From: Acetobacteraceae bacterium B3987
GTDB lineage: Bacteria; Pseudomonadota; Alphaproteobacteria; Acetobacterales; Acetobacteraceae
Reading direction: 5' to 3'
Assembly (NCBI GenBank): GCA_026537415.1
Contig: JAFNMF010000001.1
Span: 62,610-126,609 of the forward strand
Length of the DNA: 64,000 nt
Shown here: positions 1 through 64,000 of the stretch, one piece after another
Layout of the letters: every line of letters starts with the position of its first letter
Position numbering within the stretch: the stretch's first letter is position 1
Notes under the pieces: model-generated
Told to the model about the DNA's origin: nothing
What the model saw: only the letters and a program-made list of their open reading frames with translations
Databases searched by the model: none
Position numbers and translations under genes: made by a program

Positions 1-961
1 TCTAGCTCTCGGTGTAGCCGCAACGAGCTTCCGGCGGGACAAGGTCACGTTTGTGGCATCAAAGAAAATTGCCTCTCTCGGAGCTTGGTTGGAGCAGCTT
101 CTGGCTGAAAGTACCGGCAAGAACGGCACGGGCCTCATCCCCATAGATGGCGAGCCGCTGGGCGCACCGGACGTTTATGGCGATGACCGTGTTTTTGTGG
201 AGCTACGTCTAGGGCATGAACCTGTCAGCCCGGGGCTGAAAGCTCTGCGTGAAGCAGGTCACCCGGTTGTGACCCTGCATCTGGATGATGTCAGCCAGAT
301 CGTGCAGGCTTTCTTCGTGTTCGAGTTCGCCACGGCGGTGGCGGGGTCTGTGCTGGGGATTAATCCATTTGATCAGCCGGACGTAGAGTTTAGCAAGGTC
401 GAAACCCGCAAGCTGACCAAGGCTTATGCTGAGACGGGTCACCTGCCGGAGGAAACGCCGTTCGCCAAGGATGGTAACCTCGCTTTCTACGCTGATGAAC
501 GCAACCGTGAGGCCTTGGGCAACGGTAGTGCAGAAACCATTCTGAAAGCTCATTTTGACCGTGTGGGCAAGAATGACTATATTGGCCTCCTGGCTTATAT
601 TGAGCGGAACAAAGCCCATATCGCCTGGGAGCAGACGGTGAGAACAGAGTTGAGGGATCAGCTTCATGTCGCAACAGCGGCGCAGTTTGGTCCACGCTTT
701 CTTCACTCGACAGGCCAGGCTTATAAGGGAGGCCCCAACAGTGGTGTCTTCCTGCAGGTGACAGCAGATGATGCTGCCGATCTGCCTATCCCGGGCCATG
801 CCTATAGCTTTGGTGTTGTTAAGGCCGCTCAGGCCCGAGGGGATTTTGACGTTCTGGCTGCCCGCGGCCGTCGTGCGCTGCGTGTGCATATTGCCGGGCC
901 CCTGCATGCAGGGTTGGACCGTCTCGCTCAGCTGGTGACAGATATTTTAAAAGGAGCTTGA
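1..961 (+). CDS. tal-pgi: Bifunctional transaldolase / glucose-6-phosphate isomerase, C-terminal part (5' end outside window)
   Basis: The frame is open from base 2 with no start, so this is the C-terminal part of a longer gene. The segment carries the isomerase (SIS-type) end of the fusion: [11 protein letters not shown] just after the window edge, then [17 protein letters not shown] and [10 protein letters not shown], typical of the C-terminal half of the roughly 950-residue transaldolase-phosphoglucose isomerase fusions known from acetic acid bacteria. The fusion links fructose-6-phosphate and glucose-6-phosphate with the sedoheptulose-7-phosphate/erythrose-4-phosphate exchange in the cytoplasm. 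It heads an operon with gnd directly downstream, 2 bases between its stop and the gnd ATG. A GTG at 53 is only an internal valine. The transaldolase half is not visible, so the fusion is inferred from family resemblance. Confidence 0.88.
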
Positions 962-963
962 GG

Positions 964-1971
964 ATGCGTATCGGAATTATCGGACTTGGCCGCATGGGTG
1001 GCAATATTGCTGTCCGCTTGACCCGCAAGGGGCATGATGTTGTCGCGTTCGACCGGACACACGCTGTCACCGAGAAGATTGTCGAGAGGTCGGAGAAGGG
1101 GCGGGCTCAGGGAGCCCCAACCTTCGAGAAAATGGTCGAGCTTCTTTCTGGTGAGGAGCGGCGTGTCATCTGGGTCATGCTGCCAGCCGGTAAAGTGACA
1201 GAAGATTGCATACAGAAGCTCGCTCCCCTGTTGGGCAAGGGTGACATCATCATTGATGGTGGTAACACCTATTACAAAGAGGATATCCGTCGGGCGAAAG
1301 AGCTGGCAGAGCGTGGCATTGATTATATCGATGTCGGTACTTCTGGCGGTGTCTGGGGCCTCGAGCGGGGATATTGCATGATGTATGGCGGCGAGAAACA
1401 CGCCGCTGAGTATGTAGACCCAATTTTGGACGCTCTGGCACCAGGTGTGGGTGATGTGCCTCGCACACCGGACCGTGAGGATGATGGTCGTCATGATCCA
1501 CGGGCTGAGAAAGGGTATCTTTATTGCGGTCCGGCCGGTGCTGGCCATTTTGTAAAGATGATTCATAACGGCATCGAATACGGTATGATGCAGGCCATTG
1601 CTGAAGGCTTTGATGTGCTGGCCAGCAAGAATTCCGAAAAACTGCCGGAAGAAGAGCGTTACGACTTGCATCTGGCCGATATTGCTGAAGTGTGGCGTCG
1701 TGGCAGCGTCGTATCTTCGTGGCTGCTCGACCTGACAGCTGAAGCCTTGGCCCGTTCTGGTGACCTGAATGAATTCAGTGGTGAGGTACAGGATTCCGGT
1801 GAAGGTCGCTGGACGATTGAAGCGGCCATTGAGGAAGATGTCCCTGCACCGGTAATGACAGCCGCTCTATTCACCCGTTTCCGGTCCCGTACTGGCAACA
1901 ATTTTGCCGAGAAAGCCCTGTCCGCCATGCGGTATGGTTTTGGTGGTCATACCGAACGCAAGAAGAAATAA
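964..1971 (+). CDS. gnd: 6-phosphogluconate dehydrogenase (decarboxylating), short form
   Basis: Oxidises 6-phosphogluconate to ribulose-5-phosphate and CO2. At 335 residues it belongs to the short class, not the roughly 470-residue E. coli type. Visible are the N-terminal Rossmann motif GLGRMGGN, the substrate loop [19 protein letters not shown] near residues 120-140, and [20 protein letters not shown] with the catalytic Lys-Asn. The ATG at 964 is preferred over the in-frame TTG at 958 because AAGGAG lies at 951-956, correctly spaced for 964. It sits between the tal-pgi fusion and a HAD phosphatase in a tightly packed operon. Confidence 0.93.
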
Positions 1972-2045
1972 ACTGTCCTGGAGAACGGGGGATGCGGATA
2001 GGGGGCCGCACCCCTTCTTCCCCCGGAAGGGAGGAGGAGACTCAT

Positions 2046-2888
2046 ATGACAGATACATCCCCGAAGATCAGGCTGGTGCTATCCGACATGGATGGCACCA
2101 TTCTTGATTCTGACCATACTATTTCTCCCACAACCGCCGCAGCCGTACAGAGTCTCGCCGAGCGGGGAGTGGCTCTGGCCCTTGTGAGTGCCCGTATGCC
2201 AGCAGCTGTGTTGCCATATGCCCGGCAACTCGGGTTGAAGGGGCCATGTGCGGGGTTTAATGGCGGGGTCTTTTTCAGGCCCGATGGGACCATTTTGAAA
2301 AGCCATCATTTCCCCGTTGATGACCTTGTAGCCATTATGGAGGCTCTGTCGTCTTTTCCTGTAGAAATCTGGTTTCAAACAGAACAGGAATGGCTAGTCC
2401 CTAACAGCCAAACGCCGCTGGTAGTGCGGGAGAGAGAGCTGACGGGTCTGACCCCGCGGGAGGTGGTGTCTCTTCCTATTGTATCGGAAACGGTCAACCG
2501 TCTCATGGTTTGCTCTGATGATACGGCGTTGATTGCCCGGTTGGAGGAGGAATTGGCACATCCTTTTGCTGGACGAGCCAGCCTGTTGCGTTCTGCTCCC
2601 CATAAGCTGAACATCACGCCCGCTAAGGCTACAAAGGGCGAAGCCGTGTCCGAACTTGCCAAACTGTATGGTGTGATGCCGCAGGAAGTTGCCGCTCTTG
2701 GTGACGCCCCCAACGATATTCCTATGTTGCAGGCTGCCGGTATGAGCATTGCCATGGGGCAGGCTCAGGACTCCGTGAAGAAGCAGGCCAGTCATGTTAC
2801 CGGAAAACCTGATGAAGGTGGCTGGGCATACGCAGCCGAGACGTTCATTATGCCGTCAGCTCCTTTTTCAGATGAGAGCGGAAAATGA
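2046..2888 (+). CDS. Cof-type HAD-IIB family sugar phosphatase
   Basis: A 280-residue haloacid dehalogenase-superfamily hydrolase. Motif I is DMDGTILD with the nucleophile Asp14 and Asp16, the motif III lysine is in KGEAV, and motif IV is GDAPNDIPML. A C2-type cap fills the middle, as in Cof/YbiV phosphatases. The start at 2046 follows a strong GGGAGGAGGAGA ribosome site; an upstream in-frame ATG at 1992 lacks one. Its place between gnd and pgl in a pentose phosphate operon suggests a sugar phosphate substrate, for example removal of a toxic by-product, but the substrate cannot be read from the sequence. Confidence 0.85.
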   Translation: MTDTSPKIRLVLSDMDGTILDSDHTISPTTAAAVQSLAERGVALALVSARMPAAVLPYARQLGLKGPCAGFNGGVFFRPDGTILKSHHFPVDDLVAIMEALSSFPVEIWFQTEQEWLVPNSQTPLVVRERELTGLTPREVVSLPIVSETVNRLMVCSDDTALIARLEEELAHPFAGRASLLRSAPHKLNITPAKATKGEAVSELAKLYGVMPQEVAALGDAPNDIPMLQAAGMSIAMGQAQDSVKKQASHVTGKPDEGGWAYAAETFIMPSAPFSDESGK

Positions 2889-2904
2889 TTCGGAGGGTAC
2901 GGGT

Positions 2905-3645
2905 ATGACAACGGACATGCGCCATGCGGCTGTGGAAGTTCTGAAGAACTCAGAGGCCGTCGCTATGGAAATGGCGAAGCTGTTAATCAAGACGGTGAAG
3001 GAAAAACGGGAAGGCAAGGTACGCATTGCTCTTTCTGGTGGTTCTACGCCTAAACAACTTTTTGCGATTCTTGCCCGGCCTGATATGGCCCAGCAGGTGG
3101 ACTGGTCCCGTGTCGAGATTTTCTATGGTGATGAACGCCATGTGCCAGAGGGTCATGCGGACAGCAACCATGCCAGTGCTCGTACGCTGTTGCTCTCCAA
3201 GGTGTCCATCCCGGCTGAGCAGGTCCATCCGATGCCAACAGCCAGCACGGCCAAGGAAGATGCTGCCCGGTATCAGAGTATTCTGGAAAAGGCCTACGGC
3301 TCCACAACCCTTGAGGCAGGCCGCCCACTGTTTGATATCGTCATGCTTGGTCTGGGCACGGATGGCCATACGGCATCCCTGTTCCCCGGTGAGTCTGTTC
3401 TTGAGGAAAAGAAGGCTTGGGTCAGCATCGCCGCCCCCAGTACAGCCCCGCATGAGCGTCTGACACTGACCTACCCAGCTATTGCCTCGAGCGCATTGGT
3501 TGTTTTCCTTGTTACAGGAGAAAATAAAGTACCAATGTTGGCCCGTTTGCGTCAGGGTGATGGCAGCATCCCATCCGGGCGTATTGTTTCGGAAGGGAAA
3601 ATCCTCATACTGGCAGACAGCGCTGCTGCTGGAGAGCCTTCATGA
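2905..3645 (+). CDS. pgl: 6-phosphogluconolactonase
   Basis: Hydrolyses 6-phosphoglucono-delta-lactone to 6-phosphogluconate, the second step of the oxidative pentose phosphate pathway. The 246-residue protein shows the SGGSTPKQLF phosphate loop, VEIFYGDERHVP followed by SNHASA, and GLGTDGHTASLFPG with the catalytic Asp-Gly-His, all typical of the DevB/NagB-like family. ATG at 2905 follows GGAGG at 2892-2896. The stop overlaps the rpiA start (ATGA at 3642), which implies translational coupling. Confidence 0.95.
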   Translation: MTTDMRHAAVEVLKNSEAVAMEMAKLLIKTVKEKREGKVRIALSGGSTPKQLFAILARPDMAQQVDWSRVEIFYGDERHVPEGHADSNHASARTLLLSKVSIPAEQVHPMPTASTAKEDAARYQSILEKAYGSTTLEAGRPLFDIVMLGLGTDGHTASLFPGESVLEEKKAWVSIAAPSTAPHERLTLTYPAIASSALVVFLVTGENKVPMLARLRQGDGSIPSGRIVSEGKILILADSAAAGEPS

Positions 3646-4331
3646 ACGTAGATGACTGTAAACGTGCTGCTGCCCATCTTGCTGCAAGCCTTGTTAAACC
3701 GGGGATGGTTGTCGGGCTGGGAACAGGCAGTACAGCGGCTTTCATGATCGAAAGGCTCGGTGAGCGTGTTGTCAAAGAGGGGCTGCAAATTCAGGCCATT
3801 CCAACCTCTGAGGAGTCAACAAAGCTCGCTCGTGCGGCGGGGATTCCGATCACGACGTTTGCAGATCATTCCGTAGTCGACATCACCATTGATGGTGCGG
3901 ATGAAGTGGAGCGTAAAACGCTTCATCTCATCAAGGGGTTGGGGGCTGCTCTGCTGCGTGAGAAGATTGTTGCACAGGCGTCACGGCGTTTTGTTGTGAT
4001 TGTCGATGTGACCAAACCGGTTGACCAGCTTGGCCAGCGGGTGCCCGTACCAGTGGAGGTTGTTCCATTTGGTTACGAGGCAACAGCGGCTCGCCTGGAG
4101 GCTATGGGGGCAAAGGTCATTCGCCCCCGTCGGCACCTGACGGGTGAGCTGCTTACTACCGATAATGGGAACAGGATACTTGATTGCGCTTTCGGTCCAA
4201 TCGACGACGTGCAGGCTCTGGCAGCACGGCTTGATGGCACGGTAGGCGTGGTGGAGCATGGGTTGTTCCCCAATATGGCGACCGATGTGCTGGTTGCCAC
4301 CGAACGGGAGGTTGAACAATGGGCGCCATGA
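3642..4331 (+). CDS. rpiA: Ribose-5-phosphate isomerase A
   Basis: Interconverts ribose-5-phosphate and ribulose-5-phosphate. The 229-residue length is normal for RpiA. Visible motifs are VGLGTGSTAAFMI for phosphate binding, TSEESTKLARAAGIP, DGADEVERKTLHLIKG with the catalytic Asp/Asp pair, and ALLREKIVA. The start overlaps the pgl stop by 4 bases, and the end runs 13 bases into gntK, so the operon is translationally coupled. Confidence 0.95.
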   Translation: MNVDDCKRAAAHLAASLVKPGMVVGLGTGSTAAFMIERLGERVVKEGLQIQAIPTSEESTKLARAAGIPITTFADHSVVDITIDGADEVERKTLHLIKGLGAALLREKIVAQASRRFVVIVDVTKPVDQLGQRVPVPVEVVPFGYEATAARLEAMGAKVIRPRRHLTGELLTTDNGNRILDCAFGPIDDVQALAARLDGTVGVVEHGLFPNMATDVLVATEREVEQWAP

Positions 4332-4888
4332 CAGAGAAAGAAGCTGCTCAGGCAGCATCTGGTATTGCTCCGCATTACATTGTGGTGATGGGTGTTTCCG
4401 GTAACGGCAAGACCACTGTAGCCGAGTTGCTGGCCAAGTGCCTCGGCTGGCCGTTTCAGGAAGGGGATGATCTGCACCCCAAAGCCAATGTGGAGAAAAT
4501 GCGCAGCGGCCACCCGTTGACGGATGAGGACCGAGCCCCTTGGTTGGAGCTGTGCCATGACTGGCTGGCTAAATGCGCCGAGAAGGGTACAGGTGCCGTG
4601 CTGACATGCTCCGCCCTGAAGAAGAAATATCGTGACGCATTGGCCAAGCATATTCCGGTGCAGTTCGTTTATCTGAAGGTGGACCCGAAGGTTATAGAGG
4701 AACGGCTGAAGCACCGTGTCGGGCATTACATGCCGCCGACCCTGCTGCCAAGCCAGCTGGCTACTCTGGAAGAGCCGACAGATGACGAGCCTGTCATTCG
4801 TGTTCCCGGTGATGCAACGCCAGAAGAGCTGCGTGACCGTGTGATTGAGCGTCTGCGTGTTGTGCCGCCGCCGAAGGTGGTGGACTGA
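4319..4888 (+). CDS. gntK: Gluconokinase
   Basis: Phosphorylates gluconate to 6-phosphogluconate, feeding it into gnd of the same operon. The P-loop GVSGNGKTT lies at residues 25-33, followed by GWPFQEGDDLHP and SGHPLTDEDRAPWL, hallmarks of the GntK/IdnK family, and by TCSALKKKYRD. Length 189 residues. ATG at 4319 is supported by GGGAGG at 4305-4310; ATG at 4328 is an alternative that would give an ATGA overlap with rpiA. Gluconate arises in these bacteria from periplasmic glucose oxidation, so the gene joins that route to the pentose phosphate pathway. Confidence 0.93.
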   Translation: MGAMTEKEAAQAASGIAPHYIVVMGVSGNGKTTVAELLAKCLGWPFQEGDDLHPKANVEKMRSGHPLTDEDRAPWLELCHDWLAKCAEKGTGAVLTCSALKKKYRDALAKHIPVQFVYLKVDPKVIEERLKHRVGHYMPPTLLPSQLATLEEPTDDEPVIRVPGDATPEELRDRVIERLRVVPPPKVVD

Positions 4889-4941
4889 TACGGAGTCATT
4901 GGCATCCGTTCAGTAATAGTAGTCCTTCGGGACATTCGATG

Positions 4942-4970
4942 ATGGCGGGGCTTTGGCTCCGCCATTTTTC
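4942..4970 (+). terminator. Rho-independent terminator of the pentose phosphate operon
   Basis: ATGGCGGGGC (4942-4951), a four-base loop, then GCTCCGCCAT (4956-4965) form a ten-pair stem with one G-T pair, running into five T. It lies about 55 bases after gntK. Confidence 0.85.
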
Positions 4971-4998
4971 GTGAAAGAGGTAGCAATCATCTAAGTGG

Positions 4999-6468
4999 TC
5001 AGAGTGAAGCAGCTGTCTGCCAGCCCGGGCCAATAATGGCAATGCGGCGATGGCGGCCTGTTCCCTGTAGGATGATGGCCTCGCATTTTTCAAGATAAGT
5101 CAGCTGGCGGCGGGCGCGACCAAGAGAATGTGTGCCATAGGCACGGGCCAGAGCGGCATCATCAGGGCATGGCTCTCCCTTCATGGCAGCACGGGCCAAC
5201 AGGAAATAGACGGGCTGCATGTCTTCGGGCAGGCGTCCGGCTCGCTGCTGGATGTCCTGCCATGCCTCGCTTTCAGCCTGCTCCCGGGTGATACCGCAGC
5301 GGATGGTGCTGAGCATGGTCTGGAATTGGGGCATGGGCAGGATATTGCGGGAGAATCCAGCCAACCGTGCCCGCATCTGGAAGTCCTGATACAGGGTAGC
5401 GAGTGGCCGGTAGGCGGCATCTTCATCTTGACCGGCTTCGGCTACCAGATTCCAGAGTGTCTCCGGGTCAGGTGCGGCCATCTGCTGGCTCTGCTGCTGT
5501 TCCTTGGCGTCACGAGAGGAGCTGTAGGCGTCCAGTTGGGCCAGTAGGTCCGGTTTAGGTGCTGCTGGTTCCTTACGGGGGCGGAGGACTGGTTCGGGTG
5601 GGGCTTCCAGAATGAGGTCCCGTAACTCATCCATGGGAATATTGGGCTGTTCCAACGGCATGAGGGCAGGCCCTCCCGCATGGCTGGCAGTTTCAACTGG
5701 GCCGATAGTCACTCGTTGGGGGCGGCGAGCCAGAGCAGGACCCAGAGCCATGAATTGCCCACGGGCAAGGTCTCGGAAGCCTTCAGCAGCACGGCGTTCC
5801 ATGCCCAAAAGGTCGGCTGCACGGGCCATGTCGATGTCCAGAAAGGTCCGGCCCATCAGGAAGTTGGAGGCTTCCGCAGCGACATTCTTGGCCAGTTTGG
5901 CAAGACGTTGGGTAGCAATGATGCCCGCCATGCCACGTTTGCGCCCACGGCACATGAGGTTCGTCATCGCATTGAGCGAGATGCGGCGGGCTTCATCGGA
6001 GGTATCCCCCCCAGCGATGGGTGCAAAGAGCTGTGCCTCATCCACTACAATGAGAACCGGATACCAGTAGGCGCGTGGGGCTTCAAACATGCCTGTCAGA
6101 AAGGCTCCCACCGAGCGAAGCTGCCCTTCCGGTTCACTCTGCTCCAGATTCAGCACAACAGAAGCTCGGTGCATCCGCACACGCTCCCCCGCACTCCGCA
6201 GGCTGGCTTCGGACTGTGTGTCTGTCTCAATGACGAGATGATCGTATTTCTCAGCTAGAGTGACAAAGTCCCCTTCTGGGTCGATGATGACCTGCTGAAC
6301 AAGGGTTGCGCTCTGCTCTAGCAGGCGGCGAAGGAGATGAGACTTCCCGGAGCCGGAATTGCCCTGCACGAGCAGGCGTGTTGCCAGCAGTTCAGGCAGG
6401 TCAATATGGGCATCCTCGCCACGGGTCGTGGTGCCAAGAAGAAGGGGGCCGAAATGTGATGAACTCAT
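4999..6468 (-). CDS. HerA-like / DUF87-type P-loop ATPase
   Basis: A 489-residue ATPase. The Walker A motif GNSGSGKS is at residues 36-43 and the Walker B VLIVVDEAQLFAP ends at about 150. The surrounding IIDPEGDF, SLNAMTNLMCRGRKRG and GIIATQRLAKLAKNV resemble the HerA/FtsK clade of DNA-pumping ATPases. The N-terminal GTTTRGED segment fits a small HerA-type barrel remnant. The tail from about residue 290 is low in recognised motifs. No NurA nuclease is adjacent. The gene overlaps by 4 bases the flavoprotein gene upstream of it, so the two are co-transcribed. Family membership is likely; the cellular job is unknown. Confidence 0.7.
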   Translation of the reverse strand: MSSSHFGPLLLGTTTRGEDAHIDLPELLATRLLVQGNSGSGKSHLLRRLLEQSATLVQQVIIDPEGDFVTLAEKYDHLVIETDTQSEASLRSAGERVRMHRASVVLNLEQSEPEGQLRSVGAFLTGMFEAPRAYWYPVLIVVDEAQLFAPIAGGDTSDEARRISLNAMTNLMCRGRKRGMAGIIATQRLAKLAKNVAAEASNFLMGRTFLDIDMARAADLLGMERRAAEGFRDLARGQFMALGPALARRPQRVTIGPVETASHAGGPALMPLEQPNIPMDELRDLILEAPPEPVLRPRKEPAAPKPDLLAQLDAYSSSRDAKEQQQSQQMAAPDPETLWNLVAEAGQDEDAAYRPLATLYQDFQMRARLAGFSRNILPMPQFQTMLSTIRCGITREQAESEAWQDIQQRAGRLPEDMQPVYFLLARAAMKGEPCPDDAALARAYGTHSLGRARRQLTYLEKCEAIILQGTGRHRRIAIIGPGWQTAASL

Positions 6469-7706
6469 GGTGTCACTTTACCGGGCAATGAACGTGAGAG
6501 CCAGTGATGAACACCCTCCGCACAGCAATGGGCGGTAGAAAAACAACCTTGCAGCAAATACCCGCCCGTAGGGGCATCCCAGTCTAGCATCTCACCGCAG
6601 GCGAATAGACCGGGCTGATGATGAAGCATGAAGTTGTCGTCCAGAGCTTCACGCTTCAGGCCGCCAGCGGTGGAGATGGCCCGATCCAATTCGGCAGGGG
6701 CAACGAGACGCAGGGGGGCCTGTGTAATGGCATCTGTCAGCTCTCCCGCTGTGCGGGCTTCTGGGCAGAGTTGAACAAGCAGCTCCCGCATGGTGCGGTC
6801 TAGCCCCAATGCTTTGCGGAGTTTGTTGCTGCGGCTCTCACGGATGCGTTGGCGGGCGAGACGCTCCATGATGCGCTCTGGCTTCAGAGTTGGGCGGAGA
6901 TTGAGATGGATTGTTACGGAGTTACTGTCTGATTCTGCCAGAGCCTGTCGTAATGGAGCGGAAAGGGCATAAAGCGGTGCGCCTTCTAGCCCTCTCTTTG
7001 TAACGATGATGTCACCCCGGTGTGTCTGTCCCGCAAAGCTGAGCGTGATGCCCCGGAGGGTGGCTCCTTCATGGCGAAGCAGGAATTCTTCCGGCCAATC
7101 CGGCATGAAGCCGCAGTTGGAGGGAGCAAAGGGGGCGCAGTATTTTTTGAGTAGAGAGACCCAGTGCCCATCGCTGCCTAGCCGTGACCAGCTTCCACCG
7201 CCGAGGGCGAGAATGACGGCTTGTGCTGTCTGGTGAACAGGCCCTTCCGGTGTCTGGAAGGTGAGGGAAAGGCCTTGCATGTCTGTCAGCCTGTGCCGGG
7301 GGAAGAACTGCACACCTTGTTCCTGAAGGCGATTTAGCCAGCGGCGCAGAAGGGGAGAAGCTTTGAGAGATTTTAGGAAGACCCGACCAGAACTGCCGGT
7401 GAAGCAGGGTTCGCCCAGCTCCTCGGCCCAGTGACGGAGAGCCTCGGGTGGCAAACAGCGGATAGCGGGTTCTAGCCAGTTCCGTGCGGTACCATAACGT
7501 TGAAGGAACAGGTCCAGCGGTTCGTCATGGGTAAGATTCAGCCCGCTACGACCCGCCATGAGAAATTTTCGGCCCGGTCTGGCCATATGATCGAACAGAT
7601 GGACCCTATGGCCTTTCCTGCTCAGACATTCGGCAGCGAATAATCCGGCTGGGCCTGCGCCGATGATGGCGATGGGGGATGTCTGTGCCGTGCTGGTATC
7701 AGGCAT
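6465..7706 (-). CDS. HI0933-like FAD-dependent flavoprotein (PP_4765-type)
   Basis: A 413-residue flavoprotein starting with a dinucleotide-binding fold (IIGAGPAGLFAAE, residues 14-26), then PGRKFLMAGRSGLNLTHDE, the signature of the HI0933/YhiN family, and near the C terminus GGLKREALD and FACGEMLDWDAPTGGYLLQG for FAD contact. Members of this family are uncharacterised oxidoreductases; no substrate can be named. It is the first gene of a two-gene minus-strand unit whose stop overlaps the start of the HerA-like ATPase (ATGA). Confidence 0.82.
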   Translation of the reverse strand: MPDTSTAQTSPIAIIGAGPAGLFAAECLSRKGHRVHLFDHMARPGRKFLMAGRSGLNLTHDEPLDLFLQRYGTARNWLEPAIRCLPPEALRHWAEELGEPCFTGSSGRVFLKSLKASPLLRRWLNRLQEQGVQFFPRHRLTDMQGLSLTFQTPEGPVHQTAQAVILALGGGSWSRLGSDGHWVSLLKKYCAPFAPSNCGFMPDWPEEFLLRHEGATLRGITLSFAGQTHRGDIIVTKRGLEGAPLYALSAPLRQALAESDSNSVTIHLNLRPTLKPERIMERLARQRIRESRSNKLRKALGLDRTMRELLVQLCPEARTAGELTDAITQAPLRLVAPAELDRAISTAGGLKREALDDNFMLHHQPGLFACGEMLDWDAPTGGYLLQGCFSTAHCCAEGVHHWLSRSLPGKVTP

Positions 7707-7845
7707 GAGTGATCCGTTCGGGTTGGGTAATCTGTGGGGTGAGCTGTTGTTAGCCTGTTCCGGCCTCTCGGGGAAGACAAACTAGAGGTAGGCAGGCTAT
7801 GGAAGAGATAAAGGCCATCAAGTGGCCATTGGGGAAAGGAATGAC

Positions 7846-8676
7846 ATGAAACTCTGCACAACGGTTCAGGAAATGCGGCGGGAACGGGCAAAGCTTGGGA
7901 CCGTCGGTTTCGTCCCGACTATGGGGTTCCTGCATGAGGGGCATCTCTCTCTTGTCCGCCGGGCGAAAGAAGAGAATGAGACGGTTATTGTCAGTCTTTT
8001 TGTCAATCCCATCCAGTTTGGGTCTCCTGATGATCTTGCCAATTATCCCCGTGCGGTAGAACGGGATGTTGCTCTGTTGCAAAAGGAGGGCGTGGCCTGT
8101 GTTTTCACGCCGGATGTAGCGGAGTTCTACCCTGATGGTTTTGCCACACAGGTGGAGGTAGGCGGCGTAGCGCAGGAGCTGGAAGGTCCATCACGCCCCG
8201 GTCATTTTGCTGGTGTGGCAACGGTACTGACCAAATTTTTTAATATCATTCAGCCGCAGCGGGCTTATTTTGGGCAGAAGGATGCCCAGCAATGTGCTGT
8301 CGTCCAGCGTTTCGTGCAGGACCTGAACATTCCAGTAGAGATTATCACTCTGCCGACATGGCGTGAAGCGGATGGTCTGGCAGGGTCGAGCCGCAATAGC
8401 CGTTTGACGGACGAAGAACGCAGTCGTGCCCCGGTTCTGCATCAGGCCCTGTGTCGTGCCCGTGAGCTAGCCCAAGGTGGTGAGCGCAGATGTGAGGTTC
8501 TGGAAGATGCCATACGGGATGTGCTGGTGAAAGCCGGTCTGACAGAGATTGATTATGTCACCGTGGTGAACCCAGAAACCTTTCAGGCAGAAGAGACAGT
8601 AGGGGAAACGGCTCTGGCTCTGCTGGCTGTGAAGCTGGGGGCTGTCAGGCTGATTGATAATATGCCTCTGTTTTGA
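7846..8676 (+). CDS. panC: Pantoate--beta-alanine ligase
   Basis: Condenses pantoate and beta-alanine to pantothenate using ATP, in coenzyme A synthesis. The 276-residue protein has the class I synthetase-like HxGH motif (VPTMGFLHEGHLSL, His30 and His33), SLFVNPIQF, FGQKDAQQ and READGLAGSSRN. ATG 7846 is chosen over an in-frame GTG at 7822 because GGGGAAAGGA directly precedes it and the extra residues are not family-like. It stands alone, with 283 bases to gldA downstream where I see no gene and no clear terminator. Confidence 0.94.
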   Translation: MKLCTTVQEMRRERAKLGTVGFVPTMGFLHEGHLSLVRRAKEENETVIVSLFVNPIQFGSPDDLANYPRAVERDVALLQKEGVACVFTPDVAEFYPDGFATQVEVGGVAQELEGPSRPGHFAGVATVLTKFFNIIQPQRAYFGQKDAQQCAVVQRFVQDLNIPVEIITLPTWREADGLAGSSRNSRLTDEERSRAPVLHQALCRARELAQGGERRCEVLEDAIRDVLVKAGLTEIDYVTVVNPETFQAEETVGETALALLAVKLGAVRLIDNMPLF

Positions 8677-8959
8677 GGGGCATCTGTGATTATTCTGAAC
8701 AAGAAGATGCAATAATTCTCATGTTGCTATTCAATGAAGTAGAATGGTCTTTCCTTGATAAAGGGGGCTATATCTGTCCTGTTATTCGTATGGGAAAAGT
8801 CATTCAAGACAGGATTGGTCCTATGGCTGCAACCTATGCATGGCAATACATGCTGGCATGATGCAAAAAACCCGGATTAGCTTCTGGTCAATCAACGGAT
8901 GAGGGGGTAGCGTGGCGGAGTAATAAGGCATTTACATATGCTTGAAGGAGATATCGAGC

Positions 8960-10078
8960 ATGGTTGAGAAAACCCCACGCACCGTTTCAGCCCCCAAGAA
9001 ATTCATCATCGGCACGGGCCTGCTGGGTCAGCTGCATGATTTCGTAAAAGATTTTGGTGATAACGCTTTCATCATCAGTGACGAGTTCTTTGTTGAGCGT
9101 GTCGAGAAAGAGTCCATCGCTGGGCTGGAGAAAGCCGGGCTGAAGGGCAAGGCCGAGAAATTCCAGCGTGAATGTACGGATGCTGAAATTAAGCGTCTGG
9201 GTGAGTTGGCCAAGGCTCAGGGTGCCAATGTTATTGTCGGTATTGGTGGCGGTAAGACGCTGGATACCAGCAAGGCTGTGGCTCATTATTACAAGCTGCC
9301 CCTCATCCTGTACCCGACCATTGCATCTACCGATGCTCCCTGCATTGCGTTGGCCGTGATTTATACGGAGAAGGGTGAGTTCGATCGTTACCTGTTCCTG
9401 CCGCAGAACCCGGATGTTGTTGTGGCAGACACAGGTGTGATTGCTGGGGCCCCAGTTCGCTTCTTTGCCGCTGGTATTGGTGATGCGCTCTCCACCTACT
9501 TCGAAGCCCGTGCTTGTTATCGCTCCGATGGTGTGAACCTGTCTTGCAAGCGTCCGTCCCGTACGGGGCTTGGTCTGGCCCGTATGTGCTATGATCTGGT
9601 CTGTCAGAATGTTGATCTGGCCATGGATGCCGTACGCAACAAGGTGCCGACCCGTGCGCTGGAAGAAATGGTCGAGGCCACTATTTACCTCAGTGGTACA
9701 GGTGCAGAGACGGGCGGCCTTGCTGCTGCTCATGCTGTGCATAATGGCATGACCGTTATTGAAGACCTCCATCACGCTCAGCATGGTGAGAAAGTGGTGT
9801 TCGGCCTGTTGACCCAGCTGGTGCTGGAGAATGCACCGAAGGAAGAGATCGAAGAAGTGTTGCGTGTCGTTAAGTCAGCAGGACTGCCGATGACCCTCAA
9901 AGAACTTGGGGTCAAGGAGTTTGTGGAAGCAGACTGGCGTAAGGTGGCAGAGATTGCCTGCGATAAGAATGACACGATGGGGAATCTGCCCTTCAAGGTC
10001 ACGCCGGATGACGTCTATCACGCCATGGTTGCGGCAAATGCTCTTGGCGAGCGTTACCGTGCTGCCCATCAGGGCTGA
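8960..10078 (+). CDS. gldA: Glycerol dehydrogenase, NAD-linked, iron-ADH superfamily
   Basis: Oxidises glycerol to dihydroxyacetone in the cytoplasm. The 372-residue protein shows the NAD-binding GIGGGKTLDTSKA, YPTIASTDAP, and the three metal ligands of GldA: Asp175 in AAGIGDALSTYFEA, His258 in GLAAAHAVHNG and His275 in HAQHGEKVVFG. The start at 8960 has AAGGAG at 8945-8950; the in-frame TTG at 8942 lies before that site and is rejected. The codons are strongly biased and a clean terminator follows, consistent with a well-expressed single gene. Use of other small polyols cannot be excluded. Confidence 0.92.
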   Translation: MVEKTPRTVSAPKKFIIGTGLLGQLHDFVKDFGDNAFIISDEFFVERVEKESIAGLEKAGLKGKAEKFQRECTDAEIKRLGELAKAQGANVIVGIGGGKTLDTSKAVAHYYKLPLILYPTIASTDAPCIALAVIYTEKGEFDRYLFLPQNPDVVVADTGVIAGAPVRFFAAGIGDALSTYFEARACYRSDGVNLSCKRPSRTGLGLARMCYDLVCQNVDLAMDAVRNKVPTRALEEMVEATIYLSGTGAETGGLAAAHAVHNGMTVIEDLHHAQHGEKVVFGLLTQLVLENAPKEEIEEVLRVVKSAGLPMTLKELGVKEFVEADWRKVAEIACDKNDTMGNLPFKVTPDDVYHAMVAANALGERYRAAHQG

Positions 10079-10126
10079 TAAGGCCTGACAGGCTGGGGCT
10101 GTGGAAACATGGCCCCTTACAAGAAA

Positions 10127-10158
10127 GGTCCGGGGTTTCAGGCTCCGGGCCTTTTTTT
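10127..10158 (+). terminator. Rho-independent terminator of gldA
   Basis: GGTCCGGGG (10127-10135) pairs with CTCCGGGCC (10143-10151) over nine pairs including two G-T pairs, followed by seven T. Confidence 0.88.
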
Positions 10159-10208
10159 GTGAGGTGTTAGTGACTAGTAAGTCTTCCGACACAGGAGGGT
10201 TGGAGAAC

Positions 10209-11171
10209 ATGCCGTACAGGGTTGCTATTATCATTCGGACGAAAAACCGTCCCCTGTTTTTAGCTCGGGCTTTTGAGAGCCTAGGGCGGCAGAGTTTTCA
10301 GGATTTTCGTGTGTACGTCATCAATGATGGCGGAGATGCTGATGAGGTGTTTCGGGTCATATCTTTGTATGGCCCTAGAGAGGAAGACCGTGTTGTGCAG
10401 ATGGACCTGCCCACTTCAGCGGGGCGGGCACAGGCCATGAATATTGGGCTAGGGCTTGTTAAAGAAGAGTATGTCCATATTCATGATGATGACGACACGC
10501 TGGAGCCAGAATTTTACGCTCGTACGGTTGCTTATCTTGATGATGACCGGGCCGGTGCTTTTGTAGGGGTAACAACCAGCAGCTACGACATTGTTGAGCA
10601 TATGGAAGGGGGGCAGATCGTCTTCGACAAGCGTTTTGACAGTTTTGGGCGCAAGGAAGGGTCTATTGTTGATTATGGCCTGTTTCTGGCGCATGTCAGT
10701 CTGCTCAGCACGATTACGACATTGTTCCGCCGTTCAGCCATTCCAGTTTCGGATGGGGTGAATACGACTCTGCCTTATGTGGAAGATCAGGACTTCTTCC
10801 AGCGTCTCATGTTGGCGGGGGAAGTGGGTATTATTCCGGACTTTCTGGCGAATTATCATCAGCGGCCGCTCAGGACTGGCGGCCCTGATGATAAGAGTGA
10901 GACAGAATTTTCCTATGATGCTGTCATGGCTTACACTAATACGGTGTTGCGGGATGCCATTCAGGGTAAAGGCCGCATGAGGGAGTTTCAGGCGGCTTTT
11001 CTCCAGCAGGCCCGGCAGGAATATCGTCTTGCTTCATCATTTGCCCGTCAGGCGGAACAGGCCCGGCAGGAATGTAGTCAGTTGCGACAGGAAATCAGCG
11101 AGCTGAGAGGTGAGTTTAACCGCCTGTCCCGTTTTATGGTGCAGCTCGCCGATAGGCTGGAGGGGCGTTGA
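10209..11171 (+). CDS. Family 2 glycosyltransferase with C-terminal coiled coil
   Basis: The 320-residue protein begins with a GT-A fold: VAIIIRTKNRPLFLARAFES, then YVINDGGDADE, and the metal-binding DxD-like HIHDDDDTLEPEFY near residue 95. VEDQDFFQRLMLAG near residue 200 fits the acceptor-side ED motif. From about residue 255 to the end the sequence is rich in Gln, Arg and Glu (QQARQEYRLA, EQARQECSQLRQEISELR) and should form a coiled coil. There are no membrane segments, so it is cytosolic or peripheral. Start 10209 follows GGAGG at 10194-10198; longer in-frame starts would read through the gldA terminator. The sugar and acceptor are unknown. Confidence 0.85.
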   Translation: MPYRVAIIIRTKNRPLFLARAFESLGRQSFQDFRVYVINDGGDADEVFRVISLYGPREEDRVVQMDLPTSAGRAQAMNIGLGLVKEEYVHIHDDDDTLEPEFYARTVAYLDDDRAGAFVGVTTSSYDIVEHMEGGQIVFDKRFDSFGRKEGSIVDYGLFLAHVSLLSTITTLFRRSAIPVSDGVNTTLPYVEDQDFFQRLMLAGEVGIIPDFLANYHQRPLRTGGPDDKSETEFSYDAVMAYTNTVLRDAIQGKGRMREFQAAFLQQARQEYRLASSFARQAEQARQECSQLRQEISELRGEFNRLSRFMVQLADRLEGR

Positions 11172-11183
11172 CCCCTCATTTTG

Positions 11184-12695
11184 TTACCTTTGTTCCTGAA
11201 GAGTAAAGCCACCAAGCAGCTGGCGCAGCTGGCGTGTCCGCTGTGCCATGTTGGAGATTGCCGCAGAGGTCTGCTCCACCATAGCGGCATTTTCTCGCGT
11301 GCCCTGATCGATGGTGACGACTGCCCCGTTGACATCCCGTAGGGCCGATGCCTGCTCGGACGTTGCTTTGGAGATTTCTTTGAGGTGCGTACCGATATTG
11401 GCCACGCTAGAGATGATGGTGTCGATGGCGCCGCTGGCGTCCTTCATGATGGTGGACCCGGAGCTGACGTGAGTCTGGGATGTGGTGATGAGGTCTTTGA
11501 CCTCCTCGGAGGCATCACCGACCCGATTGGCCAGTTTGCGGATTTCTTGTGCCAGAACACGGAAGCCACTGCCTGCCTCACCAGCATGGGCGGCTTCTAC
11601 GCCGGTATTGAGGGCCAGAAGATTGGTCTGTGTGGCGATATTGGAGATGACGTTTGTGATCTTGTTCACGGCTTCGGCAGAGCGTTCAATCTCTTCCATG
11701 GCTGTGCTGGCACGGCGGATCATGGTCCCAAACTGTTCGGTGATGGTTTGACATTCCTCTACGAACTGGGTCGCTTCGCTGACACGGGCCTCGGTGGAGG
11801 AGACCGTGGCTGTGATCTGCTCTACAGCGGCGGCTGTTTTCTCAACGGAAGCTGCCTGCCGTTCCGTGCGCTGGGCGAGGTCCTGGGCAGCACTGTTGAT
11901 TTCATCAGCTGTATTGTCGATGCTTTCCGTAGCTTCGCTGATAGCATGGAGCGTCTGGCAAAGTGATGATATGGCGCGGTTGAGATTATCCCGCATGGGG
12001 AGGTAGGTTTTGGGGAACTCCCCATCTACCGTGTGGGAGAGATTCTTGTTGGCAAGGGCATCAATGATGCGGCCGAATCGTTCCGTAACAAACTGACGCT
12101 CTTGTTCGATAGCCTCATCAAGTTTGTTCATCTCTTCTTTATTGAGCTTCTTGGCTTCGTCAATATAGATGGAAATGGTGAGGTCCATGTCCAAAAAGAC
12201 TGCTTTACAGAGGCTGCTGAGTGATTCTGTTATCTTAGAGAAAGCCATTTTGGGCGGCAGGAGTGGTGCCGGGGGGGCTAGCTGAGCTGTAACATCTCTG
12301 ATGATGGAGGCCAGTAGAAGGGCATAGCCACCAATATACCAGCGTGGGTCCAGTCCAATTTTGGCATGGGTACGACCGATCTGGCGGACGGTGTTGACAT
12401 ATTGTAGGCCGAAAGTGGCTGATGAAATATTTTTCCAATAAGTAAGCTGCGCCCGTTTGGCTTTTTGCATTTGTGCTTCTGAATTAAAGAAGACTCTGGT
12501 TTGTGGTTCTTGGCGGACCGTATTGTAAAATGCATCAAGGGCTTTGGGCAGGCATCTGTTAACGTATTTTTCAATACGGCGTATAGCTAGGCAGTCCTGC
12601 TCCCCCAGTTGGAGAAAATGCAGCCGGGATTTCAGTTCTTCAGTATCCTCAAAGCTTTCTTTTGGATTAGTCATGATTGCTGAAAATTTAGACAT
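11184..12695 (-). CDS. Globin-coupled methyl-accepting chemotaxis protein (HemAT-like)
   Basis: A 503-residue soluble chemoreceptor with no membrane segment. Residues about 25-175 form a protoglobin sensor; GRTHAKIGLDPRWYIGGY contains the likely proximal haem ligand His110, matching the HemAT pattern. A linker leads to the signalling domain, whose hairpin tip reads SNIATQTNLLALNTGVEAAH followed by GEAGSGFRVLAQEIRKLA. In HemAT proteins oxygen binding to haem controls CheA through CheW. ATG 12695 has GGGGAT just upstream; ATG 12713 has no ribosome site. No other chemotaxis gene is in the window. The 274 bases up to ureD are AT-rich and must hold divergent promoters, but I could not fix boxes there. 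Confidence 0.9.
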   Translation of the reverse strand: MSKFSAIMTNPKESFEDTEELKSRLHFLQLGEQDCLAIRRIEKYVNRCLPKALDAFYNTVRQEPQTRVFFNSEAQMQKAKRAQLTYWKNISSATFGLQYVNTVRQIGRTHAKIGLDPRWYIGGYALLLASIIRDVTAQLAPPAPLLPPKMAFSKITESLSSLCKAVFLDMDLTISIYIDEAKKLNKEEMNKLDEAIEQERQFVTERFGRIIDALANKNLSHTVDGEFPKTYLPMRDNLNRAISSLCQTLHAISEATESIDNTADEINSAAQDLAQRTERQAASVEKTAAAVEQITATVSSTEARVSEATQFVEECQTITEQFGTMIRRASTAMEEIERSAEAVNKITNVISNIATQTNLLALNTGVEAAHAGEAGSGFRVLAQEIRKLANRVGDASEEVKDLITTSQTHVSSGSTIMKDASGAIDTIISSVANIGTHLKEISKATSEQASALRDVNGAVVTIDQGTRENAAMVEQTSAAISNMAQRTRQLRQLLGGFTLQEQR

Positions 12696-12969
12696 GCTAT
12701 CCCCGTTAAACATTATTTAGTAGGTGGCTGGTCATGATCGACCAAGATCTTTTGAAGCCCCTATTTCTAATAATATGGTTACTAGGAAATTAAATATGAT
12801 ATGAAATTAGTGTGCTTAACCTTGATTAATATTATTAATAGTACCCATTTATATTTATTAATTATTACGTATCCTTTCATTTTCTTGGGGTATGTCTGGA
12901 TGGTCTCTGCCCTGATATGTTGTTGTTATACTTGGTTATAAAAGGAATGATGGGTGGGGGAGCGTGGCG

Positions 12970-13815
12970 ATGAGTGTAAGTGGGGAGATGGCATTGCCTC
13001 TGCAACGGGCCGAAGGTGCCTTTACGCTCAGTGCCCGTATCCGGGAGGGACAGACACGGCGGGGTATTTTGCGGCAGGGCGGATGCAGCCGGCTGCTTTT
13101 CCCCCGGCGTGATGGGGTCCAGCTTGAAGCCGTGATGGTCAACATTTCCGGTGGGCTGGCAGCGGGGGACCAGTTACGGGGCGAGGTATGGTGTGAGGAG
13201 GGTGCCGAGCTGCTCATGAGCAGCCAAGGGCATGAGCGTGTCTATCGTGCCCGCCCGGAAGACCCGCCTGCCATAATTCGGACGACCTGTCATCTGGCCC
13301 CTCAGTCCCGGCTGGAATGGCTGCCCCACGGGACCATCTTCTTCAATGGTGCCCAGCTGGAACGCTTCATGACGGTGGAGATGGCAGGAACGGCCAGTTT
13401 TCTTTTTTATGAAAGCCGTATTCTGGGTCGTCATGGCTCCGGGGAACAGCTGCAACAGCTGCATCTGCGGGACAGGCTGAGCATCAGGCGGGATGGTCGT
13501 CCTGTTCTGGAGGACAGCACGATCATGACGGGGGATGGCCTGCATGAGTTTCTCCAGCAGGCCCCGGTTGCGGATGGGGCCTGCGTGGATACCATGCTTG
13601 TTCTGGTGGACAGGGACGCAGAGAATTATCTGCCCCGGCTGCGTCCTCTGCTGGAGGATGTGGGGCCGGAGGCTTCTTTTGCGGCATCCTGCTGGGATGG
13701 CAAACTCATCATCAGGGGGCTGGCCCGCAATAACTGGGTGGTTGAATCCCTCATGCACCGGATTCTGCCCTGTCTTCGGGCAGGCCGGAGGCTTCCCACA
13801 GGCTGGCGTATTTAG
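12970..13815 (+). CDS. ureD: Urease accessory protein UreD
   Basis: First gene of the urease cluster; with UreF and UreG it forms the complex that loads nickel into apo-urease. The 281-residue protein shows family blocks [54 protein letters not shown] and [16 protein letters not shown]. The ATG at 12970 is preferred to GTG 12964, with GGTGGGGGAG just upstream. Fifty-two bases separate it from ureA. Confidence 0.93.
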
Positions 13816-13867
13816 GGAGAGGCGTTATTGTGGTCAAAGGTGGTTACAGGCAGGGAACGGACAGAGC

Positions 13868-14170
13868 ATGAAACTCACCCCACGGGAAAAGGACAAGCTG
13901 CTGGTGGCCATGGCTGCCATCGTGGCCCGCAAAAGGCTGGAGCGGGGTGTGAAACTGAACTATCCCGAAGCGGTGGCCCTGATTACCGACCATGTCGTGG
14001 AAGGTGCCCGTGATGGCCGCAGCGTGGCGGAACTCATGGCCAGCGGTGGCGAAGTGCTGGTGCAGGAGCAGGTTATGCCCGGTGTGGCGGAAATGATCGC
14101 CGATGTGCAGGTGGAAGCCACCTTTCCCGATGGAACGAAACTGGTGACCGTTCATGACCCAATCCGCTGA
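13868..14170 (+). CDS. ureA: Urease gamma subunit
   Basis: A 100-residue structural subunit of nickel urease, which hydrolyses urea to ammonia and carbamate. [20 protein letters not shown] at the start and [20 protein letters not shown] are diagnostic, as is the length. A longer reading frame exists upstream through ureD, but the ATG at 13868 gives the exact family N terminus. The ribosome site is weak. The 3' end overlaps ureB by 17 bases. Confidence 0.97.
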
Positions 14171-14516
14171 CAGACAGCAGGACAGCCTGCCGGAAGGAGC
14201 CATACCGGGCGAGATTCTACCCGCAGAAGGGGAGATCATCCTCAATGAGGGACGCCCGACCCGGCGGCTGATGGTCGTCAATACGGGCGATCGCCCTGTG
14301 CAGGTGGGCAGTCATTATCATTTCGCTGAAGTGAATCCGGCCCTACGTCTCGATCGTGATCGGGCCTGGGGCTGGCGGCTGGATATTCCTTCCGGCGGGG
14401 CTGTCCGTTTCGAGCCGGGGCAGGAGCGTGAGGTGACGCTCGTTCCTTATGGTGGGGTAAAGCGGATTAGGGGGTTTCATGGTGGCGACCGGAACAGGGA
14501 GAAGGAAACGTTATGA
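14154..14516 (+). CDS. ureB: Urease beta subunit
   Basis: A 120-residue subunit. The family core begins at [18 protein letters not shown] about 16 residues in, so the protein carries a short N-terminal extension. [13 protein letters not shown] and [18 protein letters not shown] are typical. It is a separate gene as in most proteobacteria, not fused to gamma as in Helicobacter. The ATG lies inside the end of ureA and the stop overlaps the ureC start (ATGA), so translation is coupled. Confidence 0.96.
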
Positions 14517-16222
14517 GCCGTCTGTCCCGTCATGATTACGCCCATCAGTATGGCCCCACGATCGGGGACCGCCTGCGGCTCGCCGATACGGCCCTGACTG
14601 CTGAAATCGAAGAAGACCGGACCCTTTACGGGGAAGAGGTCTGCTTCGGTGGTGGCAAGACCATTCGGGATGGCATGGGCCAGTCCCAGCGCAGTCAGGC
14701 CGAAGGGGCGATGGATACGGTCATCACCAATGCGGTGATTTTTGACCATTGGGGAATTATCAAGGCCGATATTGGCATTCGTGCGGGCCGTATCGCCGCC
14801 ATCGGCAAGGCCGGGAACCCGGACATTCAGTCGGGCGTGGATATCATCATCGGGCCGGGAACGGAGATCATCGCTGCGGAAGGGCGTATCGTCACACCGG
14901 GTGGAATTGACAGCCATATCCATTACATCTGCCCCCAGCAGGTTGAAGAGGCTCTCGCTGCCGGAATCACGACTCTTGTGGGTGGGGGAACCGGTCCTGC
15001 TACCGGGACAGCCGCCACAACCTGCACGCCGGGGCCGTGGCATATGGCCCGGATGTTACAGGCAGCGGAGGGTCTGCCCGTCAATCTCGCTTTTGCGGGC
15101 AAGGGCAATGCCTCTCGTCCTGCGGCACTGGAGGAGATGGTGCGGGCCGGGGCCTCCTGCCTGAAGCTGCATGAAGACTGGGGCAGCACGCCTTCTGCCA
15201 TCGACTGCTGCCTGTCCGTCGCAGACCGGATGGATGTGCAGGTGATGATCCATACCGATACGCTCAATGAGAGCGGCTTCGTGGAGGATACCATCGCGGC
15301 CTTCAAAGGGCGGACGATCCATGCGTTCCATACGGAAGGGGCAGGGGGCGGCCATGCACCGGACATCATCCGGGTGGCAGGCCTGCCGAACGTGCTGCCA
15401 TCCTCCACCAATCCGACCCGGCCTTACACGGTCAACACGCTGGATGAGCATCTGGACATGCTGATGGTCTGCCATCATCTCAATCCCCGTGTGCCAGAAG
15501 ATATCGCTTTTGCCGAAAGCCGCATCCGTAAGGAGACCATCGCCGCAGAGGATATCCTCCATGATATGGGGGTGCTGGCCATGATGTCTTCGGACAGTCA
15601 GGCGATGGGCCGTGTGGGGGAAGTCCCCCTGCGGACATGGCAGACAGCCCACAAGATGAAATGCCAGCGAGGCCCTCTGGCCGGGGATGACGGGCGGGCG
15701 GATAATGCCCGTATTAAACGGTATCTGGCAAAATATACCATCAACCCTGCCATTGCTCATGGCCTGTCGCATGAGGTCGGTTCCATTGCCGTAGGGAAGC
15801 TGGCTGATCTGATCGTGTGGGACCCGGCCTTCTTTGCCGTCAAGCCGGACCTTGTGGTGAAGGGCGGAATGATCGTTTACGCCATGATGGGCGACCCCAA
15901 TGCCTCCATTCCCACACCGCAGCCCGTGCATGGCCGGATGATGTTTGGAGCCTATGGCGAGGCTCTGGCAGCAACCTGCACGACTTTTGTGTCACAGGCC
16001 GCTCTGGAGGATGATGTTGGCCGGAAACTGGGGCTGAAACGCTCCCTCTCTGCGGTACGGAACACACGGGGCGGTATTGGCAAGGCGGATATGGTTCATA
16101 ACAGTGCCATGCCCCATATTGAAGTGGACCCGGAAACTTACGAAGTCCGGGTTGATGGTGAGCCGCTGACCTGCGAGCCTGCGGCTGTTCTCCCTATGGC
16201 GCAGAGGTATTTTCTGTTCTGA
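14513..16222 (+). CDS. ureC: Urease alpha subunit, catalytic
   Basis: A 569-residue catalytic subunit with the complete active site: nickel ligands His135 and His137 ([14 protein letters not shown]), carbamylated bridging Lys218 ([10 protein letters not shown]), His247 ([12 protein letters not shown]), His273 ([16 protein letters not shown]) and Asp361 ([14 protein letters not shown]), plus the catalytic His321 of the flap ([11 protein letters not shown]). Numbering is one higher than the Klebsiella enzyme. All residues needed for activity are present. It overlaps ureB by 4 bases and ureE by 1. Confidence 0.98.
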
Positions 16223-16767
16223 TGAAACATGTTGTCGATATCCTGCCAGCAGGTCGCTGGAACAAGGCAGATGCCGCTGATGTTTTCGTGGCGGATTATG
16301 AAGGGCGGCACAGGCGGCGCATTGTTCTCTCCCTGAAAAGCGGGGAGCGTGTCCTGCTGGAGCTGAAAGAGGCCCGCCTGCTCAATGAAGGGGAAGGGCT
16401 GGTTCTGGATGATGGCCGCATCATCCGGGTGGAGGCCCTGCCGGAAGCTCTCATGGAAGTCACGGCCCATTCGGCCCTGCATCTGCTCCAGCTGGCGTGG
16501 CATCTGGGCAACCGGCATCTGCCTGCCATGATAGAGGAAAAGCGGATTCTGGTACGGCAGGATGCCGTGATCGCCGATATGCTCGCCGGGCTGGGGGCGC
16601 ATGTGCATCTCTGTGAGGCGCCTTTCTCGCCAGAAAGCGGGGCCTATGCAGGGCGTGGCGGACATGACCATGCTCACAGCCACAGCCACAGCCACAGCCA
16701 CAGCCACAGCCACAGCCACAGCCACAGCCACAGCCACAGCCACAGCCACAGCCACGAGGCCGGATGA
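16222..16767 (+). CDS. ureE: Urease nickel metallochaperone UreE with long His-Ser tail
   Basis: A 181-residue nickel carrier that hands metal to the UreDFG complex. The N-terminal domain spans about residues 1-75; the metal-binding domain contains HLLQLAWHLGNRHLPAMIEE with the conserved dimer-interface histidine. The C-terminal tail is HDHA, then 13 consecutive His-Ser pairs and HEAG, so about 16 histidines in 34 residues. His-rich UreE tails are known in Klebsiella and store nickel; a perfect dipeptide repeat of this length is unusual. The tail comes from a simple DNA repeat. The stop overlaps the ureF start. Confidence 0.95.
   Translation: MKHVVDILPAGRWNKADAADVFVADYEGRHRRRIVLSLKSGERVLLELKEARLLNEGEGLVLDDGRIIRVEALPEALMEVTAHSALHLLQLAWHLGNRHLPAMIEEKRILVRQDAVIADMLAGLGAHVHLCEAPFSPESGAYAGRGGHDHAHSHSHSHSHSHSHSHSHSHSHSHSHSHEAG
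16675..16752 (+). repeat. (CACAGC)13 hexanucleotide microsatellite inside ureE
   Basis: Thirteen perfect head-to-tail copies of CACAGC (78 bases) encode the His-Ser tail. Because the unit is six bases, gain or loss of copies keeps the frame and changes only tail length. Confidence 0.98.
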
Positions 16768-17435
16768 GCCGGGTGGAGGGCACAGGCTTTCTCCAGCTGC
16801 TTTCATGGGTGTCTCCGGCCTTTCCGACAGGCAATTACGCCTATAGTCATGGTCTGGAATGGGCCGTGGAGCAGGGCAGCCTGTATGATGTGCAGTCTCT
16901 CTGCCTGTGGCTCACAGCCCTGCTGGAACATGGTTCCCTGAAGAATGATCTGATCTTTCTGAAGGAAGCGTGGGGCCATGCCGCTGATGAGGCCGCCCTC
17001 ATGGAGCTGGCAGCCCATGTTCTGGCCTGTGCCTCTTCACGGGAACGGTATGAGGAAACGCTCTGGCAGGGGGAGGCTTTTCTGCGGGCGGCGTCTGTCT
17101 GGCAGCCTGACTGCGAGAGACTGCGCCGCATGATGGCCTGTCCGTTGCCGGTGGCGCAGGGTCTGGTGTTCAGTCGGGGTGGTGTCGGGCGGGATGAAGC
17201 CCTTCAGGCAGGGGCTTATGGTGCCGTGGCGGCTCTTGTGGCAGCCGTGGTGAAGCTGGTGCCACTGGGGCAGACGGATGGACTGCGTGCCCTGCATCAT
17301 ATGGAGCCTGTCATCCAGAAGGCTGTCCGGCTAACCGGGGATCGGACATTGGAGGATGTGGGTAGTGTCTGTTTTGCCGCTGATCTTGCTGCCATTCATC
17401 ACGAAACACAGAGAACGAGGCTTTTTCGCACATGA
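16764..17435 (+). CDS. ureF: Urease accessory protein UreF
   Basis: A 223-residue all-helical accessory protein that bridges UreD and UreG and gates nickel insertion. Family blocks are [20 protein letters not shown] near the N terminus, AVEQGSLYD, and [20 protein letters not shown] near residue 175. ATG overlaps the ureE stop (ATGA) and the 3' end overlaps ureG by 4 bases. Confidence 0.95.
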
Positions 17436-18070
17436 CGACATCATCTTCTGAGCATCTGGTTGCCGGACGGCATGGCCCTCTGCGTGTGGGGATTGGCGGG
17501 CCGGTTGGTACGGGCAAGACGGCCCTCATGGATGCGCTCTGCCGTATTTTCCGTCAGTCCTACAGCGTGGCGGCCCTGACCAACGACATCTACACCCGTG
17601 AGGATGCTGAATTTCTCACCCGTGCCGGGTCTCTCCCGCCAGAGCGGATCATGGGGATCGAGACAGGGGGGTGCCCGCACACGGCCATACGGGAAGATGC
17701 CAGCATCAATCTGGCGGGGATTGAGACGCTGCGGGAGCGTTTTCCTGATCTGGACCTCGTTCTGGTGGAAAGTGGCGGGGACAATCTCGCTGCCACCTTC
17801 AGCCCGGAACTGGCAGACCTGACGATCTATGTCATTGACGTATCTGCCGGGGACAAGATTCCCCGCAAGGGCGGGCCGGGAATTACACGCAGCGATCTGC
17901 TGGTCATCAACAAGACGGACCTTGCCCCGCATGTTGGGGCCGATCTGGGTGTGATGGACCGGGACAGCCGCATGATGCGGGGTAGCCGCCCTTTCGTTTT
18001 CACCAATATCCGGGCTGGTGAAGGGGTGGAGGCTGTTGCCCGTTTCATCATCGAGCAGGGCGGGCTGTAA
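17432..18070 (+). CDS. ureG: Urease accessory GTPase UreG
   Basis: A 212-residue SIMIBI-class GTPase that powers nickel delivery. The P-loop GGPVGTGKT is at residues 22-30, the nickel-binding Cys-Pro-His at 81-83 ([15 protein letters not shown]), [17 protein letters not shown] follows, and the guanine-specificity motif NKTD is at 160-163. It is the last gene of the ureDABCEFG run; the NCS1 permease gene converges on it only 15 bases away, with no terminator hairpin visible between them. Confidence 0.97.
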
Positions 18071-18085
18071 CCCGCCCCGGCTCAT

Positions 18086-19699
18086 TCAGGATTTCTTCAG
18101 GCCAGCACAGAGAGAGCAGACCGTGTCGTCCTGCTCTGGCAGGCACAGCATGTCGGGCCGTTCGTATTCGCCTTCGCAGGTGATGCAGCGGTGAAGAGTC
18201 GTGTTGGCCGTTCCATCGGAATGAAAGCGGGGTTCTTCAATGCCGTCATCCTCACGCAGCAGGTAGGTACGTCCCCGTGTTAGCAGGGCCAGAAGAGGCG
18301 TGGCGATGCTGGCGACCAGAAAGGCGATGAGGGCGGAGTAAGGCTGCAACCCGGCCCCTAATATGCCCTCATAGGCCAGAATGGAGACTACCGTGGCCAG
18401 CAGGAAGGCTCCCGTACCAACCGGATTGACCGCAGGCAGCATCGTCCGGCGGAACTCGGGTTCTTTCGGGGAGAGACCAAGCAGATATTTGTTGAAGACG
18501 ATATCCGCCGTGACGGTCATGATCCATGCAATGGCGCAGTCTGCATAGAGGCTGAGAATGGCCTGAAGGATGGAGAACATGTTGCCTTCCATCAGGGCCA
18601 GAGCCAGCAGCAGATTGATGACCAGAAAGACCAGCCGACCGGGGAAATGGCCTGTCAGTCGCGTATAGGCACTTGTCCATGCCAGCGAGCCTGAATAGGC
18701 GTTCGTGACATTGATCTTGATCTGGCTGATGACGACCAGCACGACGGCCAGAATCATGGCAAGGGTAGGGGTAAAGATGGTCTGTAGAGCAGCAAGGAAC
18801 TGATGCACAGGCTCGGTAGCCGTATGGGCTCCAACCTGCTTGAGGATGAAGACCGCCAGAAAGGCTCCGATGATCTGTTTCAGGGCACCTAGAACGACCC
18901 AGCCCGGCCCTGCCGCAATGACGCTGGCCCACCATGACAGGCGGTTTTCCTTCGTCCTTTCCGGCATGAAGCGGAGATAGTCGATTTGTTCGCCAATCTG
19001 CGCCATGAGGGCGAGAGCCACGCCGGAAGAAAGCATGATAGCGGAGAGACTCAGGGCTTCATGGCCCGAAAGGCCGGGGAAGCTGAGAAAATGCGGCACG
19101 AGGGCAGGCTGTTTATAGATGAGGTAGATTACTGGCCCCAGCATGAGCAGCAGCCAGAGCGGTGTTGTCCAGACCTGCATCTTGGCCAGAGCCTTCATGC
19201 CATAAAGGACGAAGGGGAAGACCACGAGGGTGGAAAGCAGATACCCGGCCCAGAGAGGCATCCCCAGCCCGAGAGCCAGCCCTTGCGCCATGATGGAGCC
19301 TTCCAGCGCAAAGAGAATACAGGTGAAGCTGGCAAAGACGAGTGATGTCAGGATGGACCCGCTATAACCGAACCCGGCCCCACGGGAGATGAGGTCAAGG
19401 TCGATATTATACCGGGCGGCATACCAAGCGAGTGGAAAGCCACTGATGAAAATGATGAAGGCGGCAACCAGAATGCCAAGAATGGCGTTCCATGTGCCGT
19501 AGGAAAGGGCGATGGAAGCACCGATGGAGAAGTCAGCCAGATAGGCGATGCCGCCTAGAGCCGTGATGGCCACAGTGGCAGGCGACCAGCGGCGGTAATG
19601 GCTGGGGGCATAGCGAAGCGGGTAATCATCATCGGCTCGCTTGCCGGTATGTCTGCCATCTGTTTGAAGAGAAGGCGTTGTCTGTTGGCCTGTACTCAT
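18086..19699 (-). CDS. NCS1-family purine/cytosine-type permease with Cys-rich C-terminal tail
   Basis: A 537-residue inner-membrane transporter with about 12 membrane segments between residues 40 and 475. ALGGIAYLADFSIGASIALS and NAYSGSLAWTSAYTRLTG resemble NCS1 (cytosine, allantoin, hydantoin) permeases. After the last helix the cytosolic tail reads HRCITCEGEYERPD, then MLCLPEQDDTVCSLCAGLKK: two CxxC pairs with one extra Cys between them, which looks like a small metal-binding knuckle not normal for NCS1 carriers. It faces the urease cluster tail to tail. A nitrogenous substrate that yields urea, such as allantoin or a purine, is a reasonable guess, not a demonstration. Confidence 0.8.
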   Translation of the reverse strand: MSTGQQTTPSLQTDGRHTGKRADDDYPLRYAPSHYRRWSPATVAITALGGIAYLADFSIGASIALSYGTWNAILGILVAAFIIFISGFPLAWYAARYNIDLDLISRGAGFGYSGSILTSLVFASFTCILFALEGSIMAQGLALGLGMPLWAGYLLSTLVVFPFVLYGMKALAKMQVWTTPLWLLLMLGPVIYLIYKQPALVPHFLSFPGLSGHEALSLSAIMLSSGVALALMAQIGEQIDYLRFMPERTKENRLSWWASVIAAGPGWVVLGALKQIIGAFLAVFILKQVGAHTATEPVHQFLAALQTIFTPTLAMILAVVLVVISQIKINVTNAYSGSLAWTSAYTRLTGHFPGRLVFLVINLLLALALMEGNMFSILQAILSLYADCAIAWIMTVTADIVFNKYLLGLSPKEPEFRRTMLPAVNPVGTGAFLLATVVSILAYEGILGAGLQPYSALIAFLVASIATPLLALLTRGRTYLLREDDGIEEPRFHSDGTANTTLHRCITCEGEYERPDMLCLPEQDDTVCSLCAGLKKS

Positions 19700-19786
19700 A
19701 GGGTGGTGTCTCCTTGTCTTCCGGGAGACAGCCTAGGACATTCATAACGAAACCGGAACAGTGAAAAATGTGTTTGTGTCCGGTTA

Positions 19787-19798
19787 CACCATATGGTG
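19787..19798. promoter_or_regulatory. Perfect 12-base palindrome, possible operator of the NCS1 permease
   Basis: CACCATATGGTG is its own reverse complement and lies 88 bases upstream of the permease start. A dimeric regulator site is plausible; no regulator gene is nearby. Confidence 0.35.
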
Positions 19799-19871
19799 AT
19801 CGCTATGGGGCGGTTGTGGGAACACTGGCCCAGTCATGCGCTGTTCTGACTGATTGGTAGCATATTTGTGT

Positions 19872-19893
19872 TATGTTACGTTTTTGTAACATA
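19872..19893. promoter_or_regulatory. Inverted repeat TATGTTAC-N6-GTAACATA
   Basis: Eight-base perfect arms separated by GTTTTT. It has the shape of a helix-turn-helix dimer site (arm centres about 14 bases apart). It lies 172 bases from the permease start and 175 bases from the orphan gene at 20068, so either could be the target. Confidence 0.4.
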
Positions 19894-20067
19894 GCTCTAT
19901 CTTTTGGTAATCATGGCATGAATTGCCCGTATTCATCAGGGGAAATAGCCTTTCCTGTATGGGGAAGGTTGTGATGAACGTGGTGGTGGGAGCTTTTAAG
20001 GGGCTGTGTGGAACGGGCCTGTTTTGGTAGAGTGCGCTTTGGCAATTTTTTTATCCAGGAGGGGGCC

Positions 20068-20583
20068 ATGGCCACAACTGCCAAAATCAGTGTTACTCTT
20101 GATCGTTCCAAGATGCTGAATTTCAACTCATCCATGTATGGGCCTGAGTTCCTTGAGCGTATTCTGGAGGCTGTGCAGGCTATTGCACCTGAGTCCTATC
20201 AGGTACAGGCTAATTTTGGCTCTGACATCGCTACGGTTGATGTTACCACAACAGAAGATGTGGAAGAGTTCCCCGATATTGCTGCAATTTATGTGGCTAT
20301 TCGGGAGACTTACGAAAAATGGAACCACGCTGTCCGTCAGATTGACGAAGAAAAGCTCGCAGACCTTCCTTTTGCGAAGGGGCAGCAGCTGGTGAAGACG
20401 GAAGAACATCGTGGTGAGGGTGAAGCCTCTGACCGCTTTGTCGTCATTGATGTTCATTATGATGATGAAGGATTCGTCGTTTACGAGATCGAGAAGCTGG
20501 ACCACGCAGGCAAGCCCGTTCCTGAGACCCGGGAAGCTGTGTCCCTCGAGTATCTTGAGGAAATCTTCACAGCTGCTCAGTAA
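20068..20583 (+). CDS. Unrecognised acidic cytosolic protein, 171 residues
   Basis: I do not recognise this protein. It has no signal peptide, membrane segment or cysteine, and is rich in Glu and Asp. Visible blocks include KISVTLDRSKMLNFNSS, PEFLERILEAVQAI, DVTTTEDVEEFPDIAAIY and FVVIDVHYDDEGFVVYEIE. The alternation of strands and helices suggests a compact alpha/beta fold. The start at 20068 has an excellent AGGAGGGGG site, codon use matches its neighbours, and a strong terminator follows, so it is a real single-gene unit. Confidence 0.75.
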   Translation: MATTAKISVTLDRSKMLNFNSSMYGPEFLERILEAVQAIAPESYQVQANFGSDIATVDVTTTEDVEEFPDIAAIYVAIRETYEKWNHAVRQIDEEKLADLPFAKGQQLVKTEEHRGEGEASDRFVVIDVHYDDEGFVVYEIEKLDHAGKPVPETREAVSLEYLEEIFTAAQ

Positions 20584-20600
20584 AATAGGGTTCATAGAGA

Positions 20601-20638
20601 AGCCACCATCGCCTTATGGGCGTGGTGGCTTTTTTTTA
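20601..20638 (+). terminator. Rho-independent terminator of the orphan gene
   Basis: AGCCACCA pairs with TGGTGGCT; after a one-base bulge CGCC pairs with GGCG, closing a short AT loop. At least eight T follow. It lies 17 bases after the stop. Confidence 0.88.
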
Positions 20639-20849
20639 TGATATGAGGGAAGGGCTTTTCCCTGTCATATCACCAACAGCGTTTCTGGCCTTGCTCAGAG
20701 CCTTTTCGTGGCATCTGGGTGAGATTGGCCGTGTGACCTCTCTGGTAGAAATGTTTTGTAACCATTAAGTAGCGCACATGTGAGGAGAAGGCCCGACAGG
20801 AAGAACCCGTTCGGCTTTCTCCGAGAGTGTTTGGAGAAAAGGTCACGGG

Positions 20850-22070
20850 ATGTTTCTGTATCATGGGCTATCGCATCTTTTTGCAGAAAGTCCGGAGCTG
20901 GCTTTTTTTCTGTCCGTTGGTCTCGGTTTCTGGGTCGGACGTATAAAAATTGGGATGTTCCAGCTTGGGGGGGTGGCTGGATCGTTACTAATGGCCGTAC
21001 TGCTTAGCCAATTTGGTGTGCATGTTGGGTCCAGCCTTAAAACCGTACTGTTTGTTTTGTTCATCTATGCGGTAGGGTACCGTAGTGGGCCGGGTTTTTT
21101 TCGTTCATTAGGGCGGCAATCTCTTAGGGAGGTCGCCTTAGCCGTCATCATGGCCACTAGTGCGTTTGCAACGGTAATTGGGGTCGGGCGGTTATTCCAT
21201 CTTGATAAAGGTATGGCGGCCGGTCTGGCTGCGGGTGGGTTAACCCAGTCTGCCATCATCGGCACGGCCAGTTCTGCGTTGGAGAAGCTGGGCCTGCCCT
21301 TGGTGCAGGTGCAGCAGATGCAGGCGAATGTCGCCGTGGGTTACGCTGTGACCTATATCTTTGGCTCCATCGGGACCATCATCTTTTGTGTGAATATCCT
21401 GCCGCTCTGTATGCGTTGTAATATGCGGGATGATGCGTTGAAGGCAGTATCATTGCCAGAGGATGCAGAAGAAAATGCGCTTCCGGCTGTTCAGGAGGAA
21501 GGAGCATCCCGGCAAGCGGCAGTGCCTGTCGCTACGGATCTCGTTTATAACATGCTGGGCATGGCGTTAGGGCTGGTGTTCGGGTTGGTGGTTGTTCGGC
21601 TGGGGGGTGTGCCCATCACGCTGGGAAGTGGCGGCGGGGCTTTGCTGTCTGGCCTGTTGTTCGGTTGGTGGCATGGGCGACACCCCACTTATGGGGAGAT
21701 GCCATCCTCCGTTTGTCTGCTCTGGGGCAGTTTCGGTCTGGCAGGATTTGTCGCCGTGACAGGGTTGCAGACAGGCGGACAGGTTGTGGAGATCATTGCT
21801 CGTCAGGGAGTTCTGATTCTCTTGCTGGGTATGGTCGTGACTATCGTTCCGCTGGTTGTGACAGCTCTTGCCGGACGCTTTCTGTTAGGCTATCGGAATG
21901 TTGCCCTTTTTGCTGGGGCTCTGGCGGGAACACGCAGTTCCAACCCGGCTTTTGGCGAGGTTCTGGCCAAGGCTGGCCATAGCAGCCCCACCATTCCTTT
22001 TGCCATTACCTATGCCGTGGCCAATGTATTGCTGACATTATTGGGCCCGCTTATTGTTGCTTTTGTCTAA
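20850..22070 (+). CDS. AspT-like (aspartate:alanine exchanger family) transporter
   Basis: A 406-residue inner-membrane protein made of two AspT-type membrane halves. The first half carries GGLTQSAIIGTASSALEKLG; the second has GTRSSNPAFGEVLAKAG, matching the paired signature loops of the AAE family. The central cytosolic loop (about residues 190-230) is short, so the TrkA-C domains of full-length AspT/YbjL proteins (about 550 residues) are missing. The asparaginase gene begins 16 bases after its stop, which points to a dicarboxylic amino acid substrate. ATG 20850 is preceded by GGAGAAAAGGT. Confidence 0.78.
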   Translation: MFLYHGLSHLFAESPELAFFLSVGLGFWVGRIKIGMFQLGGVAGSLLMAVLLSQFGVHVGSSLKTVLFVLFIYAVGYRSGPGFFRSLGRQSLREVALAVIMATSAFATVIGVGRLFHLDKGMAAGLAAGGLTQSAIIGTASSALEKLGLPLVQVQQMQANVAVGYAVTYIFGSIGTIIFCVNILPLCMRCNMRDDALKAVSLPEDAEENALPAVQEEGASRQAAVPVATDLVYNMLGMALGLVFGLVVVRLGGVPITLGSGGGALLSGLLFGWWHGRHPTYGEMPSSVCLLWGSFGLAGFVAVTGLQTGGQVVEIIARQGVLILLLGMVVTIVPLVVTALAGRFLLGYRNVALFAGALAGTRSSNPAFGEVLAKAGHSSPTIPFAITYAVANVLLTLLGPLIVAFV

Positions 22071-22086
22071 AAAGGTCCCACTGCCA

Positions 22087-23223
22087 ATGACCATTCGTCG
22101 TATGCTGACCGTTCTTAAAGCCCGTACGGGGGCCCGGCATTATGTAAAAACGGCTTGTTCTGCTGTCAGGATGTTGCCGTTGAGTGCCGGTTTGATGGCT
22201 GCTGCGCCAGCTTCGGCGGATGTGGGGCAGAATGTGGCCCGTCTTCCTCGTGTGCTTGTTCTGGCAACGGGTGGAACCATTGCCGGTAAAGCGGATCCCC
22301 GTTCTGCCATTGGCTATGATGCTGGCTCCACAACGGGGCAACAGCTTGTGGACGCCGTACCGGGGGTAGAGCGTCTTGCACAGCTTCACGTGGAGCAGAT
22401 TGCTAATATTCCCTCGCAGGATATGAACCATAAGGTCTGGTTCCGGCTTGTCGAGCGTATCAACAAAGCCTTCGCCCAGCATGAGGCCGATGCTGTGGTC
22501 ATCACTCACGGTACGGATACGATGGAAGAAACGGCGTTCTTTCTGGATACCGTTCTGCATCATGAGCAGCCTGTGGTGATGACGGGGTCGATGCGTCCCG
22601 GTTCGGCCATTAGTGCGGATGGCCCTGCCAATATTTATGAGGCCGTCAAGGTGGCCGCACATCCGCAGGCAAGAGGGCGTGGTGTGCTGGTAGTGCTGAA
22701 TGATACTATCCATGCGGCACATTGGGTTAGCAAAGCCGACAGCACGGCCCTGCAGACATTCGTTTCCCGTAATGCGGGGCCAGTTGGGATTGTGGACCCG
22801 GCTGCTGTTCGTTTCTATGGTCCTGCCCGTGCCCGTCTGTCTCTTCCGCTGCCAGCTGGTACGGACCTTCCCTCTGTGGATGTAATTTATGCTCATGCGG
22901 ATATGGATGGCCGCCAGATTGATGAGGCCATCCGTGCCGGTGTGAAGGGGATTGTCATTGCCGGGATGGGCGATGGCAATGTATCTGCTTCGGCTTTACA
23001 GGCGTTGGACAGGGCCGTTGCCGCTGGGCTGGTGGTTGTGCGGTCCAGCCGTGTCGGAGACGGCTTTGTGAACCGTAATGTTGAAGTGGACGATGATGCT
23101 CATCATTTTGTTGCGTCTTATGACCTGAACCCGCAGAAGGCCCGCTTGTTGCTTCAGCTTCTTCTGGCAGGTGGTGTGAAGGATGTAGCGGCGGTGCAGC
23201 GCGTTTTTGCTTTCGGGTATTGA
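22087..23223 (+). CDS. Exported type II L-asparaginase
   Basis: Hydrolyses asparagine to aspartate and ammonia. The 378-residue precursor starts with a basic, then hydrophobic segment (MLPLSAGLMAAAPASA, cleavage predicted near residue 45), so the enzyme is periplasmic. Catalytic motifs are VLATGGTIAGKA with the nucleophilic Thr, and VVITHGTDTMEETAFFLD with the second Thr, Asp and the following Lys-region VVMTGSMRPG. It forms an operon with the AspT-like exchanger, which could import the aspartate it releases. Glutaminase side activity cannot be excluded. Confidence 0.9.
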   Translation: MTIRRMLTVLKARTGARHYVKTACSAVRMLPLSAGLMAAAPASADVGQNVARLPRVLVLATGGTIAGKADPRSAIGYDAGSTTGQQLVDAVPGVERLAQLHVEQIANIPSQDMNHKVWFRLVERINKAFAQHEADAVVITHGTDTMEETAFFLDTVLHHEQPVVMTGSMRPGSAISADGPANIYEAVKVAAHPQARGRGVLVVLNDTIHAAHWVSKADSTALQTFVSRNAGPVGIVDPAAVRFYGPARARLSLPLPAGTDLPSVDVIYAHADMDGRQIDEAIRAGVKGIVIAGMGDGNVSASALQALDRAVAAGLVVVRSSRVGDGFVNRNVEVDDDAHHFVASYDLNPQKARLLLQLLLAGGVKDVAAVQRVFAFGY

Positions 23224-23298
23224 TTGCTTCGCCACGTCCCTTACCTTGATGTGAATCGTTAGTAGATCAGTGCTAACAGGTTTAGGGAGGGTACAGGC

Positions 23299-24531
23299 GT
23301 GGATGAACCAGTGCGGAATGAAATGGCAGGGCCGAAGGTGTTGCCTGCTGCCCGTCTCACACGGCGTGGGCTGCTGGGGGGGCTTGCCGGACTGGCGGCA
23401 TCTCCAGCAGTGGGGCACGCTCTCGGCTCCATTGCCTCCAGCCCAAGCGTGATGTCATCACCGCCCCGCACATGGGGTGTGGATGATACGCCGACGAATC
23501 TGCCGGACCCGGATGTGCTGGCACTTGACCCATCTTTCGGGCTTGTAAATTACGGTAACTCACCTTTGCGGAAGCTTTGGCAGGGGAATGGCTGGTTGGA
23601 AGGACCGGCTTGGTGTACGGTCGGGCGTTTTCTATTATTGAGCGATACAATCACGAGTTGTCAGTATCGGTATGATCCCGAAGATGGCCCGCAGGGGCAT
23701 ATGAGCCTGTATCGGCGGGAAAGTTTTAACGCCAATGGCAATACATTCGATGCTGAGGGGCGGTTGATTACCTGCGAGCATGGAATGCGGCGGGTCATTC
23801 GTTGGGAGCATGATGGCAGCGTAAGTGTTCTGGCTGATCGGTATCGGGGAAAGACGCTTAACTCTCCCAATGATGTCGTCGTGGCCCCTGATGGCAGCAT
23901 CTGGTTCACTGACCCCGCTTATGGGGATGGCGTGGTGGAAGGCCATGCTGATGTGGACGGTCCCGCTAACCCGCAGCGTCATCTTAACCCGTATCTGGAT
24001 GCAGAGCTGACCTCCCAATATGGCGGATTACGGCGGCAGGAAGATCATACATTCCGGATTGATGCGAAGACCGGAAAGGTCGAGGCTATATTGGGGCAGA
24101 AAGATGTAGCAGGGCCGAATGGCCTGTGCTTCTCGCCCGATGGTACCCGGCTTTATGTGGCGTCCTCTGGCGTTGCAGCCGGTTCGCAGCCGCCATTGCC
24201 TGACCATGCGATTCATGTGTTCGACATGAAGCAGGGACGCCCGACCAATGGGCGGCTCTTTACGGATTTCACGTTAGCAGGGCGGGCCATGCGCCCTGAT
24301 GGGCTTCGTACTGATGTGGAGGGTAACCTCTGGTGTGGAGCGTGGGGTCCGTTAGGGCTGTGTGGTGTGTTTATCTATAACCCTCATGGGCAGATGATTG
24401 GCCGTATCCGGCTGCCTGTTGGTTGCTCGAACCTTACCTTTGGCGGGCCAAAGCGTAATATCCTCTATATGTGCTGCGGCACAGCCCTTTTCAGCCTCAT
24501 CACCGCCACGCAGGGCGCAGGCCATAGCTGA
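23299..24531 (+). CDS. Exported SMP-30/gluconolactonase-family protein
   Basis: A 410-residue six-bladed propeller protein. The N terminus has LTRRGLLGGLAGLAA, a twin-arginine-type export signal, followed by a mature region with family blocks WLEGPAWC, NGNTFDAEGRLITCEHG, LNSPNDVVVAPDGSIWFTDP, GPNGLCFSPDGTRLYVA and MRPDGLRTDVEGNLW. The metal ligands of the family (Glu in LEGP, Asn in SPND, Asp in RPDG) are present. The likely reaction is hydrolysis of glucono-delta-lactone in the periplasm, matching periplasmic glucose oxidation. GTG at 23299 is supported by GGAGG at 23286-23290. Confidence 0.85.
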   Translation: MDEPVRNEMAGPKVLPAARLTRRGLLGGLAGLAASPAVGHALGSIASSPSVMSSPPRTWGVDDTPTNLPDPDVLALDPSFGLVNYGNSPLRKLWQGNGWLEGPAWCTVGRFLLLSDTITSCQYRYDPEDGPQGHMSLYRRESFNANGNTFDAEGRLITCEHGMRRVIRWEHDGSVSVLADRYRGKTLNSPNDVVVAPDGSIWFTDPAYGDGVVEGHADVDGPANPQRHLNPYLDAELTSQYGGLRRQEDHTFRIDAKTGKVEAILGQKDVAGPNGLCFSPDGTRLYVASSGVAAGSQPPLPDHAIHVFDMKQGRPTNGRLFTDFTLAGRAMRPDGLRTDVEGNLWCGAWGPLGLCGVFIYNPHGQMIGRIRLPVGCSNLTFGGPKRNILYMCCGTALFSLITATQGAGHS

Positions 24532-24630
24532 CGGCCTGCTTGAGGTTACCCACAGTTCCAGCGGATGGAATGGTGGAGGAATCGGGGACGATGGTGTGAA
24601 TCGTGGGTATGGAGTTTCAAGGAGATAGAG

Positions 24631-25251
24631 ATGTTAAAGGAGGGTGGTTTTTGGCAGGGATTTACAAGTGAAAGGTCTGTGCGGTTGGCAATGGCCGGCT
24701 CACGTGTGGGGATGGTGTTTGGTGGGGCGTTTCTGATTGCTTGTCTTGGTAGCTATCCGACCTACAATGCGCTGGAGACCGATGGTGCCGGAAATGGTTT
24801 GGCATGTCGTCTGGCTTCTGTTGCCTATCATGATTATCGGTGGGCAGTTCTGTGGCTCTTTTTAGGTACGCTATGTTCTTTGTTTTCGTTTATAATATCA
24901 GTGAACAAAGAAAAAGATTTATACAAAAATCTTTATTATATTTCATATCGTGATGTCATCTTTATATACCCACCATTATTATTAGTATGTATTTTTTACG
25001 TAGGGGCGACTTCAGTTATGCTTCAATTTTTAACGCAGAGCTCCCAGCCTGCACTTGTAGCCATGAAGCAGCCATTAGATGGCTACATATGTCCTCCCCC
25101 AGAGCCAAAAAAATCTCATAGAGAGGCGGAACTTTCTAGTACTGAGATGGTTACAGATAACCCACTCGTTTCACCAATCCAGCCTCATCCACCTCATAAA
25201 CCAGAGGCGTCCCGGTCGGGACTTCCAGCGTCCGTGACTCTTCCGGGCTGA
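24631..25251 (+). CDS. Unrecognised inner-membrane protein with Pro-rich tail overlapping gpmA
   Basis: A 206-residue protein with three probable membrane segments (about residues 24-43, 71-91 and 109-130). A proline-rich cytosolic or periplasmic tail starts near residue 148. I do not recognise a family. The ribosome site AAGGAG precedes ATG 24631. The sequence becomes AT-rich after about 24880. The last 33 residues are encoded by the antisense of the gpmA 3' end (101 shared bases), which suggests that an original stop codon was lost and the frame runs on into the neighbour. Confidence 0.6.
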   Translation: MLKEGGFWQGFTSERSVRLAMAGSRVGMVFGGAFLIACLGSYPTYNALETDGAGNGLACRLASVAYHDYRWAVLWLFLGTLCSLFSFIISVNKEKDLYKNLYYISYRDVIFIYPPLLLVCIFYVGATSVMLQFLTQSSQPALVAMKQPLDGYICPPPEPKKSHREAELSSTEMVTDNPLVSPIQPHPPHKPEASRSGLPASVTLPG

Positions 25252-25843
25252 GACTATCCAGATGCCCGATGAGGGCACGCATGACTGTACCATGTGTGAC
25301 GACAAGCAGGGATTGGCCCTGCCGTAGGCTGGGGAGCAGCGTGTTTTCCCAGTAGGGAAGAACCCGTTGCATGGTCGTGGCCAGACTTTCCCCACGGGGG
25401 ATATCGGCTACGGGAAGGGTAGCATAACGTGGGTCATGGCCGGGATAGTGGGGGCTGTCCAAGGTAACCTCTGGTGGAGTGACATCAAAGCCGCGTCGCC
25501 ATTGCTGCACCTGTTCCTGCCCGTAACGGGCGACGGTGTCTTCTTTGTTCAGCCCCTGTAATGCGCCGTAATGGCGTTCATTCAGTCGCCAGCTCTTATG
25601 TTCTGGCAACCATGCCTGATCTAGCTCATCCAGACAGTGATGAAGCGTATGGATGGTGCGTCTGAGCATGGAGCAGTGGACGGCATCAAACTGTAAGCCA
25701 TGCTCCCGCATCAATTGGCCGGCTCTACGGGCCTCCTCATGGCCATTGAGGGACAGGTCAAGATCATTCCAGCCTGTAAAGAGGTTGGCTTCATTGCCCA
25801 GACTCTGCCCGTGGCGCATCAGTACCAGTTTTGCCTGTGCCAT
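25151..25843 (-). CDS. gpmA: 2,3-bisphosphoglycerate-dependent phosphoglycerate mutase
   Basis: Interconverts 3- and 2-phosphoglycerate in glycolysis. The 230-residue protein shows the phosphohistidine motif LVLMRHGQSLGNEANLFTGW (His11), the acid/base motif LNERHYGALQGLNK, and VVTHGTVMRALIGHL with the second active-site His. Length and order match the dPGM family. The start is preceded on its strand by AAGGAGGTCATC. Its 3' end overlaps the converging membrane-protein gene. Confidence 0.95.
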   Translation of the reverse strand: MAQAKLVLMRHGQSLGNEANLFTGWNDLDLSLNGHEEARRAGQLMREHGLQFDAVHCSMLRRTIHTLHHCLDELDQAWLPEHKSWRLNERHYGALQGLNKEDTVARYGQEQVQQWRRGFDVTPPEVTLDSPHYPGHDPRYATLPVADIPRGESLATTMQRVLPYWENTLLPSLRQGQSLLVVTHGTVMRALIGHLDSLSPEESRTLEVPTGTPLVYEVDEAGLVKRVGYL

Positions 25844-26024
25844 GATGACCTCCTTATTTCGTGCAGTGCGACAATGCTTGTACCTGTCCTACCGTATCAG
25901 AATGGCAGGATATACCAGACTAGGAAAGATGGTGGGTATCATAGTGGCGCATAGCTTATGATACTTGTCAGGACGATGAATATACGCCATCCCTTTATAG
26001 AGTGATTATACAGGAGAGGGACTT

Positions 26025-26564
26025 ATGACTGACCATCAGCAGAATAGTTTATTAAAGCAGGAAGGTAATTGTGGAATCATCATGGGGATTCTGATTGTCC
26101 TTACCGGTATTTTCATGGCGATGGCACCTGTCTTGACCGTCATTTCTCTGACGGCATTACTGGCTTTTAGTCTGCTGGTAACAGGCGTTTTTACGCTGGT
26201 GGATGTGTTCCGTCGTGCAGGTATGGAGCGTCGGATGCTTGATGGTCTTTTGGGCCTTATCTGCATCATTTTGTCGTTCCTGATCTTTTTTAATCCCGTT
26301 GGGTCGGCAGTTGGGCTGACAATCTGGGTGGCTGCATGGTTCATCGTGCGTGGCGTGATGGAATTGGCCGGGATGGGGGCTTCCCCGTATGGACGCAGCT
26401 TCATGGCACTGGATGCTATCGTCAACATCGTGCTGGGTGTGACCCTGTTCTGCATGAACCCGATCATGGCGCAGGCTGCTCTGGGTTACTATGTGGCCAT
26501 CAGCTTGATGTTCTGGGGCTTCTCGGTGATTCACCGTAGTGTCCTCATCAAGCATCTGGGCTGA
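26025..26564 (+). CDS. HdeD / DUF308 family membrane protein
   Basis: A 179-residue protein with six predicted membrane helices arranged as repeated hairpins (GIIMGILIVLTGIFMAMAP, LLGLICIILSFLIFFNP, ALDAIVNIVLGVTLFCMNP), the repeat pattern of HdeD. HdeD is linked to acid resistance at high cell density in enterobacteria; a comparable role in an acid-producing bacterium is attractive but inferred. Single gene with CAGGAGAGG before ATG and its own terminator. Confidence 0.85.
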   Translation: MTDHQQNSLLKQEGNCGIIMGILIVLTGIFMAMAPVLTVISLTALLAFSLLVTGVFTLVDVFRRAGMERRMLDGLLGLICIILSFLIFFNPVGSAVGLTIWVAAWFIVRGVMELAGMGASPYGRSFMALDAIVNIVLGVTLFCMNPIMAQAALGYYVAISLMFWGFSVIHRSVLIKHLG

Positions 26565-26594
26565 GAATTATTCCCCGATGTGAGGGAGTATGGA

Positions 26595-26620
26595 AACCCG
26601 GCCATAAGGCCGGGTTTTTT
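26595..26620 (+). terminator. Rho-independent terminator after the HdeD-like gene
   Basis: AACCCGGCC and GGCCGGGTT form a perfect nine-pair stem with an ATAA loop, followed by a run of T. It also lies just beyond the 3' end of the converging idh gene and may act on both. Confidence 0.92.
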
Positions 26621-26629
26621 GTAGGGGGA

Positions 26630-27688
26630 TTAGGAGTTTTCTAGCTCTTTGATAAGTGCAGCGGTGAACTGCTCTGTTGTGGCTGTGCCGCCGAGGTCTC
26701 CCGTGCGGGGGCCATTTTGTAGAGTTCGGGTGATGACCTGACGGAGCCGTGTGGCCAGATCATTATGGCCTGTATGGTCTAGCATCAGCGCACTGGCGAG
26801 AAGAAGGGCCGTGGGGTTGGCTCTGTTCTGTCCGGCAATATCGGGGGCGGAACCATGCACGGCTTCAAAGATCGCCATGTTTTCCCCAATATTGGCCCCC
26901 GGAGCCAGCCCCAGCCCGCCCGTCAGGCCGGATATCTGGTCGGAAAGAATGTCGCCAAACAGATTCGTGGTGACGATCACATCAAATTGAGATGGGTTCA
27001 GGCAGAGCTGCATGGCGCAGGCATCAACGATACGTTCGTCGCAAGCGATGCGCCCTTCATAGCGGGCAGCAACCTTCCGGCCTGTTTCCAGAAACAGGCC
27101 ACTCATCAGCTTGAGAATGTTGGCTTTATGGACGAGCGTTACCTTCTTGCGGCCATGTGCAAGGGCGTATTCAAAGGCGTGGGTTACGATGCGCTCACAT
27201 TCGGCTCGTGTTGTGTATCCGGCAGAAAGAGCCATGCCCTGCGGGTCATCCCCCTGTGGGAGGTAATAATCACGGGCGGCGTAATAGCCTTCGATATTTT
27301 CCCGTATCAGCACGATATCCAGCCCGTCATAACGGCGTAAATCCTCTTGAGGGAGAAGCGTGCGTGCCGGACGGATATTGGCGTAAAGGTCGAATGTCTG
27401 CCGCAACGTAACGTTGACGGAGCGGAATCCCGTGCCACTTGGTGTTGCCAATGGGGCCTTGAGGGCAAGGCGGGTGCGTTCCAGACTCTGGAGGGTAGCG
27501 TCTGGCAGGGGAGTGCCCTCTTCTTCCAGGGCTGCGGCACCGGCTTTCTGCTCATCCCAGAGGAACGGTGCGCCAAGGGCAGCCAGAACTTCCTGGGTGG
27601 CTCGTGTGATTTCCGGGCCGATTCCATCACCGGGAATCAGGGTAACGGGGATGGGCTGTCCTGTTGTAGGGGATGTGTGAGCCGACAT
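26630..27688 (-). CDS. NAD-dependent isocitrate dehydrogenase
   Basis: A 352-residue beta-decarboxylating dehydrogenase. Motifs are [12 protein letters not shown], then [20 protein letters not shown], which marks isocitrate enzymes by Arg pattern and separates them from isopropylmalate dehydrogenases. [26 protein letters not shown], the metal-binding [19 protein letters not shown], and [20 protein letters not shown] follow. It produces 2-oxoglutarate and NADH. Divergent from gltA-acnA, so three consecutive citric acid cycle steps are encoded together. Isopropylmalate or homoisocitrate activity is less likely but not excluded. Confidence 0.85.
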
Positions 27689-27930
27689 GAGAACTCTCCC
27701 TGAAAATGGGGCCTGGTGCCCCGTTCATGGCCGTAGCAGATAGAGGCTCTGCTCGTGCGGAAAAGAAATCTGACCATGTTTCATAACGATATGGCAAGGG
27801 TTCAGGCGGTAAACATGATTCATGAGTCCAGTTGCTTGCGGGTGACGGGAATCTGTGCGTTACTCAAACATAACGGCAACGAAACAAAATCGGACTATTC
27901 TGGTTTCTTTTCGCAGGGAGGGTCATATTT

Positions 27931-29274
27931 ATGGGCATCGGAGAGACAGCCGCAAAACACACAAACGCTGGGCAGTGGGTGCTTCATAAGGCCTCTGAGT
28001 CTTCGCAAACTGTCGCACTGGATAGCATGAAAGGCCAGCTGGGGCCGGACGTGGTGGATATGCGTAGCCTTTACAGGCAAGCGGGCGTGTTCTCTTACGA
28101 CCCGGGCTTTGCCAATACGGCATCCTGCGAAAGTGCCATCACATACATTGACGGTGAGGCAGGGGTGCTGCTGCACCGTGGTTACCCGATCGAGCAGCTT
28201 TGCGAAAAGGCGAGCTTTACGGATGTGGCCTGGCTTCTCTCTCACGGGGAGCTACCTGATGCAGAGCAGAAGGCCCGTTTTGAACGTGGCCTGATGGCCG
28301 AGGCTCATCTGCATGAACAGATACGCAACTTCTTCAACGGGTTCCGGCGGGATTCCCATCCCATGGCGATGCTCTGCGGGACACTGGCCGGGTTATCCAG
28401 CTTCTATGGCAATCAGGAGGCCGACCAGCGGCACCGCATCACGCCGGAAGAACGGGAGATGTCCACGCTGCGGCTGGTCGCCAAAATGCCGACCCTTGCG
28501 GCATGGGTCTATCGCTACAGCCGTGGCCTGCCGCTGATCTATCCTCGTCCGGGGCTGAGCTATGCGGAGAACTGTCTGCATATGCTGTTTTCCATGCCAG
28601 AAGCCCCCTGGGAGGTGAATCCCGTTCTGGCCCGTGCTTTTGACAGAATTCTGATCCTTCATGCCGATCATGGGCAGAATGTCTCCACCTCTACCGTGCG
28701 GACGGTCGGCTCCACAGGGGTCAATCCGTTTGCCTGTATTGCTGCCGGTGTGGCGGCCCTCTGGGGACCAGCACATGGCGGTGCCAATGAGGCCGTGCTG
28801 GATATGCTGGATGAGATCGGTACGGTGGATGGCATTCCGGCCTTCATGGAGCGGGTACGGAACCGGGAAGATGGCACGAGGCTGATGGGTTTCGGGCATC
28901 GTGTCTATAAAAAGCTGGACCCACGGGCCGGGCTGATGCGGCGCATCTGCCATGAGGTTCTGGCCGAGCTGGGCATGGACCACGATCCCCGCTTGGAACT
29001 GGCCCTGAAGCTGGAAGAAACGGCTCTGAATGATGAGTATTTCATCTCCCGGCGGCTTTATCCCAATGTGGATTTCTATTCCGGCATCATTCTGCGGGCG
29101 ATGGGGATTCCGTCTTCCATGTTCACGGTTTTCTTTGCGGTGGCCCGCACGGCAGGCTGGGTTGCCCAGTGGAAGGAAATGCTGGAGAGCCGCCCCGGCA
29201 TCAGTCGTCCCCGTGCCCTGTATGTAGGGCAGACCAGACGGGATGTTCCGCCTTCTTACGGCGCAGGGAATTGA
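27931..29274 (+). CDS. gltA: Citrate synthase
   Basis: Condenses oxaloacetate and acetyl-CoA. The 447-residue protein is of the type II hexameric class with an N-terminal beta domain. Active-site residues are His282 (GPAHGGANEA), His323 (MGFGHRVYKK) and Asp381 (YPNVDFYSGI); LHADHGQNVSTSTVRTVGST precedes them. In Acetobacter the citrate synthase gene is known as aarA and contributes to acetic acid resistance. ATG 27931 follows AGGGAGGG at 27914-27922. The acnA gene starts 34 bases after its stop. Confidence 0.95.
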   Translation: MGIGETAAKHTNAGQWVLHKASESSQTVALDSMKGQLGPDVVDMRSLYRQAGVFSYDPGFANTASCESAITYIDGEAGVLLHRGYPIEQLCEKASFTDVAWLLSHGELPDAEQKARFERGLMAEAHLHEQIRNFFNGFRRDSHPMAMLCGTLAGLSSFYGNQEADQRHRITPEEREMSTLRLVAKMPTLAAWVYRYSRGLPLIYPRPGLSYAENCLHMLFSMPEAPWEVNPVLARAFDRILILHADHGQNVSTSTVRTVGSTGVNPFACIAAGVAALWGPAHGGANEAVLDMLDEIGTVDGIPAFMERVRNREDGTRLMGFGHRVYKKLDPRAGLMRRICHEVLAELGMDHDPRLELALKLEETALNDEYFISRRLYPNVDFYSGIILRAMGIPSSMFTVFFAVARTAGWVAQWKEMLESRPGISRPRALYVGQTRRDVPPSYGAGN

Positions 29275-29308
29275 ACGGAAAGACGCAGGAGAGGGGGAGC
29301 AGCATATC

Positions 29309-32002
29309 ATGAATGAGATGATGAACGAGGCCGACAGGCAGGGGACCATTGCGTGGCAGACGCTGGAGCATGAAGGGCAGAGCTATCGCTATGTTCCACT
29401 CTCGCCAGTGCTGGCTGAAGCCGGGGAAAAGGCACGGCGTCTGCCTTATGCGCTGAAGATCGTGCTGGAGAATGTCCTGCGGCAGGGGCGGCATGATGCA
29501 GCTTCACTGGTGATGAGCTGGGCTGAGAAATGTCATTCCGAGGGAGAAATTCCTTTCTGTCCGGCCCGTATCCTGATGCAGGATTTTACCGGTGTGCCTG
29601 CTGTGGTGGACCTTGCCGCCATGCGGGATGGCATGAAGGCGCTGGGGGGTGATCCGGAAAAGGTCAATCCGTTCATTCCCGTGGACCTCGTGATCGACCA
29701 TTCCGTGACCGTGGATGTGGCCGGGCAGAAAGATGCCTTGGAACAGAATGTGGCCCATGAGTTCAGCCGCAACCGGGAGCGGTACAGCTTCCTGCGCTGG
29801 GGGCAGCAGGCGTTCAAGAATTTCCGGGTCATTCCACCAGAGGCAGGTATCTGCCATCAGGTGAATCTGGAATATCTGGCCCCGCTGGTCATGCGGAAGG
29901 AAGAAGAGGGCGTGACGACCCTGTTCCCGGACACGGTCTTCGGGACGGACAGCCACACGACCATGATCAACGGCCTTGGCGTTCTGGGCTGGGGTGTCGG
30001 TGGGATTGAGGCGGAAGCTGCCGCTCTGGGTGAAGCCATTGCCATGCGCCTGCCCGATGTCGTGGGCGTGTATCTGGAAGGACGGCCCGCTCCCGGCGTG
30101 ACGGCCACGGATATCGTGCTGACCCTGACAGAACTGCTCCGGGCAGAGGGGGTTGTTGGCAAGTTCGTGGAGTTCTTCGGGCCTGCGCTGGATCATCTGC
30201 CGGTGGCGGATCGGGCCACCATTGCCAACATGGCCCCGGAATATGGGGCGACCTGCGGCTATTTCCCACCCGATGCGCTGACGATGGATTATCTGGCCCT
30301 GACAGGCCGCTCACCGGAGCATATTCGCCTTGTGGAAGCCTATCTGCGGAAGCAGGGTCTGTTCCGTGAAGGGAGTGAGGAACCGCTCTTCACCACCGTG
30401 CTGCGGCTGGACCTTGCTACCGTGAAGCCTTCTGTCGCCGGACCGAAAACACCGTCCCAGCGTCACGACCTGTCCGCCGTGGCGGGGACCAGCCGTGCTG
30501 CACTGGTTGCTGAAAAGCAGGGTGATGCCCGTCTGCCCATCCGCACGGAAGACGCCGCCCTTGCGGAGGAAACGCTGGGGGCTGGGGATGTCGTTCTGGC
30601 GGCGATCACCTCCTGCACCAACACGTCCAACCCGGCAGCCATGCTGACGGCGGGCCTTCTGGCACGGAAGGCCCGCCAGCGGGGGCTGAAAGTGGCCAGG
30701 CGCATCAAGACTTCTCTGGCTCCGGGCAGTCAGGCCGTGACCCGTTATCTGGAACGGGCCGGTCTGCTGGAGGATTTCAGTGCGCTGGGCTTTGAGATTG
30801 TCGGCTATGGCTGCACGACCTGTATCGGCAATAGTGGGCCGTTGCAGGCTGACATTGCCCGGACGATCACGGAGCATGATCTGACAGTTGCCGCCGTGCT
30901 GTCAGGCAATCGTAACTTCGAGGGGCGCGTGTCCCCCTATACGAAGTTGAATTACATCACCAGCCCGCCACTTGTGATGGCCTATGCCCTGGCTGGGACC
31001 GTGACACGGGACCTGACGACTGAACCGCTTGGGCATGATGACGCCGGTCAGCCGGTCATGCTGGCCGACATCTGGCCCGATGGGGAAGAGCTGGCCCGGC
31101 TCATGGCGCAGTCTGTCGTGGCAGAAGCCTTTGCTCGGGGCTATGCCACCGTGGAGCAGGGACCAGCCCAGTGGCAGGCTCTGGGGGACGGCAAGGCTGG
31201 CGCAACCTTTGCGTGGGATGAGACCTCCACCTACATCCACTCCCCGCCGTGGCTGGAGGGGGATGCTGGCGTAACAGGGCCGATCCGCAATGCCCGGATT
31301 CTGGCCCTCTTTGGGGATAACATCACGACTGACCATATCTCCCCGGCAGGGACGATTGCGGCCCATTCGCCTGCGGCCCGGTATCTGAAGGAACATGGCG
31401 TGGCTCAGGCGCAGTTCAATTCCTATGGCAGCCGCCGGGGGAATGATCTCGTCATGGCACGGGGCACATTTGCCAATATCCGTATTCGGAACGAGATGAT
31501 TCCGGGGAGTGAAGGTGGCATAACCCGTCACTGGCCCGATGGTGAGGAAGGCTCCATCTTTGATGTTGCCGCCCGGTATCAGCAGGAGCAGGTGCCGCTG
31601 GTGGTGATCGCCGGACGAAATTACGGTATGGGGTCATCACGGGACTGGGCAGCAAAAGGCCCCCGTCTTCTGGGCGTGAAGGCTGTCATTGCTGAGGATT
31701 TCGAGCGGATTCACAGGGCCAATCTGGCAGGGATGGGGATTCTGCCCATCACTTTTCCCAAGGGCGTGACCCGTCAGACGCTCGGCCTGACAGGGCAGGA
31801 ACAGGTGAACATTGACCTTTCCGATCGGCTGGAGCCCCGGCAGCCTGTTCAGGTGCGTTTTACGGCCCCGGATGGGACGGAACAGGTCATTCAGGCAGTC
31901 CTTCAGCTGGAGACGGAGGCCGAGCTGGCCTACATCGCTCAGGGGGGTATTCTGCCTTATGTGCTGCGGCGTATTGCGGCGGCTGACGGGGCTGTTCCGT
32001 AA
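29309..32002 (+). CDS. acnA: Aconitate hydratase A
   Basis: Isomerises citrate to isocitrate. The 897-residue protein matches the AcnA/IRP1 class. Iron-sulphur ligands are Cys436 (ITSCTNTSNP), Cys502 and Cys505 (YGCTTCIGNSGPL). GTDSHTTMINGLGVLGWGVG lies near residue 210 and GMGSSRDWAAKGPRLLGVKA near 775 in the swivelling domain. An upstream in-frame start at 29243 lies within gltA and is rejected; GAGAGGGGGAGC precedes ATG 29309. It forms an operon with gltA. Confidence 0.96.
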   Translation: MNEMMNEADRQGTIAWQTLEHEGQSYRYVPLSPVLAEAGEKARRLPYALKIVLENVLRQGRHDAASLVMSWAEKCHSEGEIPFCPARILMQDFTGVPAVVDLAAMRDGMKALGGDPEKVNPFIPVDLVIDHSVTVDVAGQKDALEQNVAHEFSRNRERYSFLRWGQQAFKNFRVIPPEAGICHQVNLEYLAPLVMRKEEEGVTTLFPDTVFGTDSHTTMINGLGVLGWGVGGIEAEAAALGEAIAMRLPDVVGVYLEGRPAPGVTATDIVLTLTELLRAEGVVGKFVEFFGPALDHLPVADRATIANMAPEYGATCGYFPPDALTMDYLALTGRSPEHIRLVEAYLRKQGLFREGSEEPLFTTVLRLDLATVKPSVAGPKTPSQRHDLSAVAGTSRAALVAEKQGDARLPIRTEDAALAEETLGAGDVVLAAITSCTNTSNPAAMLTAGLLARKARQRGLKVARRIKTSLAPGSQAVTRYLERAGLLEDFSALGFEIVGYGCTTCIGNSGPLQADIARTITEHDLTVAAVLSGNRNFEGRVSPYTKLNYITSPPLVMAYALAGTVTRDLTTEPLGHDDAGQPVMLADIWPDGEELARLMAQSVVAEAFARGYATVEQGPAQWQALGDGKAGATFAWDETSTYIHSPPWLEGDAGVTGPIRNARILALFGDNITTDHISPAGTIAAHSPAARYLKEHGVAQAQFNSYGSRRGNDLVMARGTFANIRIRNEMIPGSEGGITRHWPDGEEGSIFDVAARYQQEQVPLVVIAGRNYGMGSSRDWAAKGPRLLGVKAVIAEDFERIHRANLAGMGILPITFPKGVTRQTLGLTGQEQVNIDLSDRLEPRQPVQVRFTAPDGTEQVIQAVLQLETEAELAYIAQGGILPYVLRRIAAADGAVP

Positions 32003-32072
32003 TCGGAGTTTCCTGATGATGTGAGGGCGTGTTGGTGTTACGGTGGCCCTGTGACCGTAGCAAGGAGAAAGA

Positions 32073-32738
32073 ATGATGCTCAGACGCTCTCACGTCGTCA
32101 TGGTGGCAATGGCGGCAGCCAGTGTGCTGTCCGCCGTCTCTGCGTCCGCTGCCGAGCCGAAGGATAACAGGGCAGCGGCTGTGGAAGCCGTGACGGAAAA
32201 GGGAGGTGGCCTCCCGGAGATCATGGCGGCTGAACATCCGGGCGTGACATCCCGTTCCGCTTTTGCAGGGCCGTGGCGTTATGGCTGCGCCTATCCGGCC
32301 AAGGGCAGCCGACAGGGGACACAGTTCTGCACCATCCAGCTTGAGCATATGGCAGGCACCACGATGGATAGCGGTTTCTTTCTGCTGGCCCATGCCACGC
32401 CAGATCTCATCAAGAAGCCGCTGGCCCAGCAGCCGTGGCAGATCAGCCTGAACCTGCCGACGCATCTGCCTTTCGACATGAAGGCCAATCTTCAGCTGAG
32501 TGTGGATAATGGTCAGACCGTGTCCCTGCCTTTGCAGTCCTGCGATGAAACGGGCTGCATGGCCCAGCAGGAACTGCCAGCCAGCATCGTTCAGGCCCTG
32601 TCATCGGGGAAGACGGCGCAGCTGACAGCGAAAACAAGGACCGGCGAACCGTGGAGCTATGAATTTCCGCTCACTGACATTCAGATGGGGATGCAGCAGC
32701 TTGCAGGCTGGCTGGAACGTGGTGAACTGAATCCGTAA
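32073..32738 (+). CDS. Exported IalB-family (invasion-associated locus B-like) protein
   Basis: A 221-residue precursor with a Sec signal peptide (VVMVAMAAASVLSAVSASAA, cleavage near residue 26). The mature part has the IalB pattern of a Trp followed by spaced cysteines: WRYGCAYPAKG, GTQFCTIQLEH, and PLQSCDETGCMAQQELP, which would make disulphides in the periplasm. IalB proteins are common in Alphaproteobacteria well beyond pathogens and their role is unclear. Single gene 70 bases after acnA, with CAAGGAGAAAG before the ATG. Confidence 0.8.
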   Translation: MMLRRSHVVMVAMAAASVLSAVSASAAEPKDNRAAAVEAVTEKGGGLPEIMAAEHPGVTSRSAFAGPWRYGCAYPAKGSRQGTQFCTIQLEHMAGTTMDSGFFLLAHATPDLIKKPLAQQPWQISLNLPTHLPFDMKANLQLSVDNGQTVSLPLQSCDETGCMAQQELPASIVQALSSGKTAQLTAKTRTGEPWSYEFPLTDIQMGMQQLAGWLERGELNP

Positions 32739-32755
32739 CGGCGGAGAATGCGGCT

Positions 32756-33961
32756 TCAGCCTTTCCTGTCCTGACGGATGAGCAGCAGGAAGGCGAGGCT
32801 GAGCAGCGAACCGACACAGATGGTCGTGGCCATGGGGCGGGGTGTGCCATCAGTCAGCAGCCCCACCATGCCGGAGCCGATGATGCCGCTGCCATAATGG
32901 ACAGCCCCCGTCATGGCCGAGACGGTGCCTGCATGGGCAGGATCATCATGCATGGCACCGGAGAGCGAATTGGCTACGATGAATCCCGCCATGGCCACAA
33001 AAAGGAACAGGGGCAGGAACAGCCCCCATATCCCGCCAAAGTCCGTCCAGACATCGGCCACCAGCCAGAGGGAGACCAGAACGCTTATGACGGCTCCCAT
33101 GACGAGCAGCCTGTCACTCCCCCATGTGCGGACCAGACGGGCATTGATCATGTTCGCTGCCATGATCCCCACGATCCCCATACCGAAGAGCAGCGCATAG
33201 AGCAGGGAAGACGCATGATGGTAGCTGATATAGGCAAAGGGAGAGCCGGAAATATAGGCGAATGTCCCTGCATAATAGCAGCCGCCCGCCCCGGCATAGC
33301 CCAGCAGGCGGGGGCGGCGGATGAGATGGGCATAATGCGAAAAGGCATGGAAGACAGAGTGAGGCCGTTCATCCTGTCTGGGCAGGGTTTCCGGCAGGAA
33401 GATCATGCTGCCAAGCATGATGATGCCGACACAGACCAGACTGACAAAAATGGCCCGCCAGCCCCACAGGGCCAGAATCTGCCCGCCGATCAGTGGGGCA
33501 AGAAGAGGCGTGATGGCCGTGACGGTCATCAGGGTGGAGAGCATCTGCGCTGCCCGATGGCCGTGATAGAGGTCCCGCACCATGGCACGGGCAATGACAA
33601 CGTTGGCGCAGGCCCCGATGGCCTGAAGGATGCGGAAGGCTATCAGTGTCGTGATGGAATCCGAAAGGGCACAGCCCGCCGAGCCGAGCGTGAACAGGAC
33701 CAGTCCAAGAGCGATGGGCAGCCGCCTGCCATAATGGTCACTGACCGGCCCCCAGATAAGCTGGCTGAAACTGAACCCGACCAGATAACCGGAAATCGTC
33801 CATGCCATTTCGCCGCCCGGTGCCTGTAGCGCCTGCGACATGGTGGGCATGGCGGGCAGGTAGAAATCGGTCGAGATGGCAGCAAAGCCCATCAGGACGC
33901 TGAGGATTCCCAGCAGACGGAGCGGGTGGGCCGCTGGTGGCGATATGGGGGCAGAAGACAT
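32756..33961 (-). CDS. Bcr/CflA-family drug:H+ antiporter (MFS)
   Basis: A 401-residue inner-membrane exporter with 12 predicted helices. Motif A is GPVSDHYGRRLPIALG between helices 2 and 3, the N-terminal STDFYLPAMPTMSQAL is characteristic of Bcr/CflA proteins, and RILQAIGACANVVIARAMVRD matches motif C-region features. Members expel bicyclomycin, chloramphenicol, sulphonamides or dipeptides; the substrate here is unknown. It converges on the IalB-like gene and diverges from proB. Confidence 0.88.
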   Translation of the reverse strand: MSSAPISPPAAHPLRLLGILSVLMGFAAISTDFYLPAMPTMSQALQAPGGEMAWTISGYLVGFSFSQLIWGPVSDHYGRRLPIALGLVLFTLGSAGCALSDSITTLIAFRILQAIGACANVVIARAMVRDLYHGHRAAQMLSTLMTVTAITPLLAPLIGGQILALWGWRAIFVSLVCVGIIMLGSMIFLPETLPRQDERPHSVFHAFSHYAHLIRRPRLLGYAGAGGCYYAGTFAYISGSPFAYISYHHASSLLYALLFGMGIVGIMAANMINARLVRTWGSDRLLVMGAVISVLVSLWLVADVWTDFGGIWGLFLPLFLFVAMAGFIVANSLSGAMHDDPAHAGTVSAMTGAVHYGSGIIGSGMVGLLTDGTPRPMATTICVGSLLSLAFLLLIRQDRKG

Positions 33962-34124
33962 GTTTCAAGAGATGTGAGGCTGCTGTCTTCCTGTCAAGCA
34001 GGAAGCTCCGACTGCTGAAGGAATGAGGACAGGATGTTTCCCCTGTAGTCATTTTCCATCTGGCACGGGGCGGGAAGTGCCGTTACGGTTCAGGGACCAG
34101 CAAGTTTCATGTGGAGTGCTTCCG

Positions 34125-35258
34125 ATGGGCACCATGTCTTCCCTGCCGTCCCTGACCGGGGCGAAGCGTCTTGTCATCAAGATTGGCAGTGCCTTGATGG
34201 TGGACCCACAACAGGCAACGCCCCGATATGAGTGGTTGGACAGTGTAGCGGCGGATATTGCTTTTCTGCGGGAGCGGGGAGTGCAGGTCTGTGTTGTTTC
34301 ATCCGGGGCAATTGCGCTGGCCCGCTACCGGCTGGGGCTGACGGGGGGGACTTTGCGTCTTGCCGAGAAACAGGCAGCCGCCTCTGTCGGGCAGGTTCTG
34401 CTTGCGCAGGCGTGGGCGGAGGCACTGGAACGTCATGGCATGACGGCCTCGCAAATTCTTCTTACGGCAGAGGATACGGAAGAGCGGCAGCGTTACCTTA
34501 ATGGCCGGGCGACGTTGCAAACTCTTCTGGAGATGGGGTGCGTTCCGGTCATCAATGAGAATGATACGATTGCCACGGCAGAAATCCGGTTTGGTGATAA
34601 TGACAGGCTGGCCGCCCGCATTGCCCAGATGATCGGAGCCGACCAGCTTGTCCTGCTGTCCGATATTGATGGCCTGTATGATTCAGACCCCCGCAGTAAT
34701 CCTGAGGCGGCACATCTGCCTGTGATTGACCGGCTGACACCGGAGATCATGGCGATGGGGGGTAATCCTCCGCCTGGTTATTCCTCCGGTGGCATGAGGA
34801 CGAAGCTTCTGGCGGCATCCATGGTCACACAGTCAGGCTGTGCCATGGTGATCGCACAGGGAGCCATGAATCACCCGCTCAGTGCCGTGCTGGAAGGTGG
34901 GCGGTGCAGCTGGTTCCTGCCTGCGACGGAGGCTCTGACTGCCCGGCAGCAATGGATTGCCGGTGGGTTGAAGCCCGGTGTTGCTCTGGTGATTGATGCC
35001 GGGGCCTGTGAAGCCCTGAAGCAGGGCGGGTCTCTTCTGCCTGCTGGTCTTGTTCGGGTGGAGGGACAGTTTTCGCAGGGGGAGCCTGTGCCCATTCTGG
35101 ATGAAGATGGAACCTGTCTGGCTTATGGCCTGCCCGCCTATGATTCAGATGAAATGATCCGGCTGATTGGCTGCCAGTCAGGAGAGATCACCCGGAAATT
35201 GGGGCGTGAGGGGCCAGATTCCATTGTGCATCGGAACGATCTTGCAATGATGCCATAA
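34125..35258 (+). CDS. proB: Glutamate 5-kinase with PUA domain
   Basis: First step of proline synthesis. The 377-residue protein has an amino acid kinase domain (RLVIKIGSALM, VVSSGAIALARYRLGL, NENDTIATAEIRFGDNDRLA, VLLSDIDGLYDSDPR, GGMRTKLLAASMV) and a C-terminal PUA domain from about residue 285. ATG 34125 is chosen because GGAG at 34113-34116 is well spaced; further upstream starts have none. proA follows after 88 bases. The gap upstream holds a small hairpin (33987-34005) without a T run. Confidence 0.95.
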   Translation: MGTMSSLPSLTGAKRLVIKIGSALMVDPQQATPRYEWLDSVAADIAFLRERGVQVCVVSSGAIALARYRLGLTGGTLRLAEKQAAASVGQVLLAQAWAEALERHGMTASQILLTAEDTEERQRYLNGRATLQTLLEMGCVPVINENDTIATAEIRFGDNDRLAARIAQMIGADQLVLLSDIDGLYDSDPRSNPEAAHLPVIDRLTPEIMAMGGNPPPGYSSGGMRTKLLAASMVTQSGCAMVIAQGAMNHPLSAVLEGGRCSWFLPATEALTARQQWIAGGLKPGVALVIDAGACEALKQGGSLLPAGLVRVEGQFSQGEPVPILDEDGTCLAYGLPAYDSDEMIRLIGCQSGEITRKLGREGPDSIVHRNDLAMMP

Positions 35259-35346
35259 ATCGGCACGATGTTTCTCTGATGATGGATGGTGCAGATCATT
35301 CGGCAACGTCAGGTCGTGCCGGTAGAGATACGAGGAGAGAAGGCCA

Positions 35347-36615
35347 ATGCCCACAAAGAAGCAGAATGAGGGACAGCGTCCTCCCATGCACGTTCTGGCA
35401 CAGCGCGCCCGTGTGGCAGCTGGGATATTGGCATTAAGCCCGGCAGAGCAACGAGCGGACGCATTGCGTCATATAGCCGCAGGGTTGCGGAGCGCGACCG
35501 AGATTCTCTTGGTAGCCAATCGGAAGGATCTTGAGCAGGCCGATGTCAGTGCTTCCTTCCGGGAGCGGTTGACCCTGACAGAAGACCGCCTTGAGGGGAT
35601 GGCCAGTGGTGTGGAAACCCTTGCCGCTATGGAAGACCCGGTTGGGCAGGTTCTGGCGGAGTGGGAGCGGCCCAATGGGCTGAAGATGCGCCGTGTGGCG
35701 ATTCCATTTGGTGTGTTGGGTGTGATTTACGAAAGCCGGCCTAATGTGGGTGTAGATGCAGCCGCCCTTGGCATACGCTCGGGCAATGCTCTGCTTCTAC
35801 GGGGCGGATCGGAAAGTTTCCATAGCGCACGGGCGTTGCATAAGGTGATTCAGCAGGGGCTGGCGCGTGCTGGTCTGCCGGAAGATGCCGTTCTCATGGC
35901 ACCGGATGCCGGAAGGGAGCATGTGGGCGACATGCTCAGTGCAGCGGGGCTGATCGACGTGATCGTGCCCCGTGGTGGCCGTGCGCTGGTGGAGCGTGTG
36001 CAGGCGGAAGCCCGGGTGCCGGTTCTGGCCCATGCGGCGGGGCTGTGCCATAGCTATGTGCATGAGGCAGCGGATCATGAGCTGGCAAGGAAAGTCGTGC
36101 GGAACGCCAAGCTGCGTCGTCCCGGCATTTGCGGTGCGACGGAAACGCTCCTGATTGATGCGGCTATCGCTCCGGCTCTCCTGCCGAAGATCATTGACGA
36201 TCTGGCAGCAGAAGGCTGCACCTTCCGGGCGGATGAAGCGGTCCGTGCCATTCTGCCGGACCTGCCAGCCGCTACGGAAGAGGACTTCGCTACGGAATGG
36301 CTAGACAAGACTCTCAGCATTTCCGTTGTGGAGGGTGTAGATGCGGCACTGGCACATATTGCTCGCTTCTCTTCCCATCATACAGAGGCGATTCTGACGG
36401 AAGATGAAGCCGTGGCGCAGTATTTCATGCAGCGTATGCCCAGTGCCATCGTGATGTGGAACACATCCACCCAGTTCAGCGATGGGGGTGAATTTGGGTT
36501 CGGGGCGGAGATTGGCATTGCGACGGGCCGTATGCCCCCCCGTGGCCCTGTCGGCCCGGCCCAGCTGATGACATACCGTTACGAAGTGCATGGAACGGGT
36601 CAGCTGCGCCCGTAA
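35347..36615 (+). CDS. proA: Glutamate-5-semialdehyde dehydrogenase (gamma-glutamyl phosphate reductase)
   Basis: Reduces gamma-glutamyl phosphate made by ProB, using NADPH. The 422-residue aldehyde dehydrogenase-fold protein has VAIPFGVLGVIYESRPNV, LLRGGSESFHSARAL, the catalytic Cys262 in RRPGICGATETLLID, and NTSTQFSDGGEFGFGAEIGI near the C terminus. GAGGAGAGAAGG precedes the ATG. Together with proB it gives a two-gene proline operon. Confidence 0.96.
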   Translation: MPTKKQNEGQRPPMHVLAQRARVAAGILALSPAEQRADALRHIAAGLRSATEILLVANRKDLEQADVSASFRERLTLTEDRLEGMASGVETLAAMEDPVGQVLAEWERPNGLKMRRVAIPFGVLGVIYESRPNVGVDAAALGIRSGNALLLRGGSESFHSARALHKVIQQGLARAGLPEDAVLMAPDAGREHVGDMLSAAGLIDVIVPRGGRALVERVQAEARVPVLAHAAGLCHSYVHEAADHELARKVVRNAKLRRPGICGATETLLIDAAIAPALLPKIIDDLAAEGCTFRADEAVRAILPDLPAATEEDFATEWLDKTLSISVVEGVDAALAHIARFSSHHTEAILTEDEAVAQYFMQRMPSAIVMWNTSTQFSDGGEFGFGAEIGIATGRMPPRGPVGPAQLMTYRYEVHGTGQLRP

Positions 36616-36626
36616 TTACCGGATAT

Positions 36627-36646
36627 GGCGGGGTTTCTGCCCCGCC
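36627..36646 (+). terminator. Stable hairpin after proA, possible terminator
   Basis: GGCGGGG and CCCCGCC form a perfect seven-pair stem with a six-base loop 12 bases after the proA stop. No T run follows, so termination would be weak or the element serves mRNA 3' end stability. Confidence 0.5.
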
Positions 36647-36743
36647 GTGAAATTATGGGTATGAAATCATTTCCCAAAAGAAAGATTCTGTGTCTAAATG
36701 TTCTCATATCGAAATAAGATGATCGGATATGGGGAGACAGTCT

Positions 36744-38201
36744 ATGGGATCGTTCAGCGGGTCCGCTAGAGGGCAGGGTGGTGCTTCTTCCCCAAAGCCA
36801 TCGGCAGGAAGTGCCGGGCTGAAAAAGGTTATGGGGCCGTGGAAGCTGACGGCACTCGGGGTTGGGGTAACGGTTGGAGCTGGCCTTTTTTCCCTGACAG
36901 GCGTTGCGGCGGGACAGCACGCTGGGCCTGCCGTGTTGCTTTCCTTTATTGTGGCAGCCATTGCCTGCGGCTTTGCGGGGCTCTGTTATGCTGAACTTGC
37001 GGGCATGATGCCTTTGGCGTCTGGCTCTGCTTATTCCTACGCATCCCGCATCATGGGGCGGGGTATGGGCTGGGTCATCGGCTGGGATCTGATACTGGAA
37101 TATATCGTTGCGGCGGCAGCCGTGGCGTCCAGCTGGTCGGGCTATGTGGTGTCCCTGCTGCGTGGCTGGGGGATTGTTCTGGACCCCCGTTTTCTGGCTC
37201 CCACCATGACGCCGGTCATCATGCCGGATGGGCGGCATACGGAAGCATGGTTCAATGCGCCTGCCATGCTGATCCTTGCACTGGTGTCGATCATGCTGAT
37301 GCGGGGGATGAAAGAGTCCAGCACCATCAACAGCATCATTGTGGGGCTGAAGCTTTCCATTGTCGCTCTGGTCATCATTGTCTGTTTGCCCTCCGTGACG
37401 GGGGAGAATTTCCATCCTTTCATTCCGCAGAATACGGGGCATTTCGGTCATTTCGGGCTGAGCGGCATCATGCAGGCGGCCAGCATGACCTTCTTTGCCT
37501 ATATCGGGTTTGACATCGTCTCTACGGCAGCACGGGATACGGCGAACCCGCAGCGTGATTTGCCGCTGGGGATTTTGGGGAGTCTGCTAGTCAGCTCCAT
37601 CTTGTATGTGACTTTTGCAGCTGTAATGGTGGGTGTGGTGAACTACCATGAGCTGGCCAATGACCCGAACCCGGTCGCTACGCTGATGGACCGTGTCCAT
37701 ATTCCGTTTCTGGCCCCGCTGGTGAAGCTGGGTATTTCCGTAGGTTATATTTCCGTCCTGTATGGGCTGCTGCTGGGGCAGAGCCGTGTGGCGATTGCCA
37801 TGTCGGATGACGGGCTGCTGCCCCGCCTGTTCGCACGACTGAACCCTCGGACCCATACGCCCTGGGCAACCCATATCCTGATTGGCGTGGCTGCCTGTGT
37901 TCTGGCAGGGACGTTGCCGATTGGCGTGCTGGGTGCCATGACCTCCATCGGAACGCTGCTGGCCTTCGTGATTGTCTGCGTGGCGGTCATGATCCTGCGG
38001 TTCCGTTCGCCGGAGATGGAACGGTGCTTCACGGTGCCGGGTGGGCCGCTGTTGGTTCCTGCTGCTGGGGCACTCTCCTGTGCTGCCGTGATGCTTTCCA
38101 TGGATGGTGTCACATGGGCACGGCTTGTGATCTGGCTGGTGATTGGTGGTGGCATCTATCTGGTCTACGGGCGGCGTCATGGCCGTGTAAACGGATCGTG
38201 A
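36744..38201 (+). CDS. APC-superfamily cationic amino acid permease-like transporter
   Basis: A 485-residue inner-membrane protein with about 12-14 helices. KVMGPWKLTALGVGVTVGAG, then the substrate-binding helix 1 motif GAGLFSLTGVAAGQHAGPA, and ASMTFFAYIGFDIVSTAARD in helix 6 resemble the CAT family (YhdG/YfnA type). The cytosolic N terminus of about 30 residues is Gly/Ser-rich. GGGGAG at 36731-36736 fits ATG 36744 rather than ATG 36729. Substrate unknown; cationic or small neutral amino acids are likely for the family. Confidence 0.88.
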   Translation: MGSFSGSARGQGGASSPKPSAGSAGLKKVMGPWKLTALGVGVTVGAGLFSLTGVAAGQHAGPAVLLSFIVAAIACGFAGLCYAELAGMMPLASGSAYSYASRIMGRGMGWVIGWDLILEYIVAAAAVASSWSGYVVSLLRGWGIVLDPRFLAPTMTPVIMPDGRHTEAWFNAPAMLILALVSIMLMRGMKESSTINSIIVGLKLSIVALVIIVCLPSVTGENFHPFIPQNTGHFGHFGLSGIMQAASMTFFAYIGFDIVSTAARDTANPQRDLPLGILGSLLVSSILYVTFAAVMVGVVNYHELANDPNPVATLMDRVHIPFLAPLVKLGISVGYISVLYGLLLGQSRVAIAMSDDGLLPRLFARLNPRTHTPWATHILIGVAACVLAGTLPIGVLGAMTSIGTLLAFVIVCVAVMILRFRSPEMERCFTVPGGPLLVPAAGALSCAAVMLSMDGVTWARLVIWLVIGGGIYLVYGRRHGRVNGS

Positions 38202-38302
38202 TGTAAAACCGTTCCCCCATCCAAAAAAGGGCAGTTGACGTGCGGGGGCGTGGGGCGGAAGGTAATCTTCATCAACAGGTTCACTGAACAGGAAAAAGCC
38301 CC

Positions 38303-38725
38303 ATGTTCCGGAACAGGACGGATATAGCCCGGTCGGACAACGTTGCTGCCAGTCGTGAAGATGAGGGCGTGTCATCCGTGGGCAGGCGGGCGTTTTTCTC
38401 CGGTGTGGTGGTTCTTGCCACTGGTCTGCTTCTCGCAACTCCTGTAGTTGCCGAAGCTATTCCCCTCTCCATTCCTGCCACCATTACCGTGACCACGCCC
38501 AAGGGTAGCGAGACAGTTATGGTCTGCACGTCCAAGCTGAATCTCTCGGAAGTGCAGGTCGCCTGTCGTCCTAATGAGAAGGTCATCAAGAAGTATGAGA
38601 AGGTCATCAAGAAGTTCCTGATAATGGCGGGGATTTTCGGAGTGGTTGGCATCGTCCTTCTTGTTCTTCTGATCGAGGGCATTCTCTTCCTTCTTCGGAA
38701 GCTGTGGTCATGGAGGAAGTCGTGA
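38303..38725 (+). CDS. Unrecognised small membrane protein, 140 residues
   Basis: No family recognised. Residues 29-52 form a hydrophobic segment preceded by GRRAFFSG, compatible with a signal anchor or cleavable signal ending in VVAEA. A middle part has two cysteines (VMVCTSKL, VACRPNEK) that could be disulphide-bonded in the periplasm. KVIKKYEKVIKKF is an internal repeat, and FLIMAGIFGVVGIVLLVLLI is a second membrane segment followed by a basic end (LLRKLWSWRKS). AGGAAAAAG precedes the ATG. Confidence 0.55.
   Translation: MFRNRTDIARSDNVAASREDEGVSSVGRRAFFSGVVVLATGLLLATPVVAEAIPLSIPATITVTTPKGSETVMVCTSKLNLSEVQVACRPNEKVIKKYEKVIKKFLIMAGIFGVVGIVLLVLLIEGILFLLRKLWSWRKS
38575..38616 (+). repeat. Two tandem copies of a 21-base unit
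   Basis: The unit TGAGAAGGTCATCAAGAAGT plus one base occurs at 38575-38595 and 38596-38616, differing only in the last base. It encodes the EKVIKKY/EKVIKKF repeat, an in-frame duplication. Confidence 0.9.
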
Positions 38726-38869
38726 AGTTCTTGCGTGAACACTGACCTCTTCCTCACTGGGTTCAATATCGGCCTCACAGCCTATGCCTGTGCGAATGGC
38801 GTCATCTCGCTCCCAGTCTGCTGGACCCTGTGACCCGTTATTCGGCCTGCCTTTTCCCAGTAGCTTTAG

Positions 38870-39080
38870 AAATGGCCGGGTCTTCAGAGTGAGATGACGT
38901 CCCGCCTTGACTGTGGGGAGGAGCATTATCAGGGGGCCGGGTCGTCTTGCTGGACGTAAGGCACTGATTACTGGCGGGGATTCCGGCATCGGGCGGACTG
39001 TTGCCATTGCCTATGCACGGGAAGGGGCGGTGACGGCGTACCGGGTTGGAAGTTTGTTGCCATCATTACAGGTCTATTGA
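38870..39080 (+). pseudogene. Fragment of a short-chain dehydrogenase (YghA/GsiB-like SDR), frameshifted
   Basis: Reading from 38870 gives [13 protein letters not shown] then [11 protein letters not shown]; after a one-base shift in the GGG at 38939-38941 the next frame gives [19 protein letters not shown] and [10 protein letters not shown]. This is the N-terminal part of the long-N-terminus SDR family, including the TGxxxGIG cofactor motif. Homology stops near 39030 and a TGA follows at 39078; the catalytic Tyr-Lys part is absent. No start codon in frame. It is a decayed remnant lost by frameshift and 3' deletion between the small membrane protein and the porin-like genes. Confidence 0.8.
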
Positions 39081-39188
39081 AGCCAGCATTATGATCGAGT
39101 GATATTTTTCCGAGATCGTAACAGTCTCTAGATTATGCGTTCAACATGATGTAATGGACTCGCCAGAACAGCCCAGAAAAGGACGGTT

Positions 39189-40715
39189 ATGGCGGTGAGG
39201 GTGCAGAAACTGCTTTATGCAGTAGCAATGTCAGCTGGTGTTCTTGCTGTCCCTAAGGCCTATGCTGATATTTCTTTGTTCTCTCGCAAGGATATTACTA
39301 TCAACGCCGCCCTCGATATCGGGGGCGATGCGTTTTATTTTCCCAATGCCAATTTTGGTACCGGCTCCTACGAACCGCACAAGTCGGGTTACTCACGCAC
39401 AAAAAATGTGACCCTTGCTGAGTTATATGGTCAGCCCATGCTTTCTGGAACATGGCAAACCCCGTGGGGTTTTTCGGTGTTTGGGCTGGTGTCTGCCATT
39501 GGGTCTACGACATTGGGGGATGGGGATGCGGAAAGCATAAGCCAGACCTCTGGTACGCCCCGGCAGGTGAATCTTGAAGACGCTAATTTGGGCGTGAAGA
39601 TACCCCTTAATGGGAAAAGACGGCTGATTATTGAGGGGGGGCGGCAGAAGTTCCAGATTGATGATGGCTTCCTTATGGGGAAGGGAGCCTATAGTTCGGG
39701 GGAACGTGGCGCATGGTGGTATGCGCCTCGTTTTGCCTTCTCCGGGCCGGGTGTCATTAAATATGAAGGGCAGTCCATCCGGTCGGACATCTTCATGCTG
39801 GAGAATAACAGTAACAACCGGCAGACTTATGGTAATGATAAGCCGGAAACAAAGTTTGTTGGGTTTGATGTCACCCTTTTCCGCAGCAAACCGGATGGAG
39901 ATGGTGGAAGTACCTATGGGGACAGAGCGGCTTATGTCACGCTGACCTATTTCTATGTTCGCCACGCCGATAAGGGGGCAGCTTATGACTACTCCAACAG
40001 GGCGGACAGGCAGGGGATGAGTGTGACAGCTCTAAGCTGGGGCGGCACACCATTTGCTATGAAGAACCATCCTTTTACAAAGAATGTCACTTTCTACGGC
40101 AATTTTGTTTCGGAGCAGAACAGTCACGCAGGCAATGGTTATAAGGGTGTCAGTGCTTATGCTGTGTATGTGGAGCCGGGCTATACATTCGCCCACTTGC
40201 CATGGCGACCGCATGTTTTCTACCGCTACACTCGTTTCAGTGGTGGGAAGGACCTTCATAGCCGGACGAAGCATAATTACGACACGTTCTTTCTCTATGA
40301 TGGTGCCCGGTACACGTATGGTGGGTATTGGCCGGGTGAAATCGTGGGGAATAATATGTCGCCACTCTCCAATATGGAGGTTCAGCAGTTTGATATTACC
40401 GGGGTGCCGCCTGTCCATCTTCTGAAGAAGGATGATGAGCTGAAGCTAGGCCTGCATTTTTATGATCTTGCCTATCTCTACCCTACCGGGGCTGGTCTCC
40501 CGGCAGGAACGAAGCGGCATATGTCAGATGAGGTCAATATTTCAGCAGAATATGCCCTTGATGCGAATACGTCTGGTGCGATTGCTGCTGGGGCGGCTTT
40601 TTCTGGTCCAGGAGGGCGGGCTTTGGCAAAGGCCGGTGTGCCAGATGGGCAGGTCATGCCGAGGGTACATGGTGCTTCTGGTGTGTTGGAAATCTATTTT
40701 TATAAACATTTCTGA
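39189..40715 (+). CDS. Outer-membrane beta-barrel protein, tandem copy 1
   Basis: A 508-residue precursor with a Sec signal peptide (KLLYAVAMSAGVLAVPKAYA, cleavage after about residue 26). The mature part is rich in alternating aromatic and polar residues and ends in Phe (IYFYKHF), the classical C-terminal signal of outer-membrane barrels. Blocks such as GGRQKFQIDDGFLMGKGAYS, YEPGYTF-like VEPGYTFAHLPW, YRYTRFSGG and LKLGLHFYDLAYLYPTG are shared with the next gene. Overall it resembles substrate-specific porins, possibly alginate-export-like; substrate unknown. Start has AAAGGACGG upstream. Confidence 0.75.
   Translation: MAVRVQKLLYAVAMSAGVLAVPKAYADISLFSRKDITINAALDIGGDAFYFPNANFGTGSYEPHKSGYSRTKNVTLAELYGQPMLSGTWQTPWGFSVFGLVSAIGSTTLGDGDAESISQTSGTPRQVNLEDANLGVKIPLNGKRRLIIEGGRQKFQIDDGFLMGKGAYSSGERGAWWYAPRFAFSGPGVIKYEGQSIRSDIFMLENNSNNRQTYGNDKPETKFVGFDVTLFRSKPDGDGGSTYGDRAAYVTLTYFYVRHADKGAAYDYSNRADRQGMSVTALSWGGTPFAMKNHPFTKNVTFYGNFVSEQNSHAGNGYKGVSAYAVYVEPGYTFAHLPWRPHVFYRYTRFSGGKDLHSRTKHNYDTFFLYDGARYTYGGYWPGEIVGNNMSPLSNMEVQQFDITGVPPVHLLKKDDELKLGLHFYDLAYLYPTGAGLPAGTKRHMSDEVNISAEYALDANTSGAIAAGAAFSGPGGRALAKAGVPDGQVMPRVHGASGVLEIYFYKHF
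39625..39673 (+). repeat. 49-base block identical to 41405-41453, copy 1
   Basis: Identical DNA in both outer-membrane protein genes, including a run of seven G at 39635-39641, encoding the IIEGGRQKFQIDDGF region. Nucleotide identity here exceeds that of the flanks, suggesting gene conversion. Confidence 0.85.
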
Positions 40716-40965
40716 TTTTTTTTCGGCTGATTTTCTCACAGAGATCGTTCTGCCGACTGGAAAAAGGCCAAGAGGCAGAAAGGGTAATAAACTGCGTGTC
40801 AGAGCGTTTTTTCAGGAGGAAATTTCTGGGAAATGAAAAAAAGAAAAAAACTATATATTGAAAGTATATTATAGATTGTTTTGATATGTGAGAAGGTCGA
40901 GTGATAGACATTTAGGAATTATTCTGCAATGAAATAAAGAAGAACATTCCTAAAAGGTTTCTCAT

Positions 40966-42495
40966 ATGTCATCAAAAATGCGGAAGCTCTTCGTTTCGTT
41001 GGCCGCTTTAGGCAACGTCTATGCGATTTCTGATGCTTATGCTGACCAGACACTTGTTTCTACCAAGAATATTTCGATCAAGGCCTCCCTTGATATTGGG
41101 GGAGATGCGTTCTTTCTGCCGAATACTAATTATGGCACAGGTTCTTATCGTGAGCGGCGGTCAGGTGGTTATGCCTTGATTCAGGATACGACCTACGCCG
41201 AGCTGTATGGAAAACCCATCATTGCTGGGCAGTGGAAAACCCCGTGGGGATTCACTGTGTTCGGTCAGGCTTCAGCCATTGGGTCCACGACTTTGGGTGA
41301 TGGTGATGCTGAGAGTGTATCCCAGACCACACGGACCCCTCGTGCCGTTACGCTGGAGGAAGCTAATCTGGGAATAGATTTGCCTTTCAATAGCGAAAGA
41401 AAGTTGATTATTGAGGGGGGGCGGCAGAAGTTCCAGATTGATGATGGCTTCCTAGTGGGGAAAGGGGCTTATAGTTCCGGTGATCGTGGTGCGTGGTGGT
41501 ATGCGCCCCGGTTTGCTTTTTCCGGGCCGGGTGTCATCAAGTATCAGGGTAAGAAGCTTCGTGCAGATGTCTTTATGTTGGAGAATAATACCAACAACAA
41601 GCAGAACCGGAATTATGATCGCCCAGAGACCAAGTTTGAAGGGTTTGACATCACATGGTTCCGTAGCAAACCGGGTGGGGATGGTGGCTCTTCCTATGAG
41701 GATAGGGCAGCTTATTTGACGCTGGCGTATTTCCATGTGCGAAAGGCGAATATCGGTGCCGCTTTTGATTACGCCAATCGTGGTGACCGTCAGGGCATGA
41801 ACGTAACCCAGCTGGGTTGGGGCGGTACATTCGTGCCGATCAAGGCACTAGGTATTTCGAAAAATTTTACCCTCTACGGCACCTTCGTTTCCGAGCAGAA
41901 TAGCCATGCTGGGAATGGGTATAAAGGGGTCAGTGCTTATGCGACCTACATAGAGCCGGGCTACACATTTACCACCCTGCCGTGGAAACCTCATATCTTC
42001 TACCGTTATACCCGTTTCAGTGGGGGGAAGAACCCGCAGAGCCGGACAAAGCATAATTATGATACGTACTTTCTGTACGATGGCCGCCGGTACACATATG
42101 GCGGGTTCTGGCCGGGAGAGATTACGGGTATGTATCTCTCTCCACTCTCCAACATGGAAGTGCATCAGGTGGATTTGACGGGTGTTCCGCCTGTTCATCT
42201 GCTACGAAAAGAGGATGAGTTGAAGCTGGGTCTGCATTTCTACGACCTGTCTTTTCTCTACCCTACGGGTTCCGGGCTTCCGAGTAATGTTGGAAGCCAT
42301 ATGTCGGATGAGCTTGATTTCTCTGCAGAATACACGTTTGATGGTAATACATCGGGAGCGATTACCGGTGGTGTCGCTTTTGCGGGGCCAGCGGGGAAAG
42401 CACTGGCGAAGTCGGGTGTACCAAGTGGTATGGATATTCCGCCTATCCACGGCACATCTGGCGTGCTGGAGCTGTATTTTTATCGTCATTTCTAA
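40966..42495 (+). CDS. Outer-membrane beta-barrel protein, tandem copy 2
   Basis: A 509-residue paralogue of the preceding gene with the same length, signal peptide (FVSLAALGNVYAISDAYA), block order and terminal Phe (LYFYRHF). Differences cluster in putative loops. The 250 bases between the copies are AT-rich with several A runs and no gene, and probably carry a separate promoter. The second copy may have a different substrate or expression condition. It is followed by a hairpin and then an amino acid permease gene. Confidence 0.75.
   Translation: MSSKMRKLFVSLAALGNVYAISDAYADQTLVSTKNISIKASLDIGGDAFFLPNTNYGTGSYRERRSGGYALIQDTTYAELYGKPIIAGQWKTPWGFTVFGQASAIGSTTLGDGDAESVSQTTRTPRAVTLEEANLGIDLPFNSERKLIIEGGRQKFQIDDGFLVGKGAYSSGDRGAWWYAPRFAFSGPGVIKYQGKKLRADVFMLENNTNNKQNRNYDRPETKFEGFDITWFRSKPGGDGGSSYEDRAAYLTLAYFHVRKANIGAAFDYANRGDRQGMNVTQLGWGGTFVPIKALGISKNFTLYGTFVSEQNSHAGNGYKGVSAYATYIEPGYTFTTLPWKPHIFYRYTRFSGGKNPQSRTKHNYDTYFLYDGRRYTYGGFWPGEITGMYLSPLSNMEVHQVDLTGVPPVHLLRKEDELKLGLHFYDLSFLYPTGSGLPSNVGSHMSDELDFSAEYTFDGNTSGAITGGVAFAGPAGKALAKSGVPSGMDIPPIHGTSGVLELYFYRHF
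41405..41453 (+). repeat. 49-base block identical to 39625-39673, copy 2
   Basis: Second copy of the shared block, with the seven-G run at 41415-41421, 1780 bases downstream of copy 1. Confidence 0.85.
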
Positions 42496-42496
42496 G

Positions 42497-42532
42497 CGGA
42501 ACAGGGTTTTATTCTGTTCCGGCTTCCCTTTT
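42497..42532 (+). terminator. Hairpin terminator after the second barrel gene
   Basis: CGGAACAG and CTGTTCCG pair perfectly over eight bases around a nine-base loop immediately after the stop. The following T-rich stretch (GGCTTCCCTTTTG) is imperfect, so strength is uncertain. Confidence 0.6.
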
Positions 42533-42627
42533 GAGAGTGGATGTTACAAAATGGGAATGACTTCGCAGGTGGTTTTCATCCGCTGGATGAGCAACTTGCA
42601 CAGCCAACTATTCATAAGGACCTTTTC

Positions 42628-44046
42628 ATGAAGGAACCCACCACTGACCAGACTCTGTCCGAAGATAAAGGACTTTCGAGTCGTCATATTGCGATGATCG
42701 CCCTTGGCGGTGTGATTGGCGCCGGGCTGTTTGTCGGAAGTAGTGCGGCCATTGCTAAAGCGGGGCCGGGCATTGCACTTGTTTTCGTGGCCGTTGGATT
42801 CCTGATCATGGCGATCATGCAGATGCTTGGCGAGATCGTTGTCAGTGACCCTGGCCGTGGCTCCTTTGTGGAGTATATCCGCCTTGCTCACGGGGACCGG
42901 GTCGGCTTTGCCTCTGGCTGGCTGTACTGGTTCTTCTGGGTGGTTGTGATTGGCTCGGAAGCTATCGCTGGTGCGATGATGCTGCGGGACTGGATCCATC
43001 TGCCTGTGTGGCTGCTGGCCGTTGTACTCATCATCTGCATGAAGTTTGTTAACTTCTTTGCCCCGAAGATTTTTGGTGAGTGTGAGTTTTGGCTGTCCAG
43101 CATCAAGGTTTTCACCATTGTAGCCTTCATTCTGCTGTCATTGCTTTTCGTTCTGCATGTTTTTGGTCCGGGTGTGCCGGTCCATCATAACCTTTTTGAT
43201 CGTGGCGGGTTGTTCCCTAATGGTGTTGTGCCATTGCTGGCATTGGTGCCGACGGTGCTGTTCACCATGATGGGTTCTGAAATTTCCACCGTTGCCGCTT
43301 CTGAGACATCTGATCCGGGCGAGAACGTGTCTCGTGTGACACGGACACTCGGCCTGCGTATCATGATCTTTTACGTCTCCTCCATTTGTCTGATCACGAT
43401 GATCGTGCCGTGGTGGAGCCTGTATCCGGGTAAGTCTCCGTTCGTGGCCGTGTTGCAGATTATGGGTGTGCCGGGTGCTGCGCTGATTATGCAGATTGCT
43501 ATTCTCAGTGCTGTTCTGTCCTGCCTGAACTCCAGCATGTATATTACATCCCGTATTCTGACAGAGCTGGCTATTCAGGGTGACGCTCCAGCGTTTCTTG
43601 TGCGGACATCCCCGGACAAGGCTCCCCGTATGGCTATTACCATTAGCTCCGTTGCTGGTCTGTTGGTGGCATTCTCCTCAATCTTTGCACCGAGCGAGAT
43701 TTTCGGCTTCCTGCTGAACTGCAGTGGTGGTCTTATCCTGCTGACCTATGCTCTGATTTCCACTTCTTACATCATACTGCGTCGCCGTAGTAAGCGGGCT
43801 GGGACGAGCAAGCACTTCACGCTGCCGCTGTTCCCGTATGTCAGCATTCTGTGTCTGGCTGCCATTGTTCTGGTGTTCGTGGCCATGCTGATCAATCCGG
43901 GTGAGCGTGAGACTGCTTTTGCGTCTCTCGGTACAGCCGTGGTCTGCTATCTGATGGCCTGTAACTTTGCCAGCCGTCTGGCTCCCGTGACGACCACGGA
44001 AGAACCAGCCTCTACAGAGGAAGAGGTTGCAAAAGAAGGTGAATGA
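42628..44046 (+). CDS. AAT-family amino acid permease
   Basis: A 472-residue inner-membrane transporter of the amino acid transporter (AAT) group that includes GabP, ProY and AnsP. Diagnostic motifs are ALGGVIGAGLFVGSSAAIAK in helix 1, PGRGSFVEYIRLAHG, GSEISTVAASETSDPGENVS around helix 6, and SCLNSSMYITSRIL in helix 8. The last 25 residues are acidic. ATAAGGA at 42613-42619 supports ATG 42628; the longer reading frame from 42541 is rejected. Substrate cannot be told; GABA, proline or asparagine are possible. Confidence 0.88.
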   Translation: MKEPTTDQTLSEDKGLSSRHIAMIALGGVIGAGLFVGSSAAIAKAGPGIALVFVAVGFLIMAIMQMLGEIVVSDPGRGSFVEYIRLAHGDRVGFASGWLYWFFWVVVIGSEAIAGAMMLRDWIHLPVWLLAVVLIICMKFVNFFAPKIFGECEFWLSSIKVFTIVAFILLSLLFVLHVFGPGVPVHHNLFDRGGLFPNGVVPLLALVPTVLFTMMGSEISTVAASETSDPGENVSRVTRTLGLRIMIFYVSSICLITMIVPWWSLYPGKSPFVAVLQIMGVPGAALIMQIAILSAVLSCLNSSMYITSRILTELAIQGDAPAFLVRTSPDKAPRMAITISSVAGLLVAFSSIFAPSEIFGFLLNCSGGLILLTYALISTSYIILRRRSKRAGTSKHFTLPLFPYVSILCLAAIVLVFVAMLINPGERETAFASLGTAVVCYLMACNFASRLAPVTTTEEPASTEEEVAKEGE

Positions 44047-44095
44047 TCCTGATGGGGGAGGCCAAGTCCTCTCCTAGAGAGATTGATCTTTGAGA

Positions 44096-44131
44096 AGAAC
44101 GGATCTGCTCGTCAGGTCCGTTCTTTTTTTT
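44096..44131 (+). terminator. Rho-independent terminator of the AAT permease
   Basis: AGAACGGATCTG and CAGGTCCGTTCT pair over 12 positions with one G-T pair and a five-base loop, followed by eight T. Confidence 0.9.
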
Positions 44132-44156
44132 GTGTTCGATTAATTAAGAAAATCGT

Positions 44157-44585
44157 TCACCCAAGGGAGACCAGTATGGCTCCCAGTCCGATGAATATGA
44201 TGCCCAACCATCCTTTGACAGAAAGTTGCTCTCCCAACAGCGTAACGCTGAGAATGGCAACGAAAACAACGCTCAACTTGTCGAGCGGGGCCACACGGGC
44301 GGCATCCCCCATTTTGAGCGCACGGAAATAACATAGCCACGAAGCTCCTGTTGCCAGACCAGAGAGCAGCAGGAATAGGCAGGCTCGAGGGTTAAAACCT
44401 TCGGTGTTATGGAACTTGCCTGTTACCAGTAGGATCGTCCCCAGCACGCCAAGAATGACTAGTGTGCGGATGAAGGTGGCAAGGTCGGAGTCAATAGTGC
44501 TGACGCCTATCTTGGCGCAAAGGGCTGTTAGTGCTGCAAAAATAGCTGAAAGCAACGCCCAGAAAATCCATGAGGAAGAAAGCAT
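44157..44585 (-). CDS. Single-domain EamA/DMT-family transporter
   Basis: A 142-residue protein with five membrane helices equal to one EamA half (WALLSAIFAALTALCAKIG at the start, AARVAPLDKLSVVFVAILS and LLGEQLSVKGWLGIIFIGLG at the end). Full DMT exporters have ten helices; half-size members work as dimers. GAAAGGCC precedes the start on its strand. It is the last ordinary GC-rich gene before the AT-rich island. Confidence 0.85.
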   Translation of the reverse strand: MLSSSWIFWALLSAIFAALTALCAKIGVSTIDSDLATFIRTLVILGVLGTILLVTGKFHNTEGFNPRACLFLLLSGLATGASWLCYFRALKMGDAARVAPLDKLSVVFVAILSVTLLGEQLSVKGWLGIIFIGLGAILVSLG

Positions 44586-45045
44586 GATGATGTGGCCTTT
44601 CTTACAGTTTTAATGATTCCAGATGGGTAAGTTATCGTGGAGGGGCTAGCATGTTTTCCGGTTGGTGTGATGGGATATTGATGGACATAAATTATATTGA
44701 TTGAAATGGTCACCTCGTGGTGTTCTGTAAATATATAGGTTATTTTAAATGAGATAGATGGAGGGCATCTTAATGTTGGTTTGTTTTTAATAGAATTAAG
44801 ATATTTTATTGAATATTGGCCTCTGTAACACTAAGGAGATGAATTGAGGAGAGGATGCGAGGCAAGCCTTCTCTATAGCAAGGTGAGCATCATTTAATTT
44901 GCTACTGCTTAGCGTTGCTCGTGTAGGTTTATACCCCTGCTTAGCTACTATTTTGAAGCAGCCTTTGGAAAAGTGTATATTTCAAGAGTAATATACTATA
45001 TAATCATTGGTGAAACTTTATAAAAGCCTTCTTGGGGGTAAATTG
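44586..45045. other. AT-rich spacer with a start-less open frame (possible gene remnant)
   Basis: No intact gene is seen. On the minus strand 44796-44981 is open for 61 codons but has no start codon. It reads NIHFSKGCFKIVAKQGYKPT, continues through RATLSSSKLNDAHLAIEKAC, and ends at TAA. I do not recognise it. It may be the tail of a decayed gene downstream of the SIR2 gene, or chance. Confidence 0.35.
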
Positions 45046-48000
45046 CTAGAGTTGGCTTTGTCGACAGTATTCTTTGAGACGCTTATACTGTTTATCCTCT
45101 GCTAGGGTTGGTGCAGATTGGACGATTTTTTCTAAACAATTTTCTACATGTTGGTTATGAAGGGTAGGACCATTAATTATGGAGTTTAAAAAGGTTAGTG
45201 TATCCTTCGGAAACTTATTACAGAATTCGGCCTCCTGCAAAGGAATAAAATCTATATAACTAACGGGCTGCAACCAGTCTTTCATTAGGCGGAGAGCATT
45301 AGGAAATTCATCTCGTGTAGCGATCACTAATTGCGCTAAATATATTGAGATTTTTTCATCCACTAAATCTAGAGATTTTGGCCATATGTTTTTCCAGAAT
45401 GGCTGTATTCGATGTTTCCAATATTCTTCGGCCTGTTCACCGGCTCCCTTTATAGCCTTGATTAAGGCAGAAGCAACTTTTTCTAATCCTTGTTGGGGTA
45501 ATGCCTTAAACGCAGATCGGAATTCATTGGTGGTATATCCTTCATTTATGTCTAATGCTGAATAGGTCAAGAAGGTAGCAAACTCCTGAGCGCTTGACCC
45601 TAGATCGTTATAATGTTTAGCAGTATCTAAAAAGTCTTTTTTAAAAGCCCGTAGTAGGGGAGAGTATAGGCGTGGAGACAAAAGAAATCCTGTCCACGCT
45701 GCTTTTGCCACTTCATGATTTGCCTCCCAGTCGAGCATGGGCAATAGATGTTGTTTACTCCATTTAGGATCAATACGAAAAAATGCGACCAAATGAGAGC
45801 ATAGAATAACGCGACCATAGCAGAATATATCAGCGTTAGTATTACATAATTTAGCAAACAATGGAGTAATGTCTTTAGGAATTTTGTCATTATCATTAGG
45901 TTTTCTATGGAACAATATTTTAAGAATAGCCTCTGTAATATGTCCAATATAATGATCAAAAGATTCTATTATATAATCATGCGGAAGTGTAAAATTGCTT
46001 TTGCTATGAGTGTTTTCTAAATTTATAAAACGCATACATAGTTTTAATATAACATTTTCGTCTTTGGAGGGAAAATTGGCCACAACCATTAGCCAATAGG
46101 CAATCTCTTGTCTTAGGTCAAATAGCACTTTATCAGGCATCTTTTGCACAAGTGGTATGACAAATTTCCATGAATGCCGCGCCATGCTTTGGGTGTTCCA
46201 AGCTTGGAGCGCATGTTTCCAACGTAATATTGGCCAGCTATTCTGATTTGCTATAGCAGACAATGCGCGTAGGCAAAGAGCGAAACGTGTTCGGCAGACA
46301 TTATACCACTCATCATTATATAAGTGATTATTTTCAGGAGAGGGGTGGTCAAGCCATCGAATGAGTGCATTTAGTTCTCGAGGTACAGGAGTAATATAGC
46401 GCTTTATTACCTCTTTAAAATCTGGATCGTTAGGACTATTCATCCACATTCCGAATTCATCTCTCTCGTCAGGGGCTAACTGCCATTCAGGATATTGCTG
46501 CGATAATTTTTTCAGCTGCTTGGCGCTTGCACTTCCAAGGACCAACCCTGAGGATTGAAGCTTGGCCAGACGTAGCCAAATGTCCCGATCTTTGATGTCA
46601 GGACGGTTTTCTATGTTTATGGTTTTGAATATAGATTGTGGTGGGCCTGATAAAATGGCAGTTTCAAGATCTTCTTGTGAAGAAGAAGACAATTTACGGC
46701 CCTGCAACACAAGTAAGCGTAAAACTTCCCGTTTTATATTGCCAGACCAAAGCCAAAATGCATCATCTGCAAGTAGCCATTTTACCCATTGTTCGGGAGT
46801 AATCTTTTCCTCTTGGCTGGCTGCATATAATGCAAGACGTTTGAAGGTGAGATATGGGAGATCAAACCATCTCTTGGCAATTTGTATTGCATAATCGATA
46901 TTTTTCTTACGTATCGTCAGCCAGGTATCTCGTACTAACTCAATTAACAGCACCCATTCATGGAAATTTCTGTTTTGTGGATGAGGAATAATGGAAGGAA
47001 TATCAATGAAAGATTTGTCGTTGCGATCATCTGCTGCATTTAAGTCACGTTGAAGATCTAGGGCATCACGCAATAATATTTGAAAATCATCTAGTAGATA
47101 TACAAAATTTCCTAATCCTATTAATTTAGGTAATGAAGAAAGTATATTCTGGTCTGAGACCCCTGTATTAAAGACAAAGTTATATTCAAGTTTGATGTTT
47201 TTGGACTGTGATTGACTTTGCTTAGATAATACTAGAGATATGATGTTTTTTCTTAATTCTATTTTAATTGACAGTAATTCACGTAACTCTTGTCGGATAC
47301 TTGCCGTTAATCCATGAAGTTTGACTCGTTTTGTCCACTGAAAAAATCTAGGTGTATAGCCCGATGTTTTAAGCTGCCCGGCACATATTATACTCCACAG
47401 TATCTGCATCTCAGGGCAAGGAATAGCATTTGGGGCAGATCTACGAATATCATCGAGTTTATTGGTGTCTTTTTCAATTTCTAATTTTTTTAAATATTCT
47501 AAACGATTTTCAATTATCATTTTGAAATTTTCAGATAATTGTCCCCCTTGTTCATAAATCCATAAAACCAATCGTGAATCATTCAAATAATTATCTGCTA
47601 GCCATTCTGCAAGATGAGACATTATTTTATCATATTGTATAAGAGATCTTCCTTTACCTGCCAACTGCATGTTAGATAAAAAACAACGTGGAGACGGACG
47701 GTTGATTAAACTGAATGGTTGTGAGGAATCACCTTTATTTTCAATATGTAATGGAATGCCAGATCGTTTAAGATCGGAATAGTTATGGTTTTCTTTGGAA
47801 AACACTTCAAGAAGCCATTCTAATGGGGGCGTTGGCTGAAAGGTTGCAAAACATTTTGCTGGTTGGCCTGATGGATCAGACATGGCCCACAGCATTCGGC
47901 CTATGTAATCATCTTGTTGCGTACTTGCCGATGGGTGAGCCAAAGCGTACTGAGTGACAATACTTTCTGCGCCGGTGCTACCAGCTTGGTACGTATCTCC

Positions 48001-48873
48001 CCAAGCCTTCAATGTGTTATGTAATTTTGAATGATCATGCGATCCTGCTTTTACATGATATAAAATTGGCGTGACGCCTTTTGCCTTCCACTCGTTACTT
48101 TTGTATTCTTCTTCTCCGGGCTCGCAATCGCCGAATGCCCAAGTCTGTAGTATATCTTCCCCCAATATTTGATCTGCTGCCAGTGCGTCCATCATATAAC
48201 GCAATGTTGGGTCGTTAAGGCTATATCCTATGAAACATATTACGTAGTTGCGGAATAACTCGCCGACAAAACGTGCTGCCCAGCCTTCAGAGAGATAGGC
48301 AAGTCCAAAATCACCACTGGAAATAATTAAATTATTTAATTCGGATTCGCTTAATTTTTTTTCAGGTAAACGTCCATGCAAATAAACCAATCCATCCCAA
48401 CGGCTTCTTTTAGGAATAGGCAAAAGTGGTGCTGCATAATATTTAATTTTCTGTTTGTTACGTTTGGCGGCGCTATGAAATATATGATCGAAATTTGTAG
48501 TGACCAATCGTAAATCGCCCTTACGATTCTGTCCTAATTTTAACAGTGCAGTATGTGTGTCGGTAGCACTTCTTCGGCGCAAATTTGGCTTTAATATCTC
48601 TGCGAGTTTTTCTCGAACACACCGGCGTTGCCCGGGTATACGCTTTTCGAGTAAGTGCAAAACAGTATCGTAGTGCCCTTGTTCAAAAGATTCCCTTTCT
48701 AATTTCTCAAAAACGGTGTCACAACGGTTATAAATTTCCTCCACTAACCCTTTGAAACCTGGTAAGCCGGCGGGGTAGGAAATACCTGCCCCACAAAAAA
48801 ATATCACACGTCCTTCTTCATGTGCTTGCAACAATGCATTAGGGATATCAGGGCCATTCGTAATAAACTGCAT
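45046..48873 (-). CDS. Large SIR2-domain protein, probable anti-phage defence-associated sirtuin (DSR type)
   Basis: A 1275-residue cytosolic protein. Residues about 1-290 form a SIR2-like NAD-binding domain: FFCGAGISYPAGLPGF (GAGIS 28-32), LVTTNFDHIF (Asn127), LVYLHGRLPE (His166) and VICFIGYSLNDPTLRYMMDA. Asn127 and His166 match the NADase pair of bacterial defence sirtuins. The remaining ~950 residues are mostly helical without nuclease or helicase motifs, as in DSR1/DSR2-type proteins, where this part senses phage proteins and activates NAD depletion. Length fits the DSR1 (DUF4020) group better than the ~1000-residue DSR2. The gene is much AT-richer than its neighbours, has its own TATAAT box and AAAGGA site, and stands alone, all signs of recent transfer. 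Assignment to a subtype needs a profile search. Confidence 0.75.
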   Translation of the reverse strand: MQFITNGPDIPNALLQAHEEGRVIFFCGAGISYPAGLPGFKGLVEEIYNRCDTVFEKLERESFEQGHYDTVLHLLEKRIPGQRRCVREKLAEILKPNLRRRSATDTHTALLKLGQNRKGDLRLVTTNFDHIFHSAAKRNKQKIKYYAAPLLPIPKRSRWDGLVYLHGRLPEKKLSESELNNLIISSGDFGLAYLSEGWAARFVGELFRNYVICFIGYSLNDPTLRYMMDALAADQILGEDILQTWAFGDCEPGEEEYKSNEWKAKGVTPILYHVKAGSHDHSKLHNTLKAWGDTYQAGSTGAESIVTQYALAHPSASTQQDDYIGRMLWAMSDPSGQPAKCFATFQPTPPLEWLLEVFSKENHNYSDLKRSGIPLHIENKGDSSQPFSLINRPSPRCFLSNMQLAGKGRSLIQYDKIMSHLAEWLADNYLNDSRLVLWIYEQGGQLSENFKMIIENRLEYLKKLEIEKDTNKLDDIRRSAPNAIPCPEMQILWSIICAGQLKTSGYTPRFFQWTKRVKLHGLTASIRQELRELLSIKIELRKNIISLVLSKQSQSQSKNIKLEYNFVFNTGVSDQNILSSLPKLIGLGNFVYLLDDFQILLRDALDLQRDLNAADDRNDKSFIDIPSIIPHPQNRNFHEWVLLIELVRDTWLTIRKKNIDYAIQIAKRWFDLPYLTFKRLALYAASQEEKITPEQWVKWLLADDAFWLWSGNIKREVLRLLVLQGRKLSSSSQEDLETAILSGPPQSIFKTINIENRPDIKDRDIWLRLAKLQSSGLVLGSASAKQLKKLSQQYPEWQLAPDERDEFGMWMNSPNDPDFKEVIKRYITPVPRELNALIRWLDHPSPENNHLYNDEWYNVCRTRFALCLRALSAIANQNSWPILRWKHALQAWNTQSMARHSWKFVIPLVQKMPDKVLFDLRQEIAYWLMVVANFPSKDENVILKLCMRFINLENTHSKSNFTLPHDYIIESFDHYIGHITEAILKILFHRKPNDNDKIPKDITPLFAKLCNTNADIFCYGRVILCSHLVAFFRIDPKWSKQHLLPMLDWEANHEVAKAAWTGFLLSPRLYSPLLRAFKKDFLDTAKHYNDLGSSAQEFATFLTYSALDINEGYTTNEFRSAFKALPQQGLEKVASALIKAIKGAGEQAEEYWKHRIQPFWKNIWPKSLDLVDEKISIYLAQLVIATRDEFPNALRLMKDWLQPVSYIDFIPLQEAEFCNKFPKDTLTFLNSIINGPTLHNQHVENCLEKIVQSAPTLAEDKQYKRLKEYCRQSQL

Positions 48874-48894
48874 AAAATTATCCTTTTGTAATAG

Positions 48895-48900
48895 ATTATA
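48895..48900 (-). promoter_or_regulatory. -10 box TATAAT of the SIR2 gene
   Basis: A perfect TATAAT on the minus strand lies 22 bases upstream of the start codon, predicting a leader of about 15 bases. No good -35 element was found at 16-18 bases distance, so activation or weak basal expression is possible. Confidence 0.45.
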
Positions 48901-48923
48901 TTTTTCATAATATGAATGAAATG

Positions 48924-48935
48924 TCTATCGATAGA
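48924..48935. promoter_or_regulatory. Perfect 12-base palindrome in the SIR2-gene promoter
   Basis: TCTATCGATAGA is self-complementary and extends imperfectly by AT/AT on the outside. It lies about 25 bases upstream of the TATAAT box, a position suited to an operator. No regulator is encoded next to it. Confidence 0.35.
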
Positions 48936-49350
48936 TATGAGGAGAGCAGAGCTTGGTTTGAATTTAGGCTACGGAATTAATCCATTGAATGAGCATAATT
49001 TCTCCTGCGAGGATGCGGATTTGTTGACCTTCTTCGTTATTGTTAAGTAGTGAGGGGTGTTAGCTCACGCTTGGTTAGACCAATATCACCCAGTGTTAGA
49101 GGGATAGCCTTTACGTTTCTTTGTGCCTTGATTGAGGAAAAGATGACAATCCGCTATATTATTAGCATTTCTTGTAGGATTGTAGAGGATTAAGTGTCTT
49201 GAATTTAGCTTTGCTAAGGTGGTTATTGAGTTTTTAGGGTGGCGGGTAGTATTTTAGGAGAGGCAGAAGAATTTCTCGACTTGATCAGGTCTTAAAAGGC
49301 ATTCTCACATATATACGGTGAGGAATGATAAAAATTTAGGAGAAAATCCG

Positions 49351-49427
49351 TGGTGGACCCGGCGCGATTCGAACGCGCGACCTTTGCCTTCGGAGGGCAA
49401 CGCTCTATCCAGCTGAGCTACGGGTCC
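49351..49427 (-). tRNA. tRNA-Arg (anticodon CCG)
   Basis: On the minus strand a complete 77-base cloverleaf: acceptor GGACCCG pairing with CGGGTCC, D arm with AGCTCAGCTGGATAGAGC, anticodon stem TTGCC/GGCAA around loop CTCCGAA giving anticodon CCG, T arm with GTTCGAATC, and an encoded CCA end. It reads the arginine codon CGG. It separates the AT-rich SIR2 island from the conserved polA region; tRNA genes are common integration sites. Confidence 0.97.
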
Positions 49428-49498
49428 CCGTTGGGGGTTCTTTTAACGGGAAGGAGCCCTTTTGCCTAGCCCTTGATGCACTCTTTTTTCCATTCTGT

Positions 49499-50533
49499 TC
49501 AGCGTGTTTGTTCCAGCCAGAGCCACATAGTGGCGGCACTATCCCCGCCAGAGGGTAGAAAATGGTTCGGTTGTTCAATCCATGAGATGATGTCTTTGGC
49601 TGGCCGGTCATGTGGCTCACGGGTGATGAGGTGATAACCGCGGGGTAACTCATCCAGTCGGAAGAGGTCTTTAGGCGTTCGTTGAATAAGGCGGCGTGTA
49701 GCAGAGGCCGGAACAAACTGGTCCTGGTCGCCCCAGATGAACAGGGTTGGTGTCTGCACGGAGGGCACGGCCTCCAGCGCATGGCTCATCAGATGCGTCA
49801 GCCCCCGTAGGGCGTGAACGGTCGTGCCGTGGCGGGTCAGCGGGTCGAAGAACATGCGGCGTAAGGCTCGGATATTGCCTGTGGCGACATGATGCCCCGG
49901 CATATGCGCACCCGTCAGTCGTGCCTGCGGAGTGATGAGGTTCCAGCCTTCGAGAAGGGTCTGCCACGGCTCACCAATCGACATGATGGCCGGGGCCAGA
50001 AGAATCAGACCGTCAGGGCGGGGCGCGGGTAGGCTCGTGCTGGTCAGGAGGGCAATGGCACCGCCCATGCTTTCCCCCATCAGATAGAGGGGCTGGCCGG
50101 GCCAGTGTTGCTGGCACCAGCGGGCTTCCTCCACGGCATCGGCAATCATGCGGTTGGTCGAGCTCCAGTTTCCCTTGACCGGAAACTCTCCAAAACTCCG
50201 AACATCCGGTGCTACGATAAGAAAGCCCGCTCTGTTCAGAGGTGGTGCCATGTTTTCCCAAGCATCCCGGCTGTCCCCGAAGCCATGAAAGGCCAGAATG
50301 ACACCTCGAAGAGGGGCCGTTGCCGGATAAAGCCGGACTGGAGCCCGCTTGCCATCGGAAAGAGCAATCTGCGTGTTGGCAGGGACGAAGGCCGCTTCGG
50401 CGGGGCGGTGGGGCAAAGTCTGGGGTGCCGGTAGAGTCTGGCACCCTCCGAGCAGGGCCATGAACAGAAATAGAGCCGTGCTGAAGCAGGAGCCGTTTTT
50501 AAAACGTCGGAAATCGGCTAGAGAAGAAAGCAT
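49499..50533 (-). CDS. Alpha/beta-hydrolase lipoprotein (monoacylglycerol lipase/lysophospholipase-like)
   Basis: A 344-residue lipoprotein precursor: signal ALFLFMALLGGC with the lipobox LGGC at residues 28-31, then a hydrolase domain with oxyanion region ILAFHGFGDSRDAWE, nucleophile elbow GESMGGAIAL, acid IWGDQDQFVP and a histidine in PRGYHLITRE. This is the serine hydrolase_4 type, acting on monoacylglycerol or lysophospholipid; the protein would be anchored in the envelope. Start 50533 places the signal peptide correctly; it lies 43 bases from the divergent polA start. The substrate is not known. Confidence 0.85.
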   Translation of the reverse strand: MLSSLADFRRFKNGSCFSTALFLFMALLGGCQTLPAPQTLPHRPAEAAFVPANTQIALSDGKRAPVRLYPATAPLRGVILAFHGFGDSRDAWENMAPPLNRAGFLIVAPDVRSFGEFPVKGNWSSTNRMIADAVEEARWCQQHWPGQPLYLMGESMGGAIALLTSTSLPAPRPDGLILLAPAIMSIGEPWQTLLEGWNLITPQARLTGAHMPGHHVATGNIRALRRMFFDPLTRHGTTVHALRGLTHLMSHALEAVPSVQTPTLFIWGDQDQFVPASATRRLIQRTPKDLFRLDELPRGYHLITREPHDRPAKDIISWIEQPNHFLPSGGDSAATMWLWLEQTR

Positions 50534-50576
50534 CTGCAAGACTGATCTGCCAGCATGGGCAGGGGAGAAAGACGGC

Positions 50577-53357
50577 GTGACGTCAGAAAACACACATCTG
50601 GTTCTGGTGGATGGTTCGGGGTTCATTTTCCGTGCCTTCTTTGCCATTCGCCACATGAGTAATCCGGAGGGTGTACCCGTCAATGCCGTTTACGGCTTCA
50701 CCAACATGCTCATGCAGCTCATGAGAGAGCATGAAGGTCAGCCGATGGCCGTGATTTTCGATGCTGGCCGCAAGACATTCCGTAACGATATTTACCCCGA
50801 TTATAAAGCCCATCGTCCAGAACCACCGGAAGACTTACGGCCTCAGTTTGATCTTATTCGTCAGGCAACGGATAAGTTTGGTATTCCAGCCATTGAACTG
50901 CCGGGCTGGGAAGCAGATGACCTTCTGGCAACTTATGCCCGTCTGGTTGTGGAGCAGGGTGGTAGCTGTACCATCATTTCCTCCGATAAGGACCTGATGC
51001 AGCTCATCCGTCCCGGCGTTTTCTTGAAAGACCCGATGAAGCAGAAGCCCATCGGCCTTGCCGAGGTTGAGGCTAAATTCGGCGTGACACCAGATAAGGT
51101 GGTGGATGTGCAGGCCCTCATGGGGGACTCCACCGATAATGTGCCGGGCGTACCGGGTATCGGCCCCAAAGGGGCGGCCCAGCTCATCAATGAATATGGA
51201 TCGCTGGAGGCTGTTCTGGCAGCGGCTCCCAGCATGAAGGCTTCCAAGAGGCGTCAGAACCTGATTGACCATGCCGAAGGGGCACGTATTTCCCGTCAGT
51301 TGGTAGTTCTGGCGGATGATGTGGCTGTGCCTGTTCCCGTGGATGAACTACGCCCCCGTGAACCTGATGCCGAAACACTACGGAGCTGGCTGGAGAGCAT
51401 GGGCTTTTCGTCTATCCTTCAGCGTATGGGCTTCGGGGGTAAGGCCCGCCATCCAGCACAGCGCAAGCCCGATGCCAGCCCAGCTTCTGCATCAGCAGAG
51501 GAGCAGGAAGCGGGAGATATTCCTCGCAGTGATGCGCCTTTTGGTCCCTATGAGACCGTGACCGATAGGGAGACGCTGGCTCAGTGGATTGAGGCGGCCC
51601 GTGCCGCAGGGCGTGTTGCCGTGGATACGGAAACAACTGGCCTGAATGCTCGCACGGCGGAGATTGTTGGTCTGTCTCTGGCCGTAGCTCCGGGGAAAGC
51701 GTGTTATGTGCCGTTCCGTCATGAGGGCACGTTGGAAGCCCCCGTGGGCGAACAGCTAGACGTAAAGGATACGCTGGAGCAGCTTGCTTCGTTGATGGCC
51801 GATGATGCGGTGCTGAAGATTTTCCAGAATGCGAAATATGACCTCACCATTTTAAGGCAAGCCGGTCTGGAGGTCATTGCGCCGCTGGATGACACGATGC
51901 TGCTTTCCTATGCTCAGTCTGCTGGGGCACATGGGCAGGGCATGGATGAACTCTCCCGCTTGCATCTAGATCATACGCCCATCCCTTATGATGAGGTAAC
52001 AGGGACAGGGCGCAACCGCATCCTGTTCACACAGGTGCCGCTAGACAAGGCTACCGCTTATGCGGCTGAAGATGCCGACGTGACGCTGCGTCTTTGGGAG
52101 GTGTTGCGTGTGACCCTTCCTCGTCAGAAGGCTGCGGCCCTGTATGAGGAGATGGAACGCCCGCTTATCACCGTGCTGGAGCGCATGGAAGAAGAAGGTG
52201 TGCGAGTGGATGCCGATGAGCTGCGTCGTCTGTCGGAAGATTTTGCCACCCGCATGGCGGAAATGGAGCAGGGGATTCATGATAGGGCCGGACGGCCTTT
52301 CAACATCGGCTCGCCTAAACAGCTAGGGGAAATCCTGTTTGATGAGATGGGCCTGCCGGGTGGCAAGCGCACCAAAACGGGCGCATGGGGAACGGACTCC
52401 CGTGTTCTGGAGGAGCTGGCCGAGCAGGGCCATGATCTTCCTACGGAAATCCTGAACTGGCGGCGTCTGGCCAAGCTGAAGTCCACCTATGCGGATGCGC
52501 TGCTCAAGCTGATGGACCCGAAAACTCAGCGTGTTCATACGACTTTCCAGATGACAACCACGACCACGGGGCGTCTTTCCTCCAATGAGCCAAACCTCCA
52601 GAACATCCCTATCCGTACGGAGGAAGGGGCACGCATCCGTCAGGCTTTCGTAGCCGCACCGGGGCATAAGCTGCTTTCTGCCGATTATAGCCAGATCGAG
52701 CTACGCCTTTTGGCTCATGTGGCGCAGATTGAACCGCTGTTGGATGCGTTCCGTCATGGGCAGGATATTCATGCCCGCACGGCTTCCGAGGTGTTCGGCA
52801 TCCCGCTGGAAGAAATGGACCCGCTGACAAGGCGGCGGGCTAAGGCCATCAATTTCGGTATCATCTATGGCATTTCGGCCTTTGGGCTGGCCCGGCAGCT
52901 TCAGGTGCCGCAGGGGGAAGCCAAACGCTATATTGATGCCTATTTTGAACGCTATCCCGGCATCCGGGACTATATGGAACGGATGAAGGAAGAAGCTCGG
53001 GAGAAGGGCTATGTGCTGACCCCCTTCGGTCGTCGCTGTTATGTACCGGGCATCAAGGCCCGTCAGGCGGCGCAGCGGTCTTATGCCGAGCGTCAGGCCA
53101 TCAATGCGCCTCTACAGGGTGGAGCGGCCGACATCATTAAGAAAGCAATGGTTCGTCTGCCAGAGAGGCTGGCTGAGGCCGGGTTGAAGGCTCGGATGCT
53201 GCTTCAGGTGCATGACGAACTTCTTTTTGAGGTCTCGGATGACGAGGCCGACAAGACGGCAGCCCTTGTAAAAGAGGTTATGGAATCCGTAGCCACATTG
53301 GATGTTGCTCTGTCCGTGGAGACAGGACTTGGCCAGAACTGGGGTGAGGCTCACTGA
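50577..53357 (+). CDS. polA: DNA polymerase I
   Basis: A 926-residue repair and Okazaki-fragment polymerase. Domains: 5'-3' exonuclease (1 to about 290, with VLVDGSGFIFRAFFA, GWEADDLLAT and GDSTDNVPGVPGIGPKGA), proofreading exonuclease with intact Asp350 and Glu352 (VAVDTETTGLN), and polymerase with motif A Asp703 (LLSADYSQIELRLLAH), motif B RRAKAINFGIIYG and motif C Asp880 (LQVHDELLFEV). All three activities appear intact. GTG 50577 is chosen because GGGGAG at 50562-50567 is ideally spaced and the family N terminus begins just after it. Confidence 0.96.
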   Translation: MTSENTHLVLVDGSGFIFRAFFAIRHMSNPEGVPVNAVYGFTNMLMQLMREHEGQPMAVIFDAGRKTFRNDIYPDYKAHRPEPPEDLRPQFDLIRQATDKFGIPAIELPGWEADDLLATYARLVVEQGGSCTIISSDKDLMQLIRPGVFLKDPMKQKPIGLAEVEAKFGVTPDKVVDVQALMGDSTDNVPGVPGIGPKGAAQLINEYGSLEAVLAAAPSMKASKRRQNLIDHAEGARISRQLVVLADDVAVPVPVDELRPREPDAETLRSWLESMGFSSILQRMGFGGKARHPAQRKPDASPASASAEEQEAGDIPRSDAPFGPYETVTDRETLAQWIEAARAAGRVAVDTETTGLNARTAEIVGLSLAVAPGKACYVPFRHEGTLEAPVGEQLDVKDTLEQLASLMADDAVLKIFQNAKYDLTILRQAGLEVIAPLDDTMLLSYAQSAGAHGQGMDELSRLHLDHTPIPYDEVTGTGRNRILFTQVPLDKATAYAAEDADVTLRLWEVLRVTLPRQKAAALYEEMERPLITVLERMEEEGVRVDADELRRLSEDFATRMAEMEQGIHDRAGRPFNIGSPKQLGEILFDEMGLPGGKRTKTGAWGTDSRVLEELAEQGHDLPTEILNWRRLAKLKSTYADALLKLMDPKTQRVHTTFQMTTTTTGRLSSNEPNLQNIPIRTEEGARIRQAFVAAPGHKLLSADYSQIELRLLAHVAQIEPLLDAFRHGQDIHARTASEVFGIPLEEMDPLTRRRAKAINFGIIYGISAFGLARQLQVPQGEAKRYIDAYFERYPGIRDYMERMKEEAREKGYVLTPFGRRCYVPGIKARQAAQRSYAERQAINAPLQGGAADIIKKAMVRLPERLAEAGLKARMLLQVHDELLFEVSDDEADKTAALVKEVMESVATLDVALSVETGLGQNWGEAH

Positions 53358-53389
53358 GGCGACCGGAAAAGAAAAAGGGAGATGACGGC

Positions 53390-54052
53390 ATGACTGTTCA
53401 GCAGAATGAGGACAAGAACGGGCTGGACCCTAAAAAGAAGGTTCGCCGTGCAGGAGGCGTCGTTTTGGGTCTGATTCTGTTGGCGGGATTGCTGGGTTAT
53501 GGGGGATATCATCTCTCGACCGGAACCGATGAAGGGGCACGGGTTCATACGCAGGGTAATGCGGTTGGCGGGTCTTTTCGTGTCTTTTCCCTTGGTGGGG
53601 GCATGGTAACGGAAGGGGATTTTCGGGGGTCATGGACAGTCGTCTGGTTTGTGGACCCACGCTGCCCGCCTGAACGCTGCCAGCCGCCGCTTAAGGCTCT
53701 GGACCAGACCCTTGTGACGATGAAGCAGAAGGGCCGGAACACTCTGCCGCTTGTTGTCTCGCTGGATGCCAGAGCGGAAGACCCGGATACGCTGAAGGAT
53801 TATGTAATGGGTGTGGCTCCGCACATCTTCCCGGTTTTTGCGACACCGAACATGACACAGGCCATGACACGCCTTTTCCATGCGCCCTATGCGTTGGAGC
53901 CGGGGCAGGCATATTATCAGCCTGCACCATCTTTCGTGGTCATGACACCGGAAGGTCATTATGCTGGCACGCTTCCAGTGACGGCTGATGCCACAGCTCT
54001 GACATCAGGGCTTGAGCAGCTCATGGCTCAGTCTGGCCAGAACAGAGAGTAA
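53390..54052 (+). CDS. SCO1/SenC-like membrane-anchored thioredoxin-fold protein
   Basis: A 220-residue protein with one N-terminal anchor (GGVVLGLILLAGLLGYGGY, about residues 22-40) and a periplasmic thioredoxin-like domain (FRGSWTVVWFVDPRCPPERC). SCO proteins deliver copper to cytochrome oxidase through CxxxC and a distal His. Here the cysteines are Cys92 and Cys97, spaced CPPERC (four between, not three), and I see no His in the usual position before the final strands (YYQPAPSFVVMTPEGHYAG). It may be a redox protein rather than a copper carrier. Follows polA after 32 bases. Confidence 0.6.
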   Translation: MTVQQNEDKNGLDPKKKVRRAGGVVLGLILLAGLLGYGGYHLSTGTDEGARVHTQGNAVGGSFRVFSLGGGMVTEGDFRGSWTVVWFVDPRCPPERCQPPLKALDQTLVTMKQKGRNTLPLVVSLDARAEDPDTLKDYVMGVAPHIFPVFATPNMTQAMTRLFHAPYALEPGQAYYQPAPSFVVMTPEGHYAGTLPVTADATALTSGLEQLMAQSGQNRE

Positions 54053-54066
54053 GGAACAAGCCCATC

Positions 54067-54744
54067 ATGTTACGCTATCCCATTCTTCTGCTGGATTATG
54101 ATGGCACTCTGGCCGAGACCCGCCCCGCTATTCTGCGGAGTTTGGAGGAGGCTTTCGAGGATATTGGCCGCACGCCTCCGCCTCGTTCTTATTTGCAGGA
54201 GCGTCTTGGGAAGGGGGATGCCCTACAGGGTTTTTATCAAAGCATCGTGGATGAAGGGGCCTCCACGGAGGAGGCGCAGCGTTACGTTGCGGCCTATCGT
54301 GAGCGTTACACACAGGCCGATGAGGAGGAAACTTACCTGTATGATGGTGCCCACGAGGTGCTACAGATTCTACAGGGGCGGGGCTATAAAATGGTCGCTG
54401 TGAGCAACAAGCACGGGCCAACCCTGCGGCACAGTTTGGACCGATTTCAGCTGGAACCTTTCTTTGAGGCCGCCATTGGTGCCGAAGAAGGTCTGCCCCG
54501 CAAGCCGGAGAAGGAAGTGTTCACCCAACGTCTGGCCCATTTACTGCCGGGTTGGAAGGCAGAACAGTTCCTTATGGTGGGCGATACAACAGCGGATATT
54601 AATTTTGCCCAGACTCTTGGCATGGATGTTTGCTGGGCCAGCTATGGTCATGGTGTTGAAGAGGTCTGCAAGGCTTTAAAGCCCAATTATCAGTTGGACA
54701 GTTTGTGGGAGCTGCCGACCCTTTTGTCTGATACAGAGAGCTGA
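54067..54744 (+). CDS. HAD-IA family phosphatase (phosphoglycolate phosphatase-like)
   Basis: A 225-residue hydrolase. Motif I is LLLDYDGTLAET with the nucleophilic Asp at about residue 10, motif II is MVAVSNKHG, the motif III Lys lies in LPRKPEKEVF and motif IV is MVGDTTADINFAQTLGM. The helical cap between motifs I and II is C1 type. It is most like Gph, which removes 2-phosphoglycolate formed in DNA repair, and its place 15 bases after the SCO-like gene downstream of polA would suit that. A nucleotide or sugar phosphate is also possible. Confidence 0.82.
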   Translation: MLRYPILLLDYDGTLAETRPAILRSLEEAFEDIGRTPPPRSYLQERLGKGDALQGFYQSIVDEGASTEEAQRYVAAYRERYTQADEEETYLYDGAHEVLQILQGRGYKMVAVSNKHGPTLRHSLDRFQLEPFFEAAIGAEEGLPRKPEKEVFTQRLAHLLPGWKAEQFLMVGDTTADINFAQTLGMDVCWASYGHGVEEVCKALKPNYQLDSLWELPTLLSDTES

Positions 54745-54766
54745 ACAGGCTCAATTATCAATATGA

Positions 54767-54806
54767 AACAGGCCCAGCTCATTTTTATGGGCCGGGCCTG
54801 TTTTTT
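54767..54806 (+). terminator. Rho-independent terminator after the HAD phosphatase
   Basis: AACAGGCCC and GGGCCTGTT form a perfect nine-pair stem with a long AT-rich loop, followed by TTTTTT. It lies between converging genes and may also help stop purD transcription. Confidence 0.85.
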
Positions 54807-54824
54807 GTAGCACTTGGAAACGTC

Positions 54825-56063
54825 TTACAGTCCGATGTCGCTACGAAGCATCTTATCATCCCACTGGATGGTCGCTGCGGCCTCATAGGCACGGGAGCGA
54901 GCCTTGGCCGCTGTGGGACCTGTGGCGCAGATGGTTAGGACACGCCCACCATTGGCCAGCAGTTTGTCGCCATCCAGTTTCGTCCCTGCATGGAAGACGG
55001 ACACGCCGGGCAGCTGTTCCGTCCGGTCCAGCCCGGAAATGACACCTCCCTTGATGGGCGCATCCGGGTAGCCCTTGGCGGCGAGTACCAGAGAGATTGA
55101 GGGTTTGTCTGAGAAGCGGATACTGTCCTCGGAGAGTGTGCCTTCTGCTAGAGCCTTAAGAGCTGGGAGGAGGTCGCTTTCTAGACGGATAAGCAGGGCC
55201 TGAGCTTCTGGGTCACCAAAGCGCACATTATATTCAATGAGCTTCGGTCCTTCTTCTGTCAGCATCAGACCAGCGAAGATTACACCACGGAACGGCGTAC
55301 CACGGCGGACCATCTCTGCCAGCATCGGGCGGACGGTGAGGTCCAGTGCGGCTTCCTGCGCTGCACGGTCAAAATCCGGTGGTGGGCAGATGGCTCCCAT
55401 GCCGCCTGTGTTCGGCCCGGTATCACCATCACCGACCCGCTTATGGTCTCTGGCGGCCCCGATCAGGCTGGCTTTGTCATCGGCACAGAAGGCGAAAAGG
55501 GAGACTTCCCGCCCTACGAGACATTCCTCAATCACGAGTGGCAGGCCAAGATGGTCAATGGCGTTCAGGGCTTCATCCACGCTCTGGGCCACGACCACAC
55601 CCTTGCCTGCGGCCAGACCATCCGCCTTGATGACGATGGGGGCACCCTGCTCACGCACGTAAGCCTTGGCGGCGTCTTTTGTGCTGTTGGTATTGAAACG
55701 CTGCCAGCGGGCCGTAGGGATGCCAGCCGCATCGGCGACTTCTTTGGTGAAGGCTTTGCTGCCTTCCAGCGCAGCGGCGGCTTTGGAAGGGCCTGCGCAG
55801 GCAATGCCCGCCTGTTGGCAGGCATCGGTCAGCCCTGCCACGAGGGAGACTTCCGGCCCCGGCACAACAAGGTCAATTTTTTCCTTTTTGGCAAATTCGA
55901 CCAAGCCGGGAATATCGTCAGCGGCGATGGAAACGCAGTGGGCGCAGTCTGCCATGCCAGGATTGCCGGGAGCAGCAAAAAGTGTGTCCAGTAGAGGGGA
56001 CCGGGCAATGGCGGTGGCGAGGGCATGTTCCCGTCCGCCTGAACCAACCAGAAGTACGCGCAT
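54825..56063 (-). CDS. purD: Phosphoribosylamine--glycine ligase (GAR synthetase)
   Basis: Second step of purine synthesis. The 412-residue ATP-grasp enzyme opens with MRVLLVGSGGREHALATAIA and FAAPGNPGMA, then has VVPGPEVSLVAGLTDACQQ, PIVIKADGLAAGKGVVVAQS for ATP binding, and NVRFGDPEAQALLIRLESDL with metal ligands. ATG 56063 has AAAGGAAACAGA before it; an in-frame start 57 bases further upstream gives residues foreign to the family. Divergent from xseA with 75 bases between. Confidence 0.96.
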   Translation of the reverse strand: MRVLLVGSGGREHALATAIARSPLLDTLFAAPGNPGMADCAHCVSIAADDIPGLVEFAKKEKIDLVVPGPEVSLVAGLTDACQQAGIACAGPSKAAAALEGSKAFTKEVADAAGIPTARWQRFNTNSTKDAAKAYVREQGAPIVIKADGLAAGKGVVVAQSVDEALNAIDHLGLPLVIEECLVGREVSLFAFCADDKASLIGAARDHKRVGDGDTGPNTGGMGAICPPPDFDRAAQEAALDLTVRPMLAEMVRRGTPFRGVIFAGLMLTEEGPKLIEYNVRFGDPEAQALLIRLESDLLPALKALAEGTLSEDSIRFSDKPSISLVLAAKGYPDAPIKGGVISGLDRTEQLPGVSVFHAGTKLDGDKLLANGGRVLTICATGPTAAKARSRAYEAAATIQWDDKMLRSDIGL

Positions 56064-56138
56064 TCTGTTTCCTTTTATATGTCGTGCGGTAAAGATATCC
56101 GCTTTCACGTTGTCCCTCATTTAGCATAGAATGACCCT

Positions 56139-57611
56139 ATGATGGAACGAGAGAGCCTTCTTTCTCCCGCTGGGCCGCAGAGCGGCACGAGTTCGGGGAG
56201 CAGCAACATACCGGAATATTCGGTCGGGTCGATTTCCTCGGCGATTAAACGTGTGCTGGAGGGAACGTTCGGGCGAGTGCGTGTTCGTGGCGAGATCACG
56301 GAGATGAAGCGTTACGCATCTGGCCATGTCTATCTCTCTCTCAAGGATGAAGGCGGGAAGATTTCTGGCGTCATCTGGCGAGGGAATGTCTCCCGGTTGG
56401 GCATGGTGCCGGAGAATGGCACGGAGGTCATCGCCACGGGGAAGATTTCCTCTTACGGCGAGCGGTCAAACTATCAGCTCATCATCGACAGCATGGAGTT
56501 TGCCGGCGAGGGGGCTTTGCTGGCCCGGATTGAGGCTCTGCGTATTCGCTTGCGGGATGAAGGCCTTTTCCAGTCTGACCGCAAGAAGCCTATTCCGTTC
56601 TTGCCACGCTGTGTGGGGGTTGTGACGTCCCGGTCCGGGGCTGTGCTTCATGATATCTGCACGACCATTTCCCGCCGCTTCCCTCGGGACATTCTGCTCT
56701 GGCCTGTGGCTGTGCAGGGGGAAGGGGCTGCACGGCAGATTGTTCATGCCATACAGGCTATGGGCCAGCTCCCCAATCCGCCGGATGTGTTGATCGTGGC
56801 TCGCGGTGGGGGTTCATTGGAAGACCTCATGGCTTTTAATGATGAAGCCGTGGTGAGGGCGGTTGCTGCTTGTCCATTGCCTGTCATTTCCGCCGTGGGG
56901 CATGAGACTGATACAACCCTTGTGGATTACGCCGCCGACCGTCGGGCACCAACACCAACAGCAGCAGCCGAAATGGCTGTTCCTCTCCGTTCGGAACTTC
57001 TGGCAGATCTTGCCCATCGGACGGCTCGGCTTTCCGGTGGGTTGGCGGGGATATTGCAGCGTCAGGGGCTACGGCTTCAGGCCGTTGCGGCCCGTCTGCC
57101 GGACCTGCCTGGCCTGCTGGATACAGCTCGGATGCGGCTGGATGACCGTGCCCAAAGGCTAGAACTGGCCCTACCGGGTTTTGTAATGCGAGCCCGTGCC
57201 CGTTTGGGTCAGCCTGCTTATCATCTGCCAGCCGTGGAAACCGTATTGGGTCAGCGGCGTAGCCTTGTGGAAGCGCAGGCCGGGCGGCTGAAATCCGGGT
57301 GGGAGAGATATGTCCAAGGGTGCCAGATGCGCCTTTTACGCTCCCCGCTGCGAGTGGAAACGATCCAATCCCGGCTGGAGCTTCAGCGGACAAGGCTGGA
57401 AGGGATAGCCCGCCACCTGAAGGCGGTATCCCCCCGCGCCATTCTGGAGCGTGGCTATGTTCTGGTGCAGGATGAGGCAGGTCATGCCGTCACATCTTCC
57501 AAGGCTGTACCAGAAGGAAGCCGGGTCAGGCTTTCTTTTGCCGATGGTGTCAGACAAGCCCAGCTGGACCCCGAGACTGTTGGAGGTCAGCAGGGAGAGT
57601 TCGGCATATAG
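56139..57611 (+). CDS. xseA: Exodeoxyribonuclease VII large subunit
   Basis: A 490-residue single-strand DNA exonuclease subunit. The N-terminal OB-fold has EYSVGSISSAIKRVLEGTFG and VRVRGEITEMKRYASGHVYL; the catalytic domain has VGVVTSRSGAVLHDICTTIS, DVLIVARGGGSLEDLMAFND and ISAVGHETDTTLVDYAADRR with conserved Asp and His; a coiled-coil and the VSPRAILERGYVLV tail follow. The ribosome site is poor and ATG 56142 is an alternative start. No xseB lies in the window. Confidence 0.95.
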   Translation: MMERESLLSPAGPQSGTSSGSSNIPEYSVGSISSAIKRVLEGTFGRVRVRGEITEMKRYASGHVYLSLKDEGGKISGVIWRGNVSRLGMVPENGTEVIATGKISSYGERSNYQLIIDSMEFAGEGALLARIEALRIRLRDEGLFQSDRKKPIPFLPRCVGVVTSRSGAVLHDICTTISRRFPRDILLWPVAVQGEGAARQIVHAIQAMGQLPNPPDVLIVARGGGSLEDLMAFNDEAVVRAVAACPLPVISAVGHETDTTLVDYAADRRAPTPTAAAEMAVPLRSELLADLAHRTARLSGGLAGILQRQGLRLQAVAARLPDLPGLLDTARMRLDDRAQRLELALPGFVMRARARLGQPAYHLPAVETVLGQRRSLVEAQAGRLKSGWERYVQGCQMRLLRSPLRVETIQSRLELQRTRLEGIARHLKAVSPRAILERGYVLVQDEAGHAVTSSKAVPEGSRVRLSFADGVRQAQLDPETVGGQQGEFGI

Positions 57612-57668
57612 GTGTTGTTGTGGCTATATGAGATTATAGTGATAGGTTCAGGGTTATGGAGGAGGGAT

Positions 57669-58046
57669 ATGATGCATAAGACCATCATGGCGATGCGGTG
57701 GGGCGGCCTGATGTTGGTGGTAGGGAGTGTACTGGCAGGTTGTGCCGATACACCAACGACAGAGCAGGTCGAAGCGGCACAGCATCCGGCTATTCAGAGC
57801 TTTGCAGGGGCACCGTCTGGTGGCGGGGGGGAGGCTTCTTCCTCCGATCAGACAAAAACGAATCTTCCGTCTGCGCCGCTTAATACGCCGCTTTGTGGTA
57901 CGGCCTTACACGAGCAGGCTAGAACAGGTGCAGGTGTGTATAGCCGCAGCCTAGCAACCGGGAATAGCTGCACGCGTAATGCGTGTTTCCAGCCTTTAAC
58001 GGGCACATTCATTGCACAGGATGGCAATAATAGCGTTTGTCGGTAA
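57669..58046 (+). CDS. Small unrecognised lipoprotein, 125 residues
   Basis: A precursor with signal MRWGGLMLVVGSVLAGC and lipobox LAGC, so the mature protein (about 100 residues) is lipid-anchored. A Gly/Ser-rich linker is followed by a C-terminal part with four cysteines (PLCGTALHE, NSCTRNACFQP, NSVCR), likely two disulphides. No family is recognised. GGAGGAGGG precedes ATG 57669. It follows xseA and ends at a strong terminator. Confidence 0.75.
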   Translation: MMHKTIMAMRWGGLMLVVGSVLAGCADTPTTEQVEAAQHPAIQSFAGAPSGGGGEASSSDQTKTNLPSAPLNTPLCGTALHEQARTGAGVYSRSLATGNSCTRNACFQPLTGTFIAQDGNNSVCR

Positions 58047-58069
58047 GGTAGCTGTTAGAACTTTACAAA

Positions 58070-58107
58070 GAAAAGGGCGGTCAGATCACAATCTGGCCGC
58101 CCTTTTC
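58070..58107. terminator. Bidirectional terminator between the small lipoprotein gene and rne
   Basis: GAAAAGGGCGGTCAGAT and ATCTGGCCGCCCTTTTC pair over 17 positions with one G-T pair and a CACA loop. A and T tracts at the stem base give a U run in either direction, serving both converging genes. Confidence 0.92.
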
Positions 58108-58137
58108 TATGGCGTTTTATGGAGGTGGTGAGCGTTG

Positions 58138-60987
58138 TTAACGCTTCCACCAGCCCACGCGCCGCTTTTTGGGCTTTGCCTCATCAATATTGACCGGTTG
58201 GGGTACGACGGCATTTTCAACCGGAGCTGTTTCTTCCACCTTGGGGGTAGAAGGAGCCTCTTCCGCAGGCTCAGCTTTCTTGCGGCGGATAGGACGCCGA
58301 CGGCGGGCGGGTTTTTCTTCTGCCGTTGCCTCTGGCAGCGTCTTAGCCTCTACGCCAGAAGCATCAGATGCGGGAGCTGCCTCCACGGCCTGCTTGTCAG
58401 CTTCAGGTTCCGCTGCTTCGTTCCGTGCCGGGCGGCGACGTGGACGAGGGCGACGAGCCTGACGGCGGGCCGTTTCCTCTTCAGCTTCGGCAGGGTCAAC
58501 CGGACGGGACGGGATTTTGACGACCTGATTGTCGTCTTCATCTTGATCCTGATCGACAACAATGCGGCTGCGTGTTGCCGGACGACGCCGGGTGCGGGTA
58601 CGGCGAGCAGGTTTTTCTTCCTCTACGTCCCCATGCCCTTCCGCACTGACTGCCTCTATTGCCGGGCGAGCCGGTTTCTGGCGGTGGTGGGAAGGTGTGG
58701 GTTCATCCGCAACAGTGACTTCGTCATCATGGGGCTGGGCAGCTCTTAGATTTTCCTGCTGTTCCATCATGTCGAAAATATCGATGCCAGCACCTTGGAA
58801 CGGATTGGCAGGCGTTGGTCCCTGATAGGCAGTAGGTTCCTGCACGATATCCCGCTCTTCCTGATGGCGAGCTGGACGCCGCCGGGGACGCTCACGGCGG
58901 CGACCCTTCTGCTCCTCCTCATCCCGGCGTGCTGCTGGTGCAGACTGCTGGGCAGATTGGGAAGAGGTCGTAACACGCCGGGTTCTAGTACGGCGGCGAC
59001 CGGGCATGAGGGCCTGATCGTCTTCCTCATGGTCTGCTTTGGCGACGTTGTCCGTTTCAGCCTCAGCGGGGGCGGTATCCTTTTGGATAGCGGCCTCGGC
59101 TTGCATGTCCTGACTATCCTGCTCGCTGCGGCGGCTACCACGACGGCGGCGGCGACGACGACGGGGTTCACCTTCGCTGCTGCTGTCCCGTTCTTCCTGA
59201 ACGTGTTCGGCATCAGCTTTAGGGCTAGTTTCCGGCGTAGCGGCAGGGGCAGCCCCCTCCGTGATGTCAATTGTGCGGACCGTGCTGACAGGACTTTCTT
59301 CACGGGCGGGTTTCTGCCGTGGAGCCAGCCGTTCGATGCGTAGCTCACCTTCAGGCAGACTCTCGTCATTCTCGAAACGGATGGTTATGTCATGCCGCTG
59401 CTCAAGCTGGCTGATGGCGGCCCGTTTGCTGTTGAGCATGTATAGAACGATGCTGGGGCTGACATGCACGATGATGTCGGACGAACGGCGGCAGCTGGCT
59501 TCATCCTCCACACTGCGGAGAACTTGAAGGGCCATGCTCTCCACACCACGGATGAACCCTGTTCCTTGACAGTGCGGGCAGGGGGTGAGCATGCTCTCAG
59601 CAATGGAAGGACGCAGGCGTTGGCGGGACATTTCGAGCAACCCGAAATGAGAGATGCGGCCCAGCTGGATACGGGCACGATCCATGCGAAGCGCATCTTT
59701 GAGACGCTTCTCCACCTGATTGTTGTGGCGGCGGCTCTCCATGTCGATGAAGTCGATCACGATCAACCCGGCCAGATCACGCAGGCGTAGCTGGCGGGCT
59801 ACTTCTTCAGCGGCCTCTAGATTGGTGCGGAGGGCCGTTTCCTCAATATTGCGCTGAGAGGTGGACTTGCCGGAGTTGACGTCAATGGCAACGAGAGCTT
59901 CGGTCTGATTGATAACGATATAGCCACCGGATTCCAGCTTGACCGTTGGGGAGAACATGGCCTCCAGATGGTTTTCAACTTGATAGTGGGAGAAAAGATT
60001 CTGCCCTCTATTTTGCCACATGCGGATGCGGCCAGCATTGTGGGGCATCAGCAGGCGGGCGAATTCTTTCGTATTCTTCCAAGCCTCTTCCCCATCGACG
60101 AGAACAGTCTCGATGTCACGGGTGAAAAGGTCTCGGATGGCCCGCTTGATGAGGCTCGCTTCCTCATAGATCAGTGCTGGGGCGATGGAAGAAAGCGCAT
60201 GGGTGCGGATATTGTCCCAAAGCTGGAGGAGGTAATCGCAATCCTTGGTGATTTCCGCTTCCGGGCGGCCAGCACCCGCTGTGCGGATAATCATGGCCAT
60301 TGTCCGGGGCAGGTCCAGTTTGCTGACAATATCCCGCAGGCGGCGGCGGTCAGTCTCAGAGGTGATTTTGCGGGAAACCCCACCTCCACGCAGGGCGTTG
60401 GGCATCAGCACGCCATAGCGACCGGCGAGGGAGAGGTAGGTTGTCAGAGCGGCACCCTTGTTGCCACGCTCTTCCTTGACGACCTGCACAAGGATTACCT
60501 GACGGCGGCGGATGACTTCCTGAATGCGATAATTACGTAGGAACCGGGCCATGCGGCGGCTGGCACTCTGTTCATCGCCGGTATCATGTTCACCGCTGAC
60601 AATCTCGGGGCCGGGTTCATCCGTGTCGGAGAGGCTGTCTTCATCAAGCTCCTGCTCCTCATCGGTTTCACTGTCCCGGCTGCGCTGTTCGGCAGCATAT
60701 TCTTCTTCCTGAAGGGCAAGAAGCTTTTCCCGGTCGGCGACGGGGATTTGGAAATAATCGGGATGGATTTCACTAAAGGCCAGAAAGCCATGGCGGTTGC
60801 CGCCGTAATCCACAAAGGCGGCCTGAAGGCTCGGTTCTACACGGATGACCTTGGCGAGGTAAATATTGCCTTTAAGCTGACGGCGCGCTGATGTCTCGAC
60901 ATCATAATCTTCAATGCGCTTGCCGTTCATGACCACAACGCGAGTTTCTTCGGCGTGTGTGGCGTCTATGAGCATCTGCTTTGTCAT
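58138..60987 (-). CDS. rne: Ribonuclease E
   Basis: A 949-residue endoribonuclease that starts mRNA decay and processes rRNA. The S1 domain has AAFVDYGGNRHGFLAFSEIH; an acidic insert of about 65 residues interrupts it. Catalytic Asp369 (LVAIDVNSGKS) and Asp412 (GLIVIDFIDME) are 43 residues apart as in E. coli, and the zinc-link is Cys470/Cys473 (TPCPHCQGTGF). The C-terminal ~400 residues are charged, with Arg-rich clusters (RRRRRRRGSRR) and Glu/Ala stretches, the degradosome scaffold and RNA-binding tail. ATG 60987 is preferred to GTG 61011. Termination is at the shared hairpin. Confidence 0.95.
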   Translation of the reverse strand: MTKQMLIDATHAEETRVVVMNGKRIEDYDVETSARRQLKGNIYLAKVIRVEPSLQAAFVDYGGNRHGFLAFSEIHPDYFQIPVADREKLLALQEEEYAAEQRSRDSETDEEQELDEDSLSDTDEPGPEIVSGEHDTGDEQSASRRMARFLRNYRIQEVIRRRQVILVQVVKEERGNKGAALTTYLSLAGRYGVLMPNALRGGGVSRKITSETDRRRLRDIVSKLDLPRTMAMIIRTAGAGRPEAEITKDCDYLLQLWDNIRTHALSSIAPALIYEEASLIKRAIRDLFTRDIETVLVDGEEAWKNTKEFARLLMPHNAGRIRMWQNRGQNLFSHYQVENHLEAMFSPTVKLESGGYIVINQTEALVAIDVNSGKSTSQRNIEETALRTNLEAAEEVARQLRLRDLAGLIVIDFIDMESRRHNNQVEKRLKDALRMDRARIQLGRISHFGLLEMSRQRLRPSIAESMLTPCPHCQGTGFIRGVESMALQVLRSVEDEASCRRSSDIIVHVSPSIVLYMLNSKRAAISQLEQRHDITIRFENDESLPEGELRIERLAPRQKPAREESPVSTVRTIDITEGAAPAATPETSPKADAEHVQEERDSSSEGEPRRRRRRRRGSRRSEQDSQDMQAEAAIQKDTAPAEAETDNVAKADHEEDDQALMPGRRRTRTRRVTTSSQSAQQSAPAARRDEEEQKGRRRERPRRRPARHQEERDIVQEPTAYQGPTPANPFQGAGIDIFDMMEQQENLRAAQPHDDEVTVADEPTPSHHRQKPARPAIEAVSAEGHGDVEEEKPARRTRTRRRPATRSRIVVDQDQDEDDNQVVKIPSRPVDPAEAEEETARRQARRPRPRRRPARNEAAEPEADKQAVEAAPASDASGVEAKTLPEATAEEKPARRRRPIRRKKAEPAEEAPSTPKVEETAPVENAVVPQPVNIDEAKPKKRRVGWWKR

Positions 60988-61475
60988 GAAGGACTGGACT
61001 CCGTGGCGCACGGGTCATGGCCCTGTCTGCGCCGATTGTCTTGGTCGGCAGAGGGCAGGTGCTCCGGTTTCTTGCGGGCGCACATCCTGTCAGGGACGCC
61101 AGATAGGATAACACAGAACAGCATTGCAGCCTCTGGTAAACACGCTGATGGCAGGTCCTGCCATCGGGAATGGATGCAGCCCGCCTAGGGGTGGCGATGC
61201 CATCCAGGTGGGTTGCCGGTGGTTCGGATGCAGCCTCCCTGCCAGGGTGTGAGCACACCGGGAACAGTTGTCCCGGGCTATCTGCACCAAACGGCGCGGA
61301 AGAGGTACTGCATTGCGGGCCCTGTCTGATGCGGTCCTGCCAGCCTGTTTTCAAAGGCGGGAGTGCATTGGAGCTCCGGGCTTCTGCTCGGTGACAATGG
61401 CCTAAAACCAAGCTGATGGCAAGTGGGTAGTTGGTAGGTGGAAGAACGGGCGGAATAAAGCCATTTTTCCCTATT
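60988..61475 (-). promoter_or_regulatory. Long structured 5' leader of rne
   Basis: There is no credible gene in this interval. If transcription starts just after the promoter at 61476-61503, the rne mRNA has a leader of about 480 bases. It contains strong hairpins, for example GATGGCAG/CTGCCATC with a three-base loop (61147-61165) and CCGGGA/TCCCGG (about 61258-61276), and repeated GGATGCAGCC boxes. In E. coli rne is autoregulated through a 361-base leader; a similar function is inferred here. Confidence 0.55.
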
Positions 61476-61503
61476 TATATAGGGGTCTGTAGCGGGTTGT
61501 TAA
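61476..61503 (-). promoter_or_regulatory. Sigma-70-type promoter of rne
   Basis: On the minus strand TTAACA (61503-61498) and TATATA (61481-61476) are separated by 16 bases, close to the consensus TTGACA/TATAAT. Confidence 0.55.
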
Positions 61504-61626
61504 CCAAAGAAAATGAGAAGGTTGTTCCCGTGTTAGGAAGGATCGCCTAATGGAATGGCATGGGCCTAAGAGCCGTGTCTGAAATAGGGTGGTGTCATGG
61601 ACCGCATACACAGGAGGAGGAGCACC

Positions 61627-62493
61627 ATGACAAAGCTGACACGTCGTCATCTGCTGGGTGGGGCCGCCAGTGGGGTGTTGTTGGCAGGAGGAGATGCTCT
61701 GGCAGCGCGTCATGGTGTGCCCCATGTATCAAGTACCCATTTTAAAAAGACTGGGCTGCATGGTGGGCAGGCGCCAGCTGTGTTGCGGGGGGCACCCCCG
61801 CCTAAACCCATTATCATGCTTGATCCCGGCCATGGTGGGAAAGACCCCGGAGCTATTGGTGTTTCCGGGACGTATGAGAAACATATCGCCGTAGCGACGG
61901 CGACAGAGTTACGAAATCTCCTCATGGCCTCGGGCCAATATAATGTGGTGCTGAGCCGGAAAGATGATCGCTTCATTCCCCTGGCTGGTCGGGTGGAGCT
62001 GGCTCATCGCCATAAAGCAGACCTGTTTATTTCTATGCATGCAGATGCGTTGCACCAACCTGATGTGCGTGGGGCTAGTGTTTACACATTGTCCGGTAAT
62101 GCATCGGACAGGCAGACGGCTATGTTGGCAGAGACGGAGAATAGTGCAGACCGTTTTGCCGGGCCGGGTATGGCCGGGGTGCCGCCTGATGTAGAGGCAA
62201 TCCTTGATAGTCTCGTGCGTGAGGAAACCCGGCGGGGTTCAGCTCATATGGCGGCCAGTGTGATCCGGTCTTTCCAGAATCGTATCCAGCTTCTGCATCA
62301 TCCTTCCCGACATGCAGCGTTCAGGGTGCTGAAATCCGGCGATATTCCTTCTATTTTGGTGGAAATGGGTTTTATGTCCAACCATCTGGATGAGCAGGCT
62401 CTGCGGCGGGCCACTCACAGAGCGCAGATTACTCAGGCTATGAAACAGGCCATTGACAGTTATTTTTTGCGGCAGCGAAAAGGTATGCTGTAA
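61627..62493 (+). CDS. Exported N-acetylmuramoyl-L-alanine amidase (AmiC-like, Amidase_3)
   Basis: A 288-residue peptidoglycan amidase that cleaves the bond between muramic acid and the stem peptide, usually in cell separation. The N terminus MTKLTRRHLLGGAASG is a twin-arginine-type signal. Zinc ligands and catalytic residues are His69 (MLDPGHGGKDPGA), Glu84 (TYEKHIAVA), His138 (FISMHADAL) and Glu246 (SILVEMGFMSN). It lacks the AMIN domain of AmiC, so septal targeting must differ. GGAGGAGCACC precedes ATG 61627. Confidence 0.92.
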   Translation: MTKLTRRHLLGGAASGVLLAGGDALAARHGVPHVSSTHFKKTGLHGGQAPAVLRGAPPPKPIIMLDPGHGGKDPGAIGVSGTYEKHIAVATATELRNLLMASGQYNVVLSRKDDRFIPLAGRVELAHRHKADLFISMHADALHQPDVRGASVYTLSGNASDRQTAMLAETENSADRFAGPGMAGVPPDVEAILDSLVREETRRGSAHMAASVIRSFQNRIQLLHHPSRHAAFRVLKSGDIPSILVEMGFMSNHLDEQALRRATHRAQITQAMKQAIDSYFLRQRKGML

Positions 62494-62525
62494 AAAAAGG
62501 ACGGCATTCGCTTGCATCAGTTGTT

Positions 62526-62560
62526 ATTGCCCGCTACTTTGCCCGGGCAATGACATTTTT
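62526..62560 (+). terminator. Hairpin with T run after the amidase gene
   Basis: ATTGCCCG (62526-62533) and CGGGCAAT (62544-62551) form a perfect eight-pair stem; TTTTT follows at 62556-62560. It overlaps the start codon of the leucine leader peptide, so it might end amidase transcription or take part in leuA control. Confidence 0.6.
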
Positions 62561-62594
62561 AAACGCCCTCCTTCTACGACTTATGAACCCCTGA
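62550..62594 (+). CDS. leuL: Putative leucine leader peptide of leuA
   Basis: ATG at 62550 opens the 14-residue frame MTFLNALLLRLMNP ending in TGA. Five of 14 residues are Leu, encoded by TTA, CTC, CTT, CTA and CTT, with three in a row, directly before a strong hairpin and 89 bases upstream of leuA. That is the layout of a transcription attenuator sensing charged tRNA-Leu. The ribosome site (CCCGGGCA) is weak, so the peptide is a prediction. Confidence 0.6.
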   Translation: MTFLNALLLRLMNP

Positions 62595-62644
62595 ACGCCA
62601 TACAGGCGAGCAGGTGCTTTGCTGCGTTCAGGGGTAAAATATTC
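62588..62644 (+). promoter_or_regulatory. Attenuator-type hairpin between the leader peptide and leuA
   Basis: CCCCTGAACGC (62588-62598) and GCGTTCAGGGG (62634-62644) are perfect 11-base arms. The 5' arm contains the leader-peptide stop codon, so a ribosome finishing the leader would mask it, while one stalled on the Leu codons would leave it free to pair. The following sequence TAAAATATTCTTT is T-rich but not a classical T run, and no clear second hairpin was found. Confidence 0.55.
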
Positions 62645-62683
62645 TTTCCTAGCTTTTTCGTAGATTCAGAGTAGAGCGTAATT

Positions 62684-64000
62684 ATGTCTTTTCAGCATCC
62701 TTCCTTTGGTCATATTGCCGATAACCGTATCATTATTTTTGATACGACCCTGCGTGATGGTGAGCAGTCCCCCGGGTTCTCCATGAATCTGGGTGAGAAG
62801 CTGCGTATGGCCCATGCTCTGGCGGCTCTGGGCGTTGATGTCATTGAAGCTGGCTTCCCGGCAGCTTCGGAAGGTGATTTTGAGAGCGTGAAGCAGATCG
62901 CCGATCAGGTGGATGGTCCTGTTATTTGCGGTTTGGCTCGCAGTGCCCCGAAAGATATTGAAGCCGCCGGTAAGGCCATTAAGGGCGCACGGCGTGGACG
63001 CATCCATAACTTCATCTCCACATCGCCGTTGCATATGAAATACAAGCTGCGGATGGAGCCGGAGAAGGTGCTGGAGCTGATTGCCTTCGGCAACAAGGAA
63101 TCCCGCCGTTATACGGACGATGTGGAATGGTCCGCTGAAGATGGTTCCCGTACAGACCCGGATTTCCTGTGCCGCTGTGTGGAAACGGCCATTGCCAACG
63201 GGGCAACGACCATTAACATTCCCGATACCGTTGGGTTTGCGACGCCGGATGAGATGGAACGCATCTTCACCATGCTGAGGGAGCGTGTGCCGGGGGCCGA
63301 TCAGGTCATTTTCTCCACGCATAATCATAATGATCTGGGGCTGGCCGTTGGCAATACACTGGCAGCGGTTGAGGGCGGTGCCCGGCAGATCGAATGTACG
63401 ATTAATGGCATTGGTGAGCGTGCCGGCAATGCGGCTCTGGAAGAAGTCGTGATGGCTCTGCGGACCCGTCATGACCGTTACGGCATGGAAACTGGTATTG
63501 AAACACCTCGCCTGCTGGGCATGTCCCGCCTGCTGGCTACGATCACAGGCTTCGATGTTCAGCCGAACAAGGCCATCGTGGGACGGAACGCTTTTGCTCA
63601 TGAGAGTGGTATTCATCAGGATGGCATCCTGAAACACGCTGGCACCTATGAAATCATGACGCCGGAAAGCGTGGGTTGGACGAGTACCTCTCTGGTTTTG
63701 GGAAAACATTCTGGTCGTGCGGCCTTCCGGGACAAGCTGAAAGCTCTGGGTTATGAGGACCTGACAGAAGAGACCATTAATGCCGCCTTCCAGCGTTTCA
63801 AGACGTTGGCAGATCACAAAAAGATCGTGTTTGATGATGACGTGCGCGCGCTGGTTGATGATGAGAGCCGTGATCATGAGCGCATCCGTCTGACCTCTCT
63901 GGAACTGAAGGGCGGAACACAGCACGCTGCTCAAGTAGCACTGGATGTCGAGGTGGATGGCGAAGCGCGGCATGTGTCCTCTAAGGGTAACGGGCCTGTA
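62684..64000 (+). CDS. leuA: 2-isopropylmalate synthase (3' end outside window)
   Basis: First committed step of leucine synthesis, condensing acetyl-CoA and 2-oxoisovalerate. The 439 codons present cover the TIM barrel ([50 protein letters not shown], the metal-binding [33 protein letters not shown]) and the linker [18 protein letters not shown], and run off the window in the regulatory domain. The frame has no stop before 64000. A long antisense frame on the other strand is a shadow. Control by the leucine leader upstream and feedback by leucine are likely. Confidence 0.96.

Follow-up and report, generated by a model that had tools for sequence, protein, structure and literature searches.

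What is the large, solitary gene with SIR2 motifs that lies in an AT-rich part of the genome of Acetobacteraceae bacterium B3987, and how did it come to be there? It occupies the minus strand at 45046..48873 of the window, the 64,000-nucleotide stretch of contig JAFNMF010000001.1 analysed here. The reading frame opens with ATG and runs uninterrupted for 1275 codons, bearing out an earlier note that described a protein of that length from the sequence alone. The SIR2 motifs claimed there are all located in the translation: GAGIS at residues 28–32, TTNFD, with Asn127, at 125–129, YLHG, with His166, at 164–167 and GYSLNDP at 216–222. A Met heads all 14 rows of alignment A1, the row starts having come from annotation or from the model match. 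Promoter and terminator scans around the gene gave values close to shuffled expectation.

Profile searches, as the note had suggested, place the protein in a family. The Dsr1 equivalog of NCBIfam (NF041818.1) matches residues 1–1271 along model positions 1–1263 with 1701.7 bits, against a cut-off of 1400, and the Dsr1 model PDLC02183 of PADLOC matches residues 1–1273 with 1714.7 bits; two PADLOC Dsr1 models are matched almost end to end. The earlier reading as a defence-associated sirtuin is therefore right at the family level and, judged by its sequence, the gene (dsr1 hereafter) is a canonical and intact Dsr1, a family already known. An excerpt of PMC10973363 describes DSR1 as a single-gene system with its activity attributed to the SIR2 domain. 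The gene is very probably a canonical Dsr1 in function too, that is, a single-gene anti-phage system in which a SIR2 NADase is triggered through a solenoid sensor. No partner gene is found within the interval that surrounds it, nor does one recur across 80 Dsr1 loci, where the commonest neighbour is common to only eight (68 of the loci have more than 1.5 kb on a given side). The commonest neighbours, each at five to eight of the 80, resemble restriction-modification subunits.

A SIR2 enzyme with a task unrelated to phage, such as excluding plasmids or deacylating proteins, is very unlikely indeed. A SIR2-associated Argonaute system targets plasmid as well as phage DNA, according to an excerpt of PMC11290490, and the NCBIfam deacylase models do produce weak matches (E 0.017–0.23), but these score 10.7–14.1 bits against cut-offs of 221–320 and the entire length of the protein follows the Dsr1 models. 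By the same scores, the protein falls well short of the CobB-type deacetylase sirtuins.

The predicted SIR2 NADase domain is N-terminal, comprising residues 1–290 (48004..48873, minus strand), with the boundary at residue 290/291 chosen by us from the alignment and the model. Pfam SIR2_2 matches residues 123–270 with 76.7 bits, the predicted model has a mixed alpha/beta fold, and the region holds 97 of the 228 positions invariant across 15 Dsr1 proteins, in an alignment where one row (L002) retained a start that probably lies too far upstream. Asn127 (codon 48493..48495, minus strand) is predicted to be catalytic or NAD-binding and His166 (codon 48376..48378, minus strand) to be catalytic; they compare with N133 and H171 of DSR2, which are kept in DSR1 according to an excerpt of PMC11087589. 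Both are identical in 94 of 94 aligned rows, genome rows having been chosen with patterns containing FFCGAG or WAARFV and viral rows with FFCGAG or TTNFD, so that these particular letters constitute no independent evidence of conservation.

The remainder of the protein, residues 291–1275 (45046..48003 with the stop codon, minus strand), is predicted to be a helical solenoid and is presumed, from its model and from conservation across Dsr1, to be the phage sensor. Its model is helical nearly throughout (mean pLDDT 83.6), and Foldseek ranks proteins of the HEAT/ARM type among its best matches. The earlier note had recognised no motif in this part and supposed that it might detect a new trigger, proposing to look for similarity to a DSR group. 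Such similarity is evident: the region is 46–47% identical to the nearest Dsr1 proteins and 35.9–46.9% identical to Dsr1 rows among the 20 of 93 rows listed, where three remote rows from viral contigs have 17.5–20.9%. Since it can be aligned along its whole length with other Dsr1 proteins, the idea of an unusual sensor is rejected; this is an ordinary Dsr1 sensor with nothing pointing to a special trigger.

Comparison with solved structures leads to DSR2 of Bacillus subtilis (PDB 8wy8, 8z18 and others), which likewise has an N-terminal SIR2 domain followed by a long helical C-terminal part. A model of residues 1–1200 (mean pLDDT 84.7) comprises the SIR2 domain and the helical solenoid, and its best 22 matches in the PDB are DSR2 chains (best E 1.2e-9), with ThsA ranking behind, so that DSR2 is the best solved match to the predicted structure. 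TM-scores to DSR2 are low (0.18–0.21 by query length). Low values are to be expected of a solenoid that is long and bent, and they do not prove a shared sensor fold. Used alone, the solenoid matches generic HEAT proteins, and DSR2 is absent from the best 50 of 993 matches. Alignments A2 and A3, used in the structural work, comprised 36 and 34 of 101 fetched relative loci, respectively.

DSR2 differs in length, with 1005 residues against 1275, and at the sequence level the likeness is negligible: with an alignment profile, SIR2 chains of DSR2 length were matched at E 0.51–0.67 and over positions 18–51 only. No PDB chain yielded more than a short SIR2-type match to the protein, and a Dsr2 model is absent from its PADLOC and NCBIfam listings, where Dsr1 is present. 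KomC and ThsA share the SIR2 fold, with TM-scores by target length of 0.65–0.68 and 0.40–0.44, respectively. Neither is known to combine its SIR2 domain with a solenoid sensor in a single chain. KomC, moreover, works within the KomBC complex, as PDB titles indicate, and ThsA, of the Thoeris system, senses cyclic ADP-ribose molecules via a SLOG domain according to an excerpt of PMC10973363.

How, then, might the protein work? By analogy with the Dsr1 family and DSR2, it would be expected to have NADase activity, to protect against phage and to be activated by a phage protein. For DSR2 the trigger is the phage tail tube, which need not hold for Dsr1. The SIR2 NADase of residues 1–290 would be kept inactive in the resting protein, with the HEAT-like solenoid of residues 291–1275 serving as sensor. 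A phage protein made during infection would bind the sensor, the SIR2 pocket would open and the resulting cleavage of NAD+ would halt phage production. In an excerpt of a review (PMC10952713), DSR1 is said to block phage without cell death, unlike other SIR2 and TIR systems, so that ‘abortive suicide’ may misdescribe Dsr1. No paper on a Dsr1 trigger or structure was found by title or abstract opening.

Within its family the protein shares the common plan of length (1275 residues, compared with models of 1263 and 1275 positions), SIR2 motifs, sensor and lone gene. It differs in its AT-rich composition, in its site (see below), in its 2.04-Mb genome and in its distance from the nearest relatives found, to which it is about 52% identical overall, 68–70% over residues 1–290 and 46–47% over the remainder (among the 20 of 93 rows listed). 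Judged by the size of the genome, by composition and by the genes present, the host may be an acetic acid bacterium close to Bombella. No relative more than 52% identical was found in the genome and viral collections by alignment-based scans; single-sequence scans of the same collections revealed no relatives at all, whereas the alignment-based scans did. The large alignment took 88 relative loci, nine being omitted where the matched stretch contained a stop or had a length that was not a multiple of three; also omitted were three incomplete genome loci (L133, L156 and L159) and 10 of 21 viral loci. Elsewhere, 25 distinct loci were inspected, of which 14 were aligned and 11 left out (L005, L006, L009, L010, L048, L064, L065, L070, L072, L074 and L075), because the start was doubtful, the frame was broken or only partial, or identity was low. 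Two of these, L064 and L065, are full-length but share just 28% and 25% identity, respectively, with the protein studied here, and the range of the Dsr1 family is therefore wider than the identities quoted here.

In a FastTree phylogeny of 94 rows the protein has a long branch and an unusual letter make-up and is joined weakly (67) to another long branch, a pairing that the tool itself flags as unreliable. Class labels are scattered on the tree, with 28 changes compared with a shuffled mean of 31.3, a value as low being reached in 15 of 200 shuffles, and 30 rows bear no class. Given the weak join and the scattered labels, no donor lineage is named. The long branch and letter make-up, along with the AT-richness of the gene, could be taken to mean that this is a decaying or domesticated copy, merely carried, which has lost its defence function. 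In one congener, G032, a Dsr1-like gene of divergent sequence occurs at a different site, with its matches split over at least two separate ORFs, and such genes thus seem to decay in the genus. Nevertheless, the window gene is open over all 1275 codons, every SIR2 motif listed is present and the Dsr1 models are matched over almost the full length, so that loss of function is very improbable.

The second question, that of arrival, turns on the surroundings. The earlier note considered that base composition departs from both flanks and that the gene stands alone, and both observations hold. GC content is 39.1% in dsr1 (GC3 32%) and 38.6% in the interval 44603..49350, compared with 56.4% in the remainder of the window, where the 516 segments of 3828 bases that do not touch the interval average 56.6% (sd 2.8) with a lowest value of 49.7%. 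The atypical region is real but larger than the gene span to which the note had confined it: homology with ten congeners breaks off by position 44602 and restarts at 49338–49351, that is, at the 3′ end of a tRNA-Arg(ccg) gene. These breakpoints define a strain-specific interval with dsr1 as its one substantial ORF, no other of 70 residues or more being retained once overlaps are removed.

To the left lies an EamA-family transporter gene (44157..44585, minus strand; Pfam EamA, 89.7 bits), present in all ten congeners and adjoining the variable interval in nine. The right anchor is the tRNA-Arg(ccg) (49351..49427, minus strand; ARAGORN; Rfam RF00005, 70 bits), present in 10 of the 10 congeners examined, and past it a conserved alpha/beta hydrolase gene (49499..50683, minus strand; Pfam Hydrolase_4, 131.6 bits) is matched in full in nine and partially in the tenth. 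The contents of the dsr1 interval are absent from all nine congeners having both anchors in place. Cargo between the anchors differs in nine of the ten, including an HEPN_LA2681 protein in four and a Type ISP restriction enzyme in three; in two, an OprB-NHL-DyP operon is all that the anchors enclose, and no defence gene is recognised there. What is mildly new is the position of dsr1, at a chromosomal site frequently taken up in related bacteria by defence-like genes of other kinds. Proximity to a tRNA is not a habit of the family, since only four of the 80 Dsr1 loci have a tRNA within 1 kb.

Most likely, dsr1 arrived by horizontal transfer at this site of differing, often defence-like, cargo. 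Insertion by a tRNA-targeting integrase is unsupported: neither an integrase nor a second substantial ORF was seen in the interval, and no direct repeat of at least 14 bases is shared by the tRNA end and the opposite side within 44050–49500, shorter or gapped repeats being undetectable. A viral origin is rejected, since a search of 50,697 phage records yielded no relative of Dsr1. In IMG/VR, 21 of 30 pattern-matched stretches encode Dsr1 relatives, at up to 51% identity, and it is possible that prophages carry Dsr1 elsewhere. These viral relatives, and the fact that the interval abuts the exact 3′ end of the tRNA gene, could suggest that a larger mobile element, be it a prophage, a satellite or an integrative element, once inserted at tRNA-Arg and left the interval as its remnant, with dsr1 as surviving cargo; in Escherichia coli, 18 of 41 defence hotspots are in tRNA loci, according to an excerpt of PMC10121019. 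We regard such a remnant as possible but on balance not probable, in view of the missing integrase, companion ORFs, repeat and phage matches. Nor was an integrase seen in the congeners’ intervals, in the retained ORFs by reading or with Pfam in one copy of each kind, and recombination in the flanks fits at least as well. The remnant account concerns origin and is compatible with a defensive role for Dsr1.

Tentatively, then, the space between EamA and tRNA-Arg(ccg) may be a defence-exchange site of the genus, at which one-gene systems – Dsr1, the Type ISP restriction enzyme and the HEPN_LA2681 protein – replace one another with no integrase involved, recombination within the conserved flanks being the probable route. 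The HEPN_LA2681 protein, which carries the Rx4H RNase motif and matched no PADLOC model, would be a candidate phage-defence RNase.

The locus adds one further Dsr1, from a host group where the family is rare (above the cut-off in two of 299 genomes of the host’s family, the window’s own included). Dsr1 is less understood than DSR2, and a divergent yet intact member helps to show which sensor positions are fixed. The tRNA-Arg site, finally, is a practical lead, one that turns the cargo of congeners, in particular the HEPN_LA2681 protein, into defence candidates open to testing.

The gene dsr1 occupies 45046–48873 on the minus strand as an intact ORF which begins with ATG and encodes 1275 residues without an internal stop, so that the large gene described in the earlier note is real. 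The SIR2 motifs also lie where they had been placed, with GAGIS at residues 28–32, TTNFD at 125–129 (containing Asn127), YLHG at 164–167 (containing His166) and GYSLNDP at 216–222. The deviant base composition noticed previously is equally clear: the gene has 39.1% GC and 32% GC3, compared with 56.4% GC for DNA outside the AT-rich, strain-specific interval (44603–49350) in which it lies, and none of 516 stretches of the same length outside the interval falls below 49.7%. Besides the interval and its edges, the sole 1-kb stretch below 46% GC, in steps of 500 bases, is 12001–13000. Elsewhere in the window, two adjacent genes in tandem (39189–40715 and 40966–42495), which we take to be porin-like, encode proteins around 69% alike, as judged by cross-matches in congeners, and a perfect hexamer array, CACAGC, extends for 13.5 copies over 16675–16755.

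The profile HMM comparison suggested in the earlier note places the protein in a named family. It matches the NCBIfam equivalog model NF041818.1 (‘anti-phage defense-associated sirtuin Dsr1’) over residues 1–1271 with 1701.7 bits, well above the cut-off of 1400. Two PADLOC Dsr1 models match over 1–1273 (1714.7 bits) and 1–1270 (561 bits), while a third scores 65.8 bits and covers at best residues 4–296; the sole Pfam match is SIR2_2 at 123–270. Judged by these matches the gene is a Dsr1, agreeing with the family in every feature open to computation, and membership implies that the protein would share its NADase step, sensing step and protection against phage.

The earlier note recognised no motif in the presumed C-terminal sensor, here residues 291–1275, and thought that it could detect a new trigger, but this part is not unusual for a Dsr1. 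When 93 relatives are aligned with the window protein, the closest show 51–52% identity overall, 68–70% over the SIR2 domain (residues 1–290) and 46–47% over the sensor. Among 15 Dsr1 proteins 228 of the 1275 positions are invariant, 97 of them within residues 1–290 and 131 scattered throughout the rest. Across 20 of the 93 relatives overall identity declines from 51.9% to 40.5%, with three remote viral-contig rows at 22–25%; full-length remoter relatives (25–28% identity) exist and were excluded from the alignment. Asn127 and His166 are kept in all 94 rows, although conservation of the letters in FFCGAG, WAARFV and TTNFD is not independent evidence, because rows were selected by patterns containing FFCGAG or WAARFV (genome contigs) and FFCGAG or TTNFD (viral contigs).

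A sequence search of the PDB with the window protein found nothing beyond short SIR2-type matches. AlphaFold2 models of residues 1–1200 (37-row alignment, mean pLDDT 84.7, pTM 0.56) and 291–1275 (35 rows, mean pLDDT 83.6, pTM 0.50) show an alpha/beta N-terminal domain, the remainder being nearly all helix. With the longer model, Foldseek ranks 1–22 are chains of the Bacillus subtilis defence sirtuin DSR2 (best E 1.2e-9, TM 0.21/0.25), followed by the SIR2 NADases ThsA and KomC mixed with further DSR2 entries. Compared by itself, the sensor finds its best matches among proteins of HEAT/ARM type, karyopherins for instance; 12 of them reach E ≤ 0.001 (query-based TM 0.13–0.23), and DSR2 is absent among the best 50 of the 993. 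The models therefore suggest a plan in common with DSR2 rather than a common sensor fold. According to the accessible parts of three reports (PMC10973363, PMC11087589, PMC10981675), binding of a phage tail tube protein by the C-terminal part of DSR2 opens the SIR2 pocket and NAD+ is cleaved; the catalytic pair N133/H171 is also conserved in DSR1. In the first of these, DSR1 is mentioned as a further single-gene system that the DSR2 findings may help to explain, and the portion available of a review citing Garb et al. 2022 states that phage inhibition by DSR1 occurs without cell death (PMC10952713).

Dsr1 is rare in the host group. Within the window's taxonomic family 2 of 299 genomes exceed the Dsr1 cut-off, the window's own included, and 16 of 299 show any match at E ≤ 0.001; samples of its class and phylum contain 2 of 385 and 10 of 398 genomes over the cut-off, again counting the window's. 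An alignment-based scan of genome contigs found at least 473 relatives in at least 590 pattern-matched stretches, of which the best 80 were kept. Of 30 viral-contig stretches 21 are Dsr1 relatives; there were none in 50,697 phage records. Matches occur in 62 of 72,556 plasmid records. Nine of these span 80% or more of the query, with identities of up to 50.6%; eight of the nine are annotated Dsr1 and one lies in an unannotated stretch. One 4.9-Mb Escherichia coli record labelled as a plasmid (NZ_CP134663.1), in which the surroundings of the Dsr1 gene are unannotated, is probably a mislabelled chromosome. A divergent Dsr1-like gene of the congener G032, at another site (L062:7593–10987), looks interrupted, its matches being divided between ORFs of 628 and 444 residues, followed by an ORF of 163. 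In G016 (L060:7212–10956) and the matching part of L061 from G239, a Dsr1-like gene is spread over two ORFs that differ in frame and share 77 bases; these copies are 99.85–100% identical and hence not independent cases.

The gene is solitary, as had been observed: no other substantial ORF lies between the gene for an EamA transporter (44157–44585) and tRNA-Arg(ccg) (49351–49427). The site was compared in ten congeners, all those obtained from the relatives search. Homology with the window ends at or before 44602 and restarts at 49338–49351, and in nine of the ten the same anchors enclose different contents; in the tenth, G300, they are no longer adjacent. The interval holds a HEPN_LA2681 protein in G032 and G211, an operon of OprB, NHL-repeat and DyP-peroxidase genes in G118 (L050:5853–9724) and G170, both operon and HEPN_LA2681 protein in G296 and G299, and a Type ISP restriction-modification enzyme of 1756–1758 residues in G301, G273 and G243. 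Pfam and PADLOC were applied to one copy of each kind of cargo, other copies being assigned by evident likeness (79–95% identity for the HEPN proteins). By eye, the three Type ISP copies (L055, L056, L057) differ by short blocks in their methylase and specificity parts. The DyP protein has no match in the window's own genome. No integrase was seen among the ORFs of the dsr1 interval or its counterparts, nor any attachment repeat of at least 14 bases at the dsr1 interval.

For literature comparison we took the host genus, as a guess, to be Bombella. The accessible parts of work on Bombella phage defence, genomes and prophages (including PMC9147383) yielded no description of the site. Defence hotspots at tRNA genes are well known in E. 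coli, as the available part of one report has it (PMC10121019). That one place can be taken by Dsr1, by a restriction enzyme or by an RNase-like HEPN protein suggests a defence-exchange site, but a purely defensive label is weakened by the intervals of G118 and G170, two of nine, in which, going by the G118 copy, no defence gene is recognised.

The HEPN_LA2681 protein that occupies the place of dsr1 (L049:8017–9585, with counterparts in this interval of L052, L053 and L054) has 507–523 residues and a C-terminal HEPN_LA2681 domain, scoring 125.8 bits with Pfam for the L049 copy. All four proteins, encoded at 39–41% GC, contain RNSSTH, an Rx4H motif. A survey of HEPN proteins, in the part available, includes LA2681 among the families, noting that its motif is conserved and that it has TPR fusions (PMC3710099); in the one copy examined, no TPR model of Pfam and no PADLOC family matched. 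In the class sample PF18733 is rare, being present in 2 of 289 genomes and in none of 14 controls, and relatives occur in 20 plasmid records. We consider it a candidate, a putative defence RNase, and it is in this protein and the site it shares, rather than in the sirtuin, that the interest of the locus lies.
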